Shown piece by piece: positions 1-64,000 of a stretch of DNA of 64,000 bases (position 1 is its first letter; each line of letters starts with the position of its first letter). Below the pieces are notes generated by a model. The model was not told where the DNA came from and ran no database searches. It worked only from the letters and a program-made list of their open reading frames with translations. The stretch covers positions 1 through 64,000 of the forward strand of contig NZ_FNMZ01000003.1 in NCBI RefSeq assembly GCF_900106695.1, given 5' to 3'. The stretch is from Albimonas donghaensis. Its GTDB lineage: Bacteria > Pseudomonadota > Alphaproteobacteria > Rhodobacterales > Rhodobacteraceae. The translations under genes and the position numbers were made by a program.

Positions 1-75
1 ACGCCCCGCGACTTCTGCGGCAGCAGCGGCTGGATGATCGCCCATTCCCGGTCGGTCAGTTCGTGACGGCGCATC
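1..75 (-). mobile_element. IS5-family transposase, N-terminal fragment (cut by window edge)
   Basis: The reverse strand from 75 down to the edge encodes 25 residues beginning MRRHELTDREWAIIQPLLP, the standard start of IS5-family (DUF4096, IS427-like group) transposases. A strong ribosome-binding site AAGGAGG lies just upstream of the ATG. Only the 5' end is in the window, so whether the element is intact cannot be judged. The element's end should lie to the right of the start codon, before the rpoH terminator. Confidence 0.85.
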
Positions 76-328
76 GATACCTCCTTCTTTCGGAGGTTGA
101 ATCAAAGATTCGAGGTCATGGGAATCCCGTTTTTGGGGACGCGCCCTAGGGCCGCGACGAGCCCCCCGCCGCCCCCCGGGGGCACGGCGAAGGCCTCGCC
201 GGATCGCCAACCACGCGCCGCTCGCCCCGGCGCCGCCGGGCGCCCCCGGTTCAGCGCGGCGCGGGCGCGGCGTCGAAGCACGCGTCCGGCCCGACGCGCC
301 GCCTCCGAAGCCGCCGCCTCGCGCCACG
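76..328. other. Insertion-sequence end and gene-free spacer
   Basis: No convincing gene. The left part carries the transposase leader, an AT-richer stretch with GAATC-AAA-GATTC (a short inverted repeat at about 99-111), and GGGAATCCC (about 120-128), which may lie in the terminal inverted repeat. A CTAG at about 147-150 could be the insertion target, since IS5-type elements favour short TA-containing targets. The exact boundary cannot be set without the other end of the element. The remainder is GC-rich spacer. Confidence 0.4.
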
Positions 329-360
329 AAAAAGGCCGGGCGCCCGGGCCCGGCCTTTTT
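329..360 (-). terminator. Rho-independent terminator of rpoH
   Basis: An A5 / GGCCGGGC ... GCCCGGCC / T5 hairpin lies 33 bases past the rpoH stop codon. Its stem is symmetrical with T tracts on both strands, so it could stop transcription from either side and would shield rpoH from the insertion element. Confidence 0.9.
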
Positions 361-392
361 CGTCCGATACGCCCCCGAAAGGGCCGCGCGGG

Positions 393-1292
393 TCAGGCCA
401 CCTCGCGGATCATGCCCTTCTCGGCGGCCAGGTCGCGCATCCGTTTCTGCAGCTTCTCGAAGGCCCGCACCTCGATCTGGCGCACCCGCTCGCGGCTGAC
501 GCCATAGACCTTGGACAGGTCCTCCAGCGTCACTGGATCGTCCTTCAGCCGACGCTCGGTCAGGATATGGCGCTCCCGCTCGTTGAGGCTCTCCATCGAC
601 TCCATCAGCAGGCTGCGGCGGCTTTCGAGCTCATTGCGCTCGGCGTATTCCGCGGCTTGGTCGGCGTCGTCGTCGGCGAGCCAGTCCTGCCATTCGGCCG
701 ACCCCTCCCCGTCCGATTTCAGCGGCGCGTTCAGCGAGGCGTCCCCGCCCGAGAGCCGCCGGTTCATGGCGATCACCTCGGTCTCGTTCACCCCGAGATT
801 CTTGGCGATCGTCGCCACGTTCTCGGGCCGCATGTCGCCCTCTTCCAGCGCGCCGATGCGGTTCTTGGCCTTGCGCAGGTTGAAGAACAGCTTCTTCTGC
901 GCCGCGGTCGTGCCCATCTTCACCAGCGACCAGGACCGCAGGATGTATTCCTGGATCGAGGCGCGGATCCACCACATCGCATAGGTCGCGAGCCGGAAGC
1001 CGCGTTCGGGATCGAAGCGCTTGACCGCCTGCATCAGCCCGACATTGGCCTCCGAGATCACCTCGGCCGTCGGCAGCCCGTAGCCGCGATAGCCCATGGC
1101 GATCTTGGCCGCGAGCCGCAGATGCGAGGTCACCATCTTGTGGGCCGCATCCTTGTCCTCGTGGTCGGTCCAGGCCTTGGCGAGCATGTATTCCTCTTCC
1201 GGCTCCAGCATCGGAAACTTGCGGATTTCCTGCAGGTAGCGCGAAAGGCCCTGTTCCGGCGACGGGGCCGGCAGTCTGGCGTAGGTGCTCAT
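393..1292 (-). CDS. rpoH: RNA polymerase heat-shock sigma factor RpoH (sigma-32)
   Basis: A 299-residue sigma-70-family factor directing RNA polymerase to heat-shock and, in Rhodobacterales, photo-oxidative stress promoters. Region 2 is clear (GYRGYGLPTAEVISEANVG then RFDPERGFRLATYAMWWIR), followed by the RpoH box AQKKLFFNLR that separates sigma-32 from RpoD. A C-terminal region 4 helix-turn-helix contains VSRERVRQIE. I chose the ATG at 1292 (MSTYARLP) because GAAGGAGGG sits just upstream; an in-frame ATG 24 codons earlier lacks conserved sequence. Length matches the usual 290-300 residues. Rhodobacterales often carry two RpoH paralogs, and the sequence alone does not say which one this is. 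Confidence 0.96.
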   Translation of the reverse strand: MSTYARLPAPSPEQGLSRYLQEIRKFPMLEPEEEYMLAKAWTDHEDKDAAHKMVTSHLRLAAKIAMGYRGYGLPTAEVISEANVGLMQAVKRFDPERGFRLATYAMWWIRASIQEYILRSWSLVKMGTTAAQKKLFFNLRKAKNRIGALEEGDMRPENVATIAKNLGVNETEVIAMNRRLSGGDASLNAPLKSDGEGSAEWQDWLADDDADQAAEYAERNELESRRSLLMESMESLNERERHILTERRLKDDPVTLEDLSKVYGVSRERVRQIEVRAFEKLQKRMRDLAAEKGMIREVA

Positions 1293-1414
1293 GTCTCGTC
1301 CCTCCTTCGGAGCGTCCGGACCGGCGACCGTCCCCGACAAGCGGCGAACGGAGATGCGGTTCACGCGGGCGCGCGATGTCTTGCGGCGGACACGTCACGC
1401 CCGCCGAACTTTTC

Positions 1415-1443
1415 GATATGGTCGCCCGTACCTGTGAATACAA
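1415..1443 (-). promoter_or_regulatory. Predicted sigma-70 promoter of rpoH
   Basis: On the reverse strand TTGTAT (1443-1438) and CATATC (1420-1415) are separated by exactly 17 bases, in an AT-richer patch about 120 bases upstream of the rpoH start. No other good -35/-10 pair is visible in the rluD-rpoH gap. This is a pattern match only. Confidence 0.4.
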
Positions 1444-1507
1444 CGTTTACGCCGGTTACGAGACGGTGAGGCGCCGAAACATGGACAGTCCTGAACCGGC
1501 GCCCGCC

Positions 1508-2662
1508 TCAGAGCCCCAGCGCCCCGGTCAGCGCCGCGAAATCGGCGGGCGGAGCGCTCTCGAACCGCATCACCTCGCCGGTCACCGGATGCGCGAAGCC
1601 CAGCACGGCGGCGTGCAGCGCCTGGCGGGGGAAGTCGTCCAGCGCGGCGCGGACCTCGGGCTCCAGCCCCGCGGCCGCCTTGCGCGAGCGCCCGCCATAG
1701 GTCGCGTCGCCGACCAGCGGATGCCCGAGCCACGACAGATGCACGCGGATCTGATGGGTGCGCCCGGTCTCCAGCACGCAGCGGATCAGGGAGGCGACGG
1801 GGCGCAGCTCCGGCCCGAAGCGCGCCTCGGCCCGCAGATGGGTGACGGCCCGGCGGCCGGCGGTCCGGGTCACCGCCATGCGCTTGCGGTCGCCGCGATG
1901 GCGATCCAGATGCGTCTCGATCCGCAGCCAGCCGCTGCCCGCGTCCTCCACCCCCGGCAGCCCCACGGCGCGGGGATCGGCGGTCGAGGGCGCGCCCCAG
2001 GCCACGGCGAGGTATTCCCGCTCCAGGTCATGCGCCGCGAACAGCGCCGACAGGCCCTGATGCGCCGCGTCGGTCTTGGCCACGACCAGAAGGCCCGACG
2101 TGTCCTTGTCGATGCGATGCACGATGCCCGGGCGCACCTCGCCGCCGATGCCGGCCAGACGGCCCGCGCAATGGTGCAGCAGCGCGTTGACCAGGGTGCC
2201 GTCCCAGGCGCCGGGGGCGGGGTGCACGACCATGCCGGCGGGCTTGTCGACCACCAGCAGGGCGTCGTCCTCGTAGACCACGTTCAGCGGGATCGCCTCG
2301 GGCTGCGGCGTCGCGGCGACCGGGGCCGGGAGGGCCACCACGAAGACCTCCCCGGCCTTGACTTTGGTCCGCGCGTCGCGCACCGCCTCCCCGGTCCCGG
2401 CGCGGGTCACCGCCCCGGCCTCGGTCAGCGCGCGCAGGCGCGAACGGCTGAGCCAGGGCGGCGCCGCCGCCGCCAGGGCCTTGTCGAGCCGGGCGCCCGC
2501 CAGCGCCGCGTCGACGCGGAATTCCAGCGGGCCGCCGGCGTCCGGCGGCGCAGGGGCCGCATCGGGTGCGGCGGGGGGCGCGACGGAGGGCGCGGCGGGG
2601 GGACCTGCGGGGGCCGCCGGGGCGTCATCGTCGTCGTCGAAATCATCGAGGGGCTCTGTCAT
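1508..2662 (-). CDS. rluD: RluA-family 23S rRNA pseudouridine synthase (RluD type)
   Basis: A 384-residue pseudouridine synthase predicted to modify uridines in helix 69 of 23S rRNA. A low-complexity acidic and Ala/Pro leader (about residues 1-55) precedes an S4-like RNA-binding domain (LDKALAAAAPPWLSRSRL). The catalytic domain follows with the signature HRIDKDTSGLLVVAK, whose Asp is the nucleophile, and the downstream GRTHQIRVH motif. The ATG at 2662 is chosen because homologues begin near here; the reading frame stays open further upstream but overlaps the divergent gene. It is co-oriented with rpoH, 215 bases away. The long acidic/Pro leader is unusual for RluD and could mean the functional start is later. 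Confidence 0.92.
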   Translation of the reverse strand: MTEPLDDFDDDDDAPAAPAGPPAAPSVAPPAAPDAAPAPPDAGGPLEFRVDAALAGARLDKALAAAAPPWLSRSRLRALTEAGAVTRAGTGEAVRDARTKVKAGEVFVVALPAPVAATPQPEAIPLNVVYEDDALLVVDKPAGMVVHPAPGAWDGTLVNALLHHCAGRLAGIGGEVRPGIVHRIDKDTSGLLVVAKTDAAHQGLSALFAAHDLEREYLAVAWGAPSTADPRAVGLPGVEDAGSGWLRIETHLDRHRGDRKRMAVTRTAGRRAVTHLRAEARFGPELRPVASLIRCVLETGRTHQIRVHLSWLGHPLVGDATYGGRSRKAAAGLEPEVRAALDDFPRQALHAAVLGFAHPVTGEVMRFESAPPADFAALTGALGL

Positions 2663-3014
2663 GGCCGCGAACCTATCCGGACCTGAAGACGAGGACGAGA
2701 ACGACTTTCCGGAACCTCCGCGCCTGAAGCTTCTGCGCCGGACGGTGATGGGCCTGACCGTGACCATGGGGCTGGGCATGGTGGTCATCGCCTCGACCGT
2801 GGCCTTCCGGCTGGTGGCCTCGGCGCCGGCCCCGGTTCCGGTGCGGGCCGAGGCGCTGGACCTGCCCGCGGGCCAGGAGATCACCGCGCTGGGCGCCTCG
2901 CCCGCGGAGATCCTGGTGACCACCCGCGACGCGGACGGGGCGGAGCGGCTGTTCGTCTTCCGCCGCGCCGACGGGAACCGCCTGTCGGAGACCCCGATCC
3001 GTCGCGAGGACTGA
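2661..3014 (+). CDS. DUF6476-type single-pass membrane protein
   Basis: A 117-residue protein: an acidic cytoplasmic N terminus (GPEDEDENDFPEPP), then LKLLRRTVMGLTVTMGLGMV beginning one transmembrane segment (about residues 28-50), then a roughly 65-residue soluble domain ending in FVFRRADGNRLSETPI. This matches the small family next to rluD in Rhodobacterales (DUF6476); its function is unknown. Its ATG and the ATG of rluD share the palindrome CATG, so each promoter must lie inside or upstream of the other's coding sequence. No strong Shine-Dalgarno is seen. Confidence 0.8.
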   Translation: MAANLSGPEDEDENDFPEPPRLKLLRRTVMGLTVTMGLGMVVIASTVAFRLVASAPAPVPVRAEALDLPAGQEITALGASPAEILVTTRDADGAERLFVFRRADGNRLSETPIRRED

Positions 3015-3180
3015 GACCAGGCCCGCCGGCGCCGATCCGCGAATCGCCATCGGGGTTGGCGCGGCGCCGTTCCGCCGCGGCAAGCGCCCGTTTTTCCATG
3101 TCTTCCGGCCGCGCTCCCGGCCGATCAGCGAAAGCGGGCGCCGTATTTCGGAAACCTCGCGGGAACCCTTCCGGGCGCTA

Positions 3181-3207
3181 TTGACAGTCCCCCCCGCAAG
3201 GCATTAC
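3181..3207 (+). promoter_or_regulatory. Predicted promoter of tRNA-Glu
   Basis: A perfect TTGACA at 3181-3186 lies 50 bases before the mature tRNA. The -10 region (CATTAC, 3202-3207, spacing 15) is poor. Stable-RNA promoters in Rhodobacterales often combine a consensus -35 with a weak -10, so this is plausible but unproven. Confidence 0.45.
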
Positions 3208-3236
3208 TCCCCGCCGCAACGCAAGCGAGGCCGCAA

Positions 3237-3311
3237 GTCCCCATCGTCTAGCGGTTAGGACGTCACCCTCTCACGGTGAAAACAGGGGTTCGATTCCCCT
3301 TGGGGATACCA
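3237..3311 (+). tRNA. tRNA-Glu (anticodon CUC)
   Basis: A 75-base cloverleaf: acceptor GTCCCCA pairs with TGGGGAT (first pair a G-U wobble), D-arm with GCGGTTAGG, anticodon stem GTCACC/GGTGA around loop CTCTCAC with anticodon CTC at 3270-3272, T-arm AGGGGTTCGATTCCCCT, and encoded CCA at 3309-3311. It reads GAG, a very common Glu codon in such a GC-rich genome. A GAAA-loop terminator follows. Confidence 0.97.
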
Positions 3312-3332
3312 ATTTCGCCTCGCTTGCGATCC

Positions 3333-3360
3333 CGGGCCGACGCCGAAAGGCGTCGGCCCG
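3333..3360 (+). terminator. Terminator hairpin after tRNA-Glu
   Basis: A perfect 12-bp stem CGGGCCGACGCC / GGCGTCGGCCCG closes a GAAA tetraloop (3345-3348), starting 22 bases after the tRNA CCA and followed by the moderately T-rich GTTGCGTTTCG. The rest of the gap to 3643 holds no gene; only the palindrome at 3574-3585 stands out. Confidence 0.8.
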
Positions 3361-3573
3361 TTGCGTTTCGGCCCCCCGTCCTCGTCGACGGCCCCGCGCC
3401 TCCCGGACCCGCCCCCCTCTCCTCCGCGCGCGCCCCTCGGCGCGCCGGCACTGGCGCTCCACGCAAGACTCGCCCCGTCCCCCGACGCATGATCCGCGCC
3501 AAGAGCGACGCGCTCCCCCGGCCACAGTTCCGACATGCGGAACAGGCGCGACGCTTGCGACGCTTTTAACCGA

Positions 3574-3585
3574 CCGCTTAAGCGG
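3574..3585. promoter_or_regulatory. Perfect 12-bp palindrome, candidate operator upstream of the thiolase
   Basis: CCGCTTAAGCGG is a perfect inverted repeat in an AT-richer stretch 58 bases before the thiolase ATG. Weak promoter-like hexamers flank it (TTTAAC near 3565 and TAGTCT near 3588, spacing 17), so a bound protein would sit between -35 and -10. The symmetry resembles TetR-type operators; the regulator is unknown. Confidence 0.35.
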
Positions 3586-3643
3586 ACTAGTCTCGCGCCG
3601 AACCCCGGCCGCGAAGGCCAAGGAACACCGGAGAGGATTCGTC

Positions 3644-4879
3644 ATGTCGGAAGCCTATATCGTGGATCACTGCCGCACCCCGCGCGGCATCGGCAAGGTC
3701 GGCAAGGGCGCGCTGGCCGACATGCATCCCCAGCATCTCGGGGCCGCGGTGCTGTCCGCCCTGCGCGACCGCAACAACATCGACACCGCCAAGGTCGACG
3801 ACATCATCTGGGGCACCTCCAACCAGACCGGCAGCCAGGGCGGCGATCTCGGCCGCATGTCGGCGCTGGACGCGGGCTATGACGTGCGCGCCTCGGGCGT
3901 GACGCTGGACCGGTTCTGCGGCTCGGGCCTCACCGTCGCGGCGCTGGGCTCGGCCACCGTGATGTCGGGCCTGCAGGACGTGGTGATCTCCGGCGGCTGC
4001 GAGATGATGTCCTTCTCCTTCTCCCCCGAAGGCCGCCGCAAGGTCGGGCTCGACGGCGGCAACATGCGCCTGCGCGACGTCCACCCGCAGGTGGCCCAAG
4101 GCGTGTGCGCCGACGCCATCGCCTCGATCGAGGGCATCTCCCGCCGCGCCACCGAGGAGCTGGCGGTCGAGAGCCAGAAGCGCGCCGCCGCCGCGATCGC
4201 CGACGGCCGGTTCGAGAAGTCGCTGATCAAGGTCCACAAGGCCGACGGCACGCTGGCGCTGGACCATGAGGAGTTCCCCCGCCCGCAGACCACGCTGGAG
4301 ACGCTGGCCGCCCTGAAGCCGTCCTTCGAGGCGATGATGGACTACCCGCTGGACGACACCGGCGTCACCCATGGCCAGCTGATCCGCAAGGCCTACCCGG
4401 ACCTGAAGATCGAGCATATCCACCATGCCGGCAACTCGTCGGGCGTGGTCGACGGCGCGGCGGCGATCCTGATCGCCTCCAAGTCCGCCTGCGACGCCAA
4501 CGGCTGGAAGCCGCGCGCCAAGATCGTGACCGCGGTGAATATCGGCGACAGCCCGGAGCTGATGCTCAACGCCCCCGTCCCCGCCGCCCGCAAGGCGCTG
4601 GAGCGGGCCGGCCTGACCCCGGACGACATCGACCTGTGGGAGGTCAACGAGGCCTTCGCCGTGGTCGCCGAGAAGTTCATCCGCGACTTCAAGCTGGACC
4701 GCGACAAGGTCAATGTCTGCGGCGGCGCGATCGCGCTGGGCCACCCGATCGGCTGCACCGGCGCCATCCTGATCGGCACCCTGATCGACGAGCTGGAGCG
4801 TCAGGACAAGAAGCGCGGCCTGGTCACCATGTGCGCCGCCGGCGGCATGGCCCCCGCGCTGATCATCGAGCGGGTCTGA
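3644..4879 (+). CDS. Acetyl-CoA acetyltransferase (thiolase family)
   Basis: A 411-residue thiolase catalysing reversible transfer of an acyl unit between CoA thioesters. It shows the N-terminal nucleophile motif DRFCGSGL (Cys92), the NEAFAV loop, GGAIALGHPIGCTG (His367) and the C-terminal CAAGGMAPA (Cys397), so the catalytic set is complete. The ATG at 3644 follows GGAGAGG at a good distance. It stands alone between the tRNA-Glu terminator and a strong 3' terminator. Unlike phbA or fadA it has no phbB or fadB neighbour, so biosynthetic (acetoacetyl-CoA) and degradative (beta-oxidation) roles cannot be separated from context. Confidence 0.93.
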   Translation: MSEAYIVDHCRTPRGIGKVGKGALADMHPQHLGAAVLSALRDRNNIDTAKVDDIIWGTSNQTGSQGGDLGRMSALDAGYDVRASGVTLDRFCGSGLTVAALGSATVMSGLQDVVISGGCEMMSFSFSPEGRRKVGLDGGNMRLRDVHPQVAQGVCADAIASIEGISRRATEELAVESQKRAAAAIADGRFEKSLIKVHKADGTLALDHEEFPRPQTTLETLAALKPSFEAMMDYPLDDTGVTHGQLIRKAYPDLKIEHIHHAGNSSGVVDGAAAILIASKSACDANGWKPRAKIVTAVNIGDSPELMLNAPVPAARKALERAGLTPDDIDLWEVNEAFAVVAEKFIRDFKLDRDKVNVCGGAIALGHPIGCTGAILIGTLIDELERQDKKRGLVTMCAAGGMAPALIIERV

Positions 4880-4924
4880 TCCGGGCAGGAGCGGCCGCCC
4901 GGCCGCTCCTGCGCCGAAACGCGA

Positions 4925-4960
4925 AGCGCGGCGCTCCCCCCGGAGCGCCGCGCTTTTTTT
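4925..4960. terminator. Strong terminator between the thiolase and the leftward catabolic operon
   Basis: A 13-bp stem AGCGCGGCGCTCC / GGAGCGCCGCGCT encloses CCCC and runs into seven T residues on the + strand. It ends thiolase transcription. On the minus strand it lies 54 bases past the end of the eight-gene operon but lacks a T tract in that direction. Confidence 0.9.
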
Positions 4961-5013
4961 CGCCCGGAACCGAGGGCGGGCGCCGCCCCGCCGACCCGCC
5001 GCCCTCCGGCCGT

Positions 5014-6153
5014 CTAGAGCGTCTCGCCCGCCGCCCGCAGGGCGCCGCCCCACTTGGCGAGCCACCAGCCGTATTGTTCGGGCCAGTCCTCGAAATCGCC
5101 GGTCAGGCCGAAATGCTCGGCGGCGTGGCGGGCCCAGTAGGGGTCGTAGAGCATCTGGCGGGCGAGGTAGATGAGGTCGGCGTCCCCGTCCTGCAGCAGC
5201 TTCTCCGCAAGGTCCGGCGTGCGGATCATGCCCACGGCGCCGGTGGCGATCCCGGCCTCCCGCTTCACCTGGGCGGCGAAGGGCGCCTGGTAGGCCGGGC
5301 CGCGCTTGAGGTTGGAATTGGTGGCCCCCGCCACCAGATTGCCCCCGGTCGAGCAGTCCACCAGGTCGACCCCGAGCGCCTTCAGCTCCCGCGCGAAGAT
5401 CACGCTGTCCTCGATCTCCCACCCGCCGTCGATCCAGTCGGTGGCCGAGATCCGCACGAACAGCGGGGTCGCGGACGGCAGCGCCGCGCGCACCGCCCGC
5501 GCCACCTCCAGCGGGAAGCGCATGCGGTTTTCGAGGCCGCCGCCGTAGTCGTCGGTGCGGAAATTCGCCAGCGGGCTGAGAAAGCTCTGCAGCAGATAGC
5601 CATGGGCCATGTGCAGCTCGATCACGTCGAAGCCGGCCAGCACCGCGCGCCGGCAGGCCGCCACGAAGGCGTCGCGCACGCCCACGAGACCGTCGGGGGT
5701 CAGGGGTTCGGGCGTCGGCCACCCCTCCCCCAACGGCCGGTCGGAGGGCCCGCGGGCCTGCCAGCTCTCCTCCCCCATCTCCCGGTCGCGGTCGGTCAGG
5801 GGGCCGTTGCCGCGGAACGCCCGCTGCTGGCCGGACTTGCGGCCGCCATGGTTGATCTGGATCGCGGCCTTCGCCCCGTGCGCCTTGATCCCGCGGGCGA
5901 TGGCGGCCATGCCCTCGATCTGGCCGTCCTCCCACAATCCCGGATCGCCGTTGGTGATCCGCCCGGGACGCGAGACCGAGGTCTGCTCCACATAGACCAG
6001 CCCGGCGCCGCCCATGGCGAACTGCCCGTAATGCACGAGGTGGAAGGGCGTGACATAGCCGTTCTCGGCCGAATACATGCCCATCGGCGACACCACGATG
6101 CGGTTGCGCAGCTCCACGCCGCGGAAGGTCGCCGGTTCGAAGAGTTTCACCAC
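5014..6153 (-). CDS. NADH:flavin oxidoreductase, YqjM/NamA-type ene-reductase
   Basis: A 379-residue FMN-dependent TIM-barrel enzyme of the Old Yellow Enzyme family. Visible motifs are [23 protein letters not shown], shortened here to its core VVSPMGMYS, then [23 protein letters not shown] and a C-terminal [19 protein letters not shown]. The last is typical of the class III (YqjM-like) enzymes that reduce activated C=C bonds. GTGGTGA joins it to the preceding CoA-transferase: the start (GTG at 6153 or 6150) overlaps the upstream stop, indicating translational coupling. As the last gene of the operon it probably reduces an enoyl intermediate made by its neighbours. Confidence 0.88.
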
Positions 6154-7379
6154 GTCTGGGGCTCCTGCGAAGAGACGATGGCCCCGGCGCGGGCCAGGGC
6201 CTCGATTTCGGGGGACGAAAGGCCGAGGACCGAGGCCAGCACATCGGCGTTGTGCTCTCCCAGCCGGGCCGAGGGGACGTAATCGGGCACGGCCGCGTCG
6301 TGCAGGATCACCGGGCTGCGATGCACGAGGATGTCGCCGTATTCGGGATGGGCGATCTCGCGCAGCATGCCGCGGGCATGCAGATGCGGGTCGCGGGTGA
6401 CTTCCAGCAGGTCGCGCACCGCGGCGCAGGGCACCTTGGCGGCCTTGCAGCGGGCCACGATCTCGGCCCGCGGCAGGGTCTCGGTCCACGCCGACACCAG
6501 CGCGTCGAGCGCGTCGATATGGGCAAGCCGGTCGCGCACGGCGGCGAAGCGCGGGTCGTCGTCCAGCTCCGGCCGCTCCATGGCGCGGGTCAGGCCGGTC
6601 CAGTGGTTCTCGTTGACCGAGATGATGGCGACATGGCCGTCGGCGGCCGGGTAGACGTTGTAGGGCGCCTCGGCGAGCCCCCCGTGCCGGTTGCCGGTGC
6701 GCGGCGCCGGGGCCTGGCTGTTGAACACGTCGGCGAGGTTGGAGGCCATGGCGGGATAGGCGGTCTCGACCATCGCGATCTCCACCAGCCGGCCGCGGCC
6801 GGTGGTCTTGCGTTCGTAAAGCGCGGTGAGGATCCCGGCATAGAGATGCACGCCCGAGATGAAATCGGTGATCGCCGGCCCCGCCTTCACCGGCGGTCCG
6901 TCCGGAAAGCCGGTGACCGACATGATCCCCGACGCCGCCTGGATGGTCAGGTCCATGGCGAGGTTGTCCCGGTCCGGCCCCGACAGCCCGTAGCCGGAGG
7001 CCGAGGCGTAGATCAGCCCCGGATTGATCTCGCGCAGGGTCTCGTAGCCGGCGCCGAGCCGGTCGAGCACGCCGGGGGCGTAGTTCTCCAGCAGCACGTC
7101 GGCCCTGGCGGCCAGCGCGCGCAGCAGCGCGGCCCCCTCCTCGGTCTTCAGGTCGAGGCTGACATTGCGCTTGTTGGCGTTGAGCATGGCGAAGGGCACG
7201 GCGTTCCCGCGTGAGATGCGGGCCCGGTGGCGGACCGGCTCGCCGCGCGGCGGCTCGATCTTGATCACGTCGGCGCCGGCCTGGGCCAGCAGGAAGCCCG
7301 CATAGGGCCCCTGGTAGACCTGCCCGAGGTCGAGCACGGTGATCCCCGCGAGGGGCGCGGATTGGGTCTCAGAAACCAT
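6147..7379 (-). CDS. CaiB/BaiF-family (class III) CoA-transferase
   Basis: A 410-residue protein expected to move CoA between carboxylic acids through an aspartyl-CoA anhydride. The N-terminal LDLGQVYQGPYAGFLLA and IKIEPPRGE, the NANKRNVSLDLKT stretch and the YGLSGP motif are characteristic of the family. Length matches the usual 380-410 residues. The gene overlaps the amidohydrolase by 11 bases and the ene-reductase by 7, so the three are translated from one message. In this setting it probably activates the acid imported by the adjacent ABC transporter, or the product of the amidohydrolase. The acid itself cannot be inferred. Confidence 0.9.
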   Translation of the reverse strand: MVSETQSAPLAGITVLDLGQVYQGPYAGFLLAQAGADVIKIEPPRGEPVRHRARISRGNAVPFAMLNANKRNVSLDLKTEEGAALLRALAARADVLLENYAPGVLDRLGAGYETLREINPGLIYASASGYGLSGPDRDNLAMDLTIQAASGIMSVTGFPDGPPVKAGPAITDFISGVHLYAGILTALYERKTTGRGRLVEIAMVETAYPAMASNLADVFNSQAPAPRTGNRHGGLAEAPYNVYPAADGHVAIISVNENHWTGLTRAMERPELDDDPRFAAVRDRLAHIDALDALVSAWTETLPRAEIVARCKAAKVPCAAVRDLLEVTRDPHLHARGMLREIAHPEYGDILVHRSPVILHDAAVPDYVPSARLGEHNADVLASVLGLSSPEIEALARAGAIVSSQEPQTW

Positions 7380-8229
7380 AGAGCCTCGCGGGGTTGTCGA
7401 TCAGGATCCTGCGCCGGGTCTCCGCGTCGGGCACGCAGTCATGCAGGAGGCGCAGCAGGACCTGCAGGTCGGGCGTGGTCGCCTCCGTGTGGCCGACATG
7501 CGGCCAGTCGCTGCCCCACACCACCTGATCCGGCGCGGCGGCGACGATCGCCCGCATGAACTGCGCGGTGTCGGCATAGGGCGCGCCCGTCCGCGTGTTG
7601 CGGTCGGCGCCCGAGATCTTGGTCCAGTAGCGCCCGGTCTTCAGCCGGTCGAGAAAGCCGAGGTAGTCGGGATGCTCCGCCCCCTTGTCGGCCATGGTCC
7701 GGCACATGTGATCCACCACGAAATCCAGCGGCAGCTTCTCCAGCGCCGGGGCGGCTTCGGCGAGGTCGGAGCACTCGATCCAGAGCTGGGCGTGCCAGCC
7801 GCGCTCGGCGATGCGGGGGGCGAGCTTCACCAGGTCCTCGAACATCGTCCCCTGGGTGGAGACCGGCTTGCCGTCCTGGCGGATCATGGTGACCCGCACG
7901 GCGCGGAAACCCGCGTCGGTCAGCGCGTCCAGCCGGCGGTCGGAGACGTCGGGATCCAGGATCGCGGTGGCGCGCAGCCGGTCGGGAAAGCGTTTCAGCG
8001 CGTCGAAGGTGACGGCGTTGTCCTCCCCCGAGCCGACCGCGTGCACGATCACGCCGCGGGTGGCGCCGGTCCGTTCCCACATGGCGAAGGCGTCCTCCGC
8101 CGAGAACACCTGCGAGGGGGTGAACCTGCCCTCCTGCTGCTGGGGGAAGCGGTCGAAGGGGCCGTAGATGTGGAAATGGCAGTCGCAACTGCCTTCGGGC
8201 AGGCGCAGCGGGGCGGTGTCGTCTTGCAT
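7369..8229 (-). CDS. TIM-barrel metal-dependent hydrolase (amidohydrolase 2; PDC-lactonase-like)
   Basis: A 286-residue COG3618-type hydrolase. The N-terminal DCHFHIYG supplies the HxH metal-binding pair, and VWGSDWPHVGH near the C terminus supplies the conserved Asp and His of this superfamily. The overall pattern resembles 2-pyrone-4,6-dicarboxylate lactonase (LigI) and related lactonases. It begins 38 bases after livF and overlaps the CoA-transferase, placing it inside the transport operon. A ring-opening hydrolysis of a lactone or cyclic acid before CoA activation would fit, but this is inference; similar enzymes act on many lactones and amides. Confidence 0.85.
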   Translation of the reverse strand: MQDDTAPLRLPEGSCDCHFHIYGPFDRFPQQQEGRFTPSQVFSAEDAFAMWERTGATRGVIVHAVGSGEDNAVTFDALKRFPDRLRATAILDPDVSDRRLDALTDAGFRAVRVTMIRQDGKPVSTQGTMFEDLVKLAPRIAERGWHAQLWIECSDLAEAAPALEKLPLDFVVDHMCRTMADKGAEHPDYLGFLDRLKTGRYWTKISGADRNTRTGAPYADTAQFMRAIVAAAPDQVVWGSDWPHVGHTEATTPDLQVLLRLLHDCVPDAETRRRILIDNPARLYGF

Positions 8230-8267
8230 GTCGGGTCTTCTCCCTGTGGTCGCGGCGCGGCCCGCGT

Positions 8268-8975
8268 TCAGACGCCCAGATAGGCGCGGCGGATGTCCGG
8301 GGACGCCTCCAGCTCGGCCGCCGAGCCCTCGGCGGTGATCCGCCCGACGCGCAGCACGTAGCCGCGATCCGCGACCTTCAGCGCGGCGCGCATGTTCTGT
8401 TCGACCAGCAGGGCCGAAATCCCCCGCGCCTTCAGCCCGGCGATCGCCCCCAGCACGGCGCGCGACAGCATCGGCGACAGGCCCAGCGAGGGTTCGTCCA
8501 GCAGCAGAAGCCGGGGCGAGGCCATCAGCCCGCGGCCGATGGCCAGCATCTGCTGCTCTCCCCCCGACAGCCCGCCGGCGAGCTGGCCGAAACGCTCGCC
8601 AAGCCGCGGGAACATCTCCAGCACGTCGTCGATGGAGAAATCCGGGCCCCCGCCATGCACGTCGATCAGGCGCAGATTCGCCTCGACCGTCATGCCGGGG
8701 AAGATCTCGCGCCCCTCCGGCACATGGCTGACGCCGAGCCGGGCGGTCGCCCAGGGCTTCATGCCGGTGATCCCGCGCCCCGCATAGCGGACCGCGCCGG
8801 AACGCACCGGAAGCACGCCCGATATGGCGTTGAGCAGGGTGGTCTTGCCGGCGCCGTTGGCCCCGAGGATGGCCACCGTCTCGCCCGCCCGCACGGTCAG
8901 CGAGACTTCGCGCAGGGCGGTGACGCGGCCGTAGCCCACGGTGAGGTCCGAGACCTCGAGCAGGGTCTCAATCAT
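8268..8975 (-). CDS. livF: Branched-chain-type ABC transporter ATP-binding protein LivF
   Basis: A 235-residue ATPase energising uptake through the LivH/LivM membrane pair. Walker A is GANGAGKTT (residues 38-46), the signature LSGGEQQML, and Walker B LLLLDEPSLGLSP. The short C terminus is typical of LivF as opposed to LivG. It overlaps the livG stop by 8 bases. Members of this HAAT family transport amino acids but also aromatic and other organic acids and urea; the catabolic neighbours here make leucine-type amino acids an unlikely substrate. Confidence 0.94.
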   Translation of the reverse strand: MIETLLEVSDLTVGYGRVTALREVSLTVRAGETVAILGANGAGKTTLLNAISGVLPVRSGAVRYAGRGITGMKPWATARLGVSHVPEGREIFPGMTVEANLRLIDVHGGGPDFSIDDVLEMFPRLGERFGQLAGGLSGGEQQMLAIGRGLMASPRLLLLDEPSLGLSPMLSRAVLGAIAGLKARGISALLVEQNMRAALKVADRGYVLRVGRITAEGSAAELEASPDIRRAYLGV

Positions 8976-9738
8976 CGGCGTCGGTCCCCAGATAGGCGGC
9001 CACCACGTCGGGATGGGCCAGCGCGCGTTCCGGCGTGTCGGACACCACCTGCGCCCCGTCCACCATCACCAGCACCTCGGAGCAGAGCGCGCCGATGGCG
9101 GCCATGTCATGCTCCACGATCACGATGGTGCGGCCGCGGGCGATGTCGCGCACCAGCGCGATGAACTCGGCGGTCTCGGCGTCGTTCATGCCGGCCACGG
9201 GTTCGTCGAGGAACAGGATCTTCGGATCGTTCATCAGCATGACGGCCACCGCCAGCCGGCGCTGGGTGCCGTAGGCGAGCGCGGCGGCGGGCTGGTCGGA
9301 CAGATGGGCGAGGCCGCAGGTCTCCAGCACCGCGTCGGCGCGGGTCTCGAACGCCGCCATGTCCTCGCGCCAGGCGGGGGCGCGGGCCATGCGCTGAAGC
9401 ACCGAATGGCGCATCCGGCCGTAGCTGGCGAAAAGCAGGTTCTCGCGCACCGTGGAGTCGCGGAAGGTGGCGGTGCGCTGGAAGGTGCGCCCGACCCCGC
9501 GCCGCGCCACATGGTGGGCCGGCAGCGCCGCCACGTCCATGCCGAGCACCGAGACCCGCCCGCCCGAGGGCTTGGTGATCCCGCACAGGATGTCGAACAG
9601 GGTCGACTTGCCGGCGCCGTTGGGGCCGATCAGCCCGTGGATCGCGCCCTCGGGGATGCGCAGGTCCACGCCCTTCAGCGCGGTCACGCCGCCATAGCGT
9701 TTCTCGACGCCCGCGGCCTCCACCGCCCAGCCGGTCAT
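8968..9738 (-). CDS. livG: Branched-chain-type ABC transporter ATP-binding protein LivG
   Basis: A 256-residue partner ATPase. Walker A is GPNGAGKST (residues 38-46), Walker B KILFLDEPVAGMND, and the H-loop lies in IVIVEHDM. The ABC signature region reads LAYGTQRRLA instead of the usual LSYGQQRRLE, a mild variation. The ATG at 9738 overlaps the livM stop as ATGA, which fixes the start despite an open frame 17 codons upstream. Confidence 0.94.
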   Translation of the reverse strand: MTGWAVEAAGVEKRYGGVTALKGVDLRIPEGAIHGLIGPNGAGKSTLFDILCGITKPSGGRVSVLGMDVAALPAHHVARRGVGRTFQRTATFRDSTVRENLLFASYGRMRHSVLQRMARAPAWREDMAAFETRADAVLETCGLAHLSDQPAAALAYGTQRRLAVAVMLMNDPKILFLDEPVAGMNDAETAEFIALVRDIARGRTIVIVEHDMAAIGALCSEVLVMVDGAQVVSDTPERALAHPDVVAAYLGTDADD

Positions 9739-10745
9739 GGCGCGTCTCCCTTGCGGGCGTGGCTCAGACGGGCGGCGGCGGCCTTCCACAACTGGTGCAG
9801 CCCGCCGGGCGCGGCCACCATCACCAGGATGATGAGCAGCGAGAACACCAGCACCTTCACATTGGGGTCGAGGTCGAGGAACTGGGGCAGGATGGTGAAG
9901 ATCACCGCCCCCACCGCCGGGCCGAAGATCAGCCCGACGCCGCCGATCAGGGCGGCCAGCAGCGCGTCCACGGTGCGCAGGACCGACATCACCTCGGGCG
10001 TCACGATCTGGGTGTAGGGCAGCGACAGCGCGCCGGCGAGCGCGGCGATGGGCGCGCTCAGCACCAGCGCCTTCAGCCGCTCGCGGAACACGTCGATGCC
10101 GAGCGAGCGCGCCAGGTGCGGCCCCTGCCGGATCGCCTCCATCGCCCGCCCGAAGCGGGAGCCGCGGACATGGTAGAGCACGACCAGCACCGCCAGCAGG
10201 ATGGCGGCGGCCACGAAGAAATAGGTCTGCGGGCGCGACAGGTCGAAGGGCCCCACCGCCAGCCGGGAGAAGCCGAACAGCCCCAGCGGCCCGCCGGTGA
10301 CGTCGAGGTTCAGCGCGGTGACCATCGCCACCCCCGACAGCCCCCAGGACACGATGGAGAAATAGGCGCCCGTCAGGTGCAGGGTCAGCCAGCCGATCGG
10401 CGCCGCGATCAGCGCCGCCACAACCATGCCGATGGCCACCCCCGCCTCATAGGGCAGGCCCGCATGGTTCATCGCCATCGCCGGCGCGTAGGCCCCGATG
10501 CCGTAGAACATGCAATGGCCCAGCGGCACCTCGCCCAGTCCGCCCAGCATGACGTTGACGCTCAGCGCGAAGATGGCGAAGCCGCAGGTGTAGCCGGCGA
10601 GGTTCAGAAGGAACGGGTCTCCGCCCAGCCCGAACCCCGCCGCCAGCGCCGCGGCGATCCCCAGCGCCAGCAGCCCCGCCCCCTTCAGGGACGCGGAGCC
10701 CCCCCGCGCCCGGCCCGCGGGCGCGCCTGTGGTGATGTCCGTCAT
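9735..10745 (-). CDS. livM: Branched-chain-type ABC transporter permease LivM
   Basis: A 336-residue inner-membrane permease with about eight to ten hydrophobic segments. The family-typical GLGEVPLGHCMFYGIGAYA region lies near residue 70, and the cytoplasmic coupling segment RAMEAIRQGPHLARSLGID near residue 200. A hydrophilic Arg/Gly-rich N terminus (about 20 residues) precedes the first membrane span. It follows livH by 4 bases and overlaps livG by 4. With LivH it forms the translocation path. Confidence 0.93.
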   Translation of the reverse strand: MTDITTGAPAGRARGGSASLKGAGLLALGIAAALAAGFGLGGDPFLLNLAGYTCGFAIFALSVNVMLGGLGEVPLGHCMFYGIGAYAPAMAMNHAGLPYEAGVAIGMVVAALIAAPIGWLTLHLTGAYFSIVSWGLSGVAMVTALNLDVTGGPLGLFGFSRLAVGPFDLSRPQTYFFVAAAILLAVLVVLYHVRGSRFGRAMEAIRQGPHLARSLGIDVFRERLKALVLSAPIAALAGALSLPYTQIVTPEVMSVLRTVDALLAALIGGVGLIFGPAVGAVIFTILPQFLDLDPNVKVLVFSLLIILVMVAAPGGLHQLWKAAAARLSHARKGDAP

Positions 10746-10749
10746 GGGA

Positions 10750-11625
10750 TCAATGCCTGTCGAGTTGCGCGCGGCCCATCAGCCCCTGGGGCCTCAGCAG
10801 CAGCACGAGAATGACCAGGACCCACCCCAGGGCCGGCGTCCAGGAGACCGACACGTAGGTCTCGAACAGCGCGTTCCCCAGGCCGATGACCAGCGCCCCC
10901 AGCATGGCCCCGCCGATGGAGCCGAGCCCGCCGAGGATGACCACGGTGAAGGCGACGATGACGTTGGCGTCCCCCATGGTCGGAAAGGCCGAGATCATCG
11001 GCCCCATCAGCGCCCCCGCCAGCCCCGCCGCGGCGATGCCCAGCAGGAAGGAGAGCGAGCGGATCAGCGGCACGTTGATCCCCGAATAGAGCGCCCCGCG
11101 CGCGTTCTGCGACACCGCGAGGATCTGCTGACCCTTCACCGAGCGCCGGAGCCACAGCGCGAAGCCCGCCAGCACCGCGACCGAGGCCGCGGCGATGAAG
11201 ATCCGCTGCGCCGACAGGAAGAAGCCCCCCACCGACACCGCCGTCTGCCCGAAGGGCGAGGGCACCGGCAGCGGGTCCGGCCCCACCACCAGGATGATCG
11301 CCGCGACGATCGCCTGGCTGATCGCGAAGGTGACGATGATCGAGCCGTGCTCGCCCTGATCATAGAGCGCCCGGCGCACGATCGTCGCCTCCAGCGCGAA
11401 GCCGATGGCGGCGACGCAGAGCACCGCCAGCGGAATGGCGAGCAGGTAGGGCGCGCCCGCCCGCTCGATCAGCAGCGTGGCGTAGGCGCCCAGGGCGAAG
11501 AACGCCCCATGCGCGAAGTTCACGATATGCAGGGTGCCGAAGATCACCGTCAGACCCACGGCGACGAGCGCGTAGCCCGCCCCGAGGATCAGACCGTTGA
11601 TCAGCGTCTGGATCAGGAGGTCCAT
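10750..11625 (-). CDS. livH: Branched-chain-type ABC transporter permease LivH
   Basis: A 291-residue inner-membrane permease. Near the N terminus GLTVIFGTLHIVNFAHGAFF is the LivH hallmark, and AFTVVILGGLGSIGGAMLGA forms the conserved segment near the C terminus. The ATG at 11625 is preceded by CAGGAGG-like purines in the adjoining sequence; the frame continues upstream into the livK tail, so the chosen start gives the usual family length. It lies 19 bases after the livK stop. Confidence 0.93.
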   Translation of the reverse strand: MDLLIQTLINGLILGAGYALVAVGLTVIFGTLHIVNFAHGAFFALGAYATLLIERAGAPYLLAIPLAVLCVAAIGFALEATIVRRALYDQGEHGSIIVTFAISQAIVAAIILVVGPDPLPVPSPFGQTAVSVGGFFLSAQRIFIAAASVAVLAGFALWLRRSVKGQQILAVSQNARGALYSGINVPLIRSLSFLLGIAAAGLAGALMGPMISAFPTMGDANVIVAFTVVILGGLGSIGGAMLGALVIGLGNALFETYVSVSWTPALGWVLVILVLLLRPQGLMGRAQLDRH

Positions 11626-11644
11626 GGCGCGCGCGAGCCCCGGC

Positions 11645-12781
11645 TCACTCGACCTCGAAGGTGTCGAGCAGGCCGACATCCTCGCCGGTCACCTTGTGGA
11701 TGTAGAAATAGGGCGCCTTGGCCCGGCCGTTATCGTCGAAGGACAGCGCGCCGCGCGGCGTCGTCCAGACATTCCCCCGCAGGGTGTCGGAGATCAGGGC
11801 GTAGTCGTCGGCGCTGCCGGCCTTGTCCATGGCGCCGGCGACGACCTTCACCGCCTCGTAGACCACGAGGCTGACCTTGTTGGGGGCCACGCCGTTCTGT
11901 TCGGTGAAGCGGTCGATGAACCGGGCCATGTCGCCCGTGGCGCCCTCGGCGATGAAGATGTCGGCGGTGATCACGCCCTCCATCGCCCCTTCCGCCGGCA
12001 CGATGGCCGAACGCTGGACGGTGCCGACCGCGTGGGCCTCCATCGGGAAGCCGCCCTGCTGGCGGATCTGCTTCCAGATCTGCGCGGTGCGCGCCGGGTA
12101 GGCGTCGATCACGTAGATCATGTCGGCCCCGGTGGATTTCAGCCGGGTGATGATCGAGGTGAAGTCGGTGGTGGCGCCGTCATAGGTGGCGATCTCGGCC
12201 AGCTCGACCGAGCTCTCGCCCACGATCTCCCGCAGGTTTTCGAGCACGGCCTTGTTGAACTCGGTGTTCTCGCCCATCACCGCGATGGCTTTCGGCGCCA
12301 TCTGCTCGGTCAGGTAGGTGTGGAAGATGGTGGCGTTGGTCGAGGCGGTGTTGTTGATCTGGAACAGCCAGGGCGAGCCCTGCGCGGTGATCGCGTCGGC
12401 CTGCGCGGCCGGGTTCACATGCAGGATGCGGTTCTTGGTGATCGCGCTTTCGGCCAGCGTGATCGAGCTGTTCATGCCGGCGATGATCGCCTGCACCCGC
12501 TCGCGCGTCATCAGCTTCTGCACCGCGGCGACGCCGTCCTGGGGGGCGCCCTTCTCGTCCTCGTAGACCAGTTCGATCTCGCGTCCGTCGAGGATGCCGC
12601 CGGCGGCGTTGATCTCCGCCGCGGCCATGTCGGCGCCGAGCTTGCCGTCCTTGCCGTAGCCGGCGGTGGGGCCGGTCAGGGGCAGGACCATGCCGATCTT
12701 CACAGGGTCCGCAGCCTGGGCGGCGGGGGTCGCGACCAGCACCGCAAGCGCGGCGAGCGCCGCTTTCGCACGAAGTTTCAT
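11645..12781 (-). CDS. livK: Periplasmic substrate-binding protein of the Liv-type ABC transporter
   Basis: A 378-residue precursor with a clear Sec signal peptide ([23 protein letters not shown], cleavage after AQA; the first residues are the charged n-region). The mature part begins DPVKIGMVLPLTGPTAGYG, the usual start of the receptor-family ligand-binding fold. It delivers the substrate to LivHM. The ATG follows GGAGGTC closely. It is the first gene of an eight-gene leftward operon, and the control region shared with the IclR gene lies upstream. Binding specificity cannot be read from the sequence; affinity for an aromatic or other carboxylate is inferred from the downstream enzymes. Confidence 0.92.
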   Translation of the reverse strand: MKLRAKAALAALAVLVATPAAQAADPVKIGMVLPLTGPTAGYGKDGKLGADMAAAEINAAGGILDGREIELVYEDEKGAPQDGVAAVQKLMTRERVQAIIAGMNSSITLAESAITKNRILHVNPAAQADAITAQGSPWLFQINNTASTNATIFHTYLTEQMAPKAIAVMGENTEFNKAVLENLREIVGESSVELAEIATYDGATTDFTSIITRLKSTGADMIYVIDAYPARTAQIWKQIRQQGGFPMEAHAVGTVQRSAIVPAEGAMEGVITADIFIAEGATGDMARFIDRFTEQNGVAPNKVSLVVYEAVKVVAGAMDKAGSADDYALISDTLRGNVWTTPRGALSFDDNGRAKAPYFYIHKVTGEDVGLLDTFEVE

Positions 12782-12928
12782 GTGACCTCCCAGTCGATTT
12801 TCGCCGCCCTGCGGCTTGTTCCCGGCCGCTTTGCGCGCGGCGCGTTGCGCGGGTTCGGAAAGACGTCGCCGCCTCTCCGCCCGCCGCAGGACCGTAAGGC
12901 GCCCGATTTCGCGACGTCCATGTTTTTC

Positions 12929-12965
12929 GTATAAGTGTTTCTGTTTTCACATCCGTGAATTATAC
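12929..12965 (-). promoter_or_regulatory. Promoter and candidate IclR operator for the liv catabolic operon
   Basis: In an AT-rich patch, the minus strand carries TATAAT (12964-12959), a perfect -10. Overlapping the expected start point is the perfect inverted repeat TTCAC-ATCC-GTGAA (12946-12959), flanked by a second pair GTATAA (12929-12934) and TTATAC (12960-12965). ATGTGAAA, half of the inner repeat, recurs at 13203-13210 just before the iclR start, suggesting the same protein also acts there. The remaining 12782-13214 gap shows no gene. Confidence 0.5.
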
Positions 12966-13214
12966 AGAGTCCCGAAGCCCCGCGGATTCCCGGCCCGCCC
13001 CCGTCGCGGAGCGGCGCGGCGGCCGGCATTCTCCCACGGACCCGAAGTTTTCCTGTTGAATATGCGGGAACGGCGCCTCGTCCGCCCGCCACGCGCGCCC
13101 GCCATCGCGCCCGCAATCCGGAAACAGCCCCGCCCCCTGGCCAAGAGAGTTGACGCGGACGCAACCCGGCGGCTAGGGATTTGGGAGCCTCGAATTCCAT
13201 GTATGTGAAAGTTT

Positions 13215-13958
13215 GTGACTGACAGCACCATCAAGACGGCGCGCCGGATCTTCGAGGTCCTTGAGCATTTCGAGGCGGTGCGCCGCCCGGTCTCGCTCAA
13301 GGAGATCCAGAAGACCTACGGCTATCCCGCCTCCAGCGCCTCGACCCTGCTCAAGAGCATGGTGGCGTTGGGCTACCTGTTCTACGACAACTACAACCGC
13401 ACCTACATGCCCACCATGCGCATCGCGCAGATGGGCGGCTGGCTGAAATCCGAGCTGTTCGGAGAGGACGCGGTGCTGGCGGTGGTCGACCAGGTGTTCG
13501 AGGAGGTCGACGAACTGGTCAGCATCTCCACCCAGTCCGACCTGCACGCCCAGTACATCCATTGCGTGCAGACCACCAAGCGCCTGCGTTTCGAGGTGCG
13601 GCCCGGGGATATCCGGCCGCTGGCGCGCTCGGGCGTGGGTCGGGTGCTGCTGTCCACCCATACCGACGCGGAGATCGAGCGGCTGATGCGCCGGGTCCAC
13701 GCCGCCTGCCCGCCCGAAGAGCATATGGAGCTGGGCGAGCTGATGGGCGTCGTCAACGGCATCCGTCGGGACGGCTACCTGTTCTCCCGCCACATCGTCG
13801 TGCAGGACGCGGGCGTGATCGCCATGCCGCTGCCGCAGCGCAGCTTCGGACGGACCTTCGTGCTGGGCGTCGGCGGGCCGGTGTCGCGGCTGGAGGACAA
13901 CCAGGCCGGCATTCTCGCCGCCATGAGAAAGGCGATCGCCCGCCACCTGCCCGACTGA
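13215..13958 (+). CDS. IclR-family transcriptional regulator
   Basis: A 247-residue regulator: winged helix-turn-helix at residues 1-65 (KTARRIFEVLEHFEAVRRPVS, then SSASTLLKSMVALGYL as recognition helix and wing) and a C-terminal effector-binding domain with GVGRVLLSTHTD and GVIAMPLPQR. It starts at GTG 13215 with only a weak purine stretch upstream. Divergent from the liv operon, it is the natural candidate regulator, sensing the imported compound or its breakdown product. Whether it represses or activates cannot be told; the operator position at the livK start point favours repression. Confidence 0.9.
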   Translation: MTDSTIKTARRIFEVLEHFEAVRRPVSLKEIQKTYGYPASSASTLLKSMVALGYLFYDNYNRTYMPTMRIAQMGGWLKSELFGEDAVLAVVDQVFEEVDELVSISTQSDLHAQYIHCVQTTKRLRFEVRPGDIRPLARSGVGRVLLSTHTDAEIERLMRRVHAACPPEEHMELGELMGVVNGIRRDGYLFSRHIVVQDAGVIAMPLPQRSFGRTFVLGVGGPVSRLEDNQAGILAAMRKAIARHLPD

Positions 13959-14073
13959 GCGTCGGTTCCCGCGGCCGGGAGGGACCGGACCGGCGGGAGG
14001 GGGAGAGAGGCGGCGGGCGAGCCTCGGGCGTGAAAGCGGGGGGCCGGGGAGCGCTCCGGACCCGCGCCCCCGG

Positions 14074-15138
14074 TCAGCTGACCGGAACCGCGCCCGATCC
14101 GGCGCTCACCGGGGCCGCGCCGCGGCCCTCCGGAGCGAGCTGGACGGCGTAGCGGATGGCGGCGACGAGGCTTTCGTGCCGCGCGATCCCCTGGCCGGCG
14201 ATGTCGAAGGCGGTGCCGTGATCCACCGAGGTCCGCACCACCCCGCCCTTCAGGCCGACGGTGATGTTCACGCCCTCGTCGATGGACTGCACCTTCACCG
14301 GCGCATGGCCCTGATCGTGATAGCAGGCCACCACCACGTCGAAATCCCCGCGCGAGGCGCGGTAGAACAGCGTGTCGGCCGGCAGCGGGCCATGGGCGTC
14401 GATGCCCTCGGCGCGGGCGCGCGCGATGCCGGGGATCAGCTTCTCCTCCTCCTCGCCCTCGCCGAAAAGACCGTTCTCGCCGGCATGGGGGTTGATCCCG
14501 CACACGGCGATGGAGGGGTTGGCCTGCCCCGCGGCGGTCAGCGTGTCATGGGCGAGCCTGATGACCTGATAGGTCCGCTCCGGGTTGATCCGCCGGATCG
14601 CCTCGATCAGCCCGACATGGGTGGTCAGGTGGATGACCTTCATCTTCGGGGTGGCGAGCATCATCGAATAGCTCTCGGTCCCGGTCAGGTCGGCGAGGAT
14701 CTCCGTATGGCCGGGATAGAGGTGCCCGCCGGCATGCAGGGCCTCCTTGTTCAGGGGGGCGGTGGCGATGGCGCCGACCTGACCGGCCTGGCTGAGCTCG
14801 ATCGCCACGCGGAGATATTCGTAAGCCGCGTGCCCGGCCGCGGCGGAGACCTGGCCGAAGGGCAGGTCGCCCACCTCCAGCGCCGGGTCGCCCAGGGCCG
14901 GGTCCACGCAGATCACGCGCGCTTCGGTCGGCTCCGCCGGGAAGGCGGCGCCGGGGGCGACGGTCAGGATCTCGAACCCCGCCCCCACCAGGTCGCGGGC
15001 CTGCGCCAGCCGGGCGGCGGAGCCGACCAGGACCGGGCGCGCCATGGCGTGGGTCTCGGGATCCGCGAGGGTGCGGGCCGCGATCTCCGGCCCGATCCCG
15101 CAGACGTCGCCCATGGTGATGGCGATCAGGGGTTTCAT
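14074..15138 (-). CDS. pdxA2: PdxA2-type 4-phosphate sugar-acid dehydrogenase
   Basis: A 354-residue PdxA-superfamily enzyme. Visible are ITMGDVCGIGPEI at the N terminus and the metal ligands in TTHVGL, HDTLTAAG and YHDQGHAPVK. PdxA proper oxidises 4-hydroxythreonine-4-phosphate in vitamin B6 synthesis. The PdxA2 branch oxidises and decarboxylates D-threonate- or D-erythronate-4-phosphate to dihydroxyacetone phosphate and is encoded with DUF1537 kinases. Here the DUF1537 kinase and a sugar-acid permease are adjacent, so the catabolic role is preferred. The ATG at 15138 is preceded by GGAGAG. It lies 28 bases after kdgT, in the same operon. Confidence 0.88.
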   Translation of the reverse strand: MKPLIAITMGDVCGIGPEIAARTLADPETHAMARPVLVGSAARLAQARDLVGAGFEILTVAPGAAFPAEPTEARVICVDPALGDPALEVGDLPFGQVSAAAGHAAYEYLRVAIELSQAGQVGAIATAPLNKEALHAGGHLYPGHTEILADLTGTESYSMMLATPKMKVIHLTTHVGLIEAIRRINPERTYQVIRLAHDTLTAAGQANPSIAVCGINPHAGENGLFGEGEEEEKLIPGIARARAEGIDAHGPLPADTLFYRASRGDFDVVVACYHDQGHAPVKVQSIDEGVNITVGLKGGVVRTSVDHGTAFDIAGQGIARHESLVAAIRYAVQLAPEGRGAAPVSAGSGAVPVS

Positions 15139-15166
15139 CGCTGTGCTCTCCATGGTTTCGCCCCGC

Positions 15167-16168
15167 TCAGCCTCGCGCCGCGGCGGGGTCGGCGTCCGGC
15201 CGGGCGTCCGGCGCGAAGCCGCTCAGGTCGGTGCGCCTGACCAGGAAGGATACATAGAGCGGCAGCAGAATGGCGGTCGTCACCGTCGCGGCCGCGACCT
15301 GCACCGTGGCGAGCTGCGCCACCGGGGCGAAGGCCGCGTTGGCGCCGGCGATGGCCATGGGCGTGGCCACCGCGTTGCCGGCGGTCGAGCCCTCGGCCAC
15401 GCCCACGATCGGGTTCCAGCCCAGCGCCCTGAAGGCCACATAGCCCAGCGTGCCGGTGACCAGCGTGCACAGGAAGCCGATCAGCACGCCGGCCAGCCCG
15501 CCCTCGATGATGGCGCCGAAGTCGATGCCCATGCCCAGCGCGAAGGCGAAGAAAGGGATCAGCATGGAGGCGCCCGACGACAGGAAGTCCCGCATCTTCT
15601 CATCCAGATTGCCCAGGATGGCGCCCACGACCACCGGCAGCAGCACCGAGATGAAGGAGACGATGGAGAACAGCCCGTCCACGAAGCCCATGGCCCCGAA
15701 CACCGCCAGCGCGATCATGGTCAGGAACGGCCCGTCATTGAGCGCGAGGATGGAATAGGCGGCGCGGTCGTCGGCGCGTCCGTACTGGCCGACGATCGCC
15801 ACGTAGAGCCCGCCGTTGGAATTGGTCATGGCCGCGACGATCGCCAGCGGAACCATGCCCAGGAACAGCCCGTCGACCCCGGCGAAGGCGTAGGCCGCCA
15901 GCCCCACCGCCGCGCCCGCCACCCATTTGACCGCCAGCAGGGTCACGCCCTTGGCCGCCGCCGGGCCGACCGAGCGCAGGTTGATCTGCGCGCCGGCGCA
16001 CAGCAGGAACAGCGCGATCAGGGCGCCGGCGCTGTTCACGAACAGGGCCTCGGTGAAGTTGCCGATGCGCAGCAGGCCGGGCGCGAAGGTGTTGATCACC
16101 GCCCCCAGCAGCAGCGGCACGACCATCATGCCCCCCGGAATGCGCTCCAGCGTGTCCTTGATCCGCAT
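15167..16168 (-). CDS. kdgT: 2-keto-3-deoxygluconate permease-type sugar-acid transporter
   Basis: A 333-residue inner-membrane transporter of the KDGT family with about ten membrane spans. It starts MRIKDTLERIPGGMMVVPLL, the typical KdgT opening, and carries AAMTNSNGGLYVAI and EGSTAGNAVATPMAIA, the conserved helical-break motifs. KdgT is a proton-coupled importer of keto-deoxy sugar acids, but relatives next to PdxA2 and DUF1537 genes are associated with four-carbon sugar acids. It is the first gene of the leftward unit and shares an AT-rich control region with the DeoR gene. Confidence 0.9.
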   Translation of the reverse strand: MRIKDTLERIPGGMMVVPLLLGAVINTFAPGLLRIGNFTEALFVNSAGALIALFLLCAGAQINLRSVGPAAAKGVTLLAVKWVAGAAVGLAAYAFAGVDGLFLGMVPLAIVAAMTNSNGGLYVAIVGQYGRADDRAAYSILALNDGPFLTMIALAVFGAMGFVDGLFSIVSFISVLLPVVVGAILGNLDEKMRDFLSSGASMLIPFFAFALGMGIDFGAIIEGGLAGVLIGFLCTLVTGTLGYVAFRALGWNPIVGVAEGSTAGNAVATPMAIAGANAAFAPVAQLATVQVAAATVTTAILLPLYVSFLVRRTDLSGFAPDARPDADPAAARG

Positions 16169-16262
16169 TGGTCGTCTCCCTCGGGGGCGCTGCGGCCCCA
16201 ACCGTTTCTCCGTCGCGAACGGGCCTGAGTCGCGCAGGTCCGCCAGGTTCGGGGCGAAGACG

Positions 16263-16352
16263 TGGCAGAAGTTGGCAGATAATGCAACTTAACGGTCACT
16301 TGATTCCACATTAATGGCATATTTTGACAAAATCTGACCGACGTTGGATCAT
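16263..16352. promoter_or_regulatory. Divergent control region kdgT / deoR
   Basis: A 70-90 base AT-rich island in otherwise very GC-rich DNA. It holds two TGGCAGA copies exactly 10 bases apart (16263-16269, 16273-16279), an imperfect inverted pair around ATAATGCAACTTAA and TTAATGGCATATT, and, on the + strand, TTGACA (16324-16329) with GATCAT 17 bases on (16347-16352), a likely deoR promoter. The helical-turn spacing of the TGGCAGA pair suits a dimeric DeoR-type repressor. Confidence 0.45.
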
Positions 16353-16413
16353 GGGCGCGAAGCAGGCCGGGCCGACGTTCCGGAAAACCTGCGGAACCGG
16401 GGGGGAGGGACGA

Positions 16414-17193
16414 ATGCTGCCAGCCAAGCGCCGCGCGCGGATCCTGCAACATCTGCGGGCCGAGACCTTCGCCACGCTCCAGGACCTGTCCGAGCGGCTG
16501 GAGATGTCGGTCTCCACCATCCGGCGCGACGTGGAGTATCTGGACGCCAACGGCCATCTGGTGCGCACCCGGGGCGGGGCCATGCTCGCCCCCGGCGCCT
16601 TCGACGCGCGCGAAGTGGAGGCCGACATCTCCGCCGAGCTGGAGGCCCCGGCCAAGCGCGCCATCGGCCGCGCCGCGGCGCCGCTGATCGGGACGCGGGC
16701 GACGGTGATCTTCGACAGCGGCTCCACCACCGCCGCGGTGGCGCGGGCGGCGGTGGAGGCGGGGCTGGATTTCTCCTCCGTCACCAATGACATGGCCATC
16801 GCCGGCCTGCTGGCCGAAACCGGGCGCGAGGCGGAGCTGACCGGCGGCCGCGTGCGGCCCGGCTCCTGCACCCTGATCGGGGCGGGGACCGCCGCCGCCT
16901 TCGCCGCCCTGCGCGCCGACATCGCCTTCATCGGCGCCCATGCGGTGGCGGCGGAGGGGATGTCCGACACCACGTCCGAGCTCGCGCAGGTCAAGACCGC
17001 GATCCTCGGCGCCGCGCGGCGCGTCGTGCTGGTGGCCGACGCCACCAAGTTCGACATGCGCTCCTTCCGCCTGTTCGGGCGGCTCGACCAGGTGGAGACG
17101 GTGGTCAGCGACCGCCGGCTCGGGGCGCCGAGCTGCGCCTGGGTCGAGGCCGCCGGCCCTCACCTGATTCTCACGGAGCCCACCGCCCCATGA
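16414..17193 (+). CDS. DeoR/GlpR-family transcriptional regulator
   Basis: A 259-residue regulator. The DeoR winged helix-turn-helix (residues 1-55) contains LQDLSERLEMSVSTIRRDV, with the strictly conserved STIRRDV recognition helix, and the sugar-phosphate sensor domain shows IFDSGSTTAAVAR and SVTNDMAIA. The start at 16414 follows GGGGGAGGG; the open frame upstream runs through the presumed promoter. Its stop overlaps the kinase start by ATGA, so regulator and kinase are co-translated. It probably senses a phosphorylated four-carbon acid and represses the divergent kdgT-pdxA2 unit. Confidence 0.9.
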   Translation: MLPAKRRARILQHLRAETFATLQDLSERLEMSVSTIRRDVEYLDANGHLVRTRGGAMLAPGAFDAREVEADISAELEAPAKRAIGRAAAPLIGTRATVIFDSGSTTAAVARAAVEAGLDFSSVTNDMAIAGLLAETGREAELTGGRVRPGSCTLIGAGTAAAFAALRADIAFIGAHAVAAEGMSDTTSELAQVKTAILGAARRVVLVADATKFDMRSFRLFGRLDQVETVVSDRRLGAPSCAWVEAAGPHLILTEPTAP

Positions 17194-18236
17194 CCGTCCG
17201 CATCCTGGCCGATGACCTGACCGGCGCGCTTGACGCCGCCGCCCCTTTCGCGCGTCCCGGCGCGCCCGCGCGGCTGCTGATGGGCGCGACGCCGGCGGGG
17301 GGCGGGGCCGCGGCGCTGTCGATCAGCTCCGAAAGCCGGGACGTGCCGGAGGCGGCCGCCCGCGCCGCCGTGGGCCGGGCGTTCGCGGCGCTGGAGGCCG
17401 CGGACGGGGCCGACACGCCGCCGGTCTGGTTCAAGAAGGTGGACAGCGTGCTGCGCGGCAATTCCCTGCCCGACACGCTGGAGACGATGCGGCTGGGCGG
17501 GTTCGAGACCTGCCTGTTCGCCCCCGCCTTCCCCGAGATGGGCCGCCGCACCCGCGCCGGAATGCACGAGGTGCGCAGCCCCGCCGGCTGGGCGCCGGCG
17601 CCGGTCCACGACCTCGCCGCCGCATTCGCCGCGCTGGGGGCGCAGGCCCGGCCGCTGGCCCCCGACGCCCCCGACGCCCCCGGAACCGGCCTGCTGATCG
17701 GCGACGTGACCACGCCCGAGGATCTCGGCCGCGCCGTGGCCGCCCTGCGCGACGCGCCCTCGATGCTCTGGGCCGGGTCGCGGGGGCTGGCGGAGGCGCT
17801 GTCGCGCGCGCTTCAGGGCGAAGGCGCCCCATTGCCCCTGCCCCGCATCGCCACCGTGATCAACGGCACCGCCACCGAGGCCAGCCGCGCCCAGATCGAG
17901 CGCGCCCGCGGCCTGTTCGGCCCGCGCTGCACGCTGGTCGACCCGGTCCCGCGCGCCGCGACCCCGGAGGCCACGCTGCACGCCATCGCCTCCGCCGCCG
18001 CCGGCATCGACGCCGGGCCCGACCGGGCGCTGATGGTGATCGGCGGCGACACGCTCTCGGCCCTGCTGGAGGCCTGCGGGGCCGTGGGGCTGGATTGCCT
18101 GGGCGAGGTCGGGCCGGGCCTGCCGCTGTCCCGCATCCGCGGCGGGCGGCTCGACGGGGTGGAGATGCTCACCAAGTCCGGCGGGTTCGGGGACGCGGAC
18201 CTGCTGGTGAGGATCGTGGCGGAGGGGCGGGTCTAG
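17190..18236 (+). CDS. Four-carbon acid sugar kinase (DUF1537 family, OtnK/DtnK-like)
   Basis: A 348-residue kinase with the N-terminal substrate-binding domain opening ILADDLTGALDAA and continuing with FKKVDSVLRGN, and the C-terminal nucleotide-binding domain with IGGDTLSALLEA and the terminal TKSGGFGDADLLVRI. DUF1537 proteins phosphorylate the 4-OH of sugar acids such as D-threonate, D-erythronate or 3-oxo-tetronates. At 348 residues it is on the short side (usually about 400), with a compact middle region. With pdxA2 next door the predicted route is acid to 4-phosphate acid to dihydroxyacetone phosphate. The exact isomer used is unknown. Confidence 0.88.
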   Translation: MTVRILADDLTGALDAAAPFARPGAPARLLMGATPAGGGAAALSISSESRDVPEAAARAAVGRAFAALEAADGADTPPVWFKKVDSVLRGNSLPDTLETMRLGGFETCLFAPAFPEMGRRTRAGMHEVRSPAGWAPAPVHDLAAAFAALGAQARPLAPDAPDAPGTGLLIGDVTTPEDLGRAVAALRDAPSMLWAGSRGLAEALSRALQGEGAPLPLPRIATVINGTATEASRAQIERARGLFGPRCTLVDPVPRAATPEATLHAIASAAAGIDAGPDRALMVIGGDTLSALLEACGAVGLDCLGEVGPGLPLSRIRGGRLDGVEMLTKSGGFGDADLLVRIVAEGRV

Positions 18237-18257
18237 CGCCGGCCTCCGGCGTCGGAA

Positions 18258-18275
18258 GGCGGGTTCGCACCCGCC
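18258..18275. repeat. REP-like palindrome between convergent genes
   Basis: GGCGGGT-TCGC-ACCCGCC is a perfect 7-bp stem inside the sequence GGAAGGCGGGTTCGCACCC with CTACGG after it. This resembles a dispersed extragenic palindrome I associate with Rhodobacterales genomes. It sits between the convergent kinase and hydrolase genes, where it could act as a bidirectional terminator. I see no second copy in this window. Confidence 0.4.
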
Positions 18276-18297
18276 CTACGGCGCCGCGCGAACGGGC

Positions 18298-19311
18298 TCA
18301 GCCGGCGAGCAGCTCCGCCACCGCGTCGCGCAGCACGGCTTCGTCGGGCGGGGAAAGCTGCGGGTTGCCGGCCCGGTGGCCCCAGTCCGAGACGATGGGG
18401 CGCAGCTCCGCATTGGGCATCTTCGGAACCTCGATCGCGTTGTCCGCCACCTGGAAATACAGGTCCGTGGTGCAGGGCATCACCAGGGTCCGCGCCCGGA
18501 TCGCGCCCAGCGCCGCGTCCAGATCGCCCTCGAACACCGGGTTGGCCGAGATATCGGAGACGGTCCAGGTGTCGAGCATCGACAGCAGATCCTCGCCCTC
18601 GCGCCGCAGGAAATTGCCCTCCCAGCCGCGAACCAGCCAGTCCTCCATCGAGGCGTAGCCGACGCCGCGCCAGGATTCCTCGCGGTAGAAGGTCTGGCTC
18701 ACCGCCCAGCCGGCGTAGATGCGGGCGAAGGCGCGCAGCCCGCGCAGGGGTTTTTCAACGAACCGACCGTCCTGATAGGCCGCGTCGGCGGTCAGCGTGG
18801 CGCGCAGCCCCTCCAGAAACAGCTTGTTGTGGGGGCTGGTGCGGGCGGAGGTGCAGACCGCGCAGATCGCCGCCACCCGGTCGGGGAACAGCGCCCCCCA
18901 ATGCAACGCCTGCTGGCCGCCCATGGACCAGCCGTAGATCAGCGCCAGATGCTCGATCCCGAAGGCCTCGGACAGCAGGCGGCGCTGGGCGTGGACATTG
19001 TCCCAGTGGGTGAACCTCGGCGCCCGCCCGTCCGCGTAGGGCATGGGGAGGTTGGAGGGCGAGGTGCTCAGCCCGTTGCCGAACTGGTTGGGGATCACGA
19101 TGAACCAGTGCTCCGGGTCCAGCACCCGCCCCGGACCGATCAGCCAGTCGATGTCCGAATGCTGGGCGCCGTAGGAGGTCGGGTAAAGGATGGCGTTGGA
19201 CCGCGCGGCGTTCAGCGTGCCGTAGGTGCGGTAGGCCAGATGCGCCGAAGGCAGGGTCATGCCCGATTGCAGGACCAGCGGCCCGAGGTCGAAGATTTCG
19301 GGGGCGGTCAT
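18298..19311 (-). CDS. Alpha/beta hydrolase related to homoserine O-acetyltransferase
   Basis: A 337-residue alpha/beta-hydrolase of the MetX/COG2021 superfamily. The nucleophile elbow is YGWSMGGQQALHW, and the C-terminal part has the acid and His in TTDLYFQ and SDWGHRAG. True MetX acyltransferases read GGSMGGMQ at the elbow and have a distinct oxyanion-hole motif, so acyltransferase activity on homoserine is doubtful. The more divergent members are hydrolases of unknown substrate. The ATG at 19311 follows CAGGAGACG. It is divergent from an OYE-family gene, and the pair may work together on one substrate. Confidence 0.82.
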   Translation of the reverse strand: MTAPEIFDLGPLVLQSGMTLPSAHLAYRTYGTLNAARSNAILYPTSYGAQHSDIDWLIGPGRVLDPEHWFIVIPNQFGNGLSTSPSNLPMPYADGRAPRFTHWDNVHAQRRLLSEAFGIEHLALIYGWSMGGQQALHWGALFPDRVAAICAVCTSARTSPHNKLFLEGLRATLTADAAYQDGRFVEKPLRGLRAFARIYAGWAVSQTFYREESWRGVGYASMEDWLVRGWEGNFLRREGEDLLSMLDTWTVSDISANPVFEGDLDAALGAIRARTLVMPCTTDLYFQVADNAIEVPKMPNAELRPIVSDWGHRAGNPQLSPPDEAVLRDAVAELLAG

Positions 19312-19420
19312 GGCGGCGTCTCCTGCGCTGGGGTCGGCGGCGATGTTTCGCCGCCCGGCCGCCGGGGTCAAGGCGGGACGGGCCGCGGCGGCTTGCGAAA
19401 CCGAACGCTTCGGGGCAGAG

Positions 19421-19434
19421 CTGACGGCTGTCAG
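19421..19434. promoter_or_regulatory. Inverted repeat CTGAC-N4-GTCAG in the hydrolase/OYE divergent gap
   Basis: CTGAC-GGCT-GTCAG is a perfect 5-bp dyad ending 6 bases before the OYE ATG, where a Shine-Dalgarno would normally stand. It could be a TetR/MarR-type operator over the start of a leaderless or short-leader mRNA. Confidence 0.35.
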
Positions 19435-19440
19435 TCAACC

Positions 19441-20583
19441 ATGCCGGACCCGCCCATGCCCGAAGACGCCCTCATCGCCCCCAACGCCGACACGCTGTTC
19501 CGCCCGCTCGAAATCGGCCCGCTGTCGCTGCCCAACCGCATCGTCATGGCCCCGATGACCCGCAACATGGCGCCCGAGGGCATCCCCGGCCCGGCCAATG
19601 CCGAATATTACCGCAAGCGCACCGAGGGCGGCGTCGGCCTGATCCTGACCGAGGGCACGGTCATCGACCGCCCCGGATCGCGCAACATGCCCAACATCCC
19701 CTTCATCCACGGCGAGGCGGCGCTGGCCGGCTGGCGCGGGGTGGTGGAGGAGGTCCACAAGGCGGGCGGCAAGATCGGCCCGCAGATCTGGCATACCGGC
19801 TCCACCCGCGGCTCGGTCGGCTGGGATCCGGGGGTGGAGGTCGAGAGCCCCTCGGGCCTCGTCGCCCCGGACGATCCCCGCGGCAAGGCCATGACCGAGG
19901 AGGACGTGGCGGACCTGGTGGCCGCCTTCGCCTCGGCGGCGGCGGATTCCAGGCGCGTGGGCTTCGACATGGCCGAGCTGCACGGCGCCCATGGCTACCT
20001 GATCGACCAGTTCCTGTGGAACGGCACCAACCGGCGCGACGATGACTGGGGCGGCCCGTCCCTGCCCGACCGCGCCCGCGTGGTGGCGGAGATCGTGCGG
20101 GCGGTGCGCGCAGCCGTCGGCCCCGATTTCCCGATCTTCCTGCGCCTGAGCCAGTGGAAACAGCAGAACTACGACGCCCGCCTCGCCGAGACCCCGGCCG
20201 AGATGGAGGCCTGGCTGACCCCGCTGGCGGAGGCCGGCGTGGACGTCTTCCACTGCTCCCAGCGCCGGTTCTGGGAGCCGGAGTTCCCCGGGATCGACGG
20301 CGAGGACGGGCTGAATTTCGCCGGCTGGGCCAAGAAGCTGACCGGCCGGATGACGTGCTCGGTCGGCTCGGTGGGGCTGGACGGCGAGTTCTTCCGGGCG
20401 TTCCGCGGGCACGGCGCGGCGGCGGCGGGGATCGAGAAGCTGCTGGCGCGGATGGAGCGCGACGAGTTCGACCTGATCGCCGTCGGCCGCATCCTGCTGA
20501 CCGACCCGGCCTGGCCCGAGAAGATCCGCAAGGGCGAGCCGGTCGGGGGCTACGACCCGGCCTCGCTGGCCGCGCTGACCTGA
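19441..20583 (+). CDS. Old Yellow Enzyme-family NADH:flavin oxidoreductase (classical type)
   Basis: A 380-residue FMN TIM-barrel oxidoreductase. It has NRIVMAPMTRNMA (FMN-binding loop), QIWHTGST, ELHGAHGYLIDQFLWNGTN (the HxxH/N-type substrate anchor reads HGAH), RRDDDWGG, and IAVGRILLTDPAWPEKIR for phosphate binding. It belongs to the classical OYE/NemA branch, unlike the YqjM-like enzyme at 5014-6153. Possible starts are ATG 19441 or 19456; neither has a good Shine-Dalgarno. The substrate is unknown; enones, nitro compounds and nitrate esters are typical of the family. Confidence 0.88.
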   Translation: MPDPPMPEDALIAPNADTLFRPLEIGPLSLPNRIVMAPMTRNMAPEGIPGPANAEYYRKRTEGGVGLILTEGTVIDRPGSRNMPNIPFIHGEAALAGWRGVVEEVHKAGGKIGPQIWHTGSTRGSVGWDPGVEVESPSGLVAPDDPRGKAMTEEDVADLVAAFASAAADSRRVGFDMAELHGAHGYLIDQFLWNGTNRRDDDWGGPSLPDRARVVAEIVRAVRAAVGPDFPIFLRLSQWKQQNYDARLAETPAEMEAWLTPLAEAGVDVFHCSQRRFWEPEFPGIDGEDGLNFAGWAKKLTGRMTCSVGSVGLDGEFFRAFRGHGAAAAGIEKLLARMERDEFDLIAVGRILLTDPAWPEKIRKGEPVGGYDPASLAALT

Positions 20584-20636
20584 TCCGGGAAGGCGGGGGG
20601 GGCGCCCCCCCCCTCGCCCGCGCGGGACGTCCCGCC

Positions 20637-21155
20637 TCAGCCGCCCCGCATCCGGGCGGCGGCATGGGCGCCCGGCGGGCTGGCGAGATAGGCCTGCGTC
20701 TCCGGCCGCTCGCCCAGCCAGCGGGACCAGCGGCGCATGACCCCGGCCATGCGATCCGGCGCGACGCCGAGCTGGGACATGGCGACGCCGCCATTCACGG
20801 ATTCGCGGTATTCCGCCACCAGGTCTCCGCGCAGCACGAAGCGGGACATGCCGTCGATCACCACTTTCGCCCCGGCGTATTCGGGGACGGTGGAGGTGAA
20901 GGAGGACAGCGACCAGGCGTAGCCCATGTTCCCGTCGCATACGCCGTCGAACATCTCCCACCGATAGTCCGCCGCGTCGCGGTGGAAGAGACCCTGCATC
21001 ATCTCCGCGATCTCGGCGCGGCCTGTGTGGGGGCCGTAGATATAGTCGTGATAAACCGCGTCTTCGGTGAAGCACGCGGCGAAACGGGCGCCGTCGCCGG
21101 TCTCGGCGGCGGCGGTGAAACGGGCCAGAAGGCGGTTGAAATCCGGGCTGTTCAT
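20637..21155 (-). CDS. SnoaL-like / nuclear-transport-factor-2-fold protein
   Basis: A 172-residue protein with the NTF2-like cone fold pattern: N-terminal helix FNRLLARFTAAAETGDGARF, then FTEDAVYHDYIYGPHTGRAEI, and later strands with EMFDGVCDGNMGYAW and RFVLRGDLVAEYRE. Such proteins are small polyketide cyclases, ketosteroid-isomerase-like enzymes or stand-alone binding domains. A C-terminal Gly/Ala tail is extra. It is convergent with the OYE gene and not obviously in an operon. Function is unknown; the family call rests on the fold pattern rather than on catalytic residues. Confidence 0.7.
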   Translation of the reverse strand: MNSPDFNRLLARFTAAAETGDGARFAACFTEDAVYHDYIYGPHTGRAEIAEMMQGLFHRDAADYRWEMFDGVCDGNMGYAWSLSSFTSTVPEYAGAKVVIDGMSRFVLRGDLVAEYRESVNGGVAMSQLGVAPDRMAGVMRRWSRWLGERPETQAYLASPPGAHAAARMRGG

Positions 21156-21453
21156 GGGCGCTCCCTGTCGGCGGCCCCGTTGGGGGGCTCTCGTTGCGGG
21201 CCGGGGGTCGGCCCCCGCCGATCCAACCCCGCGACGGCTGCGCGGCGCAAGCCCGGCGCGCCATCCGCGGACCGATTTCCGGACGCGGGCGCCTGACGCG
21301 GCTTGCGCAGGCCGGCGCCCGTGCGGCGGCGGGCGAACGGGCCGGGGAGCGGCGCGCGCCGGCGGAGCCGCTGGAGATCCGACGCGGTCCGACCCTTGCT
21401 TTCATCGGCGGCCTGGCCTTCTCTCACCGTCCCGAGACCGCGCCGGAGCCGCC
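21156..21453. other. Gene-free GC-rich spacer before 5-formyl-THF cyclo-ligase
   Basis: No gene seen. A hairpin with an 8-bp stem (CGGGCGCC at 21286-21293 with GGCGCCCG at 21314-21321) lies about 130 bases upstream of the next start. 6S RNA is often found beside this gene in proteobacteria, but I cannot recognise its conserved central bubble here. Confidence 0.3.
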
Positions 21454-22038
21454 ATGACCTCCGCCCCCATCCCGCTCGCCGTCGCCAAGGCCGACGCCCG
21501 CCGCGCCGCCTACGCCCGGCGGCGCGAGGCCCATGCGGCGCTGGGCCCCGCGCCCGCTCCGGCGACGGGCACGCTGATCCAGGCGATCCGCGACGCCCTG
21601 CCGGAAGGCGGCGCGGTCTCCGGCTTCCTGCCGATCCGGACCGAGATCGACCCCCGCCCCGCCATGGCGGCGCTGCATGCGGAGGGGGTCCGGATCTGCG
21701 TTCCGGTGGTGCGGGGGGAGGGGCTGGCGCTGGCCTTCCGCGAATGGTCCCCGGACGCGGCGCTGGAAGCGGGGCCGTTCGGCGCGCAGGTCCCCGCCGC
21801 GGGGGCCTGGCTGACGCCCGACGCGGTGATCGCCCCGCTGGTCGCCTATGACGACGCGCGCATGCGACTGGGATACGGGGGGGGCTTCTACGACCGCACG
21901 CTGGCCGCGCTGGCCGAGGCCGCGGGCGCACCGGTTCCCGCCATCGGCTTCGCCTTCTCCGCCCAGCGCAGCACCGTCCCGCTGCCGTCGGAGGCGACGG
22001 ACCGGCCGCTGGACCGGGTGGTGACGGAGCTGGGCTAG
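21454..22038 (+). CDS. 5-formyltetrahydrofolate cyclo-ligase
   Basis: A 194-residue enzyme that uses ATP to convert 5-formyl-THF to 5,10-methenyl-THF, returning a side product of folate metabolism to the active pool. The N-terminal basic helix KADARRAAYARRRE, the FLPIRTEIDPRP substrate loop and the C-terminal ATP/Mg motif RMRLGYGGGFYDRTL are all present. The ATG at 21454 fits the family length; the frame is open upstream but without conserved sequence. It is convergent with a YmdB-type gene, with only four bases between the two stop codons. Confidence 0.93.
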   Translation: MTSAPIPLAVAKADARRAAYARRREAHAALGPAPAPATGTLIQAIRDALPEGGAVSGFLPIRTEIDPRPAMAALHAEGVRICVPVVRGEGLALAFREWSPDAALEAGPFGAQVPAAGAWLTPDAVIAPLVAYDDARMRLGYGGGFYDRTLAALAEAAGAPVPAIGFAFSAQRSTVPLPSEATDRPLDRVVTELG

Positions 22039-22042
22039 CGCC

Positions 22043-22876
22043 TCAGGCGGGGATCGCGCAGCCCTCGGGCGCGGATTGCTGGAGCCGGCCGCCGACCCGG
22101 ACCGGCCAGATCGCCTTGCACAGGCCGGTCGCGTCGTCGGTGTCCACCACCACGCCCGAAAGCGTCGCCTCGCCCAGCGCGGGCTGGAAACGGCCCTTGG
22201 CCATACCGGTGACGAAGCGGCGAATCGGCTCCTCCGCCTGCATCCCGATCACCGAATCATAGTCGCCGCACATGCCCGCATCGGTCATGTAGCCGGTGCC
22301 CTTGTTCAGCCGCACCGCGTCGGAAGTCGGCACATGGGTATGGGTGCCCACCACCAGGCTCGCCCGGCCGTCGAGGATCCGGCCCATCGACATCTTCTCC
22401 GACGTCGCCTCGGCGTGGAAATCCACGATCACCGCGTTGGCCACGGCGGGCATCGGCGCGGTCTTCAGCGCCGTGTCGAGCATCGGGACAGGGTCGTCAT
22501 AGGGGCGGCTCATGAAGGCCCGGCCCAGCGCCTGCGCCACCAGAACCTTGCGGCCGCGGGTGGCGGGGAACACCTTCACCCCGGCGCCCGGCGCGGCGCG
22601 CGAGAAGTTCAGGGGGCGGATGATCCTCGGCTCGGAGGAGATGTAGGACATCATCTCCTTCTGGTCGAAGGCATGGTCGCCCAGCGTGATGCAATCGGCG
22701 CCGGCGGCGAGGATCTCGGCGGCGATGCCCCCGGTCAGCCCCATGCCGGAGGCCGAGTTCTCCGCGTTCACCACGACGAAATCCAGCGCCCAGGCCGCGC
22801 GCAGGGCGGGCAGGCGGTCGACGACCGCGGTCCGACCGGAACGGCCGACCACGTCTCCCAGGAACATGAGCCTCAT
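22043..22876 (-). CDS. YmdB-family metallophosphoesterase
   Basis: A 277-residue calcineurin-like phosphoesterase. The metal-binding motifs run in order: FLGDVVGRSGR (residues 5-15), VVNAENSASGMGL, LGDHAFDQKE, VDFHAEATSEKM, VVGTHTHVPTSD and AGMCGDYDSVIGM. In Bacillus the relative YmdB hydrolyses 2',3'-cyclic nucleotides and affects biofilm/motility decisions; the alphaproteobacterial role is not established. The start at 22876 is fixed by the MRLMFLGD opening. It often neighbours the cyclo-ligase gene in this group of bacteria; here the two converge. Confidence 0.9.
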   Translation of the reverse strand: MRLMFLGDVVGRSGRTAVVDRLPALRAAWALDFVVVNAENSASGMGLTGGIAAEILAAGADCITLGDHAFDQKEMMSYISSEPRIIRPLNFSRAAPGAGVKVFPATRGRKVLVAQALGRAFMSRPYDDPVPMLDTALKTAPMPAVANAVIVDFHAEATSEKMSMGRILDGRASLVVGTHTHVPTSDAVRLNKGTGYMTDAGMCGDYDSVIGMQAEEPIRRFVTGMAKGRFQPALGEATLSGVVVDTDDATGLCKAIWPVRVGGRLQQSAPEGCAIPA

Positions 22877-23284
22877 GGGGCGCTCATAGCCGTTTCCGCA
22901 GCCCGGTAACAGAGGCCCGATAACGGAGGAGATGACGGAGACGCGCGGGGCGCGAAGGCGCGCCGCCCCCGCGGCTTCGCATCGCGGGGCGAGACGCTTC
23001 CCTCGGCGGTCCCGCAGGGGCATCGTGCGCCGAAACGGCAGGCGCCCCGAGCGGCGCGCCCGCCCGCCCCCGGAACCGCGATCGGAGCCAGACCACCGCG
23101 CCAGTTTCACGAGCCCCCGCGCCGCACGCCCCACGCCCCGTCCCCCTCGCGCCGCGGCGAGGCGGCCCCGAAACCGTTGCGCCGCCCGACGCCCCTGCGC
23201 TGATCATCCTTTCGCGAAACCCCGTCCGCCCCGCGCAGGCCCGCTCCCGCCCGGGCCGTCGCAAGCAGGAAAGCCCGCCGCCGC
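22877..23284. other. 408-base gap between divergent YmdB and DMT genes
   Basis: No gene with plausible composition or homology is seen. The DNA is extremely GC-rich with scattered CGCG runs. The two flanking genes diverge, so their promoters should lie here, but I find no clear -35/-10 pair. Confidence 0.4.
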
Positions 23285-24205
23285 ATGAACCCCGACGTCA
23301 CCGCCCCACGCCCCGGCCCGTCCCCGGCGCAAGCCGCGCGCGCCGCCACGGCGCTGCTCGTGGTCGGGACCGGCTGGGGGGCGGCCACGGTCGCGGTGAA
23401 GGTCGCGGTGTCCACCGGCCACGATGTCGGCGGGCTGATGTTCTGGCATTTCGCGCTGTTCTGCCTGTTCCTCGGCGCCGCGCAGGCCATCCGGCGCCGG
23501 CCGATGCCGCTGCATCCCCGGGCGCTGGGCTTCTATGTCGGCGTCGCCGCGCTGGGCAACTTCCTGCCGGCGCTGTCGGAATTCCACGGCGCCCGCCACC
23601 TGCCCGCCGGCGTGCTGGGGCTGGTGGTCGCCATGACCCCGATCTTCGCGCTGCTGCTGGCGCTGCTGTTCCGGGTCGAGCGGCCCGAGCTGCGCCGGCT
23701 CGCCGGCGTCGGGCTGGGCGCGCTGGCCATCGTCCTGCTGCTGGGCCCCGAGGCGGCGCTGCCCGACCCGGACGCCTGGCCCTGGGTGGTGGTGCTGCTC
23801 GCCACCCCGATCTGCTACGCGGCCGAGGGCCTGTTCGTGGCCCTGCTGATGCCGCGCGACATGGACCCGGTCTCGGCGCTGCTGGGCGCTTCGCTCTGCG
23901 GGCTCGCCGTGCTGGCCCCCTGGGTGGCGCTGACGCCGGGCGCCTGGGTTCCCCTGCCCGGCCCCTTCGGCCCCGCCGAACAGGCGATGGTCGCCGGCGC
24001 CGCACTGTCCTGCCTCTGCTATCTGGGATATCTGCGCATGAACCGCGCCTTCGGACCGGTCTACGCCTCGTTGATCTCCTACCTGGTGACGCTTTCCGCC
24101 GTGCTCTGGTCAGTCGTCCTGCTGGGCGAGCGTCATTCGGGCTGGCTCTGGGCGGCGCTTGCGGCGATGATCGCCGGCATGGCGCTGGTGCAGCCGCGAC
24201 GATGA
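23285..24205 (+). CDS. EamA-family (drug/metabolite transporter superfamily) permease
   Basis: A 306-residue inner-membrane protein with ten hydrophobic segments formed by two EamA repeats. The first half has LLVVGTGWGAATVAVK and YVGVAALGNFLPALSEF; the second has SLISYLVTLSAVLWSVVLLGERHS, the usual penultimate EamA signature with its conserved Glu. EamA proteins export or import metabolites, and the substrate cannot be predicted. It is followed 88 bases later by an SLC13 transporter on the same strand. Confidence 0.88.
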   Translation: MNPDVTAPRPGPSPAQAARAATALLVVGTGWGAATVAVKVAVSTGHDVGGLMFWHFALFCLFLGAAQAIRRRPMPLHPRALGFYVGVAALGNFLPALSEFHGARHLPAGVLGLVVAMTPIFALLLALLFRVERPELRRLAGVGLGALAIVLLLGPEAALPDPDAWPWVVVLLATPICYAAEGLFVALLMPRDMDPVSALLGASLCGLAVLAPWVALTPGAWVPLPGPFGPAEQAMVAGAALSCLCYLGYLRMNRAFGPVYASLISYLVTLSAVLWSVVLLGERHSGWLWAALAAMIAGMALVQPRR

Positions 24206-24293
24206 CCGCGCGACCGCCCCGAGCGCCCCGACACGTGACCCGCCGCATCCCGCGGCGCCGGCCGTCCGCGACCGAGCCGAGGGAGGCGAGCGC

Positions 24294-26069
24294 ATGATAC
24301 AGCTGGCCCTCGACCACCTGCCCGCCCTGGTGACCCTGGGCGTGCTGGTCGGCATGTTCACCCTGTTCTGCCTGGAGCGGTTCCCGCCCGAGGTCGTGGC
24401 CATCGGCGGCGTCGCCATCCTGATGGCCTGCGGGGTGCTGGAACCCGACGCCCTGATGGGCGCCATCGCCAATCCCGCCCCGATCACCATCGCGGCCATG
24501 TTCATCCTGTCGGGCGCGCTGGTGCGCACCGGCGCGCTGGACGCCTTCACCCGCTTCGCGCTGGAGCGGGCCGAGAAACGCCCCAAGGCGACGCTCGCCG
24601 GCTTCGCGGCCTTCACGCTCGGGGCCTCGGCCTTCATGAACAACACGCCGGTGGTGGTGGTGATGATCCCCATCGCCATGCGGCTGGCCCAGAAGATGGG
24701 CATGAGCGGGTCGCGCCTGCTGATTCCGCTGAGCTATCTGGCCATCCTCGGCGGGCTCTGCACGCTGATCGGCACCTCCACCAACCTGCTGGTCGACGGC
24801 GTCGCCCGCGGCGCGGGGATGGAGCCGTTCTCGATGTTCGAGGTCACGCCGCTGGGCATCGCCGTGGCGCTGACCGGCATCCTCTACCTGCGCATCGCCG
24901 CCCCGCATCTGCTGCCCGAGCGCCAGGCGATGGGCGACTTCCTGGGCGAGCGCAAACGCCTGTCCTTCATGACCGAGGTCGCGGTGCCGCCCGGCTCTCC
25001 GATCATCGGGCAGGAGGTGCTGAAGGTGGAGCTGTTCCGCCGCCAGGGCATGCGGGTGATCGACGTGCTGCGCGGGGATGAATCGCTCCGCCGCAACATG
25101 GCCGGCGTGGTGATGCAGGAAGGCGACCGCGTGGTCCTGCGCACCGGGGTCAACGAATTGCTCGGCCTGCGCGAGACCCGCGCCCTGCACATGGTCGACC
25201 GCCTGTCGGAGAAGAAGACCGTGACGGTGGAGGCCCTGATCGGGCCGAACTGCCGGCTGGTGGGCCGCACGCTGGGCCAGCTTCGCCTGCGCCGGCGCTA
25301 CGGCGTCTATCCGCTGGCGGTGCATCGGCGGAGCCAGAACCTCGGCCGCCAGCTCGACGACATCTTCGTGCGGATCGGCGACACCCTGCTGCTGGAGGGC
25401 GACCCCGAGGACATCAAGCGCCTGGCCGAGGACGTGGGCCTGGTAGACGTGGCCCAGCCGACCGAGCGCCCCTATCGCCGCGACCGCGCCTGGATCGTGC
25501 TGTCGGTGCTGGCCGGGGTGGTCGGCCTGTCGGCGCTGAACGTGGTGCCGATCGTGGCCGCCGCGGTGATCGGGGTGGCGGTGGTGCTGTTCACCCGCTG
25601 CATCGACGCGGACGAGGCCTTCGACAGCGTCGAGGGCCGCCTGCTGGCGCTGATCTTCGCCATGCTGGGCATCGGGGCGGCGCTGGAAAGCTCGGGCGCC
25701 GTGCGGCTGGTGGTCGACGCCCTGGCGCCCTTCCTGATGAAGCTCCCGCCCGAGGCGGCGCTCTGGGTGCTGTTCCTGATGTGCTCGGCGCTGACCGAGC
25801 TGGTGTCCAACAACGCCGTCGCCGTGGTGATGACGCCCATCGCCATCGCGCTGGCGCATACGATGGGCGTGGACCCGCGGGCCTTCGTGGTGGCGGTGAT
25901 GATCGCGGCGTCGGCGAGCTTCGCCACCCCCATCGGCTACCAGACCAACACGCTGGTCTACGGGCCGGGCGGCTACAAGTTCACCGATTTCCTGCGCATC
26001 GGGCTGGGCATGAACCTGATCGTGGGGATCGTCGCCTGCCTGCTGATCCCGCTGATCTGGCCGCTGTGA
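24294..26069 (+). CDS. SLC13/DASS-family permease with two RCK_C (TrkA-C) domains
   Basis: A 591-residue transporter. An N-terminal membrane half (about residues 1-205) contains the family motif SAFMNNTPVVVVMIPIA and IGTSTNLLVDG. Two cytosolic TrkA-C/RCK_C domains span about 210-300 and 300-385. The C-terminal membrane half includes TELVSNNAVAVVMTPIAIA and FATPIGYQTNTLVYGPGGY. The duplicated SNT/NNA and TPIG motifs are the sodium- and anion-binding loops. Proteins with this build import dicarboxylates, sulfate or other anions, with the RCK_C domains giving ligand control. The small membrane protein that follows is 13 bases away. Confidence 0.92.
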   Translation: MIQLALDHLPALVTLGVLVGMFTLFCLERFPPEVVAIGGVAILMACGVLEPDALMGAIANPAPITIAAMFILSGALVRTGALDAFTRFALERAEKRPKATLAGFAAFTLGASAFMNNTPVVVVMIPIAMRLAQKMGMSGSRLLIPLSYLAILGGLCTLIGTSTNLLVDGVARGAGMEPFSMFEVTPLGIAVALTGILYLRIAAPHLLPERQAMGDFLGERKRLSFMTEVAVPPGSPIIGQEVLKVELFRRQGMRVIDVLRGDESLRRNMAGVVMQEGDRVVLRTGVNELLGLRETRALHMVDRLSEKKTVTVEALIGPNCRLVGRTLGQLRLRRRYGVYPLAVHRRSQNLGRQLDDIFVRIGDTLLLEGDPEDIKRLAEDVGLVDVAQPTERPYRRDRAWIVLSVLAGVVGLSALNVVPIVAAAVIGVAVVLFTRCIDADEAFDSVEGRLLALIFAMLGIGAALESSGAVRLVVDALAPFLMKLPPEAALWVLFLMCSALTELVSNNAVAVVMTPIAIALAHTMGVDPRAFVVAVMIAASASFATPIGYQTNTLVYGPGGYKFTDFLRIGLGMNLIVGIVACLLIPLIWPL

Positions 26070-26082
26070 GGGGGACGTTCTG

Positions 26083-26406
26083 ATGTGGCTCTGGCTGTTC
26101 GCCGTCGCCGCGCCGGCGCTGCTGGCGGTGCTGGCCTTCTGGGGCGTGACCGTTCAGGTCATGGTCCGGCGGCTGGAGCGGGCGCATCGCGACGCCTATC
26201 TGGACCTCGCCGCCCGCTCGCCCCGGCTGCCGGTGCGCATGGCCGCCTCGCGCGAGCTGCAGAAGGCGCTGGGTCGGGGCGAGCCCCTGCCCGGCTCCGC
26301 CGCCGGCGACGCGGATCTCCTCCGGCTGGGGGGGCGGGAGCGCAAGCTGCGCCTCGGCCTGGTGATCCTGACCCCGCTGACCGCGCTGGCCTTCGTCGCG
26401 CTCTGA
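26083..26406 (+). CDS. Small membrane protein of unknown function
   Basis: A 107-residue protein with a transmembrane segment at about residues 2-28 (MWLWLFAVAAPALLAVLAF...), a basic, Arg-rich middle (RRLERAHRDAYLDLAARSPR) and a second hydrophobic segment at the C terminus (LGLVILTPLTALAFVAL). I do not recognise a family. It starts 13 bases after the SLC13 gene and is probably co-transcribed, so it could be an accessory subunit of the transporter. That is inference from spacing only. Confidence 0.6.
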   Translation: MWLWLFAVAAPALLAVLAFWGVTVQVMVRRLERAHRDAYLDLAARSPRLPVRMAASRELQKALGRGEPLPGSAAGDADLLRLGGRERKLRLGLVILTPLTALAFVAL

Positions 26407-26500
26407 CGCGGGCCGCGCGCGCCGCGCGACTTGAGAGCGCGGCGCGCCTCCCCTATAAGCTCGCGCATTCGGGAAACTCAGAAAACTCGCGAGGCGCGTC

Positions 26501-27247
26501 ATGGCCGGCCATTCCAAATGGGCCAACATCCAGCACCGCAAGGGGCGCCAGGACGCTGTCCGCTCCAAGCTCTTCTCCAAGCTCGCCAAGGAAATCACCG
26601 TGGCGGCGAAGATGGGCGACCCCGACCCCGACAAGAACCCCCGCCTTCGCCTCGCGGTGAAGGAGGCCAAGTCGCAGTCCGTCCCCAAGGACGTGATCAC
26701 CCGGGCCATCAGCAAGGCCACCGGCGGCGACGCGGAAAGCTATGACGAGATCCGCTACGAGGGCTACGCCCCCGGCGGCGTCGCGGTGGTGGTCGAGGCG
26801 CTGACCGACAACCGCAACCGCACCGCGTCCAACGTGCGCTCGCTGTTCACCAAGCATGGCGGCAACCTGGGCGAGACCGGCTCGGTCGGCTTCATGTTCG
26901 ACCGCATGGGCCAGGTGGTCTACCCCGCCTCGGTCGGGGATGCGGACACGGTCATGGAGGCCGCCATCGAGGCCGGCGCCGAGGACGTGGAATCCGACGA
27001 GGAGACCCATGTCATCCTCTGCGCCGGGACCGACCTGAACGAGGTTTCGACCGCGCTGGAGGCCGCGCTGGGCGAGGCCGATTCGACCAAGCTGATCTGG
27101 AAGCCGAACATCACCAACGACCTCGACCTCGAAGGGGCCGAGAAGGTGATGCGGTTGATCAACGCGCTCGAGGACGATGACGACGTGCAGACCGTCACCG
27201 CTAATTTCGAGATGTCGGACGAAGTGATGGAAGCGCTGGCCGGCTGA
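26501..27247 (+). CDS. yebC: YebC/PmpR-family protein (TACO1-like)
   Basis: A 248-residue protein opening [18 protein letters not shown], the invariant start of the family, with the central [21 protein letters not shown]-type segment present as [14 protein letters not shown]. Members were first named transcriptional regulators; mitochondrial TACO1 and later bacterial work tie the family to translation, including relief of ribosome stalling at proline-rich stretches. A role in translation would suit a proteome as Pro-rich as this one. It stands alone; ruvC, its neighbour in many bacteria, is not here. Confidence 0.95.
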
Positions 27248-27286
27248 CCCGCCGCCGCGCGCCCGCGCCCGTCCCGGCCCCCTTCC

Positions 27287-27315
27287 GGCCCCGCCGCGCG
27301 CCCCGCGGCGGGGCC
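27287..27315. terminator. Long hairpin after yebC
   Basis: A perfect 12-bp stem GGCCCCGCCGCG / CGCGGCGGGGCC with a 5-base loop, 40 bases past the yebC stop and followed by GTTGCGTGTG, not a T tract. It is probably a terminator or mRNA 3'-end stabiliser. Confidence 0.6.
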
Positions 27316-27480
27316 GTTGCGTGTGCGGGGCGCGGTTTCGGACCGACGAACCGTTTCGATTTCGCACCCCTTCCCGCCGTTATCCGGTATCGCGGCGCAA
27401 GCCGCGCTGCTAATCCTTCCTTACAAATATGCCGGGCGCCCCGACGGCCCCGTTCAGAAAAGCCCGAGGGAGACCCCGAC

Positions 27481-28230
27481 ATGTCCGACGCCAAGCCGAT
27501 CCGCATGGCCGCCACCATCATGCTGCTGCGCGAGACCCCGTCGCTGGAGGTGCTGATGGTCCGGCGCAACCAGATGATCGACTTCTTCTCGGGCGCCATG
27601 GTGTTTCCCGGCGGCAAGCTGACCGAGGAGGACGCCTCTCCCGCCTGGGCCGACCATGCGCTGGGCTGGCATGACGTGCCCGAGGACGAACGCGCCCCCC
27701 GCATCGCCGCGGTGCGCGAGACCTTCGAGGAAACCGGAATGCTGCTGGCCGAGGGCGGCAGGTCCGGCACGGCGGAGGAACGCCACGCGGTCGAGCATGG
27801 AGAAATCCCGTTCCTCGATTATGTGCGGGAGAAGGGCGTGACCCCGGACCTGGGCGGGCTGACCCGCTTCGCGCGCTGGCTGGCGCCGTCCTCGGCCCCC
27901 AAGCGCTTCGACACGTTCTTCTACATCGCCAAGGCGCCGGAGGATCAGGAGCCGGTCCATGACGGGCGCGAAACGGTGATGACCGAGTGGATCGCCCCTT
28001 CCGAGGCGCTGCGGCTGTGGGAGACGCGGGAGCGGGCGATCGTGTTCCCGACCCGGATGAACCTGCGCGCGCTGCTGGGCTCGGAGACGCTGGCGGCGGC
28101 GGCGCTGGCGGCCTCGGTGCGGGAAGGGCGGACGGTGCATCCGCAGGTGGTCGAGGTCGAGGGCGTGCGCCGCCTGCGCCTGGCGCTGGAGGACGGCTAC
28201 GGCGAGGTAGACGAGGTTTTCGACCGCTGA
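27481..28230 (+). CDS. Nudix hydrolase
   Basis: A 249-residue protein with an N-terminal Nudix fold. VFPGGKLTEED is the entry to the Nudix box, and RETFEETGMLL completes it after an insert of about 35 residues, placing this protein among the NUDT7/NUDT19-like branch that has an extended box region. The C-terminal half has HDGRETVMTEWIAPSEAL and a helical tail. The branch commonly cleaves CoA or acyl-CoA diphosphates; this is a family-level suggestion. The start at 27481 agrees with the onset of conserved sequence (RMAATIMLLRE). Confidence 0.88.
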   Translation: MSDAKPIRMAATIMLLRETPSLEVLMVRRNQMIDFFSGAMVFPGGKLTEEDASPAWADHALGWHDVPEDERAPRIAAVRETFEETGMLLAEGGRSGTAEERHAVEHGEIPFLDYVREKGVTPDLGGLTRFARWLAPSSAPKRFDTFFYIAKAPEDQEPVHDGRETVMTEWIAPSEALRLWETRERAIVFPTRMNLRALLGSETLAAAALAASVREGRTVHPQVVEVEGVRRLRLALEDGYGEVDEVFDR

Positions 28231-28287
28231 TCCCAGGCTGATCCTCCGCGGATCCCCGGCTGATCCTCGGGACCACCGGCGCGGGCG

Positions 28288-30474
28288 TCAGTCGCCGAAC
28301 CCCTCCGAAAACCGGCCGAAGCGGTCGCGCGGAGAGGTCGGGCGACGGGCGCGGACCGGCGAGGGCTCGGGCGCCATCGCGTCGGTCAGCGCCACCCCCG
28401 CCGGCCGGATGTCATGTTCGGCCAGCATCCGCGCGGCGGCGCGCAGCGATTCCCGGCGCGTGACCCCGTCGCGGGCCAGCAGCAGCACCCGGTCGGCCCG
28501 CGCGGCCAGCAGGAAGCCGTCCGCCGCCGTCAGCAGGGGCGGCGTGTCCAGCACCACCACGTCGAACCGCCGCCGCAGGGCGGCCAGCAGCGCCGTCATC
28601 GCCGGCCCGGCCAGCAGGTCGGCGCGCCAGGCGGGGGCGGGCTCGGCCGGCAGGACCGAGAGGCCGGTGGCCGTGTCGGTCCACAGCACCTCATCCAGCG
28701 GGGCGGCGCCCTCCAGCGTCTCCAGCAGGTCCACCGCGCCCTCCAGCCCGAAGCGGGCGGCCTGGCCCGGGGCGCGGATATCGGCGTCGACCAGCGCGGT
28801 GCGCAACCCGATGCGCGCGCAGCTCTCGGCCAGCAGCGCCGCGGTTTCCGAGCGGCCTTCGCGCGGGCCCGGAGAGGTCACGGCGATCACCAACGGCGGG
28901 CGGGCGGCGGTTTCGGCGAAGCCCGCGGCGGCGGAGACGGGCGCGATCAGCCGCGCGCGCAGGCCGCGCACCGCCTCGGCCAGCGGCCCGGCGGGGCGGG
29001 CGCGGACCTGGGCGAGCAGGCCGGCCGCGGCGCCGCCATCGCCCTCGAACCCGCCGCGCCCGGCCAGTCCCGACCGCGCCGCGCCCCCGAACCGCGTCAC
29101 GGCGGTGCGGGGCAGCGCGGCCAGCGCCGGGATCCGGGCCTCGGCGGCGGCGTCCTCCAGGCTGCGCAGCGCACGGTCCGAGGCCTCCGCCGCCAGTCCC
29201 GCCATGCCCGCCGCGGCCAGCCCCCCGCCCAGCGCCGCAAGCAGCGCGGCGGCGGCGGGAAGGCGTTCCGGCATCGCCGGGGGCAGGGCCGGGCCGGCGA
29301 GGCGGATATCGGACCGCTCCGGCCCCGCCTCGTCGCCCAGCGCCTCGGCGCCGGCGCCGGCCACCGCCTGCAGACGGCTCAGCGTGGCGTCGCGCAGGGC
29401 GCCCAGCGCGCGGGCCTCCCCGGCGCGGGCCAGCAGGTCGGGGTCTTCGCGGGCGCGGGTTTCGGCGGCGGCGCGCCTGTCGGCCAGCTCGGCGCGCATC
29501 GCCTCCAGCCGGTCCTGCGCCGCCCGCCATTCGCGGCGCGCCCGACCCTCGTCGGCGCGGGCGGCGGCCAGGGGCTCGCCCACCCCGCGGGTCCGATAGG
29601 CGTCGAGCGCGCTTTCATGCGCCCGCAGCCGCTGCTCGCCCTCCGCCAGCTCCGCGGCCGAGGCCGAGCGCAGCGCCGCGCGTCTCGCCTCGGCCGCGGC
29701 CTCGGCGGCGGCGAGACGGGCGGTCAGCCCCTCCAGCCGATGAGCGAGCAGCCGGGCGGCGCGTTCCTCGGCCGCGATGCGTTCGGCCAGGCGGTCGCGG
29801 GCGTAGAGATCGGCGAGGCTGTTGGCGATCAGCGCGGCGAGCCCGGGATCGGCCGCCTCGACCCGCAGCGCGACCCCCGCCCCCCCCGCCGCCGGGGCCG
29901 CCGAGACCCGGCCGACCAACCGCGCGGCGGCGCGGCCGCGCAGGGCCTCCGCCGGCTCCGGGGCGGGCGTCGGGGGCGACCAGCCCAGCGCGGCGCGGGC
30001 CGCGTCGCCGAGCCCGGCCGCCACCCGCTCCGTCGCCCCCGCCAGCGCCGCGTCGAGCCTCAGCGGATCGGCGAGGGCGGCGAATTCCTCGGTGGTTTCC
30101 AGGCGCAGCCCGTCCGAGACCCGCGCCAGCAGGGCCGGGGACAGCAGGCAACCGATCTCCGCCTCCGCCATCGCGCGGGAGGCGGGCGCCCCGCCGGCCT
30201 TCGCCTCCGCCTCGGCCGCGGGGGACGGCAGCAGGATCACGGTTTCGGCCGCGTAGCGGTCGGGGATGAGGTCGAGCGCCAGCAGGATCAGCGCCGCCAC
30301 CCCGAGCCCGACCCGCAGCATCAGCCCCCGGCGTCGCCGCCACGCCGCCCGGGGGGAACGCGCGCCCCCCCGATGGCGCGCCGCGGACCGCCGCAGGCCG
30401 CCCGCGCCCATCCCCACCGCCGCCGGGCGGCGATGGCGCGCTTCGAGCGCGTCGACGGGATCCCTCGCCTTCAT
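28288..30474 (-). CDS. Wzz/BY-kinase-like exopolysaccharide chain-length protein with degenerate P-loop
   Basis: A 728-residue protein with the polysaccharide co-polymerase plan. A basic N terminus precedes one transmembrane helix (about 51-70) and a periplasmic Wzz-like region. A long Ala/Arg/Glu-rich coiled coil (about 240-350) and a second transmembrane helix near 400-420 come next, followed by a cytosolic BY-kinase-like domain. Its P-loop reads SPGPREGRSET (534-544), where BY-kinases have PGEGKST: the essential Lys is Arg541 and the next Thr is Glu543. Walker A' (ALVDADIRAPG) and Walker B (VVVLDTPPLL) are kept. The C terminus has no Tyr cluster. No polysaccharide genes are adjacent. Autokinase activity is therefore unlikely; a structural co-polymerase role is inferred. 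Confidence 0.8.
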   Translation of the reverse strand: MKARDPVDALEARHRRPAAVGMGAGGLRRSAARHRGGARSPRAAWRRRRGLMLRVGLGVAALILLALDLIPDRYAAETVILLPSPAAEAEAKAGGAPASRAMAEAEIGCLLSPALLARVSDGLRLETTEEFAALADPLRLDAALAGATERVAAGLGDAARAALGWSPPTPAPEPAEALRGRAAARLVGRVSAAPAAGGAGVALRVEAADPGLAALIANSLADLYARDRLAERIAAEERAARLLAHRLEGLTARLAAAEAAAEARRAALRSASAAELAEGEQRLRAHESALDAYRTRGVGEPLAAARADEGRARREWRAAQDRLEAMRAELADRRAAAETRAREDPDLLARAGEARALGALRDATLSRLQAVAGAGAEALGDEAGPERSDIRLAGPALPPAMPERLPAAAALLAALGGGLAAAGMAGLAAEASDRALRSLEDAAAEARIPALAALPRTAVTRFGGAARSGLAGRGGFEGDGGAAAGLLAQVRARPAGPLAEAVRGLRARLIAPVSAAAGFAETAARPPLVIAVTSPGPREGRSETAALLAESCARIGLRTALVDADIRAPGQAARFGLEGAVDLLETLEGAAPLDEVLWTDTATGLSVLPAEPAPAWRADLLAGPAMTALLAALRRRFDVVVLDTPPLLTAADGFLLAARADRVLLLARDGVTRRESLRAAARMLAEHDIRPAGVALTDAMAPEPSPVRARRPTSPRDRFGRFSEGFGD

Positions 30475-30518
30475 TCGCGGCCTCCGTTCCGGAAAGCCCG
30501 AGTTTTAGGAAACTTTGG

Positions 30519-31262
30519 TTAACAGGTCGTAACCCCGCCGGACCTGCGCCGCGCGCCGAGGATGTTGAGCGCCTCGACCGCCATGGAGAACCCCATCGCC
30601 GCGTAGAGATACCCGCGGGGCACGTGGAACCCGAGCCCGTCGGCGATCAGCACCAGCCCGATCATCAGCAGGAAGGCGAGCGCCAGCATGGCGACGCCGG
30701 GATGCCGCTCCACGAAGCCGGCCAGCGGCCCGGCGGCGAGGAACATGGCGGCGACGGCGACCACCATGGCGACGCTCATCACCGGCAGATGCGGGGTCAT
30801 GCCGACCGCGGTGATGATCGAATCCACCGAAAACACCAGGTCCAGCGCCAGGATCTGCGCCACCGCCGCGGCGAAGCCCGGATGCGGGCGCGGCGCGGCG
30901 CCGGCGTCATGGGCGATGGCGGCGACCCGGTCGTGGATCTCGACCGTCGCCTTCCAGCACAGGAACAGGCCTCCGCCCAGCAGCAGCAGGTCCTTCCAGG
31001 AGAAATCGAGCCCGCCCAGCGCGAACAGCGGCGCGTCGAGCCGCATGATCCAGGCCGCCGCGGCCAGCAGCGCCAGCCGCAGGCCCAGCGCCAGCGTCAG
31101 CCCGATGCGCCGCGCCTGCGCCCGCCGTTCGGGCGGCAGACGGTTGGTGAGCAGCGACAGGAACAGCAGGTTGTCGACGCCCAGCGCCAGTTCCATGACG
31201 ATCAGGGTCGAGAGCGCCGCCCAGGCGGCGGGATCGGCGAGCAGGGTGGAGATTTCGGACAT
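30519..31262 (-). CDS. TerC-family integral membrane protein
   Basis: A 247-residue protein with seven or so membrane spans. The two internally repeated acidic motifs, [15 protein letters not shown] near residue 25 and [15 protein letters not shown] in the second half, define the TerC/YoaE group. Members have been linked to tellurite resistance and, more recently, to manganese export or metalation of exported proteins. The conserved Asp residues within membrane helices (in VDN and VDS) are the presumed metal site. It lies 44 bases upstream of the Wzz-like gene, same strand. Confidence 0.9.
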
Positions 31263-31351
31263 GGGGAGCGCCCTGCGGCGTCGGAGGATGCGGGACCGGC
31301 GGGTCCGACGCGGCGCGCGTGCAGATGGCCCCGCGCCCCCCCCCGCGCCAG

Positions 31352-31380
31352 CCCCCCCCCCCCCCCGCCGCCGCCGCCGC
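31352..31380. repeat. Homopolymer C15 tract followed by a GCC/CCG triplet run
   Basis: Fifteen consecutive C residues (31352-31366) run into about five CCG/GCC triplets, in the 146-base gap between agmatinase and terC, about 90 bases upstream of the terC start. Such tracts slip during replication and are also prone to sequencing error, so the length given here may be inexact. Confidence 0.85.
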
Positions 31381-31408
31381 CGACGCCGCCGGGATCATCG
31401 CATCCGCG

Positions 31409-32365
31409 TCAGCCGCCTCCGCGGGCGTGCAGGATCCGGCCGATGACGTTCAGCAGAAGCTGCGCCGCAAGCACCGAGGTCGAGCCCGTCGGGTCGTAAT
31501 CCGGCGCGACCTCGACCAGGTCCAGTCCCACGATCTCATGCCGCTTCGCCGCCGCGGCGAGCAGTTCCAGCCCCTCGTAATACAGGAACCCGCCATGGCT
31601 CGGCGTGCCCGTGCCCGGCGCGATCGAGGGGTCGAAACCGTCGATGTCGATGGTCACGTAAAGCCGCGCGCCCTCGGGGATCAGGGCCAGCACGCCCTCG
31701 ACCCCCAGCGCCCGCGCCTGTCGGACCGAGACGATCTTCGAGCCCATGGCCTCCGCGGCCTCGTAGCCCTCCTTCGCGGTGGAGGAGACGTTGCGGATGC
31801 CGACCTGCGTCAGCCCGGTCACCCAGGGCTTTTCGGCGGCCCGGCGCATCGGGTTGCCATGGCCGCGGGTGACGCCGTGGCGTTCGTCCACGAAATCGAG
31901 ATGGGCGTCGAGCTGCAGGATGTGGATGGGCCCGTGATCCTCGAAGGCCTCGATGCAGGGGATGTTGATCGAGTGGTCCCCGCCGATCACCACCGGCAGC
32001 GCGCCGGCGGCGAGGATGCGGCGGACGTCGGTCTCGATATTGCGATGCGAACCGAGGGTGTCGGTGTGGATGATGTCGGCGTCGCCCAGATCGACGATGC
32101 GGGCGCCCTCCAGGTAGGTCACGCCGTCCTCGTGGTCATAGGCGCCGCCATGGCCGAAGGCGAAGAGGGTCGAGGCCTCGCGCACGCCGCGGGGGCCGAA
32201 TCGCGCGCCGGCCCGCCACTGGGCGCCCGCGTCGAAGGGCGCCCCGAGAATGGCGACATCGGCGTCGATGGGCGCGTCGGGCGTGCGGAACGGGTATTTG
32301 CCGAAGGTGCAGATGCCGGTGAAGGGCAGATTCAGCCGCCCGGCGTCATAGGCGTTTCCAGACAT
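31409..32365 (-). CDS. speB: Agmatinase / ureohydrolase-family protein
   Basis: A 318-residue binuclear manganese ureohydrolase. Metal ligands are visible in VIGGDHS, LDAHLDF and the C-terminal DIDGFDPSIAPGTGTP. Agmatinase hydrolyses agmatine to putrescine and urea; arginase, guanidinobutyrase and guanidinopropionase share the motifs, so the exact substrate is uncertain. No polyamine genes are adjacent. The ATG at 32365 (MSGNAYDAG) gives the usual family length. It is divergent from the DUF2126 gene. Confidence 0.85.
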   Translation of the reverse strand: MSGNAYDAGRLNLPFTGICTFGKYPFRTPDAPIDADVAILGAPFDAGAQWRAGARFGPRGVREASTLFAFGHGGAYDHEDGVTYLEGARIVDLGDADIIHTDTLGSHRNIETDVRRILAAGALPVVIGGDHSINIPCIEAFEDHGPIHILQLDAHLDFVDERHGVTRGHGNPMRRAAEKPWVTGLTQVGIRNVSSTAKEGYEAAEAMGSKIVSVRQARALGVEGVLALIPEGARLYVTIDIDGFDPSIAPGTGTPSHGGFLYYEGLELLAAAAKRHEIVGLDLVEVAPDYDPTGSTSVLAAQLLLNVIGRILHARGGG

Positions 32366-32543
32366 GGGCGGGCGTCCTCCGGGCGGTGTCACGGTGCGCG
32401 CCCAGTGGACAGGCGGAAGCGCGCGCTGGCAACCGGGCGACGCCGCCGACGCGCGTCGAAACCGGAAACGGCCGCGCCGCCGCGCCATTCCCCGGGGCGC
32501 ATGAGCGGCCCGCGCGGGGACGCCGCGCCGCCCCCCCTTTCTA

Positions 32544-32562
32544 TTTGAAACCGCCTGCGACT
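32544..32562 (+). promoter_or_regulatory. Shared motif TTTGAAAC-N5-GCGACT upstream of the DUF2126 gene
   Basis: TTTGAAAC, five bases, GCGACT, located 52 bases before the ATG of the 1140-residue ligase gene. The same two blocks with the same spacing recur at 36434-36452 before the ATP-grasp/Alpha-E gene. I see no other copy in the window. It could be a promoter for an alternative sigma factor (TTGAAA resembles a heat-shock -35) or an activator site. Confidence 0.5.
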
Positions 32563-32614
32563 ATGCTGCGCTGCACAGGGGCCGGCGAACCGGCGACGCA
32601 AAAGGGCGGATCAG

Positions 32615-35600
32615 ATGAGCATCAACGCGGCGATCACGCATCGGACCACCTATCGGTACGACAAACCGATCAGCATGGGGCCCCAGGTCGTGCGCCTGCG
32701 CCCGGCGCCGCACAGCCGGACCAAGATCCTCGCCTACAGCCAGAAGATCTCGCCCGAGCCGCATTTCATCAACTGGCAGCAGGACGCCTTCGGCAACTGG
32801 CTCGCCCGGCTGGTCTTCCCCGAGAAGGTCGACCATTTCGAGGTCTGCGTGGACCTCGTGGCCGACATGGCCGCGGTGAACCCGTTCGACTTCTTCGTCG
32901 AGGACTCGGCCAAGTCGGTGCCCTTCGAATATTCCGCCGACGACAAGAAGGACCTCGCCCCCTACCTGGAAACCGGGCCGCAGGGGCCGCTGTTCGACAA
33001 GATCCTCAAGACCCTGCCCGAGACGCAGGAGCACACGGTCGACTTCCTCGTGGCGGTCAACCAGATCGTGCAGAACGCGGTCGAATACCTCGTGCGCCTC
33101 GAACCCGGCGTGCAGGAGCCCGAGGAGACGCTGGAGATCGGCTCCGGCTCCTGCCGCGACTCCGCCTGGCTGCTGGTGCACCTGATGCGCCACCGCGGGC
33201 TCGCGGCGCGGTTCGTGTCGGGCTACCTGATCCAGCTCACCCCGGATGTGAAATCGGTGGACGGCGCCTCGGGCCCAGATGCGGATTTCACCGACCTGCA
33301 CGCCTGGGCCGAGGTCTATGTGCCCGGCGCCGGGTGGATCGGGCTCGACGCCACTTCGGGTCTGCTGACCTCCGAGGGGCATATCCCGCTGGCGGCCACG
33401 CCCTCGCCCCGCTCCGCCGCGCCGATCAACGGCGGGCATGAGAAGGCGGAGGTGGAGTTCGACTTCTTCATGGAGATCCGCCGCGTCCGCGAGGAGCCGC
33501 GCGTCACCTATCCGTTCACCGACGCCGCCTGGGCCGAGATCGACGCCGCCGGCAAGCTGGTGGATGAGAAGCTGCGCGACGCCAACGTGCAGCTGACCAT
33601 GGGCGGGGAGCCGACCTTCGTCGCCGAATACGACCGCGACGCGCCGGAATGGAACGAGGCCGCCGTCGGCCCGACCAAGAAGGCCTATGCCGACAAGCTG
33701 ATCCGCCGCCTGCGCCAGCGCTTCGCCCCGGTGGGCGGCCTGATCCATCACGGTCAGGGCAAATGGTATCCGGGCGAGCAGCTGCCCCGCTGGGCCTTCG
33801 GGCTCTACTGGCGCAAGGACGAGGAGCCGCTCTGGTACAATCCCGAGCTGATCGCGCCCGAAACCTCGTCCGGCGCCGGCTACGCCGAGGCGCACAAGTT
33901 CACCGCCGCGCTCTGCGACGCGCTCGACGTGGACGCGGACATGATCGCCCCGGCCTACGAGGACGCGGCGCATTTCCTGCTGCGCGAGGCGGAGCTGCCG
34001 ATCAATCTCGACCCCGTGGACAACAAGCTCGACGATCCGATGGAGCGTCAGCGGCTCGCCCGCGTGTTCGAGCGCGGGCTGAGCCAGCCGACCTGCGTGG
34101 TGCTGCCGATCCAGGCCCAGCAGGCGCGGGCGCGGGCCGACCGGCGGCGGTTCTTCTGGGCTTCGGAGCGGTGGAAGACCCGGCGCGGCAAGCTTTACCT
34201 GACGCCGGGCGACTCGGCGGCGGGCTACCGGCTGCCGCTGTCCTCCCTGCGCTGGCTGCTGGAGGAGGACCGCCCCTACATGCACCCGCTCGACCCCTTC
34301 GCCGCGCGGGCCCCGCTGGCCCGGCGCACGGCGATGCAGGGGCGCGGCGGCACGGGGGTGAACCCGCAGGCCGGCGCCGTCGGCCAGTGGGCGCCCGGTC
34401 ACGGCCCCGGCGGCTCCCCCGCCCAGCCCGGCCACACGCCCATGCCCGTCCCCGGCGAGGTGCATCCCGAAGCCGCGATGAACACGACCTGGGAGCCCGA
34501 TCCCGGCGTCGCCATCTACGCCTCCGTGGTGCGCACCGCCATCACGGTGGAGCCGCGCGACGGCGTGCTGCACATCTTCATGCCGCCCCTGCCCTCCGCC
34601 GACAGCTTCGTGGATCTGGTCGCCGCCATCGAGGAAGCCGCGGAGGCCACCGGCCTGCCCGTGCAGATGGAGGGCTATTCCCCCCCCACCGATCACCGCA
34701 TGCAGAAGATCATGGTCACCCCCGACCCCGGCGTGGTCGAGGTCAACGTCCAGCCGGCCGAAAGCTGGGAGGAGCTGGTCGCGATCTCCGAAGGGCTCTA
34801 CGAGGACGCGCGCCACTGCCATCTCGCCACCACCAAGTTCCTCTATGACGGGCGGCAGGCGGGCTCGGGCGGCGGCAACCACATCGTGGTCGGGGGCGAG
34901 AGCCCCGATGTCTCGCCCTTCCTGCGCCGGCCGGACCTGCTCGCCTCCATCGTGCGCTACTGGCAGGTGCATCCGGCGCTGTCCTTCCTGTTCTCGGGCC
35001 AGTTCATCGGCCCGACCTCCCAGGCGCCGCGCATGGACGAGGCCCGCGACGACATCCTCTACGAGATGGAGATCGCGCTGGAGCAGGCCCCCAAGCCCGG
35101 CTGGGACATGCCGCTGTGGCTGGTGGACCGGATCTTCCGCAACCTGCTGACCGACCTGTCGGGCAACACCCACCGGGCCGAGATCTGCATCGACAAGCTC
35201 TATTCCCCCGACGGCCCCACCGGCCGCCTGGGGCTGGTGGAGTTCCGCGCCTTCGAGATGCCGCCGCATCCGCGCATGGCGCTGGCGCAGTCCCTGATCC
35301 TGCGCGCCCTGATCGCCTGGTTCTGGCAGAAGCCCTATGAACGCCCCCTGCGCCGCTGGGGCGCCGCGCTGCATGACCGCTTCATGCTGCCCCATTACGT
35401 CTGGGAGGACTTCCTGGAGGTGCTCGCCGACATCGAGGGGTTCCTCGGCGTGCGCATGGACCCCGAATGGTTCCGCGCGCAGTTCGAGTTCCGCTTCCCG
35501 CTCGCCGGCGACGTCAAGCACCAGGGCGTGACGATGGAGCTGCGCTCGGCCATCGAGCCCTGGCATGTGCTGGGCGAGACCGGGGCCATCGGCGGCACCG

Positions 35601-36037
35601 TGCGCTACGTCGACAGCTCGCTGGAGCGGTTGCAGGTGCGGGTGGAGGGCGATCTGGCCGACCGCTACGTGGTGTCGTGCAACGGCTGGGAGATGCCGCT
35701 GCGCGAGACCGGCCGCAAGGACGAGAAGGTGGCGGGCCTGCGCTACCGCGCCTGGCAGCCGGCGGAGTCGCTGCACCCGACCATCGGGGTGCACACGCCG
35801 CTGGTCTTCGACCTGTGGGACAGCTTCTCCGACCGCTCGGTCGGGGGCTGCGTGCTGCACTCGGCGCATCCGGGCGGGCGGGCCTTCGACACCCAGCCGA
35901 TCAACGACCTGGAGGCCGAGGGCCGGCGCCTGTCGCGGTTCGAGACCATCGGCCATACGCCGGGCCGGATGCGTCCGCTGTCCCCGCGGATCAGCCCCGA
36001 CCAGCCGCTGACCCTGGACCTGCGCCGCCAGCGCTGA
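32615..36037 (+). CDS. Transglutaminase fused to DUF2126 (circularly permuted GS-like amidoligase)
   Basis: A 1140-residue protein. Residues 1-80 are the bacterial transglutaminase N-terminal beta domain (THRTTYRYDKPISMGPQ). Residues about 150-260 are the papain-fold core with a complete triad: Cys180 (SCRDSAWLL), His229 (DLHAWAE) and Asp245 (GLDATSG). From about 325 to the end is DUF2126, opening with MGGEPTFV (329 on) and carrying GSGGGNHI (750-757), which recalls the glutamine-synthetase nucleotide/metal loops. Iyer and colleagues (2009) classed this as a circularly permuted GS-like COOH-NH2 ligase in a predicted peptide-tagging system. The start follows a weak GGCGGATCAG leader. It is the first gene of the locus, probably cytosolic as there is no signal peptide. 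Confidence 0.9.
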   Translation: MSINAAITHRTTYRYDKPISMGPQVVRLRPAPHSRTKILAYSQKISPEPHFINWQQDAFGNWLARLVFPEKVDHFEVCVDLVADMAAVNPFDFFVEDSAKSVPFEYSADDKKDLAPYLETGPQGPLFDKILKTLPETQEHTVDFLVAVNQIVQNAVEYLVRLEPGVQEPEETLEIGSGSCRDSAWLLVHLMRHRGLAARFVSGYLIQLTPDVKSVDGASGPDADFTDLHAWAEVYVPGAGWIGLDATSGLLTSEGHIPLAATPSPRSAAPINGGHEKAEVEFDFFMEIRRVREEPRVTYPFTDAAWAEIDAAGKLVDEKLRDANVQLTMGGEPTFVAEYDRDAPEWNEAAVGPTKKAYADKLIRRLRQRFAPVGGLIHHGQGKWYPGEQLPRWAFGLYWRKDEEPLWYNPELIAPETSSGAGYAEAHKFTAALCDALDVDADMIAPAYEDAAHFLLREAELPINLDPVDNKLDDPMERQRLARVFERGLSQPTCVVLPIQAQQARARADRRRFFWASERWKTRRGKLYLTPGDSAAGYRLPLSSLRWLLEEDRPYMHPLDPFAARAPLARRTAMQGRGGTGVNPQAGAVGQWAPGHGPGGSPAQPGHTPMPVPGEVHPEAAMNTTWEPDPGVAIYASVVRTAITVEPRDGVLHIFMPPLPSADSFVDLVAAIEEAAEATGLPVQMEGYSPPTDHRMQKIMVTPDPGVVEVNVQPAESWEELVAISEGLYEDARHCHLATTKFLYDGRQAGSGGGNHIVVGGESPDVSPFLRRPDLLASIVRYWQVHPALSFLFSGQFIGPTSQAPRMDEARDDILYEMEIALEQAPKPGWDMPLWLVDRIFRNLLTDLSGNTHRAEICIDKLYSPDGPTGRLGLVEFRAFEMPPHPRMALAQSLILRALIAWFWQKPYERPLRRWGAALHDRFMLPHYVWEDFLEVLADIEGFLGVRMDPEWFRAQFEFRFPLAGDVKHQGVTMELRSAIEPWHVLGETGAIGGTVRYVDSSLERLQVRVEGDLADRYVVSCNGWEMPLRETGRKDEKVAGLRYRAWQPAESLHPTIGVHTPLVFDLWDSFSDRSVGGCVLHSAHPGGRAFDTQPINDLEAEGRRLSRFETIGHTPGRMRPLSPRISPDQPLTLDLRRQR

Positions 36038-36060
36038 GCCTCCGCGACCCCCGATCTCAA

Positions 36061-36090
36061 GGCGCCCGGACCCGTTCCGGGCGCCTTTTT
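36061..36090 (+). terminator. Rho-independent terminator after the DUF2126 gene
   Basis: The 10-bp stem GGCGCCCGGA / TCCGGGCGCC with a 5-base loop runs into T5, starting 23 bases after the stop codon. It separates this transcription unit from the ATP-grasp unit downstream. From here to 36433 no gene is seen. Confidence 0.9.
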
Positions 36091-36433
36091 CATGGGGCCG
36101 GCGCCCGAAACCCGCGGCCCGGCGCCGCGGGCGCGCGGCCTTCCCCGGCGTCGGCGCCGTTTCCCTTCGCGCTCCGATCCGGCCGCCGGAAGCCGCTTCG
36201 CCTCGCTGATGATCGCGAAACGCAACGAAATCCACGCGCCGCAGCGGTTTCCCGCGGCCCCCGCGCCGAAACGTCCCGCGCCCCGCGCCCCATGGCGCGC
36301 GACGTCAGGCGAAAGCCCGGTCGCGCTCGAACGACCCGCAGCCTTGGCAACCCGCCCCCCCGCCGTCATACTTCGCGCGCCGCGCAACCGGCGACCGCGC
36401 TGCGCGGCCGCCGCGATGTCGGCCGCATGCGCG

Positions 36434-36452
36434 TTTGAAACGCCGCGCGACT
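36434..36452 (+). promoter_or_regulatory. Second copy of TTTGAAAC-N5-GCGACT, upstream of the ATP-grasp/Alpha-E gene
   Basis: Same two blocks and spacing as at 32544-32562, here 41 bases before the ATG. Because a strong terminator follows the DUF2126 gene, this unit needs its own promoter, which makes a shared promoter or activator element likely. Confidence 0.5.
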
Positions 36453-36483
36453 CAAGGACTTCGCCAGCGTCTCAAGGACTTCG
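36451..36483 (+). repeat. 13-base direct repeat in the leader of the ATP-grasp gene
   Basis: CTCAAGGACTTCG occurs at 36451-36463 and again at 36471-36483, a 20-base period, immediately before the AAGGAG ribosome-binding site. The first copy touches the shared upstream motif. It may be a two-turn protein-binding array or a small duplication. Confidence 0.8.
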
Positions 36484-36493
36484 AAGGAGCTTC

Positions 36494-39004
36494 ATGCCCG
36501 CCGTCGCCCGTCTCGAAGAAGATCTTCGGGACCTGTTCGCCCATTATTCGGCCCATCGCACCGACCGCGCTCATGACGAGGCGCTGGACGGCGAAGGAGG
36601 CTTGCGCCCGCATTGGCGCGGCCTGATGGACTGGGCGCGCCGCGCCGGCCCCGACGGCTATGAGGCGGTGGTCGGCGAAACCCGACGCCTGCGGCTGGAA
36701 TCCGGCGTCGCTTTCGACCCGACCGGCGGCGCCGATGTCGCCGCGGCGGCGGCCGACGCCTTCCCGGTGGTGATCTCGCCCGAGGAATGGGCCGGGATCT
36801 CCGCCGGCGTCATGCAGCGCGCCCGGCTGATCGAGGCCGCGCTGGCCGACCTCTACGGCCCCCGGACCGCGTTGAAGGAGGGGATGCTTCCCCCCGGCAT
36901 GGCCTTCGGCAACCCCGATTTCGCGCTGTGGCGCACCGGCTGGCCGGAACAGGACGCGCCCTGGCTGACGCTCTACGAAATGGATCTGGCCCGCGGCGCC
37001 GACGGGCGCTGGATGGTGCTGGCCGACCGGGTCGACGCGCCGCTGGGCGACGGCTGGATGGTCGCCAACCGCGTGGCCTCGTCGCAGAGCTTCGCCGAGC
37101 CGTTCCTCTCGGGCGGCATCCGGCGCATCGCGGGGCATTACCAGGGGCTCCAGCAACTGCTGGAGGAGGCCACCGGGCTCGACGGCCGGCTGGCGCTGAT
37201 GTCCGGGGGGGCGCGCGATCCGCGCTATTTCTCCCACGCCTATTTCGCCCGCTACATGGGCGCCGCCCTGATCGAGCCCGCCGACGTGACGGTGCGCGAG
37301 GGCGGGGCCTTCGTGAAGACGGTCGAGGGGCTCAAGCCCCTGTCGGTGCTGCTGCGCGGCGTGCATTCGCATCACCTGGAGGCGCTGTTCCAGCCCGCCA
37401 CCGCCACGGTCGGCGCCCCGGCGCTGTCGCTGGCCCAGCGGGCCGGTCGGCTGCGGCTGGCGAACGGGCTGGGCGCCTCGGCCTTCGCCTACCGGGCCAT
37501 GGCGCCCTTCGCCCATGCGCTCAGCCAGTTCTTCCTGGACGAGGACCTGCGCATCGCCGATGCGCCCTGCCTGTGGATGGGCGACCCCGCGGCGCGCGAA
37601 CAGGCGATGGACGAGCCCGAACTGTGGCGGCTGGAGCGGATCAGCCGCGGTCCCCTGCAGAACCGCGACGCGCCGACCCTGATCCAGAGCGACCGCGACG
37701 CGCTGGCCGGCTTCCTGCGCCGGCACGGGGAACGGCTGGCCGCCGTCGCCACGCCGCCGCTGTCCACCACGCCGGCCTGGCGATCCGGCGCGCTGGCCCC
37801 GCGGCAATGGATGATGCGGGTCTTCGCCAGCCTCACGCCGGGCGGCTGGTCCGTCGCCCCCGGCGGCGTCGCCACGCTGGTCGAACCCGGCTGCGCCCCG
37901 CCGCCGCTGGGTTTCGGCAAGGATGTCTGGATCCCCGCCCGCACCGCCGAGGAGGCCCGCCCGGCCCCGACGCTGGAGCGCAGGCTCGCCCGCACCCACC
38001 TGCGGCGCACCGGCGGCGATCTCCTGTCCCGGGTGGCCGACGACCTGTTCTGGCTGGGCCGCACCGCGGAGCGCGCCGACGTCACCCTGCGCGCGCTGCG
38101 CGGCGTGATCGACCGCATGGTCTCGGGGCAGGAGGAGGACGACAGCCCCGAAGTGCTCGCCGCCATCCTCGAAATCCAGGCCGGCCCCAACGACAACCGC
38201 GCCGGCATGGCCCGCGTCCGCGACGCCATCGCCCGGCTGACCAGCGATCACCATGAACCGATGGGCCTCGCGCCCCTGCTGGGCGCCCTGCGCCGCACCG
38301 GACAGCGGGCCCGGCCCTATCTGTCGGAGGAAAGCTGGCGCTCCATCGACCGGCTGACCACCGACACCGGCTGGCGGTCGCCGCCGCCGCCGCAGAACGC
38401 CTCGGCCCTGCTGCGGCTGATCGACGAAAGCCTGCTGGCGCTCGCCGCCTTCGCCGGCACCACGCAGGAGAACCTGACCCGCAACCATGTCTGGCGCTTC
38501 CTGGAGCTGGGCCGATCGATCGAGCGGGGCCTGTCCTTCGCCCGCGCCGCCGAGGCGCTGGCCGGCCGCCGCAACGAGCCCGACGAAAGCTGGCTGCGCG
38601 CCTGGCTGACCCTGCTCGACAGCCGCACCGCCTACCGGACCCGCTACATGACCGTGCCCGCCCCCGCGCCCTGCATGGACCTGCTGGTGCTGGACGAACA
38701 CAACCCGCGGTCGCTGGTCTATCAGCTCATGCGGATCGAGGAGGCGCTCAACAACCTGCCCAATCCCGGCCCGCGCCGGTCCCGCGAATTGCGGCTGGCG
38801 ATGCGGGTGCTGATGGACGTGCGGCTCGCCGATCCCGAGCAGTTGGCCGAGGAGGACGAGGACGGCCGCCGTCCCGCGCTCAGCGCCCTGATCGTCGACG
38901 TCCGCGCCGCGCTGGCGGAGCTGTCGGACGAACTGGCGCGGTCCTTCTTCGCCCATACCCAGGCCCCCAGCCGGGTGGGCCTGCGCGGGAGGCTGGAGGG
39001 ATGA
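36494..39004 (+). CDS. Circularly permuted ATP-grasp ligase fused to Alpha-E domain
   Basis: An 836-residue protein. Residues 1 to about 480 are the COG2308/DUF404-DUF407 circularly permuted ATP-grasp domain, with SGGARDPRYFSHAYFARYMG, VRGVHSHHLEALF-like LLRGVHSHHLEALF and ANGLGASAFAY matching conserved blocks. From 510 (LLSRVADDLFWLGRTAERAD) to about 825 is the all-helical Alpha-E domain (COG2307), usually a separate gene. It is predicted to form amide bonds using ATP together with the GS-like ligase upstream; no substrate is known. The start at 36494 follows AAGGAG at a good distance. Its stop overlaps the next gene by ATGA. Confidence 0.9.
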   Translation: MPAVARLEEDLRDLFAHYSAHRTDRAHDEALDGEGGLRPHWRGLMDWARRAGPDGYEAVVGETRRLRLESGVAFDPTGGADVAAAAADAFPVVISPEEWAGISAGVMQRARLIEAALADLYGPRTALKEGMLPPGMAFGNPDFALWRTGWPEQDAPWLTLYEMDLARGADGRWMVLADRVDAPLGDGWMVANRVASSQSFAEPFLSGGIRRIAGHYQGLQQLLEEATGLDGRLALMSGGARDPRYFSHAYFARYMGAALIEPADVTVREGGAFVKTVEGLKPLSVLLRGVHSHHLEALFQPATATVGAPALSLAQRAGRLRLANGLGASAFAYRAMAPFAHALSQFFLDEDLRIADAPCLWMGDPAAREQAMDEPELWRLERISRGPLQNRDAPTLIQSDRDALAGFLRRHGERLAAVATPPLSTTPAWRSGALAPRQWMMRVFASLTPGGWSVAPGGVATLVEPGCAPPPLGFGKDVWIPARTAEEARPAPTLERRLARTHLRRTGGDLLSRVADDLFWLGRTAERADVTLRALRGVIDRMVSGQEEDDSPEVLAAILEIQAGPNDNRAGMARVRDAIARLTSDHHEPMGLAPLLGALRRTGQRARPYLSEESWRSIDRLTTDTGWRSPPPPQNASALLRLIDESLLALAAFAGTTQENLTRNHVWRFLELGRSIERGLSFARAAEALAGRRNEPDESWLRAWLTLLDSRTAYRTRYMTVPAPAPCMDLLVLDEHNPRSLVYQLMRIEEALNNLPNPGPRRSRELRLAMRVLMDVRLADPEQLAEEDEDGRRPALSALIVDVRAALAELSDELARSFFAHTQAPSRVGLRGRLEG

Positions 39005-40086
39005 GCACGCTGCGCATCCTGCATTCCACCCGCTACGCCTACGGCGCGCCGGCGGCGTTTTCGCAGCACCTGCTGCGCCTGACCCCGCCGTCCAACGCCG
39101 AGCAGACCGTGCTGGAGGCGGAGGTCACCGTCTCCCCCCACCCGCAGGAGCGGGCGGGCTATACGGACGCCTTCGGCAACGCGCTGGAGACCGCGACCGT
39201 CACCGAGCCCCACGAGACGCTGGAGATCACCCTGCGCTGCGTGGTCGAGCGGCTGGAGCGCGAGGAGCCGATGCTGGGCGCCTCGACCCCGTGGGAGCAG
39301 GCGGCGCGCATGGCCATGGCGCCGGCGGGGCTGGAGGCGGCGCTCTACGCCTATCCGACGCCGCTGACCGACGCCGACGCGGAGATCGAGGCCTATGCCC
39401 GCGAAAGCTTCGAGCCCGGGCGCCCGGTGCTGGAGGCGGCGCGGGAGCTTTGCGCGCGCATCCACAAGGATTTCAAGTATCTCCCCGGCTCGACCACCGC
39501 CGAAACGCCGGCCGGCGCCAGTTTCGCGGCGCGCGAAGGCGTCTGCCAGGACTTCGCCCATGTGATGCTGGCCGCGATGCGGGCGCTGCGCCTGCCCTGC
39601 GCCTATGTCTCGGGCTACCTGCGCACCCTGCCCCCGCCGGGACGGGCGCGGCTGGTGGGCGCGGACGCGACCCATGCCTGGGCCTCGGTCTGGGACCCGT
39701 CGGTGGGCTGGGTGCAGTTCGACCCGACCAACGACATGCAGCCCGGCGCGGATCACGTCATGTCCGCCATGGGCCGCGACTACGCCGATTGCGCGCCGGT
39801 GACCGGGCTGGTGGTCGGCTCGGGCGGGCAGATGCTGTCGGTCTCGGTGGACGTGGCCTCGCTGGAGGAACTGGAGGCCGAGCGCGACGCCGCCCTGATC
39901 CCCGACCCCGCGGACGCGGCGCCCGCCCCCCCTGCGCCGCCGTTGCAGCCGGCGCCGATCGCGTCCTCTCCGGCGCCCGAGACCCCGCCGGTCAACGATC
40001 CGGCCACGGGCGCCGCGGCACGGGCCGCGCAGGCGACGCTGCATGGGCTGAGCCAGGACGACACGCCCCCCGACGACGACGTGTGA
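39001..40086 (+). CDS. Transglutaminase-like cysteine protease, amidoligase locus
   Basis: A 361-residue stand-alone transglutaminase-like protein. The N-terminal beta domain opens LRILHSTRYAYGAPAAFSQH, and the core carries Cys182 (GVCQDFAHVM), His225 (DATHAWASV) and Asp241 (QFDPTND), a full papain-like triad. A Pro/Ala-rich tail of about 65 residues follows from 295 and looks disordered. Such proteins act as proteases or amide hydrolases rather than cross-linkers. Translational coupling to the ATP-grasp/Alpha-E gene suggests it processes or removes the product of the ligases. In many genomes a proteasome-like NTN hydrolase follows; here an opposite-strand acetyltransferase does. Confidence 0.9.
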   Translation: MSTLRILHSTRYAYGAPAAFSQHLLRLTPPSNAEQTVLEAEVTVSPHPQERAGYTDAFGNALETATVTEPHETLEITLRCVVERLEREEPMLGASTPWEQAARMAMAPAGLEAALYAYPTPLTDADAEIEAYARESFEPGRPVLEAARELCARIHKDFKYLPGSTTAETPAGASFAAREGVCQDFAHVMLAAMRALRLPCAYVSGYLRTLPPPGRARLVGADATHAWASVWDPSVGWVQFDPTNDMQPGADHVMSAMGRDYADCAPVTGLVVGSGGQMLSVSVDVASLEELEAERDAALIPDPADAAPAPPAPPLQPAPIASSPAPETPPVNDPATGAAARAAQATLHGLSQDDTPPDDDV

Positions 40087-40119
40087 GACGGGGTTGCGGG
40101 CGCGGGCGGACGCGCCGGC

Positions 40120-40614
40120 TCAGTCCAGCGCGCGCCGGAAGGTGAAGCTGGTGGGCCGGTCATAGCCCGCATGGGCGCTTTCCCCGACGGTCTCGAACCC
40201 CATCCGCGCGAAGGCCCGATGGTTGCCGGTCAGCTCCACCCGCGTCTCCAGCTCCAGCGCGGGCAGGCCGCGGCCGCGGGCCAGCGCCTCGGCCGCGGCC
40301 ATCAGCGCGGCGCCGATCCGCTCGCCCTGCCGGGCCGGCTCCACCGCCAGTTTCCCGATATGCAGCGCGTTCCCCCGGTCCGCGGCGAACAGGCATCCGA
40401 CCAGCCCGCCGGCCGCGTCATGGGCGAGCAGCAGCGCCTCCGCCCCCGCCTTGTCGCGCAGGGCGGCGGCGTCCATGCGGGTCAGCGACGACGGCGGGTC
40501 CACCCGCCCCTCCATATAGGCGAAGGCCCGGCGGAGGAGCGCGAGCAGCGCCTCCCATTCCGCGAAATCCGGAGGCGCGGGGGCGACGGCGAGGCCGGGG
40601 GGCGTGTCGGTCAT
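40120..40614 (-). CDS. GNAT-family N-acetyltransferase
   Basis: A 164-residue acetyltransferase. The acetyl-CoA pyrophosphate loop is in LAVEPARQGERIGAALM (motif A, Q/RxxGxG/A), the preceding strand is GLVGCLFAADRGNALHIGKL, and the C-terminal motif B region reads NHRAFARMGFETVGES. Substrate unknown. It is convergent with the transglutaminase gene, 33 bases away, and divergent from the VOC gene. GNAT proteins are sometimes linked with peptide-modification loci, but the opposite orientation gives no support for that here. Confidence 0.88.
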   Translation of the reverse strand: MTDTPPGLAVAPAPPDFAEWEALLALLRRAFAYMEGRVDPPSSLTRMDAAALRDKAGAEALLLAHDAAGGLVGCLFAADRGNALHIGKLAVEPARQGERIGAALMAAAEALARGRGLPALELETRVELTGNHRAFARMGFETVGESAHAGYDRPTSFTFRRALD

Positions 40615-40754
40615 GGGGGCTCGGGCGTTGCGTGACGGGCCGCCGCGGGACCGCGCTTTCGCTTGATCCGCGGCGCGGGGACGGGTCCTCTATGCCGCGC
40701 GGCGCGGGGCGCCGGCAAGCCGGAGCAACCGGCGCGAAGGCGAAGGAGAATCGC

Positions 40755-41399
40755 ATGGCGGAACTGGATCACCTGGTCGTGGGCTGCCTGTCGCTGGCCG
40801 AATGGAGGCCGCGGCTGGAGGAGACGTTCGGCGTGAAGGCCCAGGGCGGCGGCGCGCATGCGGGACTGGGCACGCATAACGCGCTCTGGGGCCTGGCGCG
40901 GCCGGGCGGCGGGCGCTGCTACCTGGAGCTGATCGCCCCCGATCCGGGCCAGGACTGGCCGGCGGAGGGGCCGACGCCCTTCGGCCTCGGCCTGCCCGCG
41001 ACGCAGGCGCGGCTGACGGACGGACCCCGGCTGCTGACCTGGGTGACGCGCGACCCGGACGCGGCGGCGTTGCTCGCCCGCGGGCCGGCGGCGATGGGCC
41101 CCCTGCGCCCGATGCGGCGCGGAGACCTGGAATGGCGGCTGGCCTCGCCGGCCGACGGCGTGCCGCTGATGGGCGGCGCCCTGCCCTTCGTGATCGAATG
41201 GCCGGAGGGGCCCACGCCCTCCGACACGCTGGCCGGCTCGGGCCTGACCCTGACCGGTTTCGCCCGCCGCCCCGACCCGGAGGCCGACGCGGCGCTGGAG
41301 GCCATGGGTCTGGCCGCGCTGGCGCCCGAGGGCGAGACCGGCGGCGGCGCCCTTCGCGCCGAGATCGAAGGCCCCGGCGGGATCGTGGCGCTGAACTGA
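40755..41399 (+). CDS. Glyoxalase-like (VOC superfamily) protein
   Basis: A 214-residue protein of the Glyoxalase_3-like group: LDHLVVGCLSLAEWRPRLE opens the first beta-alpha-beta-beta-beta module (with a metal-ligand-type His), GTHNALWGLARPGGGRCYLELIAPDP closes it, and a second less conserved module contains GALPFVIEWPEG. The start at 40755 follows GAAGGAG. No partner genes are obvious. The reaction is unknown; the family includes lyases, dioxygenases and binding proteins. Confidence 0.8.
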   Translation: MAELDHLVVGCLSLAEWRPRLEETFGVKAQGGGAHAGLGTHNALWGLARPGGGRCYLELIAPDPGQDWPAEGPTPFGLGLPATQARLTDGPRLLTWVTRDPDAAALLARGPAAMGPLRPMRRGDLEWRLASPADGVPLMGGALPFVIEWPEGPTPSDTLAGSGLTLTGFARRPDPEADAALEAMGLAALAPEGETGGGALRAEIEGPGGIVALN

Positions 41400-41449
41400 G
41401 CCGCGGATCGGCCCCCCGCCCCAGGCCGGGGAGGCGCCCCGCCGAGCCC

Positions 41450-42346
41450 CTAGGCGGGGATCCGCCCGGCGATGCGGGCGATGGCGTCGGTGATCCGCGG
41501 GATCAGGCCGGCGGGAATGTTGTGGCCCATGCCAGGGATCTCCAGCATCTCCGCGCCGGGGACCGAGGCGGCGGTGTCGCGCCCCCCCTCCACCCGCACC
41601 AGCGGGTCGTCGGTCCCGTGGATCACCAGGAAGGGCAGGTCCACGCCGCCCAGCGCCGCGCGACGGTCCGGGGTGGCGAGGATGGCGCCGTATTGGCGCG
41701 CGAAACCGGCGGGACGATAGGCGCGCTCCACATCCGCCACGGCGCGGGCGCGGATCAGGGCCTCGTCCTCCGGCCAGCCGGGGCTGCCGATGACGCCGGC
41801 GGAGACCACGGACTGCGCCAGATAGGCCTCGCGATCCTCGAACGGATCGATCCGCGGACCGGTCAGCACCGCCATCGCCTCCGGCGTCGCCTGGGGCAGA
41901 TCGCCATGGCCGGTCGTCGACATGATCGAGGTGACCGAGCGCAGCTTGTCCGCGTGATGGATCGCCATCAACTGCACGATCATCCCGCCCATGGACGAGC
42001 CCACCACATGGGTCGGCCCCAGCCCCAGCGCCTCGATCAGCCCCGCCGCGTCGTCGGCCATGTCGACCAGCGTGTAGGGGGCGGAGGGCGTGCGGCCGGC
42101 CATCCGCTCCGCCACCAGGGCCTTGAAGTCGGGGATCCCGGCCGCGTCGAAGCCCTGCGACAGGCCGATGTCGCGGTTGTCCATCCGGATCACCCGGAAG
42201 CCCCTGTCGGCCAGCGCCGCGCAGAAGGCGTCCGAGTAGCGGGTCATCTGCATGCCCACCCCGGAAATCAGAAGAAGCGGTTCGCCGCCGGCGGGCCCCG
42301 TTTCGTCATGGAAAATCTCGATGCCGTTGGCCTGGATGCTGGGCAT
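41450..42346 (-). CDS. Alpha/beta-fold hydrolase
   Basis: A 298-residue hydrolase with the oxyanion-hole region LLLISGVGMQM, nucleophile elbow VVGSSMGGMIVQLMA (Ser), acid loop VIHGTDDPLV (Asp) and the C-terminal IPGMGHNIPAG (His), a complete triad. Close homologues are annotated as esterases or lactonases of unknown substrate. The frame is open far upstream, but MPSIQANGIEIFHDE at 42346 is where conserved sequence starts. It is divergent from an SDR gene over a 261-base gap that is AT-richer than its surroundings and contains GCTCATTTTTATCCGGATG near 42430. Confidence 0.88.
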   Translation of the reverse strand: MPSIQANGIEIFHDETGPAGGEPLLLISGVGMQMTRYSDAFCAALADRGFRVIRMDNRDIGLSQGFDAAGIPDFKALVAERMAGRTPSAPYTLVDMADDAAGLIEALGLGPTHVVGSSMGGMIVQLMAIHHADKLRSVTSIMSTTGHGDLPQATPEAMAVLTGPRIDPFEDREAYLAQSVVSAGVIGSPGWPEDEALIRARAVADVERAYRPAGFARQYGAILATPDRRAALGGVDLPFLVIHGTDDPLVRVEGGRDTAASVPGAEMLEIPGMGHNIPAGLIPRITDAIARIAGRIPA

Positions 42347-42607
42347 GGGTCGTCCTCTCCTCCCCCGCGGCCCGGTTCGCCGGGCCATCGCGTCGGTGGT
42401 AATGTCAAACAGGCGGCCAAGGAAGCCCCTTGGCTCATTTTTATCCGGATGAAAATTTTCCGCTATGCCGACATGGCGCCGCCCCCGCGGACCTGGCGAC
42501 GGACCCGGACCGGCGCGCGGCCCTGTTCGGGCGCGGCGAAACCCGATATTCGGAACCGAGCTATGGCGACGGCCGCAGAGCCGCGCCCCAAGGGAGGAAG
42601 ACCGAAC

Positions 42608-43504
42608 ATGAGCGAATCCAAGAGCCCCGCGCCCAAGAGCCCGGCCATCGACCTGACCGGCAAGGTCGCCATCGTCACCGGCGCCGCCTCGGGCATCGGA
42701 CGGGCGACCTCGAAGCTCTACGCGGCCGCCGGCGCCGCGGTGGTCTGCTGCGACAAGGCCGAGACGGTGGCCGAGACCGAGGCCGAGATCCGCGCCGCCG
42801 GCGGCCGCGCCGTGTCGATGACCATGGACGCGGGCGCGGAGGCCGACGTGGCCGCCGCGGTGGCGCTGGCGACGGACAGCTTCGGCGGGCTCGACATCTT
42901 CTACGCCAATGCCGGCATCTCCAATTTCGGCGGGCCGACGGATTTCTTCGACCACACGCCCGAGCAGTGGTCCGAGATCCTGCGCATCAACCTGATCGGC
43001 CCGTTCCTGGCCATCAAGCACGCGGTTCCGGCGATGGAGGCGCGGGGCGGCGGCGCGATCGTGGCCACGGCCTCGGTGGCGGGGCTGCGGGCCAATGCGG
43101 GGCCGACGCCCTATTCGGCCTCCAAGGCCGGGGTGATCAACCTGGTGCAGACCGCGGCGCAGGAGCTGATCGGCAAGAACATCCGCATCAACGCCATCTG
43201 CCCCGGCCTGATCGAGACCGGCATGACCCGCTACGCCTATGACTACGCCCGCGCCAAGGGTCGGGAGGACAAGATCGGCCAGCTCAACCCGATGAAGCGC
43301 GGCGGCGAGCCCGAGGAGATCGCGGGGATGGCGCTGTTCCTGGTCTCGGACCTGGCGAGCTACGTCAACGGCCAGGCGATGGCGGTGGACGGGGGGCTGA
43401 GCTCGACCCATCCCTTCGTTCCCGGCGGGCGGCCGACGGCGGCGATGCGCAAGGCCTCGGCCGGCGACCTGGACACGATGAAGGCGGCCCGCCCGGCGGA
43501 GTGA
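42608..43504 (+). CDS. Short-chain dehydrogenase/reductase (SDR)
   Basis: A 298-residue classical SDR: TGKVAIVTGAASGIGRATS is the glycine-rich dinucleotide fold entry, NAGISNFGG follows, and the active site is the Ser in TASVAGLRA with YSASKAG (Tyr and Lys). The C-terminal NGQAMAVDGGLS is standard. Extra residues at both ends make it longer than the usual 250. The AGGGAGGAAG ribosome-binding site supports the ATG at 42608. Asp in the CCDKAE position after strand 2 favours NAD(H) over NADP(H). It pairs divergently with the alpha/beta hydrolase. Confidence 0.92.
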   Translation: MSESKSPAPKSPAIDLTGKVAIVTGAASGIGRATSKLYAAAGAAVVCCDKAETVAETEAEIRAAGGRAVSMTMDAGAEADVAAAVALATDSFGGLDIFYANAGISNFGGPTDFFDHTPEQWSEILRINLIGPFLAIKHAVPAMEARGGGAIVATASVAGLRANAGPTPYSASKAGVINLVQTAAQELIGKNIRINAICPGLIETGMTRYAYDYARAKGREDKIGQLNPMKRGGEPEEIAGMALFLVSDLASYVNGQAMAVDGGLSSTHPFVPGGRPTAAMRKASAGDLDTMKAARPAE

Positions 43505-43510
43505 GGACGC

Positions 43511-43545
43511 GCGCGCGCCCGTCCCCGCCGGGGAGGGGCGCGCGC
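43511..43545. terminator. Long hairpin between convergent SDR and AhpD-like genes
   Basis: GCGCGCGCCC pairs with GGGCGCGCGC, enclosing an inner TCCCC/GGGGA stem. It starts 6 bases after the SDR stop and ends at the AhpD-like gene's stop. There is no T tract; a bidirectional terminator is likely. Confidence 0.65.
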
Positions 43546-43890
43546 TCAGGCTTCGGCGGCTTCGAACTGGTCGAAGGCGTCCAGCGCCTTGGCCCCGTAC
43601 ATCAGCGACGGCCCGCCGCCCATGTAGAGACACATGGCCACCGTCTCGGCGATCTGCTCGCGGGTCGCGTCATGGCGGCGGGCGGCGCGGACATGAAAGC
43701 CGATGCAGCCGTCGCAATGGGCGGATATGCCGATGGCGAGCGCGATCAGTTCCTTGGTCATCGGGTCGATCGCGCCGGGCTGGGTCGCGGCCCGGGCGAG
43801 CTGGGCGAAGCCCTGCTGGGCGCCGGGCTGGGCCTCGCGGAACTTGGCGAGCTGGCGGTTGGTGTCGTTGAGGAAGGCGGGCCAGTCCAT
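43546..43890 (-). CDS. Carboxymuconolactone decarboxylase-family (AhpD-like) protein
   Basis: A 114-residue helical protein with the AhpD-type redox motif in ISAHCDGCIGFHVRAA (CxxC followed by His), preceded by MTKELIALAIG and followed by ETVAMCLYMGGGPSLMYG. The CxxC-x3-H arrangement marks alkylhydroperoxidase-like members rather than true decarboxylases, suggesting a thiol-peroxidase role. The start at 43890 gives the usual single-domain length. An FNR-type dyad lies 68 bases upstream. Confidence 0.9.
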   Translation of the reverse strand: MDWPAFLNDTNRQLAKFREAQPGAQQGFAQLARAATQPGAIDPMTKELIALAIGISAHCDGCIGFHVRAARRHDATREQIAETVAMCLYMGGGPSLMYGAKALDAFDQFEAAEA

Positions 43891-43957
43891 GAGTCGGTAT
43901 CTCGCATTCGAATATGATTGATCCGCGGCACGATCGCGCCCCGCGGACCGGCGCGCC

Positions 43958-43971
43958 TTGAGGCAGGTCAA
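43958..43971 (-). promoter_or_regulatory. FNR/Anr-type dyad TTGA-N6-TCAA
   Basis: TTGA-GGCAGG-TCAA matches the core FNR/FnrL consensus dyad. It lies 68 bases upstream of the AhpD-like start (minus strand) and 230 bases upstream of pgsA (plus strand), so oxygen-dependent control of the AhpD-like gene is the more plausible reading. The rest of 43891-44202 has no gene. Confidence 0.45.
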
Positions 43972-44202
43972 TCGCCCGGCCGCGCCGGACCGAAAGCCGC
44001 GCCGCGACCGTCGCGCCATTCGCGCCCGGGCGCCGGCGCGGCGCGTCTCCCTGGGCGCCCGGAGGCGCGGTTTCGGGCGGAACCCGCGGGGACGAGACCC
44101 GAGCGCCCCTCCTCGTCACGCCCCCCCCCGGGCGCCCCTCGTCGCCCATCGGCGCCCATCGGCGCCTTGACAGTCCCGCCCTCCGCGGAGGATGCAGCCT
44201 GC

Positions 44203-44787
44203 ATGCCGTTGACCATTCCCAACCTGCTGACCGTGTTCCGCCTGCTCGCCGCCCCTGCGGTGGCGCTGGTCTTCGTGGCCCTGCCCCGACCCGCGGCGGA
44301 CCTGTGGGCGCTGGGGCTGTTCCTCGGCGCCTCCTTCACCGATTTCCTCGACGGCTGGCTGGCGCGGCGCTTCAACCAGCAGACCGAGTTCGGGCGGATG
44401 CTCGACCCCATCGCCGACAAGGCCATGGTGATGACCGCGCTCGCGGTGGTGATGATGCTGGCCGGGCCCGATCCCTGGATGATCCCGCCCGCCGCGGCGA
44501 TCTTCCTGCGCGAGACCGCGGTGTCGGGCCTGCGCGAACATCTGGCGGGGCGGGTCTCGATTCCGGTGACGAAGCTCGCCAAATGGAAGACGACGGTGCA
44601 GATGGCGGCCATCGGCGTGCTGATGGGCGGCTTCTGGGCGGGCGCCGGCGGCTGGCCGGCGGCGGCGGGGCCGTTGGAGGCTGCGGGGATCGCGCTGCTG
44701 TGGCTCGCCGGCGCGCTGACGCTGATCACCGGCTGGGACTATTTCCGGCGGGGGCTCGCGAGCCACGCGATGACGGGAGAACGCTGA
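44203..44787 (+). CDS. pgsA: CDP-diacylglycerol--glycerol-3-phosphate 3-phosphatidyltransferase
   Basis: A 194-residue inner-membrane enzyme making phosphatidylglycerol-phosphate, the committed step to phosphatidylglycerol and cardiolipin. It opens LTIPNLLTVFRLLAAP and has the full CDP-alcohol phosphotransferase signature from DFLDGWLARRF to GRMLDPIADK (DxxDGxxAR...GxxxDxxxD). Four to five membrane spans are visible. The ATG at 44203 is preceded by GGAGGATG. The stop overlaps moaD by one base, giving a pgsA-moaD-moaE operon, an arrangement common in alphaproteobacteria. Confidence 0.95.
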   Translation: MPLTIPNLLTVFRLLAAPAVALVFVALPRPAADLWALGLFLGASFTDFLDGWLARRFNQQTEFGRMLDPIADKAMVMTALAVVMMLAGPDPWMIPPAAAIFLRETAVSGLREHLAGRVSIPVTKLAKWKTTVQMAAIGVLMGGFWAGAGGWPAAAGPLEAAGIALLWLAGALTLITGWDYFRRGLASHAMTGER

Positions 44788-45032
44788 TGCAGGTGCTGTA
44801 TTTCGCCTGGCTGCGGGAGCGGGTGGGCGCGGGGCGGGAGGAGATCGCCTCCGACGCCCCCACCGTGGCCGCGCTGGTGGAGGAGTTGCGGGCGAAGGAC
44901 GAACGCTACGCGCTCGCCTTCGAGGACCTGTCGGCCGTGCGCGTCGCCGTGGACCAGGAGGCGGCGGAGTTCGACGCGCCGCTGGCCGGCGTGCGGGAAC
45001 TGGCCTTCTTCCCCCCGGTGACCGGCGGATGA
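44787..45032 (+). CDS. moaD: Molybdopterin synthase sulfur-carrier subunit MoaD
   Basis: An 81-residue ubiquitin-like protein (VLYFAWLRERVGAGREE opening, ELAFFPPVTGG ending). The C-terminal Gly-Gly is thiocarboxylated and donates sulfur to precursor Z in molybdenum cofactor synthesis. It overlaps pgsA by one base and moaE by four (ATGA), so the pair of molybdopterin synthase subunits is made in a coupled manner. Confidence 0.93.
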   Translation: MQVLYFAWLRERVGAGREEIASDAPTVAALVEELRAKDERYALAFEDLSAVRVAVDQEAAEFDAPLAGVRELAFFPPVTGG

Positions 45033-45535
45033 CGGAGCCCGCGCCCCCGACCGCGCCCCCGACTGCGCAGGGGCCCGCGCCGGTGGTGCATGTCTCGGTC
45101 CAGGCGGCGGATTTCGACATCGGCGCGGAGATCGACCGGCTGACCGCGGGCCGCGCCGATATCGGCGCCGTGGCGACCTTTACCGGGCTGGTGCGCGATC
45201 ATGCCGGCGGAGTTCCGATTTCGGGGATGGAGCTGGAGCACTATCCCGGCATGACCGAAGCCGCCCTGCGCGCCATCGCCGACGCGGCGCGGGCGCGCTG
45301 GCCCCTGCAGGGGGTGACGGTGATCCATCGCTACGGGCCGCTGGCGCCGGCCGCGCGGATCGTGCTGGTGGCCTGCGCCTCGCCGCATCGCGGGGCGGCC
45401 TTCGAGGCGGCGGAGTTCGTGATGGACTACCTCAAGACCCGCGCGCCGTTCTGGAAGAAAGAGACGACGCCCGAGGGCGCCCGCTGGGTCGACGCCCGCG
45501 AGGCCGACGACGAGGCCGCCGCCCGCTGGCGCTGA
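45029..45535 (+). CDS. moaE: Molybdopterin synthase catalytic subunit MoaE
   Basis: A 168-residue subunit that, with MoaD, turns cyclic pyranopterin monophosphate into molybdopterin. Conserved blocks are VATFTGLVRDHAGG, LELEHYPGMTE-like MELEHYPGMTE, VTVIHRYGPLAP, and the C-terminal KTRAPFWKKE with the lysines that hold the MoaD tail. About 15 Pro/Thr-rich residues at the N terminus are extra. Its start overlaps moaD. It is the last gene of the operon; the 190-base gap after it holds short tandem repeats. Confidence 0.94.
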   Translation: MTEPAPPTAPPTAQGPAPVVHVSVQAADFDIGAEIDRLTAGRADIGAVATFTGLVRDHAGGVPISGMELEHYPGMTEAALRAIADAARARWPLQGVTVIHRYGPLAPAARIVLVACASPHRGAAFEAAEFVMDYLKTRAPFWKKETTPEGARWVDAREADDEAAARWR

Positions 45536-45700
45536 CCCCGCGCGACGGGAGCCGCGCGTCCGCCCGGACGAGAGCGGCGCCCTTGCGCCCGCGCGGCGCG
45601 GAACCGGGGCCGAGGGCGGGACCGGGGCCGGGCGGCGTCGGTCCGTCCGCGGCGATCAGGCCTCGGCGCTCAGGCTGCGACGATCAGGCCTGGGCGCTCC

Positions 45701-45728
45701 GGCGTCTCGGGTCAGGCGTCTCGGGTCA
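45701..45728. repeat. Tandem 14-base repeat spanning the stop codon of the SOS peptidase
   Basis: GGCGTCTCGGGTCA occurs twice head to tail (45701-45714, 45715-45728), followed by a partial third copy inside the coding sequence. A second, diverged pair built on CGATCAGGCCT lies just to the left (about 45654-45692). The stop codon of the adjacent gene is inside the repeat, so unit loss or gain could alter its C terminus. Confidence 0.8.
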
Positions 45729-46430
45729 GGCGTCGGGGAGATCGATCGGGTCGATCAGCTGCGGATCGTCGTCCTTCACGCCGTTGACCCGCCGCGAGAC
45801 CTCGTGGAACGCCCAGAAACCCGGTTCGGCCGCCCGCATCAGGCGCGCGGCGCCGCGGCCCTCCTCCCCCAGCCACAACCCGTAGTTCTCCGGGGCGATG
45901 GTCACCGGCTCGCGGTGATGGATGCCGGCGATGGTCTCGGAAGCGGCGGTGGTGACCATGGCGCAGGCGGCGATGGGCGGCGCGCCCTCGGGCCCGCGCC
46001 AGATCTCCCACACGGCGGCGAAAGCGAAGAGCGAGCCCTCGGGCGGGCCGGCCGCAGGGCGCAGCCAGAACGGGCGCTTGGGCTCGGCGTCGCGCAGCCA
46101 TTCGTAGAACCCGTCGGCCGGGATCAGGCAGCGCCGGGCGCGGGCGGCGTCGCGAAAGGCGGGTTTCTCGGCGATCGTCTCGGCGCGGGCGTTGATCAGC
46201 AGGGGGCCGCCATTCGGGGCCTTGTACCAGCGCGGGATGAAGCCCCAGCGCAGGGGCGCCAGCAGCCGGTCGCCGTCATGGTTCAGCACCACGGGAATGT
46301 CGGTGGTCGGGCAGACGTTCCAGCGCGGGCCGAGATTGCCCAGCCGCTCCGCCAGCTTCGGGCTGGGGGCGGCCGAGAAATGCTCCAGCACCGCGGTCTG
46401 GGGCGTGGTCAGGGCGAAACGTCCGCACAT
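45726..46430 (-). CDS. SOS response-associated peptidase (YedK/HMCES family, SRAP)
   Basis: A 234-residue SRAP protein. Processing of the initiator Met exposes Cys2 (MCGRFAL), which forms a thiazolidine crosslink with abasic sites in single-stranded DNA and protects them. Other conserved parts are LRWGFIPRWYK, NARAETIAEKPAFR, CLIPADGFYEW (catalytic Glu) and the His segment GIHHREPV, which is more commonly HxRMP. Length is normal. No LexA-type box (GTTC-N7-GTTC) is seen upstream. Confidence 0.94.
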   Translation of the reverse strand: MCGRFALTTPQTAVLEHFSAAPSPKLAERLGNLGPRWNVCPTTDIPVVLNHDGDRLLAPLRWGFIPRWYKAPNGGPLLINARAETIAEKPAFRDAARARRCLIPADGFYEWLRDAEPKRPFWLRPAAGPPEGSLFAFAAVWEIWRGPEGAPPIAACAMVTTAASETIAGIHHREPVTIAPENYGLWLGEEGRGAARLMRAAEPGFWAFHEVSRRVNGVKDDDPQLIDPIDLPDA

Positions 46431-46533
46431 GGGGGTTTTGTAAGCGGCGACGGCGGGGAAGGGAATGGGGCGGGCGGCCCGGGCGGGCGAACCTCGCGCG
46501 TCAGCGCGGGGGAGTCCCGTCCCGGGCCGCCCC

Positions 46534-47814
46534 TCAGACCAGCCCCTTCACCGAACCCGCAGGCGCCAGCGGCCGACGGATGGCGAGCAGACGCTTCGCC
46601 TCCTCCCCCCGGCCCAGCTTCAGCAGCGCCCCCGCCATGGCGAACTCGATCAGGTCCCGCTGCGCCCGGCTGCCGCCGATCCGGGCGTGATCGGTCATCG
46701 CCTTCGCCAACGGGTCCAGCGCGTCGGCCCAGCGGCCCTCGGCCAGGGCGCCGAAGGCCTCGGCCAGCAGCCGCACCAGGTCCCCGGCCGGCCCCCTGGC
46801 GTCGCGCAGGATGCGGGCCAGCGCCTCGCCCTCCCCGGCCATGGCGTGGGCCAGCGCCGCGTGCACGTCGGCGAAGGCGATGCCCGGCTTCGGGAACCGC
46901 TCCGACGCGTAGGCGCTGATCGCCCGCCACCGCGCCGGGTCCACCCGCACCCCCGCCAGCTCCGCCCGGTAGAGGATCGCGGCCATGTCGGTCAGCACGT
47001 TCAGCGCCGGCCCCGCCCCGGTCTCCGGCGCGATGTCGGCGTCCACCACCGCCCACATGGTCGCCTCGTCCCCCCGCTCCAGCGCCCAGAGCGCGATATG
47101 CCAGTTCACGTGGCAATGCAGGATGCCGCCCCGCGCATAGTCCTTCCGCCAGGCGTCGAGATAGGCGTAGCCGGCCTCGGTCTCGCCGTTCTCGTAATGC
47201 AGGTGGGAGCGGATATGCGCCCCGTTGGCGTTGCGCGGATTGCCCTCCAGCGACCGCGTGATGGTCGCTTCCGCCGGCCCGGTCGCCCCGGATTCCATCT
47301 GCGAGAAGGCGTGCTGCGCGAGAAACCACCAGTCGTCGCCGTAATGCGGCGCCAGCGCGGCGGTGAAGGCCAGCTGCTCCGCCTCCCGCCCCGGCTGGCC
47401 GGAAAAGCCGATCAGCCCGAACACCCCGGTGCAGGTCTGCACGGTCATCGCGTCGCGCGGATGCGCGGCGGCCTGGGCGCGGATGGCGGCCATGGCCTCG
47501 GCCCCGCGACCCTCGATCAGCAGGCCCAGCGCGTGAAGCTGCCCGGCCTCGCGCGGGGTGACGGGCCGCGCCCCGGCGGCGGCGCGGGCGGCGGCCAGCG
47601 CCTCGCGCGCCGGGCCGGGCGCGCCGCGGGCCTGACGATCGCGGGCCAGGGCCAGATGCGCGAGCGCGAAATCCGGGTCCTCCCCGGCGGCGCGGGTGAA
47701 AGCGGTCTCCGCCCCCGCATCCGCGGCGAGGAACAGGTCCATGCCCTCCGCATAGGCGTCCCGGGCCGCGGCGGAGCCGGTGGTCAGGGCGTTGTCATAG
47801 CGGTCGCGCAGCAT
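46534..47814 (-). CDS. Tetratricopeptide-repeat protein, TTC38-like
   Basis: A 426-residue helical repeat protein resembling the TTC38 family: helical hairpins throughout (for example AFTRAAGEDPDFALAHLALA and AFTAALAPHYGDDWWFLAQH), and a central segment HCHVNWHIALWALERGDEA. TPR proteins mediate protein contacts; the role of this family is unknown in bacteria. The ATG at 47814 follows AGGGAGACC and is preferred over an upstream in-frame start. There is no signal peptide, so it is probably cytosolic. Confidence 0.85.
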   Translation of the reverse strand: MLRDRYDNALTTGSAAARDAYAEGMDLFLAADAGAETAFTRAAGEDPDFALAHLALARDRQARGAPGPAREALAAARAAAGARPVTPREAGQLHALGLLIEGRGAEAMAAIRAQAAAHPRDAMTVQTCTGVFGLIGFSGQPGREAEQLAFTAALAPHYGDDWWFLAQHAFSQMESGATGPAEATITRSLEGNPRNANGAHIRSHLHYENGETEAGYAYLDAWRKDYARGGILHCHVNWHIALWALERGDEATMWAVVDADIAPETGAGPALNVLTDMAAILYRAELAGVRVDPARWRAISAYASERFPKPGIAFADVHAALAHAMAGEGEALARILRDARGPAGDLVRLLAEAFGALAEGRWADALDPLAKAMTDHARIGGSRAQRDLIEFAMAGALLKLGRGEEAKRLLAIRRPLAPAGSVKGLV

Positions 47815-47880
47815 GGCCGGTCTCCCTGCATCCCATATCGGGGGCAAGGCTAGCACGGTCCCCGCCCGGAGGCGGAGACG

Positions 47881-47912
47881 AAAAACCCCGCCGCGGACGA
47901 ACCGCGACGGGG
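47881..47912 (-). terminator. Rho-independent terminator of the 5'-nucleotidase gene
   Basis: Reading the minus strand, CCCCGTCGCGG / CCGCGGCGGGG (one mismatch, 5-base loop) is followed by T5. It lies 77 bases past the nucleotidase stop and ahead of the TPR gene, so those two genes are separate units. Confidence 0.88.
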
Positions 47913-47988
47913 CGAAGGGGATCGCATCGGATCGGAGCGAAAGCGGGCGGGGGCGCGGGCGCGGCGGCCCGCCCCCGCCCCGCGCGGC

Positions 47989-49572
47989 TCACTTCTTCGA
48001 GATGCGCTCATCCACATAGGGCGTGTAGGGGGCGTTGGCCGAGAGGTAATCGGCCACCACCTCCTCCAGCCCCGGGCCGAAGTCATAGGCGTCGGCGGCG
48101 GCGGTGGCGAAGATCTTGTAGCCGTCGCCGCCCGAGCGCATGTAGTTGTTCGACACCACGCCGTAGACCTTCTCGGGGTCCAGCGCCGCGCCGCCGACCT
48201 CGACCGACACGATGCGCGCGCCCGCTTCCGCGGCCGGATCCCACACGAAGCTCATGCCCGCGACCTGCGGGAAGCGCCCGGCGCCTTCCTCGACCTGGCT
48301 CACGCCGTTCTCCAGCGCCGCCACCAGGTCCGCGCCCTTCAGGTTGAAGGTGGCCAGCGTGTTCTGGAAGGGCAGCACGGTCAGCACCTCGCCCATGGTC
48401 ACTTCGCCGGCGTCGATGGAGGCGCGCAGCCCCCCGCCATTGGTGATCGCCACGTCCACGCCCTGGTCCTTGACCCGGTCCAGCATGGCGTCGGCGACCA
48501 GCACGCCCATCTCGCACACGCCGGAGCGGCACATGGACTTGTCGCCGCCGATCGGCGCGTCGGTGGCGGCGACCACTTCCTCGCGGATCGACTGGAGCGG
48601 CTCGGCGAGCTCCTCCAGCCGGCCCTTGATCCGCGCGTTCTCCTCGACCGACCCGTCGAGCAGCAGCGGCTCGCCCGAGGCGGTGACGATCTTGCCCGCG
48701 TCGTCGAAGACCACGTCCAGCTTGCCCAGGAACTTGCCGTAGGCATAGGCGGAGACGATGGCCGTGTCGCCGCCGTCCGGTCCCTTGACCATGGTCGGAT
48801 AGGGGCCCTCGGCCCGATCCGAGGTGTTGGACAGCAGGGTGTTGGTGTGCCCGCCCACGATCACGTCGATGCCCGCGACCTCGGCCGCGACCCGCTGGTC
48901 GACGCCGTAGCCGGAATGGGACAGGACCACGATCTTGTTCACGCCCTCGGCGGTCAGCTTCTCGACCTCGCGGGCGACGGCGGCGGACGGGTCCTCGAAG
49001 GTGATGTTCTTGCCCGGCGAGGCGAGCTCATCGGTGTTGTAGGGGGTCAGGCCGATCAGGCCGATCTTCTCGCCGCCCTTCTCCACGATGGCGGAGGGCA
49101 TCAGCTTGCCGGCCAGCGCCGGCTCGGCGGAGACGTCGGCGTTGGACATCAGCACCGGGAAGGACACCGCCTCCATGAAGCCGGCGAGCACTTCGGGGCC
49201 GTCGTCGAATTCGTGGTTGCCGACGGTCATGCCGTCATAGGCCATGGCGTTCATCATCTCCGCCGCGGCCTTGCCCTTGTAGAAGGTGTAGAACAGCGTG
49301 CCCTGGAACTGGTCGCCGCCGTCCACCAGCAGGTTGACCGGGGCCTCGGCGCGCGCGGCCTCCACGGCGGTGATCAGGCGGGCGGAGCCGCCGAAGCACT
49401 TGCCCTCGGCATTGTCCGCCGCGGAGCAGCCGCTGTCGTATTTCGAAATCGGCTCGAGCCGCGAATGCACGTCGTTGGTGTGCAGAATCGAGATCGAGAA
49501 ATCGGCGAGCGCGGCGGCCGGCGCCATGAGCGCCAGCGCGGCGGCGCCGGCGAGGAAGGTGCGGGTGGTCAT
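47989..49572 (-). CDS. Periplasmic bifunctional metallophosphatase / 5'-nucleotidase
   Basis: A 527-residue exported enzyme of the UshA/SoxB superfamily, expected to release phosphate and nucleosides from nucleotides in the periplasm. After a signal peptide (residues 1-23, ending ALA) come the metallophosphatase motifs ILHTNDVHSR, VDGGDQFQG, VGNHEFD, VLSHSGYG and GGHTNT. The C-terminal 5'-nucleotidase domain follows with GGGLRASIDAGEV and SNNYMRSGGDGY. The ATG at 49572 is preceded by GGAGCG. It forms its own unit with a good terminator. No Pho-box search is possible by eye. Confidence 0.92.
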   Translation of the reverse strand: MTTRTFLAGAAALALMAPAAALADFSISILHTNDVHSRLEPISKYDSGCSAADNAEGKCFGGSARLITAVEAARAEAPVNLLVDGGDQFQGTLFYTFYKGKAAAEMMNAMAYDGMTVGNHEFDDGPEVLAGFMEAVSFPVLMSNADVSAEPALAGKLMPSAIVEKGGEKIGLIGLTPYNTDELASPGKNITFEDPSAAVAREVEKLTAEGVNKIVVLSHSGYGVDQRVAAEVAGIDVIVGGHTNTLLSNTSDRAEGPYPTMVKGPDGGDTAIVSAYAYGKFLGKLDVVFDDAGKIVTASGEPLLLDGSVEENARIKGRLEELAEPLQSIREEVVAATDAPIGGDKSMCRSGVCEMGVLVADAMLDRVKDQGVDVAITNGGGLRASIDAGEVTMGEVLTVLPFQNTLATFNLKGADLVAALENGVSQVEEGAGRFPQVAGMSFVWDPAAEAGARIVSVEVGGAALDPEKVYGVVSNNYMRSGGDGYKIFATAAADAYDFGPGLEEVVADYLSANAPYTPYVDERISKK

Positions 49573-49980
49573 GGGACGCTCCATGTCGGTTATGTGACGG
49601 TCAGCCTGCGCGGGTTCGGGGTTCGAACGCAAGGGCGACGCGGCGCGATGGGCGCGCGGACGAGCATGGAGGGCGCTGGCGACGAATTCGCGACAGGACG
49701 CGGGAGGCGCTCGCCCGGGCGGGGCGAGCGGAGCGCGGGGGCGAAGAGACGGCGCCGCGCGCATCCCCGGCGCCGGCCGCGGCGGGCGCGCGGGCGCGGC
49801 TCTCGGACGCTCGGGGCCGCGGCTCCCCCCCGGCGGGCGGCGCGAAGGACCGGGGGGAGGGAGCCGCGCGTCGACCAAGGCGCGTGTGGCACGGGTCCGC
49901 CCGCGCGGCGCGGGAAGGTCGGCGCCCGGCGGAACCGTCGCCGGCGGGCGAAGGACGCGCCGGACGGGGCCCGAAACGCG
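49573..49980. other. Gene-free spacer between the nucleotidase and rpsD
   Basis: About 400 bases of very GC-rich DNA with purine-rich runs (GGCGAGCGGAGCGCGGGGGCG type). No frame shows a believable protein, and no promoter is obvious for the nucleotidase. Confidence 0.4.
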
Positions 49981-50010
49981 AAGGGGCCGCGCCTCGCGGC
50001 GCGGCCCCTT
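49981..50010 (-). terminator. Terminator hairpin of rpsD
   Basis: A perfect 13-bp stem AAGGGGCCGCGCC / GGCGCGGCCCCTT with a TCGC loop, 25 bases past the rpsD stop, followed on the minus strand by TCGCGTTTCGG. The T content is low but the stem is very stable. Confidence 0.7.
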
Positions 50011-50035
50011 CCGAAACGCGTCGATCCGGTCGGGA

Positions 50036-50656
50036 TCAGTTCTTGGCGTAGAACTCGACGACCAGGTTCGGCTCCATCTGCACCGGGTAGGGCACGTCGC
50101 CCAGCGCGGGGGCGCGCACGAAGGTGCAGGTCATCTTGGAGTGGTCGACGTCCAGGTAGTCGGGGACGTCGCGCTCGGAGGAGTCGACCGCGCCCATGAC
50201 CAGCTCGATCTGGCGGGACTTCTCCTTGACCGTGATGACGTCGCCTTCCTTGACCGAGTAGGAGGGGATGTTCACCCGGCGGCCGTTCACCAGCACATGG
50301 CCGTGGTTCACGAACTGGCGCGCGGCGAAGACGGTCGGCACGAACTTGGCGCGGTAGACGACCGCGTCCAGCCGGCGCTCCAGCAGGCCGATGAGGTTCT
50401 CACCGGTGTCGCCCTTGCGGCGCTCGGCCTCGTCGAAGACGCGGCGGAACTGCTTCTCGGTGATGTCGCCGTAGTAGCCCTTGAGCTTCTGCTTGGCGCG
50501 CAGCTGGGTGCCGAAATCCGACAGCTTGCCCTTGCGGCGCTGGCCGTGCTGACCCGGGCCGTATTCGCGACGGTTCACCGGGGACTTCGGACGGCCCCAG
50601 ATGTTCTCGCCCATGCGGCGGTCGAGCTTGTATTTCGCGGAGGTGCGCTTGGTCAT
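50036..50656 (-). CDS. rpsD: 30S ribosomal protein S4
   Basis: A 206-residue primary 16S rRNA-binding protein that starts assembly of the 30S body and helps monitor decoding. It opens [20 protein letters not shown] and has [20 protein letters not shown] and the S4 RNA-binding domain [12 protein letters not shown] with [21 protein letters not shown]. Length and sequence are those of the alphaproteobacterial form. The ATG at 50656 is preceded by GGAGACG. It stands alone, away from the alpha operon, as is usual in alphaproteobacteria. Confidence 0.98.
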
Positions 50657-50965
50657 CGCCCCGTCTCCTTCATAAGATCTCGCGACAAGGCGCCCTCCTT
50701 TCCCGCCGGGATCCCGCGCCGCAGGGGCGAGGGGCCTTCGGGGCGACAGGGGCGCTCCCCCGAGGAGGCGCGCGCCCATGGGCGCCGGAATCCCGCGACG
50801 CCACCGCCGCCGGACCCGCGCCTTTTACGCGGCGGGGGCCGGCTGTCAAGCGCGGGCGCGCGGAACCCGCGGCGCCGCCGCCCCATCCCCGGGCCGAGCC
50901 TCCCCTGAAAACGCCGCCCGCCCGCCCCTCCCGCCCGCCCCGCCCCGTCCGAATCCGTCCCGCGG

Positions 50966-50979
50966 CTGACCTGGATCAA
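50966..50979 (+). promoter_or_regulatory. FNR/FnrL-type box upstream of the universal stress protein
   Basis: CTGAC-CTGG-ATCAA differs at one position from TTGAC-N4-ATCAA, a common form of the Rhodobacterales FnrL site. It is 59 bases before the ATG, a spacing compatible with activation at about -41 and a short leader. The remainder of the rpsD-usp gap shows no gene. Confidence 0.6.
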
Positions 50980-51038
50980 GGCGGCGACCGGCCCGCAGGC
51001 GCACCACAGCCGCGACACAGGCACGAGGAGGCGACGCC

Positions 51039-51878
51039 ATGGCCATCCGCAACATACTTCTTTCCTATAACGGCCTGCCCGGCTCGGACGAGGCGCTGGC
51101 GCTGGCCGGCCTGCTGGCCCGGCGCTTCGACGCCCATGTCACCGGGCTGCTCAGCTACGGACCCAGCCGCTCGGTCGCGGCGCTTGGGCCCTGGATCACG
51201 CCGCATATGCTCGACGCCGCGCTGGAGGCCGAGACCGCCCGCCGCGCGGACGTCGCCCGCAGCTTCGCCGAGGCCAGCCGCAAGCTCGCCGCGGACCGGC
51301 CCGCCAAGGTGCATTTCATGGAGCTGGGCGGGCACGCCGACGGCTCGTTGATGGAAGCGGCGCGGGTCTACGACATGGTGGTGCTGGCGGCCTGCGAAAG
51401 CTCCACCGCCGACACCGCGCATCTGGCGGTCAACGCCGACGTGGTGGCGCTGCGTTCGGGCAAGCCGGTGCTGATCGCGCCCCGGGGCGTGACGCTGGAG
51501 ACGCTGCCCCGCAAGGCGCTGGTGGCCTGGGACGGCGGGCGCGCCGCAGCCCGGGCGCTGTCGGAGGCGATGCCGCTGCTGGAGGCGCAGGGCCAGGCGC
51601 TGGTCTGCGCCATCGGCGACGACCGCAGGGCGGTGCGCCATGAAGGGCGCGACGTGGTGGCCCAGCTGGCCCGCCACGGCGTGCAGACCGAATGGCGGCA
51701 CATGCCGCGGGACGCGCGCTCGATCGGGCGGACGCTGCTGGACGTGGCCGCGGCCAATGACTGCGGGCTGCTGGTGATGGGGGCCTACGAGCACTCCAAG
51801 TTCTCCGAGGACCTGGTCGGCGGGGTGACGCGCACGGTGCTGGATGACAGCCCGATCCCGGTGCTGATGGCGCATTGA
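51039..51878 (+). CDS. Universal stress protein, tandem-domain type
   Basis: A 279-residue UspA-family protein of two Usp folds. The first starts AIRNILLSYNGLPGSDEALALAGLLA (shown in part), the second at about residue 155 with PRKALVAWDGGRAAARAL. The C-terminal ATP-loop segment reads VMGAYEHSKFSEDLVGG, and the final strand ends SPIPVLMAH. Tandem Usp proteins are often induced by low oxygen in proteobacteria, agreeing with the FNR-type box just upstream. GAGGAGG precedes the ATG. It is monocistronic as far as can be seen. Confidence 0.92.
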   Translation: MAIRNILLSYNGLPGSDEALALAGLLARRFDAHVTGLLSYGPSRSVAALGPWITPHMLDAALEAETARRADVARSFAEASRKLAADRPAKVHFMELGGHADGSLMEAARVYDMVVLAACESSTADTAHLAVNADVVALRSGKPVLIAPRGVTLETLPRKALVAWDGGRAAARALSEAMPLLEAQGQALVCAIGDDRRAVRHEGRDVVAQLARHGVQTEWRHMPRDARSIGRTLLDVAAANDCGLLVMGAYEHSKFSEDLVGGVTRTVLDDSPIPVLMAH

Positions 51879-52249
51879 ACGCCCCGCCCTCGCCGGAGGG
51901 GTCGCGACGGAGGGGCCGCGGCGGAGGGGGTGCTTCGCAGGCGCGGCGCGGACCGCGCGCGGATTGCGCCCGCCCGCTCGCCGCGCCCGGCGACGGAGGC
52001 GCCTGGCCGCGCCGCCGCCGCCTTCGCCGGTCGCGCCGAAATGGCGACGCAGGCCGGTGGGCCGATGCCCCGGCGCAGGGCGTGGCGGGGGCGAGGCGCG
52101 GCCGGCGGCCCGCCGCTTTTCCTTGCCAGCGCCATGCGGGTTTGATCGGGTGAGCCCCGGGGGCGCGCGGGAGGCGCTCGCCCCCCGCCTCCCCGCCCGC
52201 CCGCCCTCGGGCGGCCCCGGGCGTCCCCCTCCCCGCAAGGAGCCCGCGC
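51879..52249. other. Gene-free GC-rich spacer before the M20 gene
   Basis: About 370 bases with no convincing coding frame, terminator or promoter. A short AT-lean stretch TTTTCCTTGCCAGCGCCATGCGGGTTTGATCG near 52117-52148 (31 bases, quoted only by its ends TTTTCC and TTGATCG) is the least GC-rich part and could hold the promoter. Confidence 0.35.
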
Positions 52250-53392
52250 ATGCTGGACCGCGCCGCGCTGTCCGCCCTGCTCTCCGACCTGATCCGCGCC
52301 CGCAGCCCCGACCCGCCGGGCGACGAGGCCGAGATCTGCGCGGTGCTCGCCGACCGCCTGCGGGGCCTCGGCTTCGCCCCCGAGGTCGAGGAATTCGCCC
52401 CCCGCCGCTTCAACCTTCTGGTCCGCCTCAAGGGCGCCGGCGCGCGCGCCGGCCTGGTCTTCTCCGCTCATATGGACACCCTGCCCGCCGGCGACCCGGC
52501 GGGGTGGCGCCGCGACCCGTTCTCGGGCGAGGACGACGGCGCCCGCCTCCACGGCCGCGGCGCCTGCGACATGAAATCCGGGCTGGCGGCGCTGATCTCG
52601 GCCCTGACCGCCCTGCGCGACTCGCCCCCGCCCGGCGACGTCACCCTCGCCGTCACCGGGGGGGAGAGCGCCAACCTTATCGGCGCCCGCCGCCTGGTCG
52701 AAACCGGGGCGCTGGCCGGCCATGGCGCGATTCTGGTGGGGGAGCCGACCTCGCTCGACCTGGTGACCGCCACGACCTCCGCCCTGTGGCTGCGGGCCGA
52801 GGCGCGGGGAACCGTGGGGCATGGCTCGGACGGCGCGAACGCGGCGGGCGGGGCCGGGGGCCCGGCGGTCAACGCCATCGTCGCGCTGGCCCGGGCGCTG
52901 GACGGCCTGGAAACCGCCCTGCCCGACGCGACGCATCCGCTTCTGGGCGGCGCCACGCTGAACATCGGCCGGATCGAGGGCGGGTCGGCGATCAACCTGA
53001 TGCCCGACCGCTGCGCCGCCGACCTGGACCTGCGCCTGCCCCCCGGCGTGACGGCGAAGGCGGCCGAGGCCGCGCTCGCCGCCCGTCTGGGACCGGGGAT
53101 CCGGCTGACCCGGCTCGACTGGAAACCGGCGCAGGAAACGGCGCCCGACGCCCCGCTCGCCCGCGCCTGCCTCGCCGCCGCGAGCCGGGCGCGGGGCGCG
53201 GCCGCGGTCCCGCGGGGCGCGCGCTATTTCACCGACGCCTGCATTCTCGCCCCCGCCTTCGGGCTGGAGACGGCGACGCTGGGACCGGGGCGGCTGGGCG
53301 GCTCGGGCGAGGCGGATGAGAGCGTGGTCCTCGCCGACGTGGCGACCGCCGCCCGCATCTACGCGGAGACGGCGCGGGCCTGGAGCCCCTAG
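52250..53392 (+). CDS. M20-family metallohydrolase (ArgE/DapE/CPG2-like) with altered metal ligands
   Basis: A 380-residue di-zinc amidohydrolase relative. SAHMDTLPAGD (His74, Asp76), GRGACDMKSG (Asp107) and VGEPTSLDL (Glu165) match the M20 ligands. The usual Glu-Glu pair reads GGES (Glu139 kept as general base, ligand Glu replaced by Ser140). The C-terminal HxxxE motif, the second His ligand, reads GEADE with Gly353 in place of His. A central dimerisation domain is present. ArgE/DapE-type chemistry is therefore uncertain; another lid-domain residue may substitute, or the protein may have lost activity. The ATG at 52250 follows AAGGAG. Confidence 0.82.
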   Translation: MLDRAALSALLSDLIRARSPDPPGDEAEICAVLADRLRGLGFAPEVEEFAPRRFNLLVRLKGAGARAGLVFSAHMDTLPAGDPAGWRRDPFSGEDDGARLHGRGACDMKSGLAALISALTALRDSPPPGDVTLAVTGGESANLIGARRLVETGALAGHGAILVGEPTSLDLVTATTSALWLRAEARGTVGHGSDGANAAGGAGGPAVNAIVALARALDGLETALPDATHPLLGGATLNIGRIEGGSAINLMPDRCAADLDLRLPPGVTAKAAEAALAARLGPGIRLTRLDWKPAQETAPDAPLARACLAAASRARGAAAVPRGARYFTDACILAPAFGLETATLGPGRLGGSGEADESVVLADVATAARIYAETARAWSP

Positions 53393-53556
53393 CTCCAGGG
53401 CCCGGCCCACGCCGAAACCGCCGCCGCGGACCGGGCGGGCAAGCTGATTTCGCTCAGAAGTGCGCATTGACGCCGTGATACTGGAATCCCCGCATCTTCA
53501 AGTCGCCGTGCCGCCTTCAAATCCCAATCGGGACCGGCAACCGTTTCAGCTCATGA

Positions 53557-53955
53557 ACCGGCGCAGCGCCGAAAGACGAATTGCACCGGAATATCGCCAG
53601 CGCCGTCTCCGACGTCAGGGCGGGGACGGCCTGGGCGGGATCGGCATTGGCGAGATCCGGGCTTCTCCCGGACCCCGACACCTGCTCCGAGCAGAAACAC
53701 AGCAGGGATAACGGGTCGGGGTTCTTCGACCTTGGCGCGGAGGGCGGAGACTTCGCCGGCTCCGTTCCGACCCGTGTCTTCGACAGCGGCGGCGGGATGT
53801 TCGGGTCAGGCGCCGCCGATCTGCCGTTCGGGTTTCTCGGGACCAGAGCCAGCCTCGGCTCCCCCGCCCTCATCGAAATCGACGCGTTGACCGAGGCGCC
53901 GGCGCAGGTTCCGCTTCCCCTGGTGATGTGCGGGTTCGCGTCGCGGGTCGGATGA
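53557..53955 (+). pseudogene. Possible decayed VPLPA-CTERM exported protein
   Basis: An open frame of about 130 residues without an ATG (first usable start TTG 53581). It reads through SGFFDLGAEGGDFAGSVP, DSGGGMFGSGAADLPFGF and EIDALTEAPAQVPLPLVMCG to a stop at 53955. Gly/Ser/Asp-rich composition ending in a VPLP motif resembles VPLPA-CTERM sorting tails of Rhodobacterales surface proteins, but the hydrophobic helix and basic end are lost and no signal peptide is visible. It lies in a 776-base gap of lower GC than its neighbours. It may be a remnant or chance; no other gene is seen in 53393-54168. Confidence 0.3.
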
Positions 53956-54168
53956 CGCCGATACGGGCTTGGGCGGACCGCTCCGGCGTGATCTTCGGAT
54001 GGAGCGGGAGCGCGCGGCGCGCAGAGCATGTCGGGCGAAATCCGGCGCCGACCCAGACGGTCCGCGGGCGTCTTCGGCAGCGCCCCGCCCGATGCGGGGC
54101 CGGCGGGCGGGCGATCCGGACGCGCAGCGGACGGGAGTCCGCCCCCGGCCCACCCCGTCACGCCCCTC

Positions 54169-55920
54169 TCAGCCGGGCGAATCCAGCGTGTATTTCTCGC
54201 GAAGCTTCTCCAGCCCCTCGGCCACGCCGTACTTGTTCTGCAAGCGCGCCAGCTCCGCGTCGCGCCGCCGGAACTCCTCGATCAGCTCCTCGGCCACTTC
54301 GCCGTCGCCCAGCCGGCGCAAGCCGCGCCGGGCCAGCTCGACGGCCGACTCGAAGGTCTCGCGCACCACTTCGTGCGCCCCCGCCTCCCGCAGCTCCCAT
54401 TCCGAGAACCGGTCGTAGGTGTCCGCGAAGATGCCGGCGTCGGGGAAGGCCACGCGGATCTTCTCCACCGCGTGCTTGGCCCCGTCGCGATCGTCGATGC
54501 ACAGGAAGATGATGTCGGCCGTCGCCGCGCCCGCGGTGCGCAGCACGTCCACCCGGCGGGCGTCGCCGTAATAGACCTTGTTGCCGAAGGTCGACCCCAT
54601 CTTGATCAGGCGGGGAGAGTTGTCGATCAGCGTCACGTCGTAGCCGCGCATGCGCATGATCCGCGCCACCACCTGCCCGACCCGCCCGAAGCCCGCCACC
54701 AGGATGCGGGCCGACCCCTCGGCCTTCGACACGTCCTCGATGTCCTCGCCGTCCTCGGACTCGGCGGGGCGCATCCGCTCGGCCAGCTTCACCGCGAAGG
54801 GGGTCAGCACCATCGAGGCCGTGACCACGGCCGAGAGCAGCGACGCCTCCTGCCGGTCCAGCAGGGCCGAGCCGGCGGCGGCGGTGAACATGACGAAGGC
54901 GAACTCGCCCCCCTGCCCCAGCGTCGCCGCGATGCGCAGCGCGTCGAAATGGGGGGAGCGCATGATCCGCGCCAGCAGATAGAGCATCCCGCCCTTGAGC
55001 GCGAACACCGCGAAAGCGCCGCCGATCACCAGCCACCACCACTGCGCCACCAGGGGCCAGTCCACGGTCATCCCGAAGCCCATGAAGAACAGGCCGAGCA
55101 GCAGGCCGCGGAACGGCTCGATATCGGTCTCCAGCTGGTGGCGATACTCGGTGTCGGCCATCATAACGCCCGCGATGAAGGCGCCCATGGCCATCGACAG
55201 CCCCACCGCGTGCATCAGCAGCGACGCGGCGATCACCGCCAGCAGGGCGGCGGCGGTGAACACCTCGTCGGCGCGGGTCTTCGCGATCAGCGTCAGCAAC
55301 GGCCCCATCCCGTAGCGCATCGCCGCGACCAGCGCCGCGATCGCCCCCAGCGCCAGCAGCACGCCGCGCCATTGCAGGGTCTCGCCCCCGACGAAGGGCG
55401 CGAGGATGGCGACCAGCGCCAGCAAGGGCACGATGGCGAGGTCCTGGAACAGCAGGATCGAGAACGCCCGGTCCCCGTAGGGCCGGGTCAGGTCGCCCTT
55501 TTCGCGCAGCAGCTGCACCGCGAAGGCCGTGGAGCTCAACGCAATCGCCGCCCCCACCACCAGCGCCGGCCGCCAGTCCAGCCCCGCCGCCTGCAGCAGC
55601 GGGAAGAAGGCCGCCGTGGTCAGCCCGACCTGGGCGAGGCCGAGGCCGAAGATCTCCACCCGCAATCGCCAGAGGCGTGCCGGCCGCAGTTCCAGCCCGA
55701 TGACGAAGAGCAGCAGCACCACGCCGAATTCCGCGAAGGCGATGACCGTCTCGACCTCGCCCACCAGGCCGAGGCCGAAGGGGCCGATGGCCGCGCCCGC
55801 GGCGAGGTAGCCGATGACGGAGCCCAGCCCGAGACGGTTGAAGATCGGCACCGCCGCCACCGCGGCGCCGAGGAAAACCGCCGCCGTTTCCAGAAATCCC
55901 GTTCCGACTCCCGCCGCCAT
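54169..55920 (-). CDS. Kef-type monovalent cation:proton antiporter (CPA2 family) with TrkA-N domain
   Basis: A 583-residue inner-membrane protein. Twelve to thirteen membrane spans (about residues 8-385) include the CPA2 signatures LGYLAAGAAIGPFGL-like VIGYLAAGAAIGPFG, ALSSTAFAVQLL and LLFQDLAIVPLLALV (the ion-binding Gln-Asp). A cytosolic RCK/TrkA-N domain starts near 405 with ILVAGFGRVGQVVARI (GxGxxG nucleotide fold). A charged helical tail follows. It resembles glutathione-gated KefB/KefC potassium efflux systems; no kefF/kefG ancillary gene is adjacent. Divergent from the GT87 pair. Confidence 0.92.
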   Translation of the reverse strand: MAAGVGTGFLETAAVFLGAAVAAVPIFNRLGLGSVIGYLAAGAAIGPFGLGLVGEVETVIAFAEFGVVLLLFVIGLELRPARLWRLRVEIFGLGLAQVGLTTAAFFPLLQAAGLDWRPALVVGAAIALSSTAFAVQLLREKGDLTRPYGDRAFSILLFQDLAIVPLLALVAILAPFVGGETLQWRGVLLALGAIAALVAAMRYGMGPLLTLIAKTRADEVFTAAALLAVIAASLLMHAVGLSMAMGAFIAGVMMADTEYRHQLETDIEPFRGLLLGLFFMGFGMTVDWPLVAQWWWLVIGGAFAVFALKGGMLYLLARIMRSPHFDALRIAATLGQGGEFAFVMFTAAAGSALLDRQEASLLSAVVTASMVLTPFAVKLAERMRPAESEDGEDIEDVSKAEGSARILVAGFGRVGQVVARIMRMRGYDVTLIDNSPRLIKMGSTFGNKVYYGDARRVDVLRTAGAATADIIFLCIDDRDGAKHAVEKIRVAFPDAGIFADTYDRFSEWELREAGAHEVVRETFESAVELARRGLRRLGDGEVAEELIEEFRRRDAELARLQNKYGVAEGLEKLREKYTLDSPG

Positions 55921-56118
55921 GCCTCGTCCTGTCCTTCTCGCCGCTTGCTTGATGAACGCCGCCCCATCATGCGAGGCTCGACCTTAAGCCAGGGTTTCGT
56001 TTCGCGACACCGGGCAATGCGCGCCGGAGGGACTGGAAACGTCCTTTTCGAGCGTGCCGGAAGGGATGCTCGCCGGGCGGCGGGCGCGGGCAAGGCGCGT
56101 ATCGGGCGAGGGCGTGGC

Positions 56119-57465
56119 ATGGCGGAGAGGATCGAGGTCGCGGGCGGGCCCTCCGCCGCGACGGTCGGCGCGGCGCGGGATGACGAGGCGCGGGATGGCG
56201 AGGCGCGCGCGCCCTCCCACGCCGCGCGGATCTCCATGGCGCTCGCCTTCGCGGCCTGCGCCGGGCTGCTGACCGCCTGGGGGCTGCAGGGCCGGGGGCT
56301 GGACCTGGCGCCGCTCTACATCGCCGGTCGGCTGGCGGCGGAAGGGCGGGCGGACCTGCTTTATGTCTTCCAGCCCGCGCTCGGGCCGATGATCGAGCAT
56401 CCGGATTGGACGCGCATCGCCGCCGAGGCGGGTTATGAGCATTCGATTTTCGCCTGGGTGTTCCCGCCGGTCTGGGCGCATCTGCTGGCCTGGCCGGCGA
56501 CGGCGCTGTCCTGGCCGGCCTTCTCGGCGGCGACGGCGCTGATCTCGGGCCTGGCCATGGCCGGGGTGGCGGTGGTCGGCGCGCGGATGTGGGCCCCCGC
56601 GTCGGTCCGGACCCGCGCCACGCTGGCCAGCCTCGCGCTGATGGCCTTCGCCTGGCCGGCGGTGAGCTCCACCTGGTTCAACCAGGCGCAGCCGGCGATC
56701 ACCCTGATTTGCCTGCTCGCGCTGGAGGCCGGAGAGCGCGGCCGCCCCGCCCGCGCCGGCTGCCTGCTCGCGCTGGCCGCGGCGGTGAAGCTGGGGCCGG
56801 CGGTCTTCGGGCTGTACTGGCTGATGACAGGGCGGTGGCGGGCGGCGCTCTGGGCGCTGGGCGCCGGGGCGGCGCTGCTCGCGCTCAACCTCGCGGCGGC
56901 GGGCGCGGCGGAGACGCGGGCCTTCTTCGACCTGCTCGCGCGCATCGGGGACGGCGCCTCCACCGGCGGCATGAACCAGAGCCTGATGGTCTTCGCCGCC
57001 CGCGCCCTTGGGGCGGACCTGCCCGGCTTCGCCTTCGCCGCGCCGATGCCGCCAGGCGCGCGGACGCTGGCCTGGGGGCTGGCGCTGGGGACGCTGGCGC
57101 TGGCGGCCTGCCGGCTCGCGGGATGGACGCGCGCGGGAGGCCCCGCCGAGCGGATCGCCGAGGCGCAGCGGACCCGGCTGATGCCGGTGGTTATGGCGGT
57201 CACGCTGCTGGCGGCGCCCCTGGCCTGGGCGCATTACTTCACCTTCATGGTCCCCTGGGCGGTCGCCCTGCGCTATCGCGTCCGCTTCGGTGGCGTCGCG
57301 GCGGCGGTCTCGCTGGGGATGATGCTCTTCGCCTCGCTGGTGTTCTGGAAGGCCCGCGGGTTCAGCGACGACATCGCCCTGCTGACCCTGCCGGCGCTGG
57401 CGATCCTGGCGCTGACCTCGATCCTGGCGCCCGAACGCGTTTCCCCGGAACGGGACCCGGCATGA
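56119..57465 (+). CDS. GT87/DUF2029-family membrane glycosyltransferase-like protein, copy 1
   Basis: A 448-residue protein with about ten membrane spans and a hydrophilic N terminus. GRGLDLAPLYIAGRLAAEG after the first span supplies the acidic loop residue typical of GT-C fold enzymes, and AVSSTWFNQAQPAITL and GGMNQSLMVF are conserved. DUF2029 relatives transfer mannose or arabinose from polyprenyl-phosphate sugars in actinobacteria; alphaproteobacterial substrates are unknown. The ATG at 56119 has only a weak GAGGGC ahead of it. The stop overlaps the following paralog by ATGA. Confidence 0.82.
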   Translation: MAERIEVAGGPSAATVGAARDDEARDGEARAPSHAARISMALAFAACAGLLTAWGLQGRGLDLAPLYIAGRLAAEGRADLLYVFQPALGPMIEHPDWTRIAAEAGYEHSIFAWVFPPVWAHLLAWPATALSWPAFSAATALISGLAMAGVAVVGARMWAPASVRTRATLASLALMAFAWPAVSSTWFNQAQPAITLICLLALEAGERGRPARAGCLLALAAAVKLGPAVFGLYWLMTGRWRAALWALGAGAALLALNLAAAGAAETRAFFDLLARIGDGASTGGMNQSLMVFAARALGADLPGFAFAAPMPPGARTLAWGLALGTLALAACRLAGWTRAGGPAERIAEAQRTRLMPVVMAVTLLAAPLAWAHYFTFMVPWAVALRYRVRFGGVAAAVSLGMMLFASLVFWKARGFSDDIALLTLPALAILALTSILAPERVSPERDPA

Positions 57466-58793
57466 GCCCGCGCCGCGCGCGGCTCCGAGCGCTCGCGGCC
57501 CCGCTCGGAGCGGATCCCCGCGCCGACCGGCTCTGGCGGCTCGCGGCGCTGGCCGCGACCGCCTTCGCCACGGCGATGCTGACCTGGATCGGGCTGGGCG
57601 GACGCGGGCTGGACCTCGCGCCGCTCTATGTCGCGGGCCGGCTGGCGGCGGAGGGGGCGGAGGCGCATCTCTACGTCTACCAGCCGCTGCTTTCGCCCGA
57701 GGTGCACGACCCGGAATGGAGCGCGGCCGCGGCTGCGGGCGGCTATCGAGACTGGCTTCTGGCCTTCGTCTTCGCGCCGATCTGGGCGGAGATCGCGGCC
57801 TTTCCCGCCGCGCATCTGCCCTGGCGACTGTTCCATGCGGGCTTCGCGATCGCCAATGCCGGGGCGCTGGCCGCGGGCGCCTGGGTCGCGGCGCGGCTCT
57901 GGGCGCCGGAGGGGCGGGGCGTGCAGGTCGCCGCGATCAGCCTCGTCGCGCTGCCCTTCGCCTGGCCGGCCGCGGCCTCGGCCTGGTTCAACCAGGTGCA
58001 GCCCTGGGCGACGCTGGCGCTGCTTCTGGCCCTGCGCGAGGCCGAGCGCGACCGCCCGGCGCGCGCAGGAATGCTGCTGGCGCTGGCCGCGGCGCTGAAG
58101 CTGTCGCCCGCGGCGATGGGGGTCTGGTGGCTGATCGCCGGGCGCTGGCGGGCGGCGGGCTGGGCGCTGGGCGCGGGGGCGGCGCTGTTCGCGGTCAACC
58201 TCATCATCGGCGGGGTCGAGGAGACACGGGCCTTTCTCGACCAGCTCGGCCGCATCGGGACGCTGCTGCAATCGGGCGGCATGAACCAGAGCCTGCTGAA
58301 CCCCGTCTCGAAGTTGTTCGGCGCGCAGATGCCCGAGGGGATCGGCGTGGTTCCCGTGCCCCCCGGCGCCCTGCCGCTGACCTGGGCGCTGGTGCTGGCG
58401 GCGCTGGCCGCGGCGGCGATTCGCCTCCTGCCCCGCGGAACCGAGGCGAGGCGGGGGCGGCTGATGCCCGCGGCGCTGATCCTCGTCACCGTCGCCGCGC
58501 CGCTGGCCTGGACGCATTACTTCCCGTTTCTCGTCCCGCTGGCGGTGGCGCTGGGCTTCCGGCTGCGCTTCGGCGCCTGGATCGCGGGCGCGGCGATCCT
58601 GGCCCTGATCACCGCCACGGCGGCATTTCGCCTGGCCCCCGGGCTGCATTTCGCCTGGTCGCTGTCGCCGCTGGCCGTGGCGCTCGGCCTCGCGCTGGCC
58701 GCCGTCGTCGCGCCGGAGCGCGGCGCCCGCCCCGGCCCCCGCCCCGGCCCCCGTCCCGCGCCCCGTCCCGCAGCCGGGTCCGGCGCGACCTGA
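57462..58793 (+). CDS. GT87/DUF2029-family membrane glycosyltransferase-like protein, copy 2
   Basis: A 443-residue tandem paralog of the preceding protein. It keeps GRGLDLAPLYVAGRLAAEG, ASAWFNQVQPWATLALL, KLSPAAMGVWWLIAGRWRAA and SGGMNQSLLNP at matching positions, with about ten membrane spans. The C terminus is an Arg-Pro-Gly repeat tail (RPGPRPGPRPAPRP) not found in copy 1. Start overlap with copy 1 implies coupled translation and perhaps a heterodimer or two sequential transfers to one acceptor. Carbamoyl-phosphate synthase follows with its own promoter. Confidence 0.82.
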   Translation: MSPRRARLRALAAPLGADPRADRLWRLAALAATAFATAMLTWIGLGGRGLDLAPLYVAGRLAAEGAEAHLYVYQPLLSPEVHDPEWSAAAAAGGYRDWLLAFVFAPIWAEIAAFPAAHLPWRLFHAGFAIANAGALAAGAWVAARLWAPEGRGVQVAAISLVALPFAWPAAASAWFNQVQPWATLALLLALREAERDRPARAGMLLALAAALKLSPAAMGVWWLIAGRWRAAGWALGAGAALFAVNLIIGGVEETRAFLDQLGRIGTLLQSGGMNQSLLNPVSKLFGAQMPEGIGVVPVPPGALPLTWALVLAALAAAAIRLLPRGTEARRGRLMPAALILVTVAAPLAWTHYFPFLVPLAVALGFRLRFGAWIAGAAILALITATAAFRLAPGLHFAWSLSPLAVALGLALAAVVAPERGARPGPRPGPRPAPRPAAGSGAT

Positions 58794-58804
58794 GCGCGCC
58801 CCGC

Positions 58805-58833
58805 CTTGCGTCCTCCGCGCGCTGATATATAAC
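58805..58833 (+). promoter_or_regulatory. Predicted promoter of carB
   Basis: TTGCGT (58805-58810) and TATAAC (58828-58833) with a 17-base spacer lie 71 bases before the carB start, in the only AT-rich patch (GATATATAAC) of the gap. Both hexamers are close to consensus. Confidence 0.6.
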
Positions 58834-58904
58834 CCGCGCGGTCCCACCCGACCCCGCCGAAGACGACGCACGCCGCCCGCACGCGCGGGACGAGGAGACG
58901 AAAC

Positions 58905-61900
58905 ATGCCCAGACGCAACGATATCTCCTCCATCCTGATCATCGGCGCGGGGCCCATCGTTATCGGTCAGGCCTGCGAGTTCGACTATTCCGGCGCCCAG
59001 GCCTGCAAGGCCCTGCGCGAGGAAGGCTACCGGGTCATCCTGGTCAACTCGAACCCGGCCACCATCATGACCGACCCCGAGATGGCCGACGCGACCTATA
59101 TCGAGCCGATCACGGTGGAGGCGATCACCAAGATCATCGAGGCCGAGCGCCCCGACGCGATTCTGCCCACGATGGGCGGCCAGACCGCGCTGAACGCCGC
59201 CCTGGCGCTGGACGACGCCGGCGTGCTGGCGAAATACGAGGTCGAGCTGATCGGCGCCAAGCGCGCCGCCATCGAGATGGCCGAGGACCGCAAGCTGTTC
59301 CGCGAGGCCATGGACCGCATCGGGCTGGAGAACCCGGCCGCGACCATCGCCTCGACCATGGCCGAATGCATGGAGGCGCTGCCCAATATCGGCCTGCCCG
59401 CCATCATCCGCCCCGCCTTCACCATGGGCGGCACCGGCGGCGGCGTGGCCTATAACCGCGAGGATTACGAGCGGATCTGCAAATCCGGGCTCGACGCCTC
59501 GCCGGTCTCGCAGATCCTGATCGACGAAAGCCTGCTCGGCTGGAAGGAATACGAGATGGAGGTGGTCCGCGACACCGCGGACAACTGCATCATCATCTGC
59601 TCCATCGAGAATATCGACCCGATGGGCGTGCATACCGGCGATTCCATCACCGTCGCCCCCGCCCTGACGCTGACCGACAAGGAATACCAGCGGATGCGCA
59701 ACGCGTCCCTGGCGGTGCTGCGCGAGATCGGGGTGGAGACCGGCGGCTCCAACGTCCAGTTCGCGCTGGAGCCCGAGACCGGGCGCATGGTGGTGATCGA
59801 GATGAACCCGCGCGTGTCGCGGTCCTCGGCGCTGGCCTCCAAGGCCACCGGCTTCCCGATCGCCAAGATCGCCGCGAAGCTGGCCGTGGGCTACACGCTC
59901 GACGAGCTGGACAACGACATCACCAAGGTGACGCCGGCGTCGTTCGAGCCCTCGATCGACTACGTGGTCACCAAGATCCCGCGCTTCGCCTTCGAGAAAT
60001 TCCCCGGCGCCAAGAACGACCTGACCACGGCGATGAAGTCGGTGGGCGAGGCCATGGCCATCGGCCGGTCCTTCGCCGAATCGATGCAGAAGGCGCTGGC
60101 CTCGATGGAGACCGGCCTGACCGGCTTCGACGAGATCGAGATCCCCGGCGCCGACGAAGCCGGAACCGACCGCAAGCGCGCCGTCATCGCCGCCCTGTCG
60201 AAGGCCACCCCGGACCGCATCCGCGTCGTCGCCCAGGCGATGCGCGAGGGGCTGACCAACGCCGAGATCCAGCGCGCCACCGCCTTCGACCCGTGGTTCC
60301 TCGACCGCATCGCCGAGATCGTGGACATGGAGGCGAAGCTGATCGCCGAGGGCCTGCCGGCCGACGCCCGCGCCATGCGGGCGGTGAAGATGATGGGCTT
60401 CTCGGACGCGCGGCTGGCCAAGCTGTGCAACCTGCCCGAGGACAAGGTCCGCCAGACCCGTCACGCCATGGACGTGCGCCCGGTCTACAAGCGCATCGAC
60501 ACCTGCGCCGCGGAGTTCGAGGCCCAGACCCCCTACATGTATTCGACCTACGAATCCGACGCGATGGGCTGGGTGGAATGCGAGGCCCGGCCCTCGGACC
60601 GCAAGAAGGTCGCGATCCTCGGCGGCGGCCCCAACCGCATCGGCCAGGGGATCGAGTTCGACTATTGCTGCTGCCACGCCTGCTACGCGCTGACCGACGC
60701 GGGCTATGAGACCATCATGGTCAACTGCAACCCGGAGACGGTCTCCACCGACTACGACACCTCGGATCGCCTCTATTTCGAGCCGCTGACCGAGGAGACG
60801 GTGCTGGAGATCCTGCTCAAGGAGCAGGAGGCCGGCACGCTTCACGGCGTCATCGTGCAGTTCGGCGGCCAGACGCCGCTGAAGCTCGCCCGCGCGCTGG
60901 AAGCCGCCGACATCCCGATTCTCGGCACCACGCCCGACGCCATCGACCTGGCCGAGGACCGCGAGCGCTTCCAGGGCCTGCTGAACAAGCTGGGCCTGAA
61001 GCAGCCGCGCAACGGCATCGCCACCACCGGCGAGCAGGCCATGCGCATCGCCAACGAAGTCGGCTACCCGGTGGTCATCCGCCCCTCCTACGTGCTGGGC
61101 GGCCGGGCCATGGAGATCGTGCGCGACGACGAGGGCCTGACCCGCTACATCCGCGACGCGGTGGTGGTGTCGGGGACGTCGCCGGTGCTGATCGACAGCT
61201 ACCTGTCCGGCGCGGTCGAGGTCGACGTGGACGCGCTCTGCGACGGCGAGACGGTGCATGTGGCCGGCGTCATGGAGCATATCGAGGAAGCCGGCGTGCA
61301 TTCCGGCGACTCGGCCTGCTCCCTCCCCCCCTATTCGCTGAGCCGCGAGATGGTGGACGAACTGAAGCTCCAGGCCGAGAAGCTGGCGCTGGGGCTCGAT
61401 GTGGTCGGCCTGATGAACGTGCAGTTCGCGATCAAGGACGGCGACATCTACGTGCTGGAGGTCAATCCGCGGGCCTCGCGCACCGTGCCCTTCGTGGCCA
61501 AGGCCGTGGGCTCGCCCATCGCGGCCATCGCCGCCCGGGTCATGGCCGGCGAGAAGCTCGGGGCCTTCACCCTGAAATCCCCCGACATCCCGCGCTTCGC
61601 GGTGAAGGAGGCGGTGCTGCCTTTCGCCCGCTTCCCCGGCGTGGACACGCTGCTCGGGCCGGAAATGCGCTCGACGGGCGAGGTCATGGGGCTGGACGTG
61701 TCCTTCGACCGGGCCTTCCTCAAGGCCCAGATCGGCGCCGGCGTCGCCCTGCCCGAGACCGGAAAAGTGTTCCTGTCGGTGAAGGACGCGGACAAGCCCG
61801 CGATCCTCGACGCAGCGCGGATGGTGGCCGATATGGGCTTCACCCTGCTCGCCACCGACGGCACCGCCGCCTATCTGCGCGAAAACGGGGTCGAGACCGA

Positions 61901-62153
61901 GACCGTGAAGAAGGTCTACGAGGGCCGGCCCAACATCGTCGACCGCATGAAGGACGGCGAGGTGGCGCTGGTCTTCAATACCACCGAGGGCGCGCAGTCG
62001 GTCCATGATTCCAAGGAGCTGCGCTCGGTCGCGCTGTATTCCGGGATCCCCTACTACACGACCGCCGCCGGGGCGCGCGCCGCGGCCCGCGCCATCCGGG
62101 CGCGACGGTCGGGCGCGCTCGACGTCGCCCCCCTGCAGCGCTACCTTCCCTGA
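58905..62153 (+). CDS. carB: Carbamoyl-phosphate synthase large subunit
   Basis: A 1082-residue enzyme joining ammonia, bicarbonate and two ATP into carbamoyl phosphate for arginine and pyrimidine synthesis. The N-terminal half has [18 protein letters not shown] and the first ATP-grasp (about 128-335, [13 protein letters not shown]). The oligomerisation domain spans about 400-550. The C-terminal half repeats the pattern with [17 protein letters not shown] and [14 protein letters not shown]. An MGS-like allosteric domain (about 945-1082) ends with [16 protein letters not shown]. All parts are intact. The small subunit carA is not in this window. GAGGAG precedes the ATG. Confidence 0.98.
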
Positions 62154-62272
62154 ACCACGCGGCCGGCGGCGGGCTTTTCGAAGCCCCCGCCGCGCCCCGC
62201 GCCGGCGCCCACCCCCGCCGGGGGCGCGCCCCCGGCGCATCCCCCGTTCAGCGATTGCCGGAGCGCCGTTCC

Positions 62273-62740
62273 GTGACCTCCACCGCCGCCGATCCCGCCC
62301 CGTCCGTGCACATGGTCAAGCTGTGCGTGGGGGCCGAGCGGGTGGAGGACCTGGAGGGCTGGCAGCGCGCCCGCGCCGCCGAAAGGCTCGCCACCGGCCG
62401 CGACCCGCGCCCGCGCCATGTCACCCGCATGTGGCCCAAGCGCGGGGATGAACTGGTCGCCGGCGGCTCGCTCTACTGGGTGTTCAAGGGACAGGTGCTC
62501 GCCCGCCAGCGCATCGAGGCGCTGGAGCGGGTGGAGGGCGAGGACGGCGTCGCCCGCTGCGCCATCGTGCTGAACCCTGAAATTCACCGCACCGAGGCCG
62601 CGCCCCGCCGCCCGTTCCAGGGTTGGCGCTACCTGACCCCGGAGGCGGCGCCGGCCGACCTCGGGGCCGCGACCGGGACGCCGGGCGCCGACCTGCCGCC
62701 GGAACTGCGCCGGGCGCTCGCCGATATCGGCGTGCGCTGA
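62273..62740 (+). CDS. DUF1489-family protein
   Basis: A 155-residue protein with the family's MVKLCVGAERVEDLEGWQ opening (from residue 14), RHVTRMWPKRGDELVAGGSLYWVFKG and the closing RPFQGWRYLTPEAAPADL. DUF1489 is nearly confined to alphaproteobacteria and has no known function. I prefer the GTG at 62273, which has GGAG nine bases upstream; an ATG at 62312 at the start of the conserved block is the alternative. It follows carB by 119 bases on the same strand. Confidence 0.85.
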   Translation: MTSTAADPAPSVHMVKLCVGAERVEDLEGWQRARAAERLATGRDPRPRHVTRMWPKRGDELVAGGSLYWVFKGQVLARQRIEALERVEGEDGVARCAIVLNPEIHRTEAAPRRPFQGWRYLTPEAAPADLGAATGTPGADLPPELRRALADIGVR

Positions 62741-62774
62741 GCGCGACGCGAACAGGAGGGAAGGGCCGGGACCG

Positions 62775-63467
62775 ATGCTGGAAGTCAGCCCGATCATGGA
62801 AGCCGCGCTGGCCCCCCTGCGGGAGGCGCATGTCGCCGAACTGCTGACCCGGATGGCGCGCGCGATCTCCTCGGGCGCCGACGTGACGCCGGAACCGTGG
62901 CGCCGCGGGGCCGACGGCAAGGCCGCGCGCGCCGGCGTGCTGGCCCTGCCCTCCCGCCATGACTTCGAGGCCGAGACCGCCGGGCGCATCGCCCATCCCG
63001 TGGTGCGCAGCCGCCTGCCCGCCGCGGTGGCGGAGCATTTCTCGCCGATCATCGCCTCGTCCGGCGATCCGGGGGGCGCTCCGGGCGGAGACGGCGGCGG
63101 CGGCTGGCAGGGCGAGGACGGCCCGGCCCCGCTGGTCATCGGCGCCTTCCGCTGGGACTGCGCCGACCTGGTGCTGGCCCCGGCCCAGCGCGGGCTGGAC
63201 CTCGCGCCCCTGCGCCGCTGGTTTCTGGAATACGCCCAGTCGGGCGTCACCGCCGAAGCCCCGGACCTTCTGGGCGTGCTGCACGCGCTGGAGGACCCGC
63301 GGCCGTGGCCGAGCCTGCGGGCCGGGTCCGACGGGAACAGCCCCACCGGCTCGGTGGCGCTGCGCATCGACTTCGGCTCGGCCCCGGTGGCGGCGGTGGC
63401 GGCGCTGGCCGACACGGTGTCCGAAGTCGGCGCCGCTCTCGCCCAGCTCCGCGACGGCGACGACTGA
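62775..63467 (+). CDS. Conserved-looking protein of unknown function
   Basis: A 230-residue protein I do not recognise. An N-terminal helical part (LEVSPIMEAALAPLREAHVAELLTRM, in part) leads to a Gly-rich linker (DPGGAPGGDGGGGWQGED), then a beta-rich segment FRWDCADLVLAPAQRGLDL and a stretch RPWPSLRAGSDGNSPTGSVALRIDFG. There is no signal peptide or membrane span. It lies 34 bases after the DUF1489 gene with an AGGAGGGAAGG ribosome-binding site, so the two are probably one operon. Codon use is like its neighbours. Confidence 0.65.
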   Translation: MLEVSPIMEAALAPLREAHVAELLTRMARAISSGADVTPEPWRRGADGKAARAGVLALPSRHDFEAETAGRIAHPVVRSRLPAAVAEHFSPIIASSGDPGGAPGGDGGGGWQGEDGPAPLVIGAFRWDCADLVLAPAQRGLDLAPLRRWFLEYAQSGVTAEAPDLLGVLHALEDPRPWPSLRAGSDGNSPTGSVALRIDFGSAPVAAVAALADTVSEVGAALAQLRDGDD

Positions 63468-63507
63468 GCCGCGCCCTCCGGCCCCCCCGGCGCGGCGCGG
63501 CGCGGCC

Positions 63508-64000
63508 TCAGAGAACCGTCGTGTCGCTCCCGCCGCCGACGGCGACGTTGTCCACCAGCCGGGCCTCGCCCAGCCTGATCGCGACGAAGACGCGGGCCGG
63601 GCGCTCGGCGTTCCAGGTCTCGACTTCTTCCAGTGTCGCGGCGTCGCGCAGGTCGAGATACTCGACCTCCGCCCCCGCGTCGGCGAGCCGGTCGGCGGCG
63701 TCGTCCAGCGCCGGGTCCGGCGCGCCGCCCGCTTCGATCGACGACGCGGCGCGGCTGATCTCCCGCCACAGGCGCAGGGCGCAGTCGCGGTCGGCGCCGG
63801 TCAGGGCCTCGGCCTCTTCGCACAGGGCGACGCCGTCCATGTCCCGCTCCGTCGGCGCGGCGCGGACCTCGGTCGGCTGCGCGAGATCGGCGGAGACCTG
63901 GCGCATGATCGCCAGCCGCTGCCATTCGCGCTCCGAGTAGAAGGCGAAATCGGCCTGGGCGTGGCTGAGCATCCGCACCCCCGCCAGCGCGTAGGCGGCG
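63508..64000 (-). CDS. Pantoate--beta-alanine ligase-like protein (C-terminal part; runs off the edge)
   Basis: The minus strand is open from the right edge to 63508 (163 codons plus stop). It aligns with the C-terminal half of PanC: AGVRMLSHAQADFAFYSEREWQRLAIMR corresponds to the FGEKDxQQL block, and PARVFVAIRLGEARLVDN to the PanC C terminus. The substrate/ATP motif READGLALSSRN reads ERDMDGVALCEEA, so the Ser and Arg that contact ATP phosphates are replaced, and FGEKD reads YSERE with Lys changed to Arg. This looks like a divergent paralog or a decaying panC. The start lies outside the window. Confidence 0.75.
   Translation of the reverse strand, partial: AAYALAGVRMLSHAQADFAFYSEREWQRLAIMRQVSADLAQPTEVRAAPTERDMDGVALCEEAEALTGADRDCALRLWREISRAASSIEAGGAPDPALDDAADRLADAGAEVEYLDLRDAATLEEVETWNAERPARVFVAIRLGEARLVDNVAVGGGSDTTVL

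Follow-up and report, generated by a model that had tools for sequence, protein, structure and literature searches.

We found that the window analysed here, 64,000 nucleotides of Albimonas donghaensis DNA, carries a three-gene cassette in which the ATP-grasp half of the middle gene is a predicted pseudoenzyme, and that a second operon in the same genome encodes an intact homologue together with the proteasome-like protein Anbu. We give about an even chance to a reading of this cassette as an accessory amide-bond module with a pseudo-ATP-grasp, partnered in trans with the Anbu operon and probably serving in a response to nitrogen scarcity. The gene set itself is already known, reportedly having been described by Iyer and colleagues in 2009, and the present work refines it.

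Results

The cassette lies at positions 32615-40086 and encodes a transglutaminase (TG) fused to DUF2126, a circularly permuted ATP-grasp fused to Alpha-E, and a second TG. A sequence-only reading had proposed this content and linked it to a system that Iyer et al. had predicted in 2009. Pfam searches, with matches far over the cut-off, found DUF2126 and ATP-grasp domains in the window proteins and bore out the content of all three genes; none of the three proteins matched an NCBIfam profile at E 0.001. The proposed domain content, the TG triads and the match to the predicted system, as citing papers describe it, all held; the earlier observation was confirmed and its interpretation partly supported. 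The cassette is a conserved gene set: the order DUF2126, fusion, TG was kept by 65 of 80 named loci. These are the best 80 of at least 591 ranked by similarity to the window, a choice that favours the window's own arrangement. An arginase-family gene is the divergent neighbour of the cassette in the window. It was rejected as a member, as it is not among the listed families that recur in at least 5 of 109 loci.

Gene 1 (32615..36037, on the forward strand like every cassette feature given here) was assigned from Pfam, its triad and an AlphaFold2 model. It comprises a TG N-region (~32630-32863; Bact_transglu_N, 95 bits), a TG core (~33020-33352; Transglut_core, 64 bits) and DUF2126 (~33440-36025; 1229 bits over 826/826 profile positions). 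The triad Cys180/His229/Asp245 lies exactly where the sequence-only reading had placed it and was kept in all 57 aligned proteins, window included (alignment A3). The model of protein 1 (pLDDT 82, pTM 0.80) matched 3isr, YbdK (1r8g, probability 0.98) and glutamine synthetases (probability up to 0.93) in Foldseek; the E-values against YbdK and glutamine synthetase were modest (0.007-0.05), and these alignments appear to fall outside the TG part. Comparison of sequence profiles of DUF2126 with glutamine synthetase and YbdK gave no significance, with a glutamine synthetase profile of only three sequences whose motif filter missed three of the genome's own five paralogues. Candidate glutamine synthetase-like residues E332, E686, E709, R854, E876 and R878 were present in 57/57 aligned proteins and H756 in 56/57; their matching to glutamine synthetase residues is our own reading of motifs. 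From the fold likeness and the conserved residues we propose DUF2126 as a putative glutamine synthetase-like (YbdK/glutamine synthetase-type) ligase.

A hairpin resembling an intrinsic terminator, with a 12-bp stem and then a U run, lies directly 3' of gene 1 (36059..36087). Its predicted folding energy was -25.8 kcal/mol (z -4.7), equalled by none of 200 shuffles; a consensus terminator scan did not list it. Between the stop codon of gene 1 and the first family-aligned residue of gene 2 lie 496 nt, the third longest such gap among 71 loci (median 67 nt). Because of the hairpin and this long gap, genes 2 and 3 may form a separate transcription unit in the window genome. Ahead of gene 2, at 36344..36372, 9/12 positions match a sigma-70-like promoter; the region holds one such match where 0.2 were expected, which is weak evidence. 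Sigma-54-like sites were found upstream of 7/78 DUF2126 genes and of 51/1600 random stretches, and none was found upstream of window gene 1, gene 2 or the Anbu operon, a point against the proposed nitrogen role. Five of the seven genes with such a site belong to beta- or gamma-proteobacteria, a post-hoc remark.

Gene 2 (36494..39004) encodes a circularly permuted pseudo-ATP-grasp (~36764-37873; CP_ATPgrasp_2, 269 bits) fused to Alpha-E (~38021-38950; 209 bits), as judged by Pfam, a structure model and active-site comparison. Translation most likely starts at 36494 rather than at the ORF limit at 36092, given a GGAG before the ATG and homology. The model (pLDDT 86, pTM 0.85) matched 3n6x with a Foldseek E-value of 7.6e-24, and glutathione, glutathionylspermidine and trypanothione synthetases were among the fold relatives. 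However, the window protein reads A-D-R where E-D-N is expected and lacks VVK and GGxG. All 19 stand-alone homologues examined retain three features that protein 2 lacks, namely an E-x-N pair, a Lys and a Gly-rich loop; its ATP-grasp half is therefore predicted to be a pseudoenzyme that has lost Mg-ATP binding, and on the same comparison an active ligase was rejected for gene 2. Across the fused clade the Mg2+ ligand pair has disappeared, the E from 95/96 proteins and the N from 96/96, as against 0/19 stand-alone homologues. The fused proteins formed one group apart from the stand-alone proteins (support 0.92, stem branch 0.96; 1 of 115 sequences removed for gaps). An inactive fused ATP-grasp/Alpha-E form is reportedly already mentioned by Pfam.

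Gene 3 (39001..40086) starts 4 nt before the end of gene 2 and encodes a TG-like protein (Bact_transglu_N, 90 bits; Transglut_core, 72 bits) whose triad, Cys182/His225/Asp241, is again exactly at the positions proposed. Among 70 lone TGs, including the copies from the window and the Anbu operon, Cys was present in 69, His in 70 and Asp in 68, the remainder being alignment gaps. The description of the locus as a complete core that looks active thus stood for both TG triads but not for the ATP-grasp, with its lost residues, nor for Anbu, which lies outside the locus.

The sequence-only reading had also invoked a dedicated NTN hydrolase and proposed a genome search for one. None is encoded at the locus, and Anbu was not found near any of 70 fused-cassette loci within the flanks fetched. 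Anbu lies on another contig of the same genome (C12:486089-486655), which overturned the possibility that the genome lacks it. There it stands with an ATP-grasp whose catalytic residues are intact, Alpha-E and a TG; this four-gene set is absent from the window locus and present at L152. A second Proteasome-family match (C12:786878) is presumably HslV.

The window set seems to rely on this second gene cluster. In a phylum sample of 299 genomes, Alpha-E was present in 84/84 genomes with DUF2126 and in 100/101 with Anbu, against a background of 156/299, and Anbu was not found in 33 of the 84 DUF2126 genomes. Stand-alone Alpha-E was retained in 24 of 26 genomes with the fused protein, and the two that have none are 84% and 74% complete; in this class sample the partial Alpha-E rows G069 and G124 were not counted as fused, and G069 (78% complete, without stand-alone Alpha-E) would otherwise make a third exception. 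DUF2126 was absent from four of the 26, so the pseudoenzyme can exist without the supposed ligase. Synechococcus elongatus, used as a control genome, has both DUF2126 and Alpha-E. The co-occurrence lists were compiled by hand from the genome-sample rows, and since the genomes are related, Fisher values overstate their independence.

Peptidase_Mx (PF15887), a zinc-ribbon/HExxH protein of a zinc peptidase family, also tracks the Alpha-E/DUF2126 system. Among the 43 genomes with matches >200 bits (of 46; G373, G389 and G458, with weak or partial matches, were left out of this phylum-sample count), 42 had Alpha-E, against the same background, and 31 had DUF2126. At least 13 of 48 Peptidase_Mx genes, with positions picked by hand, have Alpha-E or DUF2126 no more than 10 kb away, and at one locus (L156) ATP-grasp, Alpha-E, TG and Peptidase_Mx are consecutive on one strand in a layout like that of the Anbu operon. 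The window genome also has a Peptidase_Mx gene, adjoining a TG-like ORF (L151). A role as a plain substitute for Anbu was rejected: among Alpha-E genomes, 32 had both peptidases and 10 had Peptidase_Mx without Anbu (p 0.06 towards co-occurrence), and the two are near each other by coordinates in G278, G359 and G459.

Published data that touch on nitrogen come from other species and from stand-alone or Anbu-type genes rather than the fused form. In P. putida on nitrate versus ammonium, Anbu (PP_2685) was up by log2 4.4 and the ATP-grasp (PP_2688) by log2 4.0 (PMC8050072). B. cenocepacia I35_5080-83 (DUF404/407, DUF403, TG and a large TG protein) appear at -6.0 to -9.4 in an NtrC regulon table (PMC5491218), and a study of marine metagenomes links these domains with urea metabolism (PMC3597751). 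No substrate of Alpha-E/ATP-grasp/TG systems was reported in the literature searched; PMC6414703, PMC8407117 and PMC10672838 give no function for these proteins in the parts available, and the accessible portions of papers on RloB/RloC and inactive TGs concern other ATP-grasp/TG proteins.

Discussion

The explanation we favour draws directly on domain content, conservation, the states of catalytic residues, genome co-occurrence and the likeness of modelled folds. The DUF2126 domain would use ATP to join a carboxylate to an amine, the TG domain of gene 1 would then cut or transfer the amide, and gene 3 would act as a second amidase or transamidase. Protein 2, fused to Alpha-E and retaining a glutathione synthetase-type ATP-grasp fold that would no longer bind Mg-ATP, is most likely a scaffold or carrier that presents substrate to the ligase. 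The module would partner the active ATP-grasp/Alpha-E/TG/Anbu operon, probably when nitrogen is scarce; negative published pull-downs of that operon's proteins (PMC6376114) speak against the partnership. We also propose, tentatively and with the chances somewhat against it, that the cassette is a pseudoenzyme add-on unable to act alone, in which the dead fusion would dock on its live ATP-grasp/Alpha-E counterparts in the Anbu operon or control them, and that Peptidase_Mx is a second dedicated peptidase.

Iyer et al. 2009, according to citing papers, predicted a peptide synthesis or tagging system of this gene type, and the sequence-only reading had adopted the peptide tag. On this reading the ligases would make a peptide on proteins or attach one to them, and removal of the tag, or degradation of the target, would fall to Anbu or some other peptidase. 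Ligases, TGs and a proteasome-like peptidase do co-occur (the 100/101 Anbu genomes above), and YbATP-grasp is described as releasing phosphate from ATP (PMC6376114). However, a search around 81 cassettes for small ORFs (25-115 aa) gave none that is conserved across lineages. A conserved small tag gene within the cassette was rejected: the twelve largest ORF clusters, of 50-94% identity, occurred only in Rhizobium-like/Mesorhizobium loci and seem to be by-products of conservation in the adjoining DNA. Anbu was not found in the 33 DUF2126 genomes or near the 70 fused loci given above, and PMC6376114 gives negative peptidase assays for Anbu and no specific partner in pull-downs of the operon's proteins. 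We regard tagging as unlikely; a tag could be non-ribosomal or distantly encoded, and the product could be non-ribosomal or a metabolite.

An amide conjugate of an amine (a polyamine, or one derived from urea or guanidine), comparable to glutathionylspermidine or gamma-glutamylputrescine and made and recycled as a nitrogen store or for salvage, is a candidate that we likewise regard as unlikely. It would fit the modelled likeness of the ATP-grasp to glutathione, glutathionylspermidine and trypanothione synthetases and of DUF2126 to YbdK and glutamine synthetase, regulation alongside urea and nitrate genes (PMC5491218, PMC8050072) and the arginase-family neighbour; yet that neighbour is not among the listed recurrent families, and the proteasome-like Anbu would be an odd partner. 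Least probable, and in our judgement quite doubtful, is a decay of gene 2, with the cassette heading for loss in this lineage. At conserved columns of the fused family protein 2 deviates more than any other of 45 (23/103; next 13, median 4), it has the second longest tip among 95 fused proteins in the tree, the gene stands distant from gene 1 beyond the terminator-like hairpin, and DUF2126 occurs in only one of the 14 other genomes that the phylum sample includes from the same family. Against this, the gene 2 ORF is intact over 836 codons and overlaps gene 3, its Alpha-E domain still scores as given above, and gene 1 ranks only fourth of 57 in deviations.

Alpha-E/ATP-grasp/TG systems are widespread, Alpha-E being present in over half of the genomes sampled, and knowing the probable dead part, the gene dependencies and the accompanying peptidase narrows experiments on their function. 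The likely ligases to consider are DUF2126 and the stand-alone ATP-grasp, with the fused protein as partner and nitrogen limitation as the condition.

Compared with known systems, the cassette resembles the ATP-grasp/GS-like/TG/Alpha-E/NTN-hydrolase system of Iyer et al. 2009 (Pfam PF09899, PF04174, PF14403, PF04168) in its TG N-terminally fused to DUF2126, its circularly permuted ATP-grasp, its Alpha-E and its clustered second TG, but differs in that its ATP-grasp is the predicted inactive fused form, no NTN hydrolase is at the locus and the terminator-like hairpin probably splits it. It shares a homologous ATP-grasp, Alpha-E and TG with the Anbu operon (PMC5666114, PMC6376114), of which C12 carries one example; unlike that operon, it has DUF2126, no Anbu and an ATP-grasp without catalytic residues. 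The modelled fold of the gene 2 ATP-grasp half is that of glutathione and glutathionylspermidine synthetases and 3n6x, whereas its E-x-N, Lys and Gly-rich loop are lost and Alpha-E is fused. Finally, protein 1 outside its TG part would share the fold of YbdK, a GCS2-type ligase, and of glutamine synthetase, from which it is set apart by long inserts and the fused N-terminal TG.

The window genes form a conserved cassette

The three-gene set at 32615-40086 is a conserved cassette. Pfam searches bore out the domain content proposed in the sequence-only reading. Gene 1 starts at 32615 and encodes a protein of 1140 aa with Bact_transglu_N, Transglut_core and DUF2126 domains; gene 2 encodes a circularly permuted ATP-grasp fused to Alpha-E (836 aa); and gene 3, which overlaps gene 2 by 4 bases and ends at 40086, encodes a second transglutaminase-like protein. 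All six catalytic residues assigned to the two transglutaminases were found at exactly the predicted positions. The gene 2 ORF could extend back to 36092; the most likely start of protein 2 is the ATG at 36494, which has GGAG on its 5' side and coincides with the onset of homology.

Scanning the DUF2126 alignment against genome contigs identified at least 591 relatives, of which we kept the best 80. Among these 80 loci, 70 carry the fused ATP-grasp/Alpha-E gene, accompanied in 66 of the 70 by a lone transglutaminase, and 65 of the 80 have the order DUF2126-fusion-transglutaminase on one strand. Anbu, a proteasome-like NTN hydrolase, was present with stand-alone ATP-grasp and Alpha-E in 5 of the 80, none of which has the fusion. 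Within the retrieved flanking DNA, which extended 9 kb or more to each side of DUF2126 in 47 of the 70 fusion loci, no Anbu was found near the fused form (0/70). Five loci had neither arrangement: L074 and L107, which end within 0.6 kb 3' of the DUF2126 gene, and L106, L146 and L150, with at least 5 kb of DNA on either side. Loci L045, L046, L051, L110, L119, L134, L143 and L145 have a stand-alone pair of ATP-grasp and Alpha-E genes beside the fused cassette, consistent with a joint function. In L042 (genome G124), two stop codons interrupt the DUF2126 gene in the assembly.

A hairpin of 12 bp with a U run (36059-36087; -25.8 kcal/mol, z -4.7) lies 3' of gene 1. Alignment of gene 2 with its family begins 496 nt beyond the stop codon of gene 1, compared to a median of 67 nt over 71 loci, only 2 of which have a longer distance, and the gap contains one sigma-70-like match. 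Genes 2 and 3 may therefore form their own transcription unit in this genome. Divergent from gene 1 is an arginase-family gene (31409-32488, minus strand), a family absent from the list of recurrent neighbours. A TerC-family gene lies at 30519-31262, and a long minus-strand ORF (28288-30474) with a weak ParA match below cut-off is perhaps of the polysaccharide chain-length/kinase type.

One predicted ligase looks intact and the other does not

The AlphaFold2 model of protein 1 (pLDDT 82, pTM 0.80), compared with known structures by Foldseek, matched the transglutaminase-like 3isr and, more weakly, YbdK (1r8g; probability 0.98, E 0.007) and glutamine synthetases (probability up to 0.93). Sequence search aligns 3isr with residues 139-259, and we infer that the YbdK and glutamine synthetase matches fall on the DUF2126 part. 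E332, E686, E709, R854, E876 and R878, all candidate active-site residues, are present in 57/57 sequences, and H756, another candidate, in 56/57; by our reading of the motifs they would correspond to those of glutamine synthetase. Profile-profile comparison of DUF2126 was not significant. This ligase part looks intact. The genome also has five glutamine-synthetase-family matches (contigs C9, C12, C14, C17 and C28), perhaps including amine-glutamylating paralogues.

The cassette ATP-grasp is a predicted pseudoenzyme. We aligned 96 fused proteins with 19 stand-alone homologues. The E of the VLEDN motif is lost in 95 of the 96 (L132 is the exception) and its N in all 96, with R there in 89; we take these two residues to correspond to the Mg2+-binding E-x-N pair of glutathione synthetases. 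Retention is 15/96 for the VVK Lys and 8 to 24 of 96 for the individual GGxG glycines. By contrast, E, N, Lys and the GGxG glycines are retained in 19/19 stand-alone proteins, and the solved homologue 3n6x retains these motif residues. In a tree that included 95 of the 96, the fused proteins form a single group (support 0.92, stem branch 0.96), which suggests a single old loss, kept since. Of 45 proteins compared, protein 2 of the window deviates most at the fused family's conserved positions (23/103; next, 13). Fold matches to its model (pLDDT 86, pTM 0.85) are 3n6x and the synthetases of glutathione, glutathionylspermidine and trypanothione; among the 50 matches listed there was no fold relative of Alpha-E, and beyond 3n6x and the synthetases probability never exceeded 0.23.

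The earlier proposal of a complete and active system is in need of revision, since the second predicted ligase is probably dead.

A live ATP-grasp and a peptidase are encoded elsewhere

Nor is the locus itself complete: a peptidase and a live ATP-grasp are found on contig C12. The search for an NTN hydrolase elsewhere in the genome recovered an operon there encoding, in a row, an ATP-grasp (468 aa) with the full motif set, Alpha-E (311 aa), a transglutaminase (294 aa) and Anbu (245 aa), the last with Thr next after the initiator and conserved Asp and Lys. A second, separate strong Proteasome-family match at C12:786878 is presumably HslV.

Among 190 class genomes, 26 carry the fused form, and stand-alone Alpha-E is present in 24 of these, the two others being assemblies 84% and 74% complete; of 29 DUF2126 genomes, 27 have stand-alone Alpha-E and 21 Anbu. 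Among 299 phylum genomes, Alpha-E in either form is found in 84/84 DUF2126 genomes and 100/101 Anbu genomes, compared to 156 overall, and Anbu in 51/84 DUF2126 genomes. These counts point to Alpha-E/ATP-grasp as the core, with Anbu and DUF2126 as add-ons; the fused form seems to be another add-on, one requiring the core in trans. Since the sampled genomes are related, association tests are only descriptive.

Neighbourhood clustering placed Peptidase_Mx, a protein with a zinc ribbon and HExxH (PF15887, 366 bits; PF10005, 109 bits), in 10/109 loci, and it is a further peptidase travelling with the Alpha-E system. PF15887 matches above 200 bits occur in 43 of the 299 phylum genomes, 42 of which have Alpha-E and 31 DUF2126; the class sample has such a match in 11 genomes. 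In the phylum sample, at least 13 of 48 Peptidase_Mx genes, by positions picked by hand, are no more than 10 kb from Alpha-E or DUF2126, and in one genome (L156) the gene ends an ATP-grasp/Alpha-E/transglutaminase cluster. In the other seven Peptidase_Mx regions retrieved from other genomes, no core gene was seen within 17-18 kb. The copy in the window's genome (C28:244084-244791; L151:9001-10587, minus strand; PF15887) adjoins a transglutaminase-like ORF (L151:8097-8915, plus strand). The link to the system was not apparent from titles of literature on PF15887, PF10005, DUF2248, PF09899 and PF04168.

A probable nitrogen link and a proposed function

Published data appear to tie the system to nitrogen. 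In Pseudomonas putida on nitrate versus ammonium, PMC8050072 gives log2 increases of 4.4 for Anbu (PP_2685) and 4.0 for the circularly permuted ATP-grasp (PP_2688), rising together with urease and urea-transport genes. In Burkholderia cenocepacia, I35_5080-83 (DUF404/407, DUF403, a transglutaminase and a large transglutaminase protein) are listed in an NtrC regulon table at -8.2, -9.4, -9.4 and -6.0, which we read as fold changes (PMC5491218), and PMC3597751 associates urea metabolism with these domains in marine metagenomes. No sigma-54-like site was found 5' of window genes 1 or 2. PMC6376114 describes phosphate release from ATP by the Anbu operon ATP-grasp, and neither peptidase activity nor a specific partner seen for Anbu.

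The nitrogen data and these assays lead us to favour an ATP-dependent cycle of amide ligation and cleavage, used under nitrogen scarcity. DUF2126 and the stand-alone ATP-grasp would act as ligases, cleavage would fall to the transglutaminases and peptidases, and the fused ATP-grasp/Alpha-E protein would serve as a scaffold. The product may be a protein tag or a small conjugate; no conserved small ORF was found beside the cassette, which argues mildly against a tag encoded there.

The window set is a known, unsolved system, as the sequence-only reading correctly observed. Pfam's text on CP_ATPgrasp_1 reportedly mentions inactive versions, often fused to Alpha-E, and the pseudoenzyme form is probably already known. 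The question posed by this system is now more directly testable.
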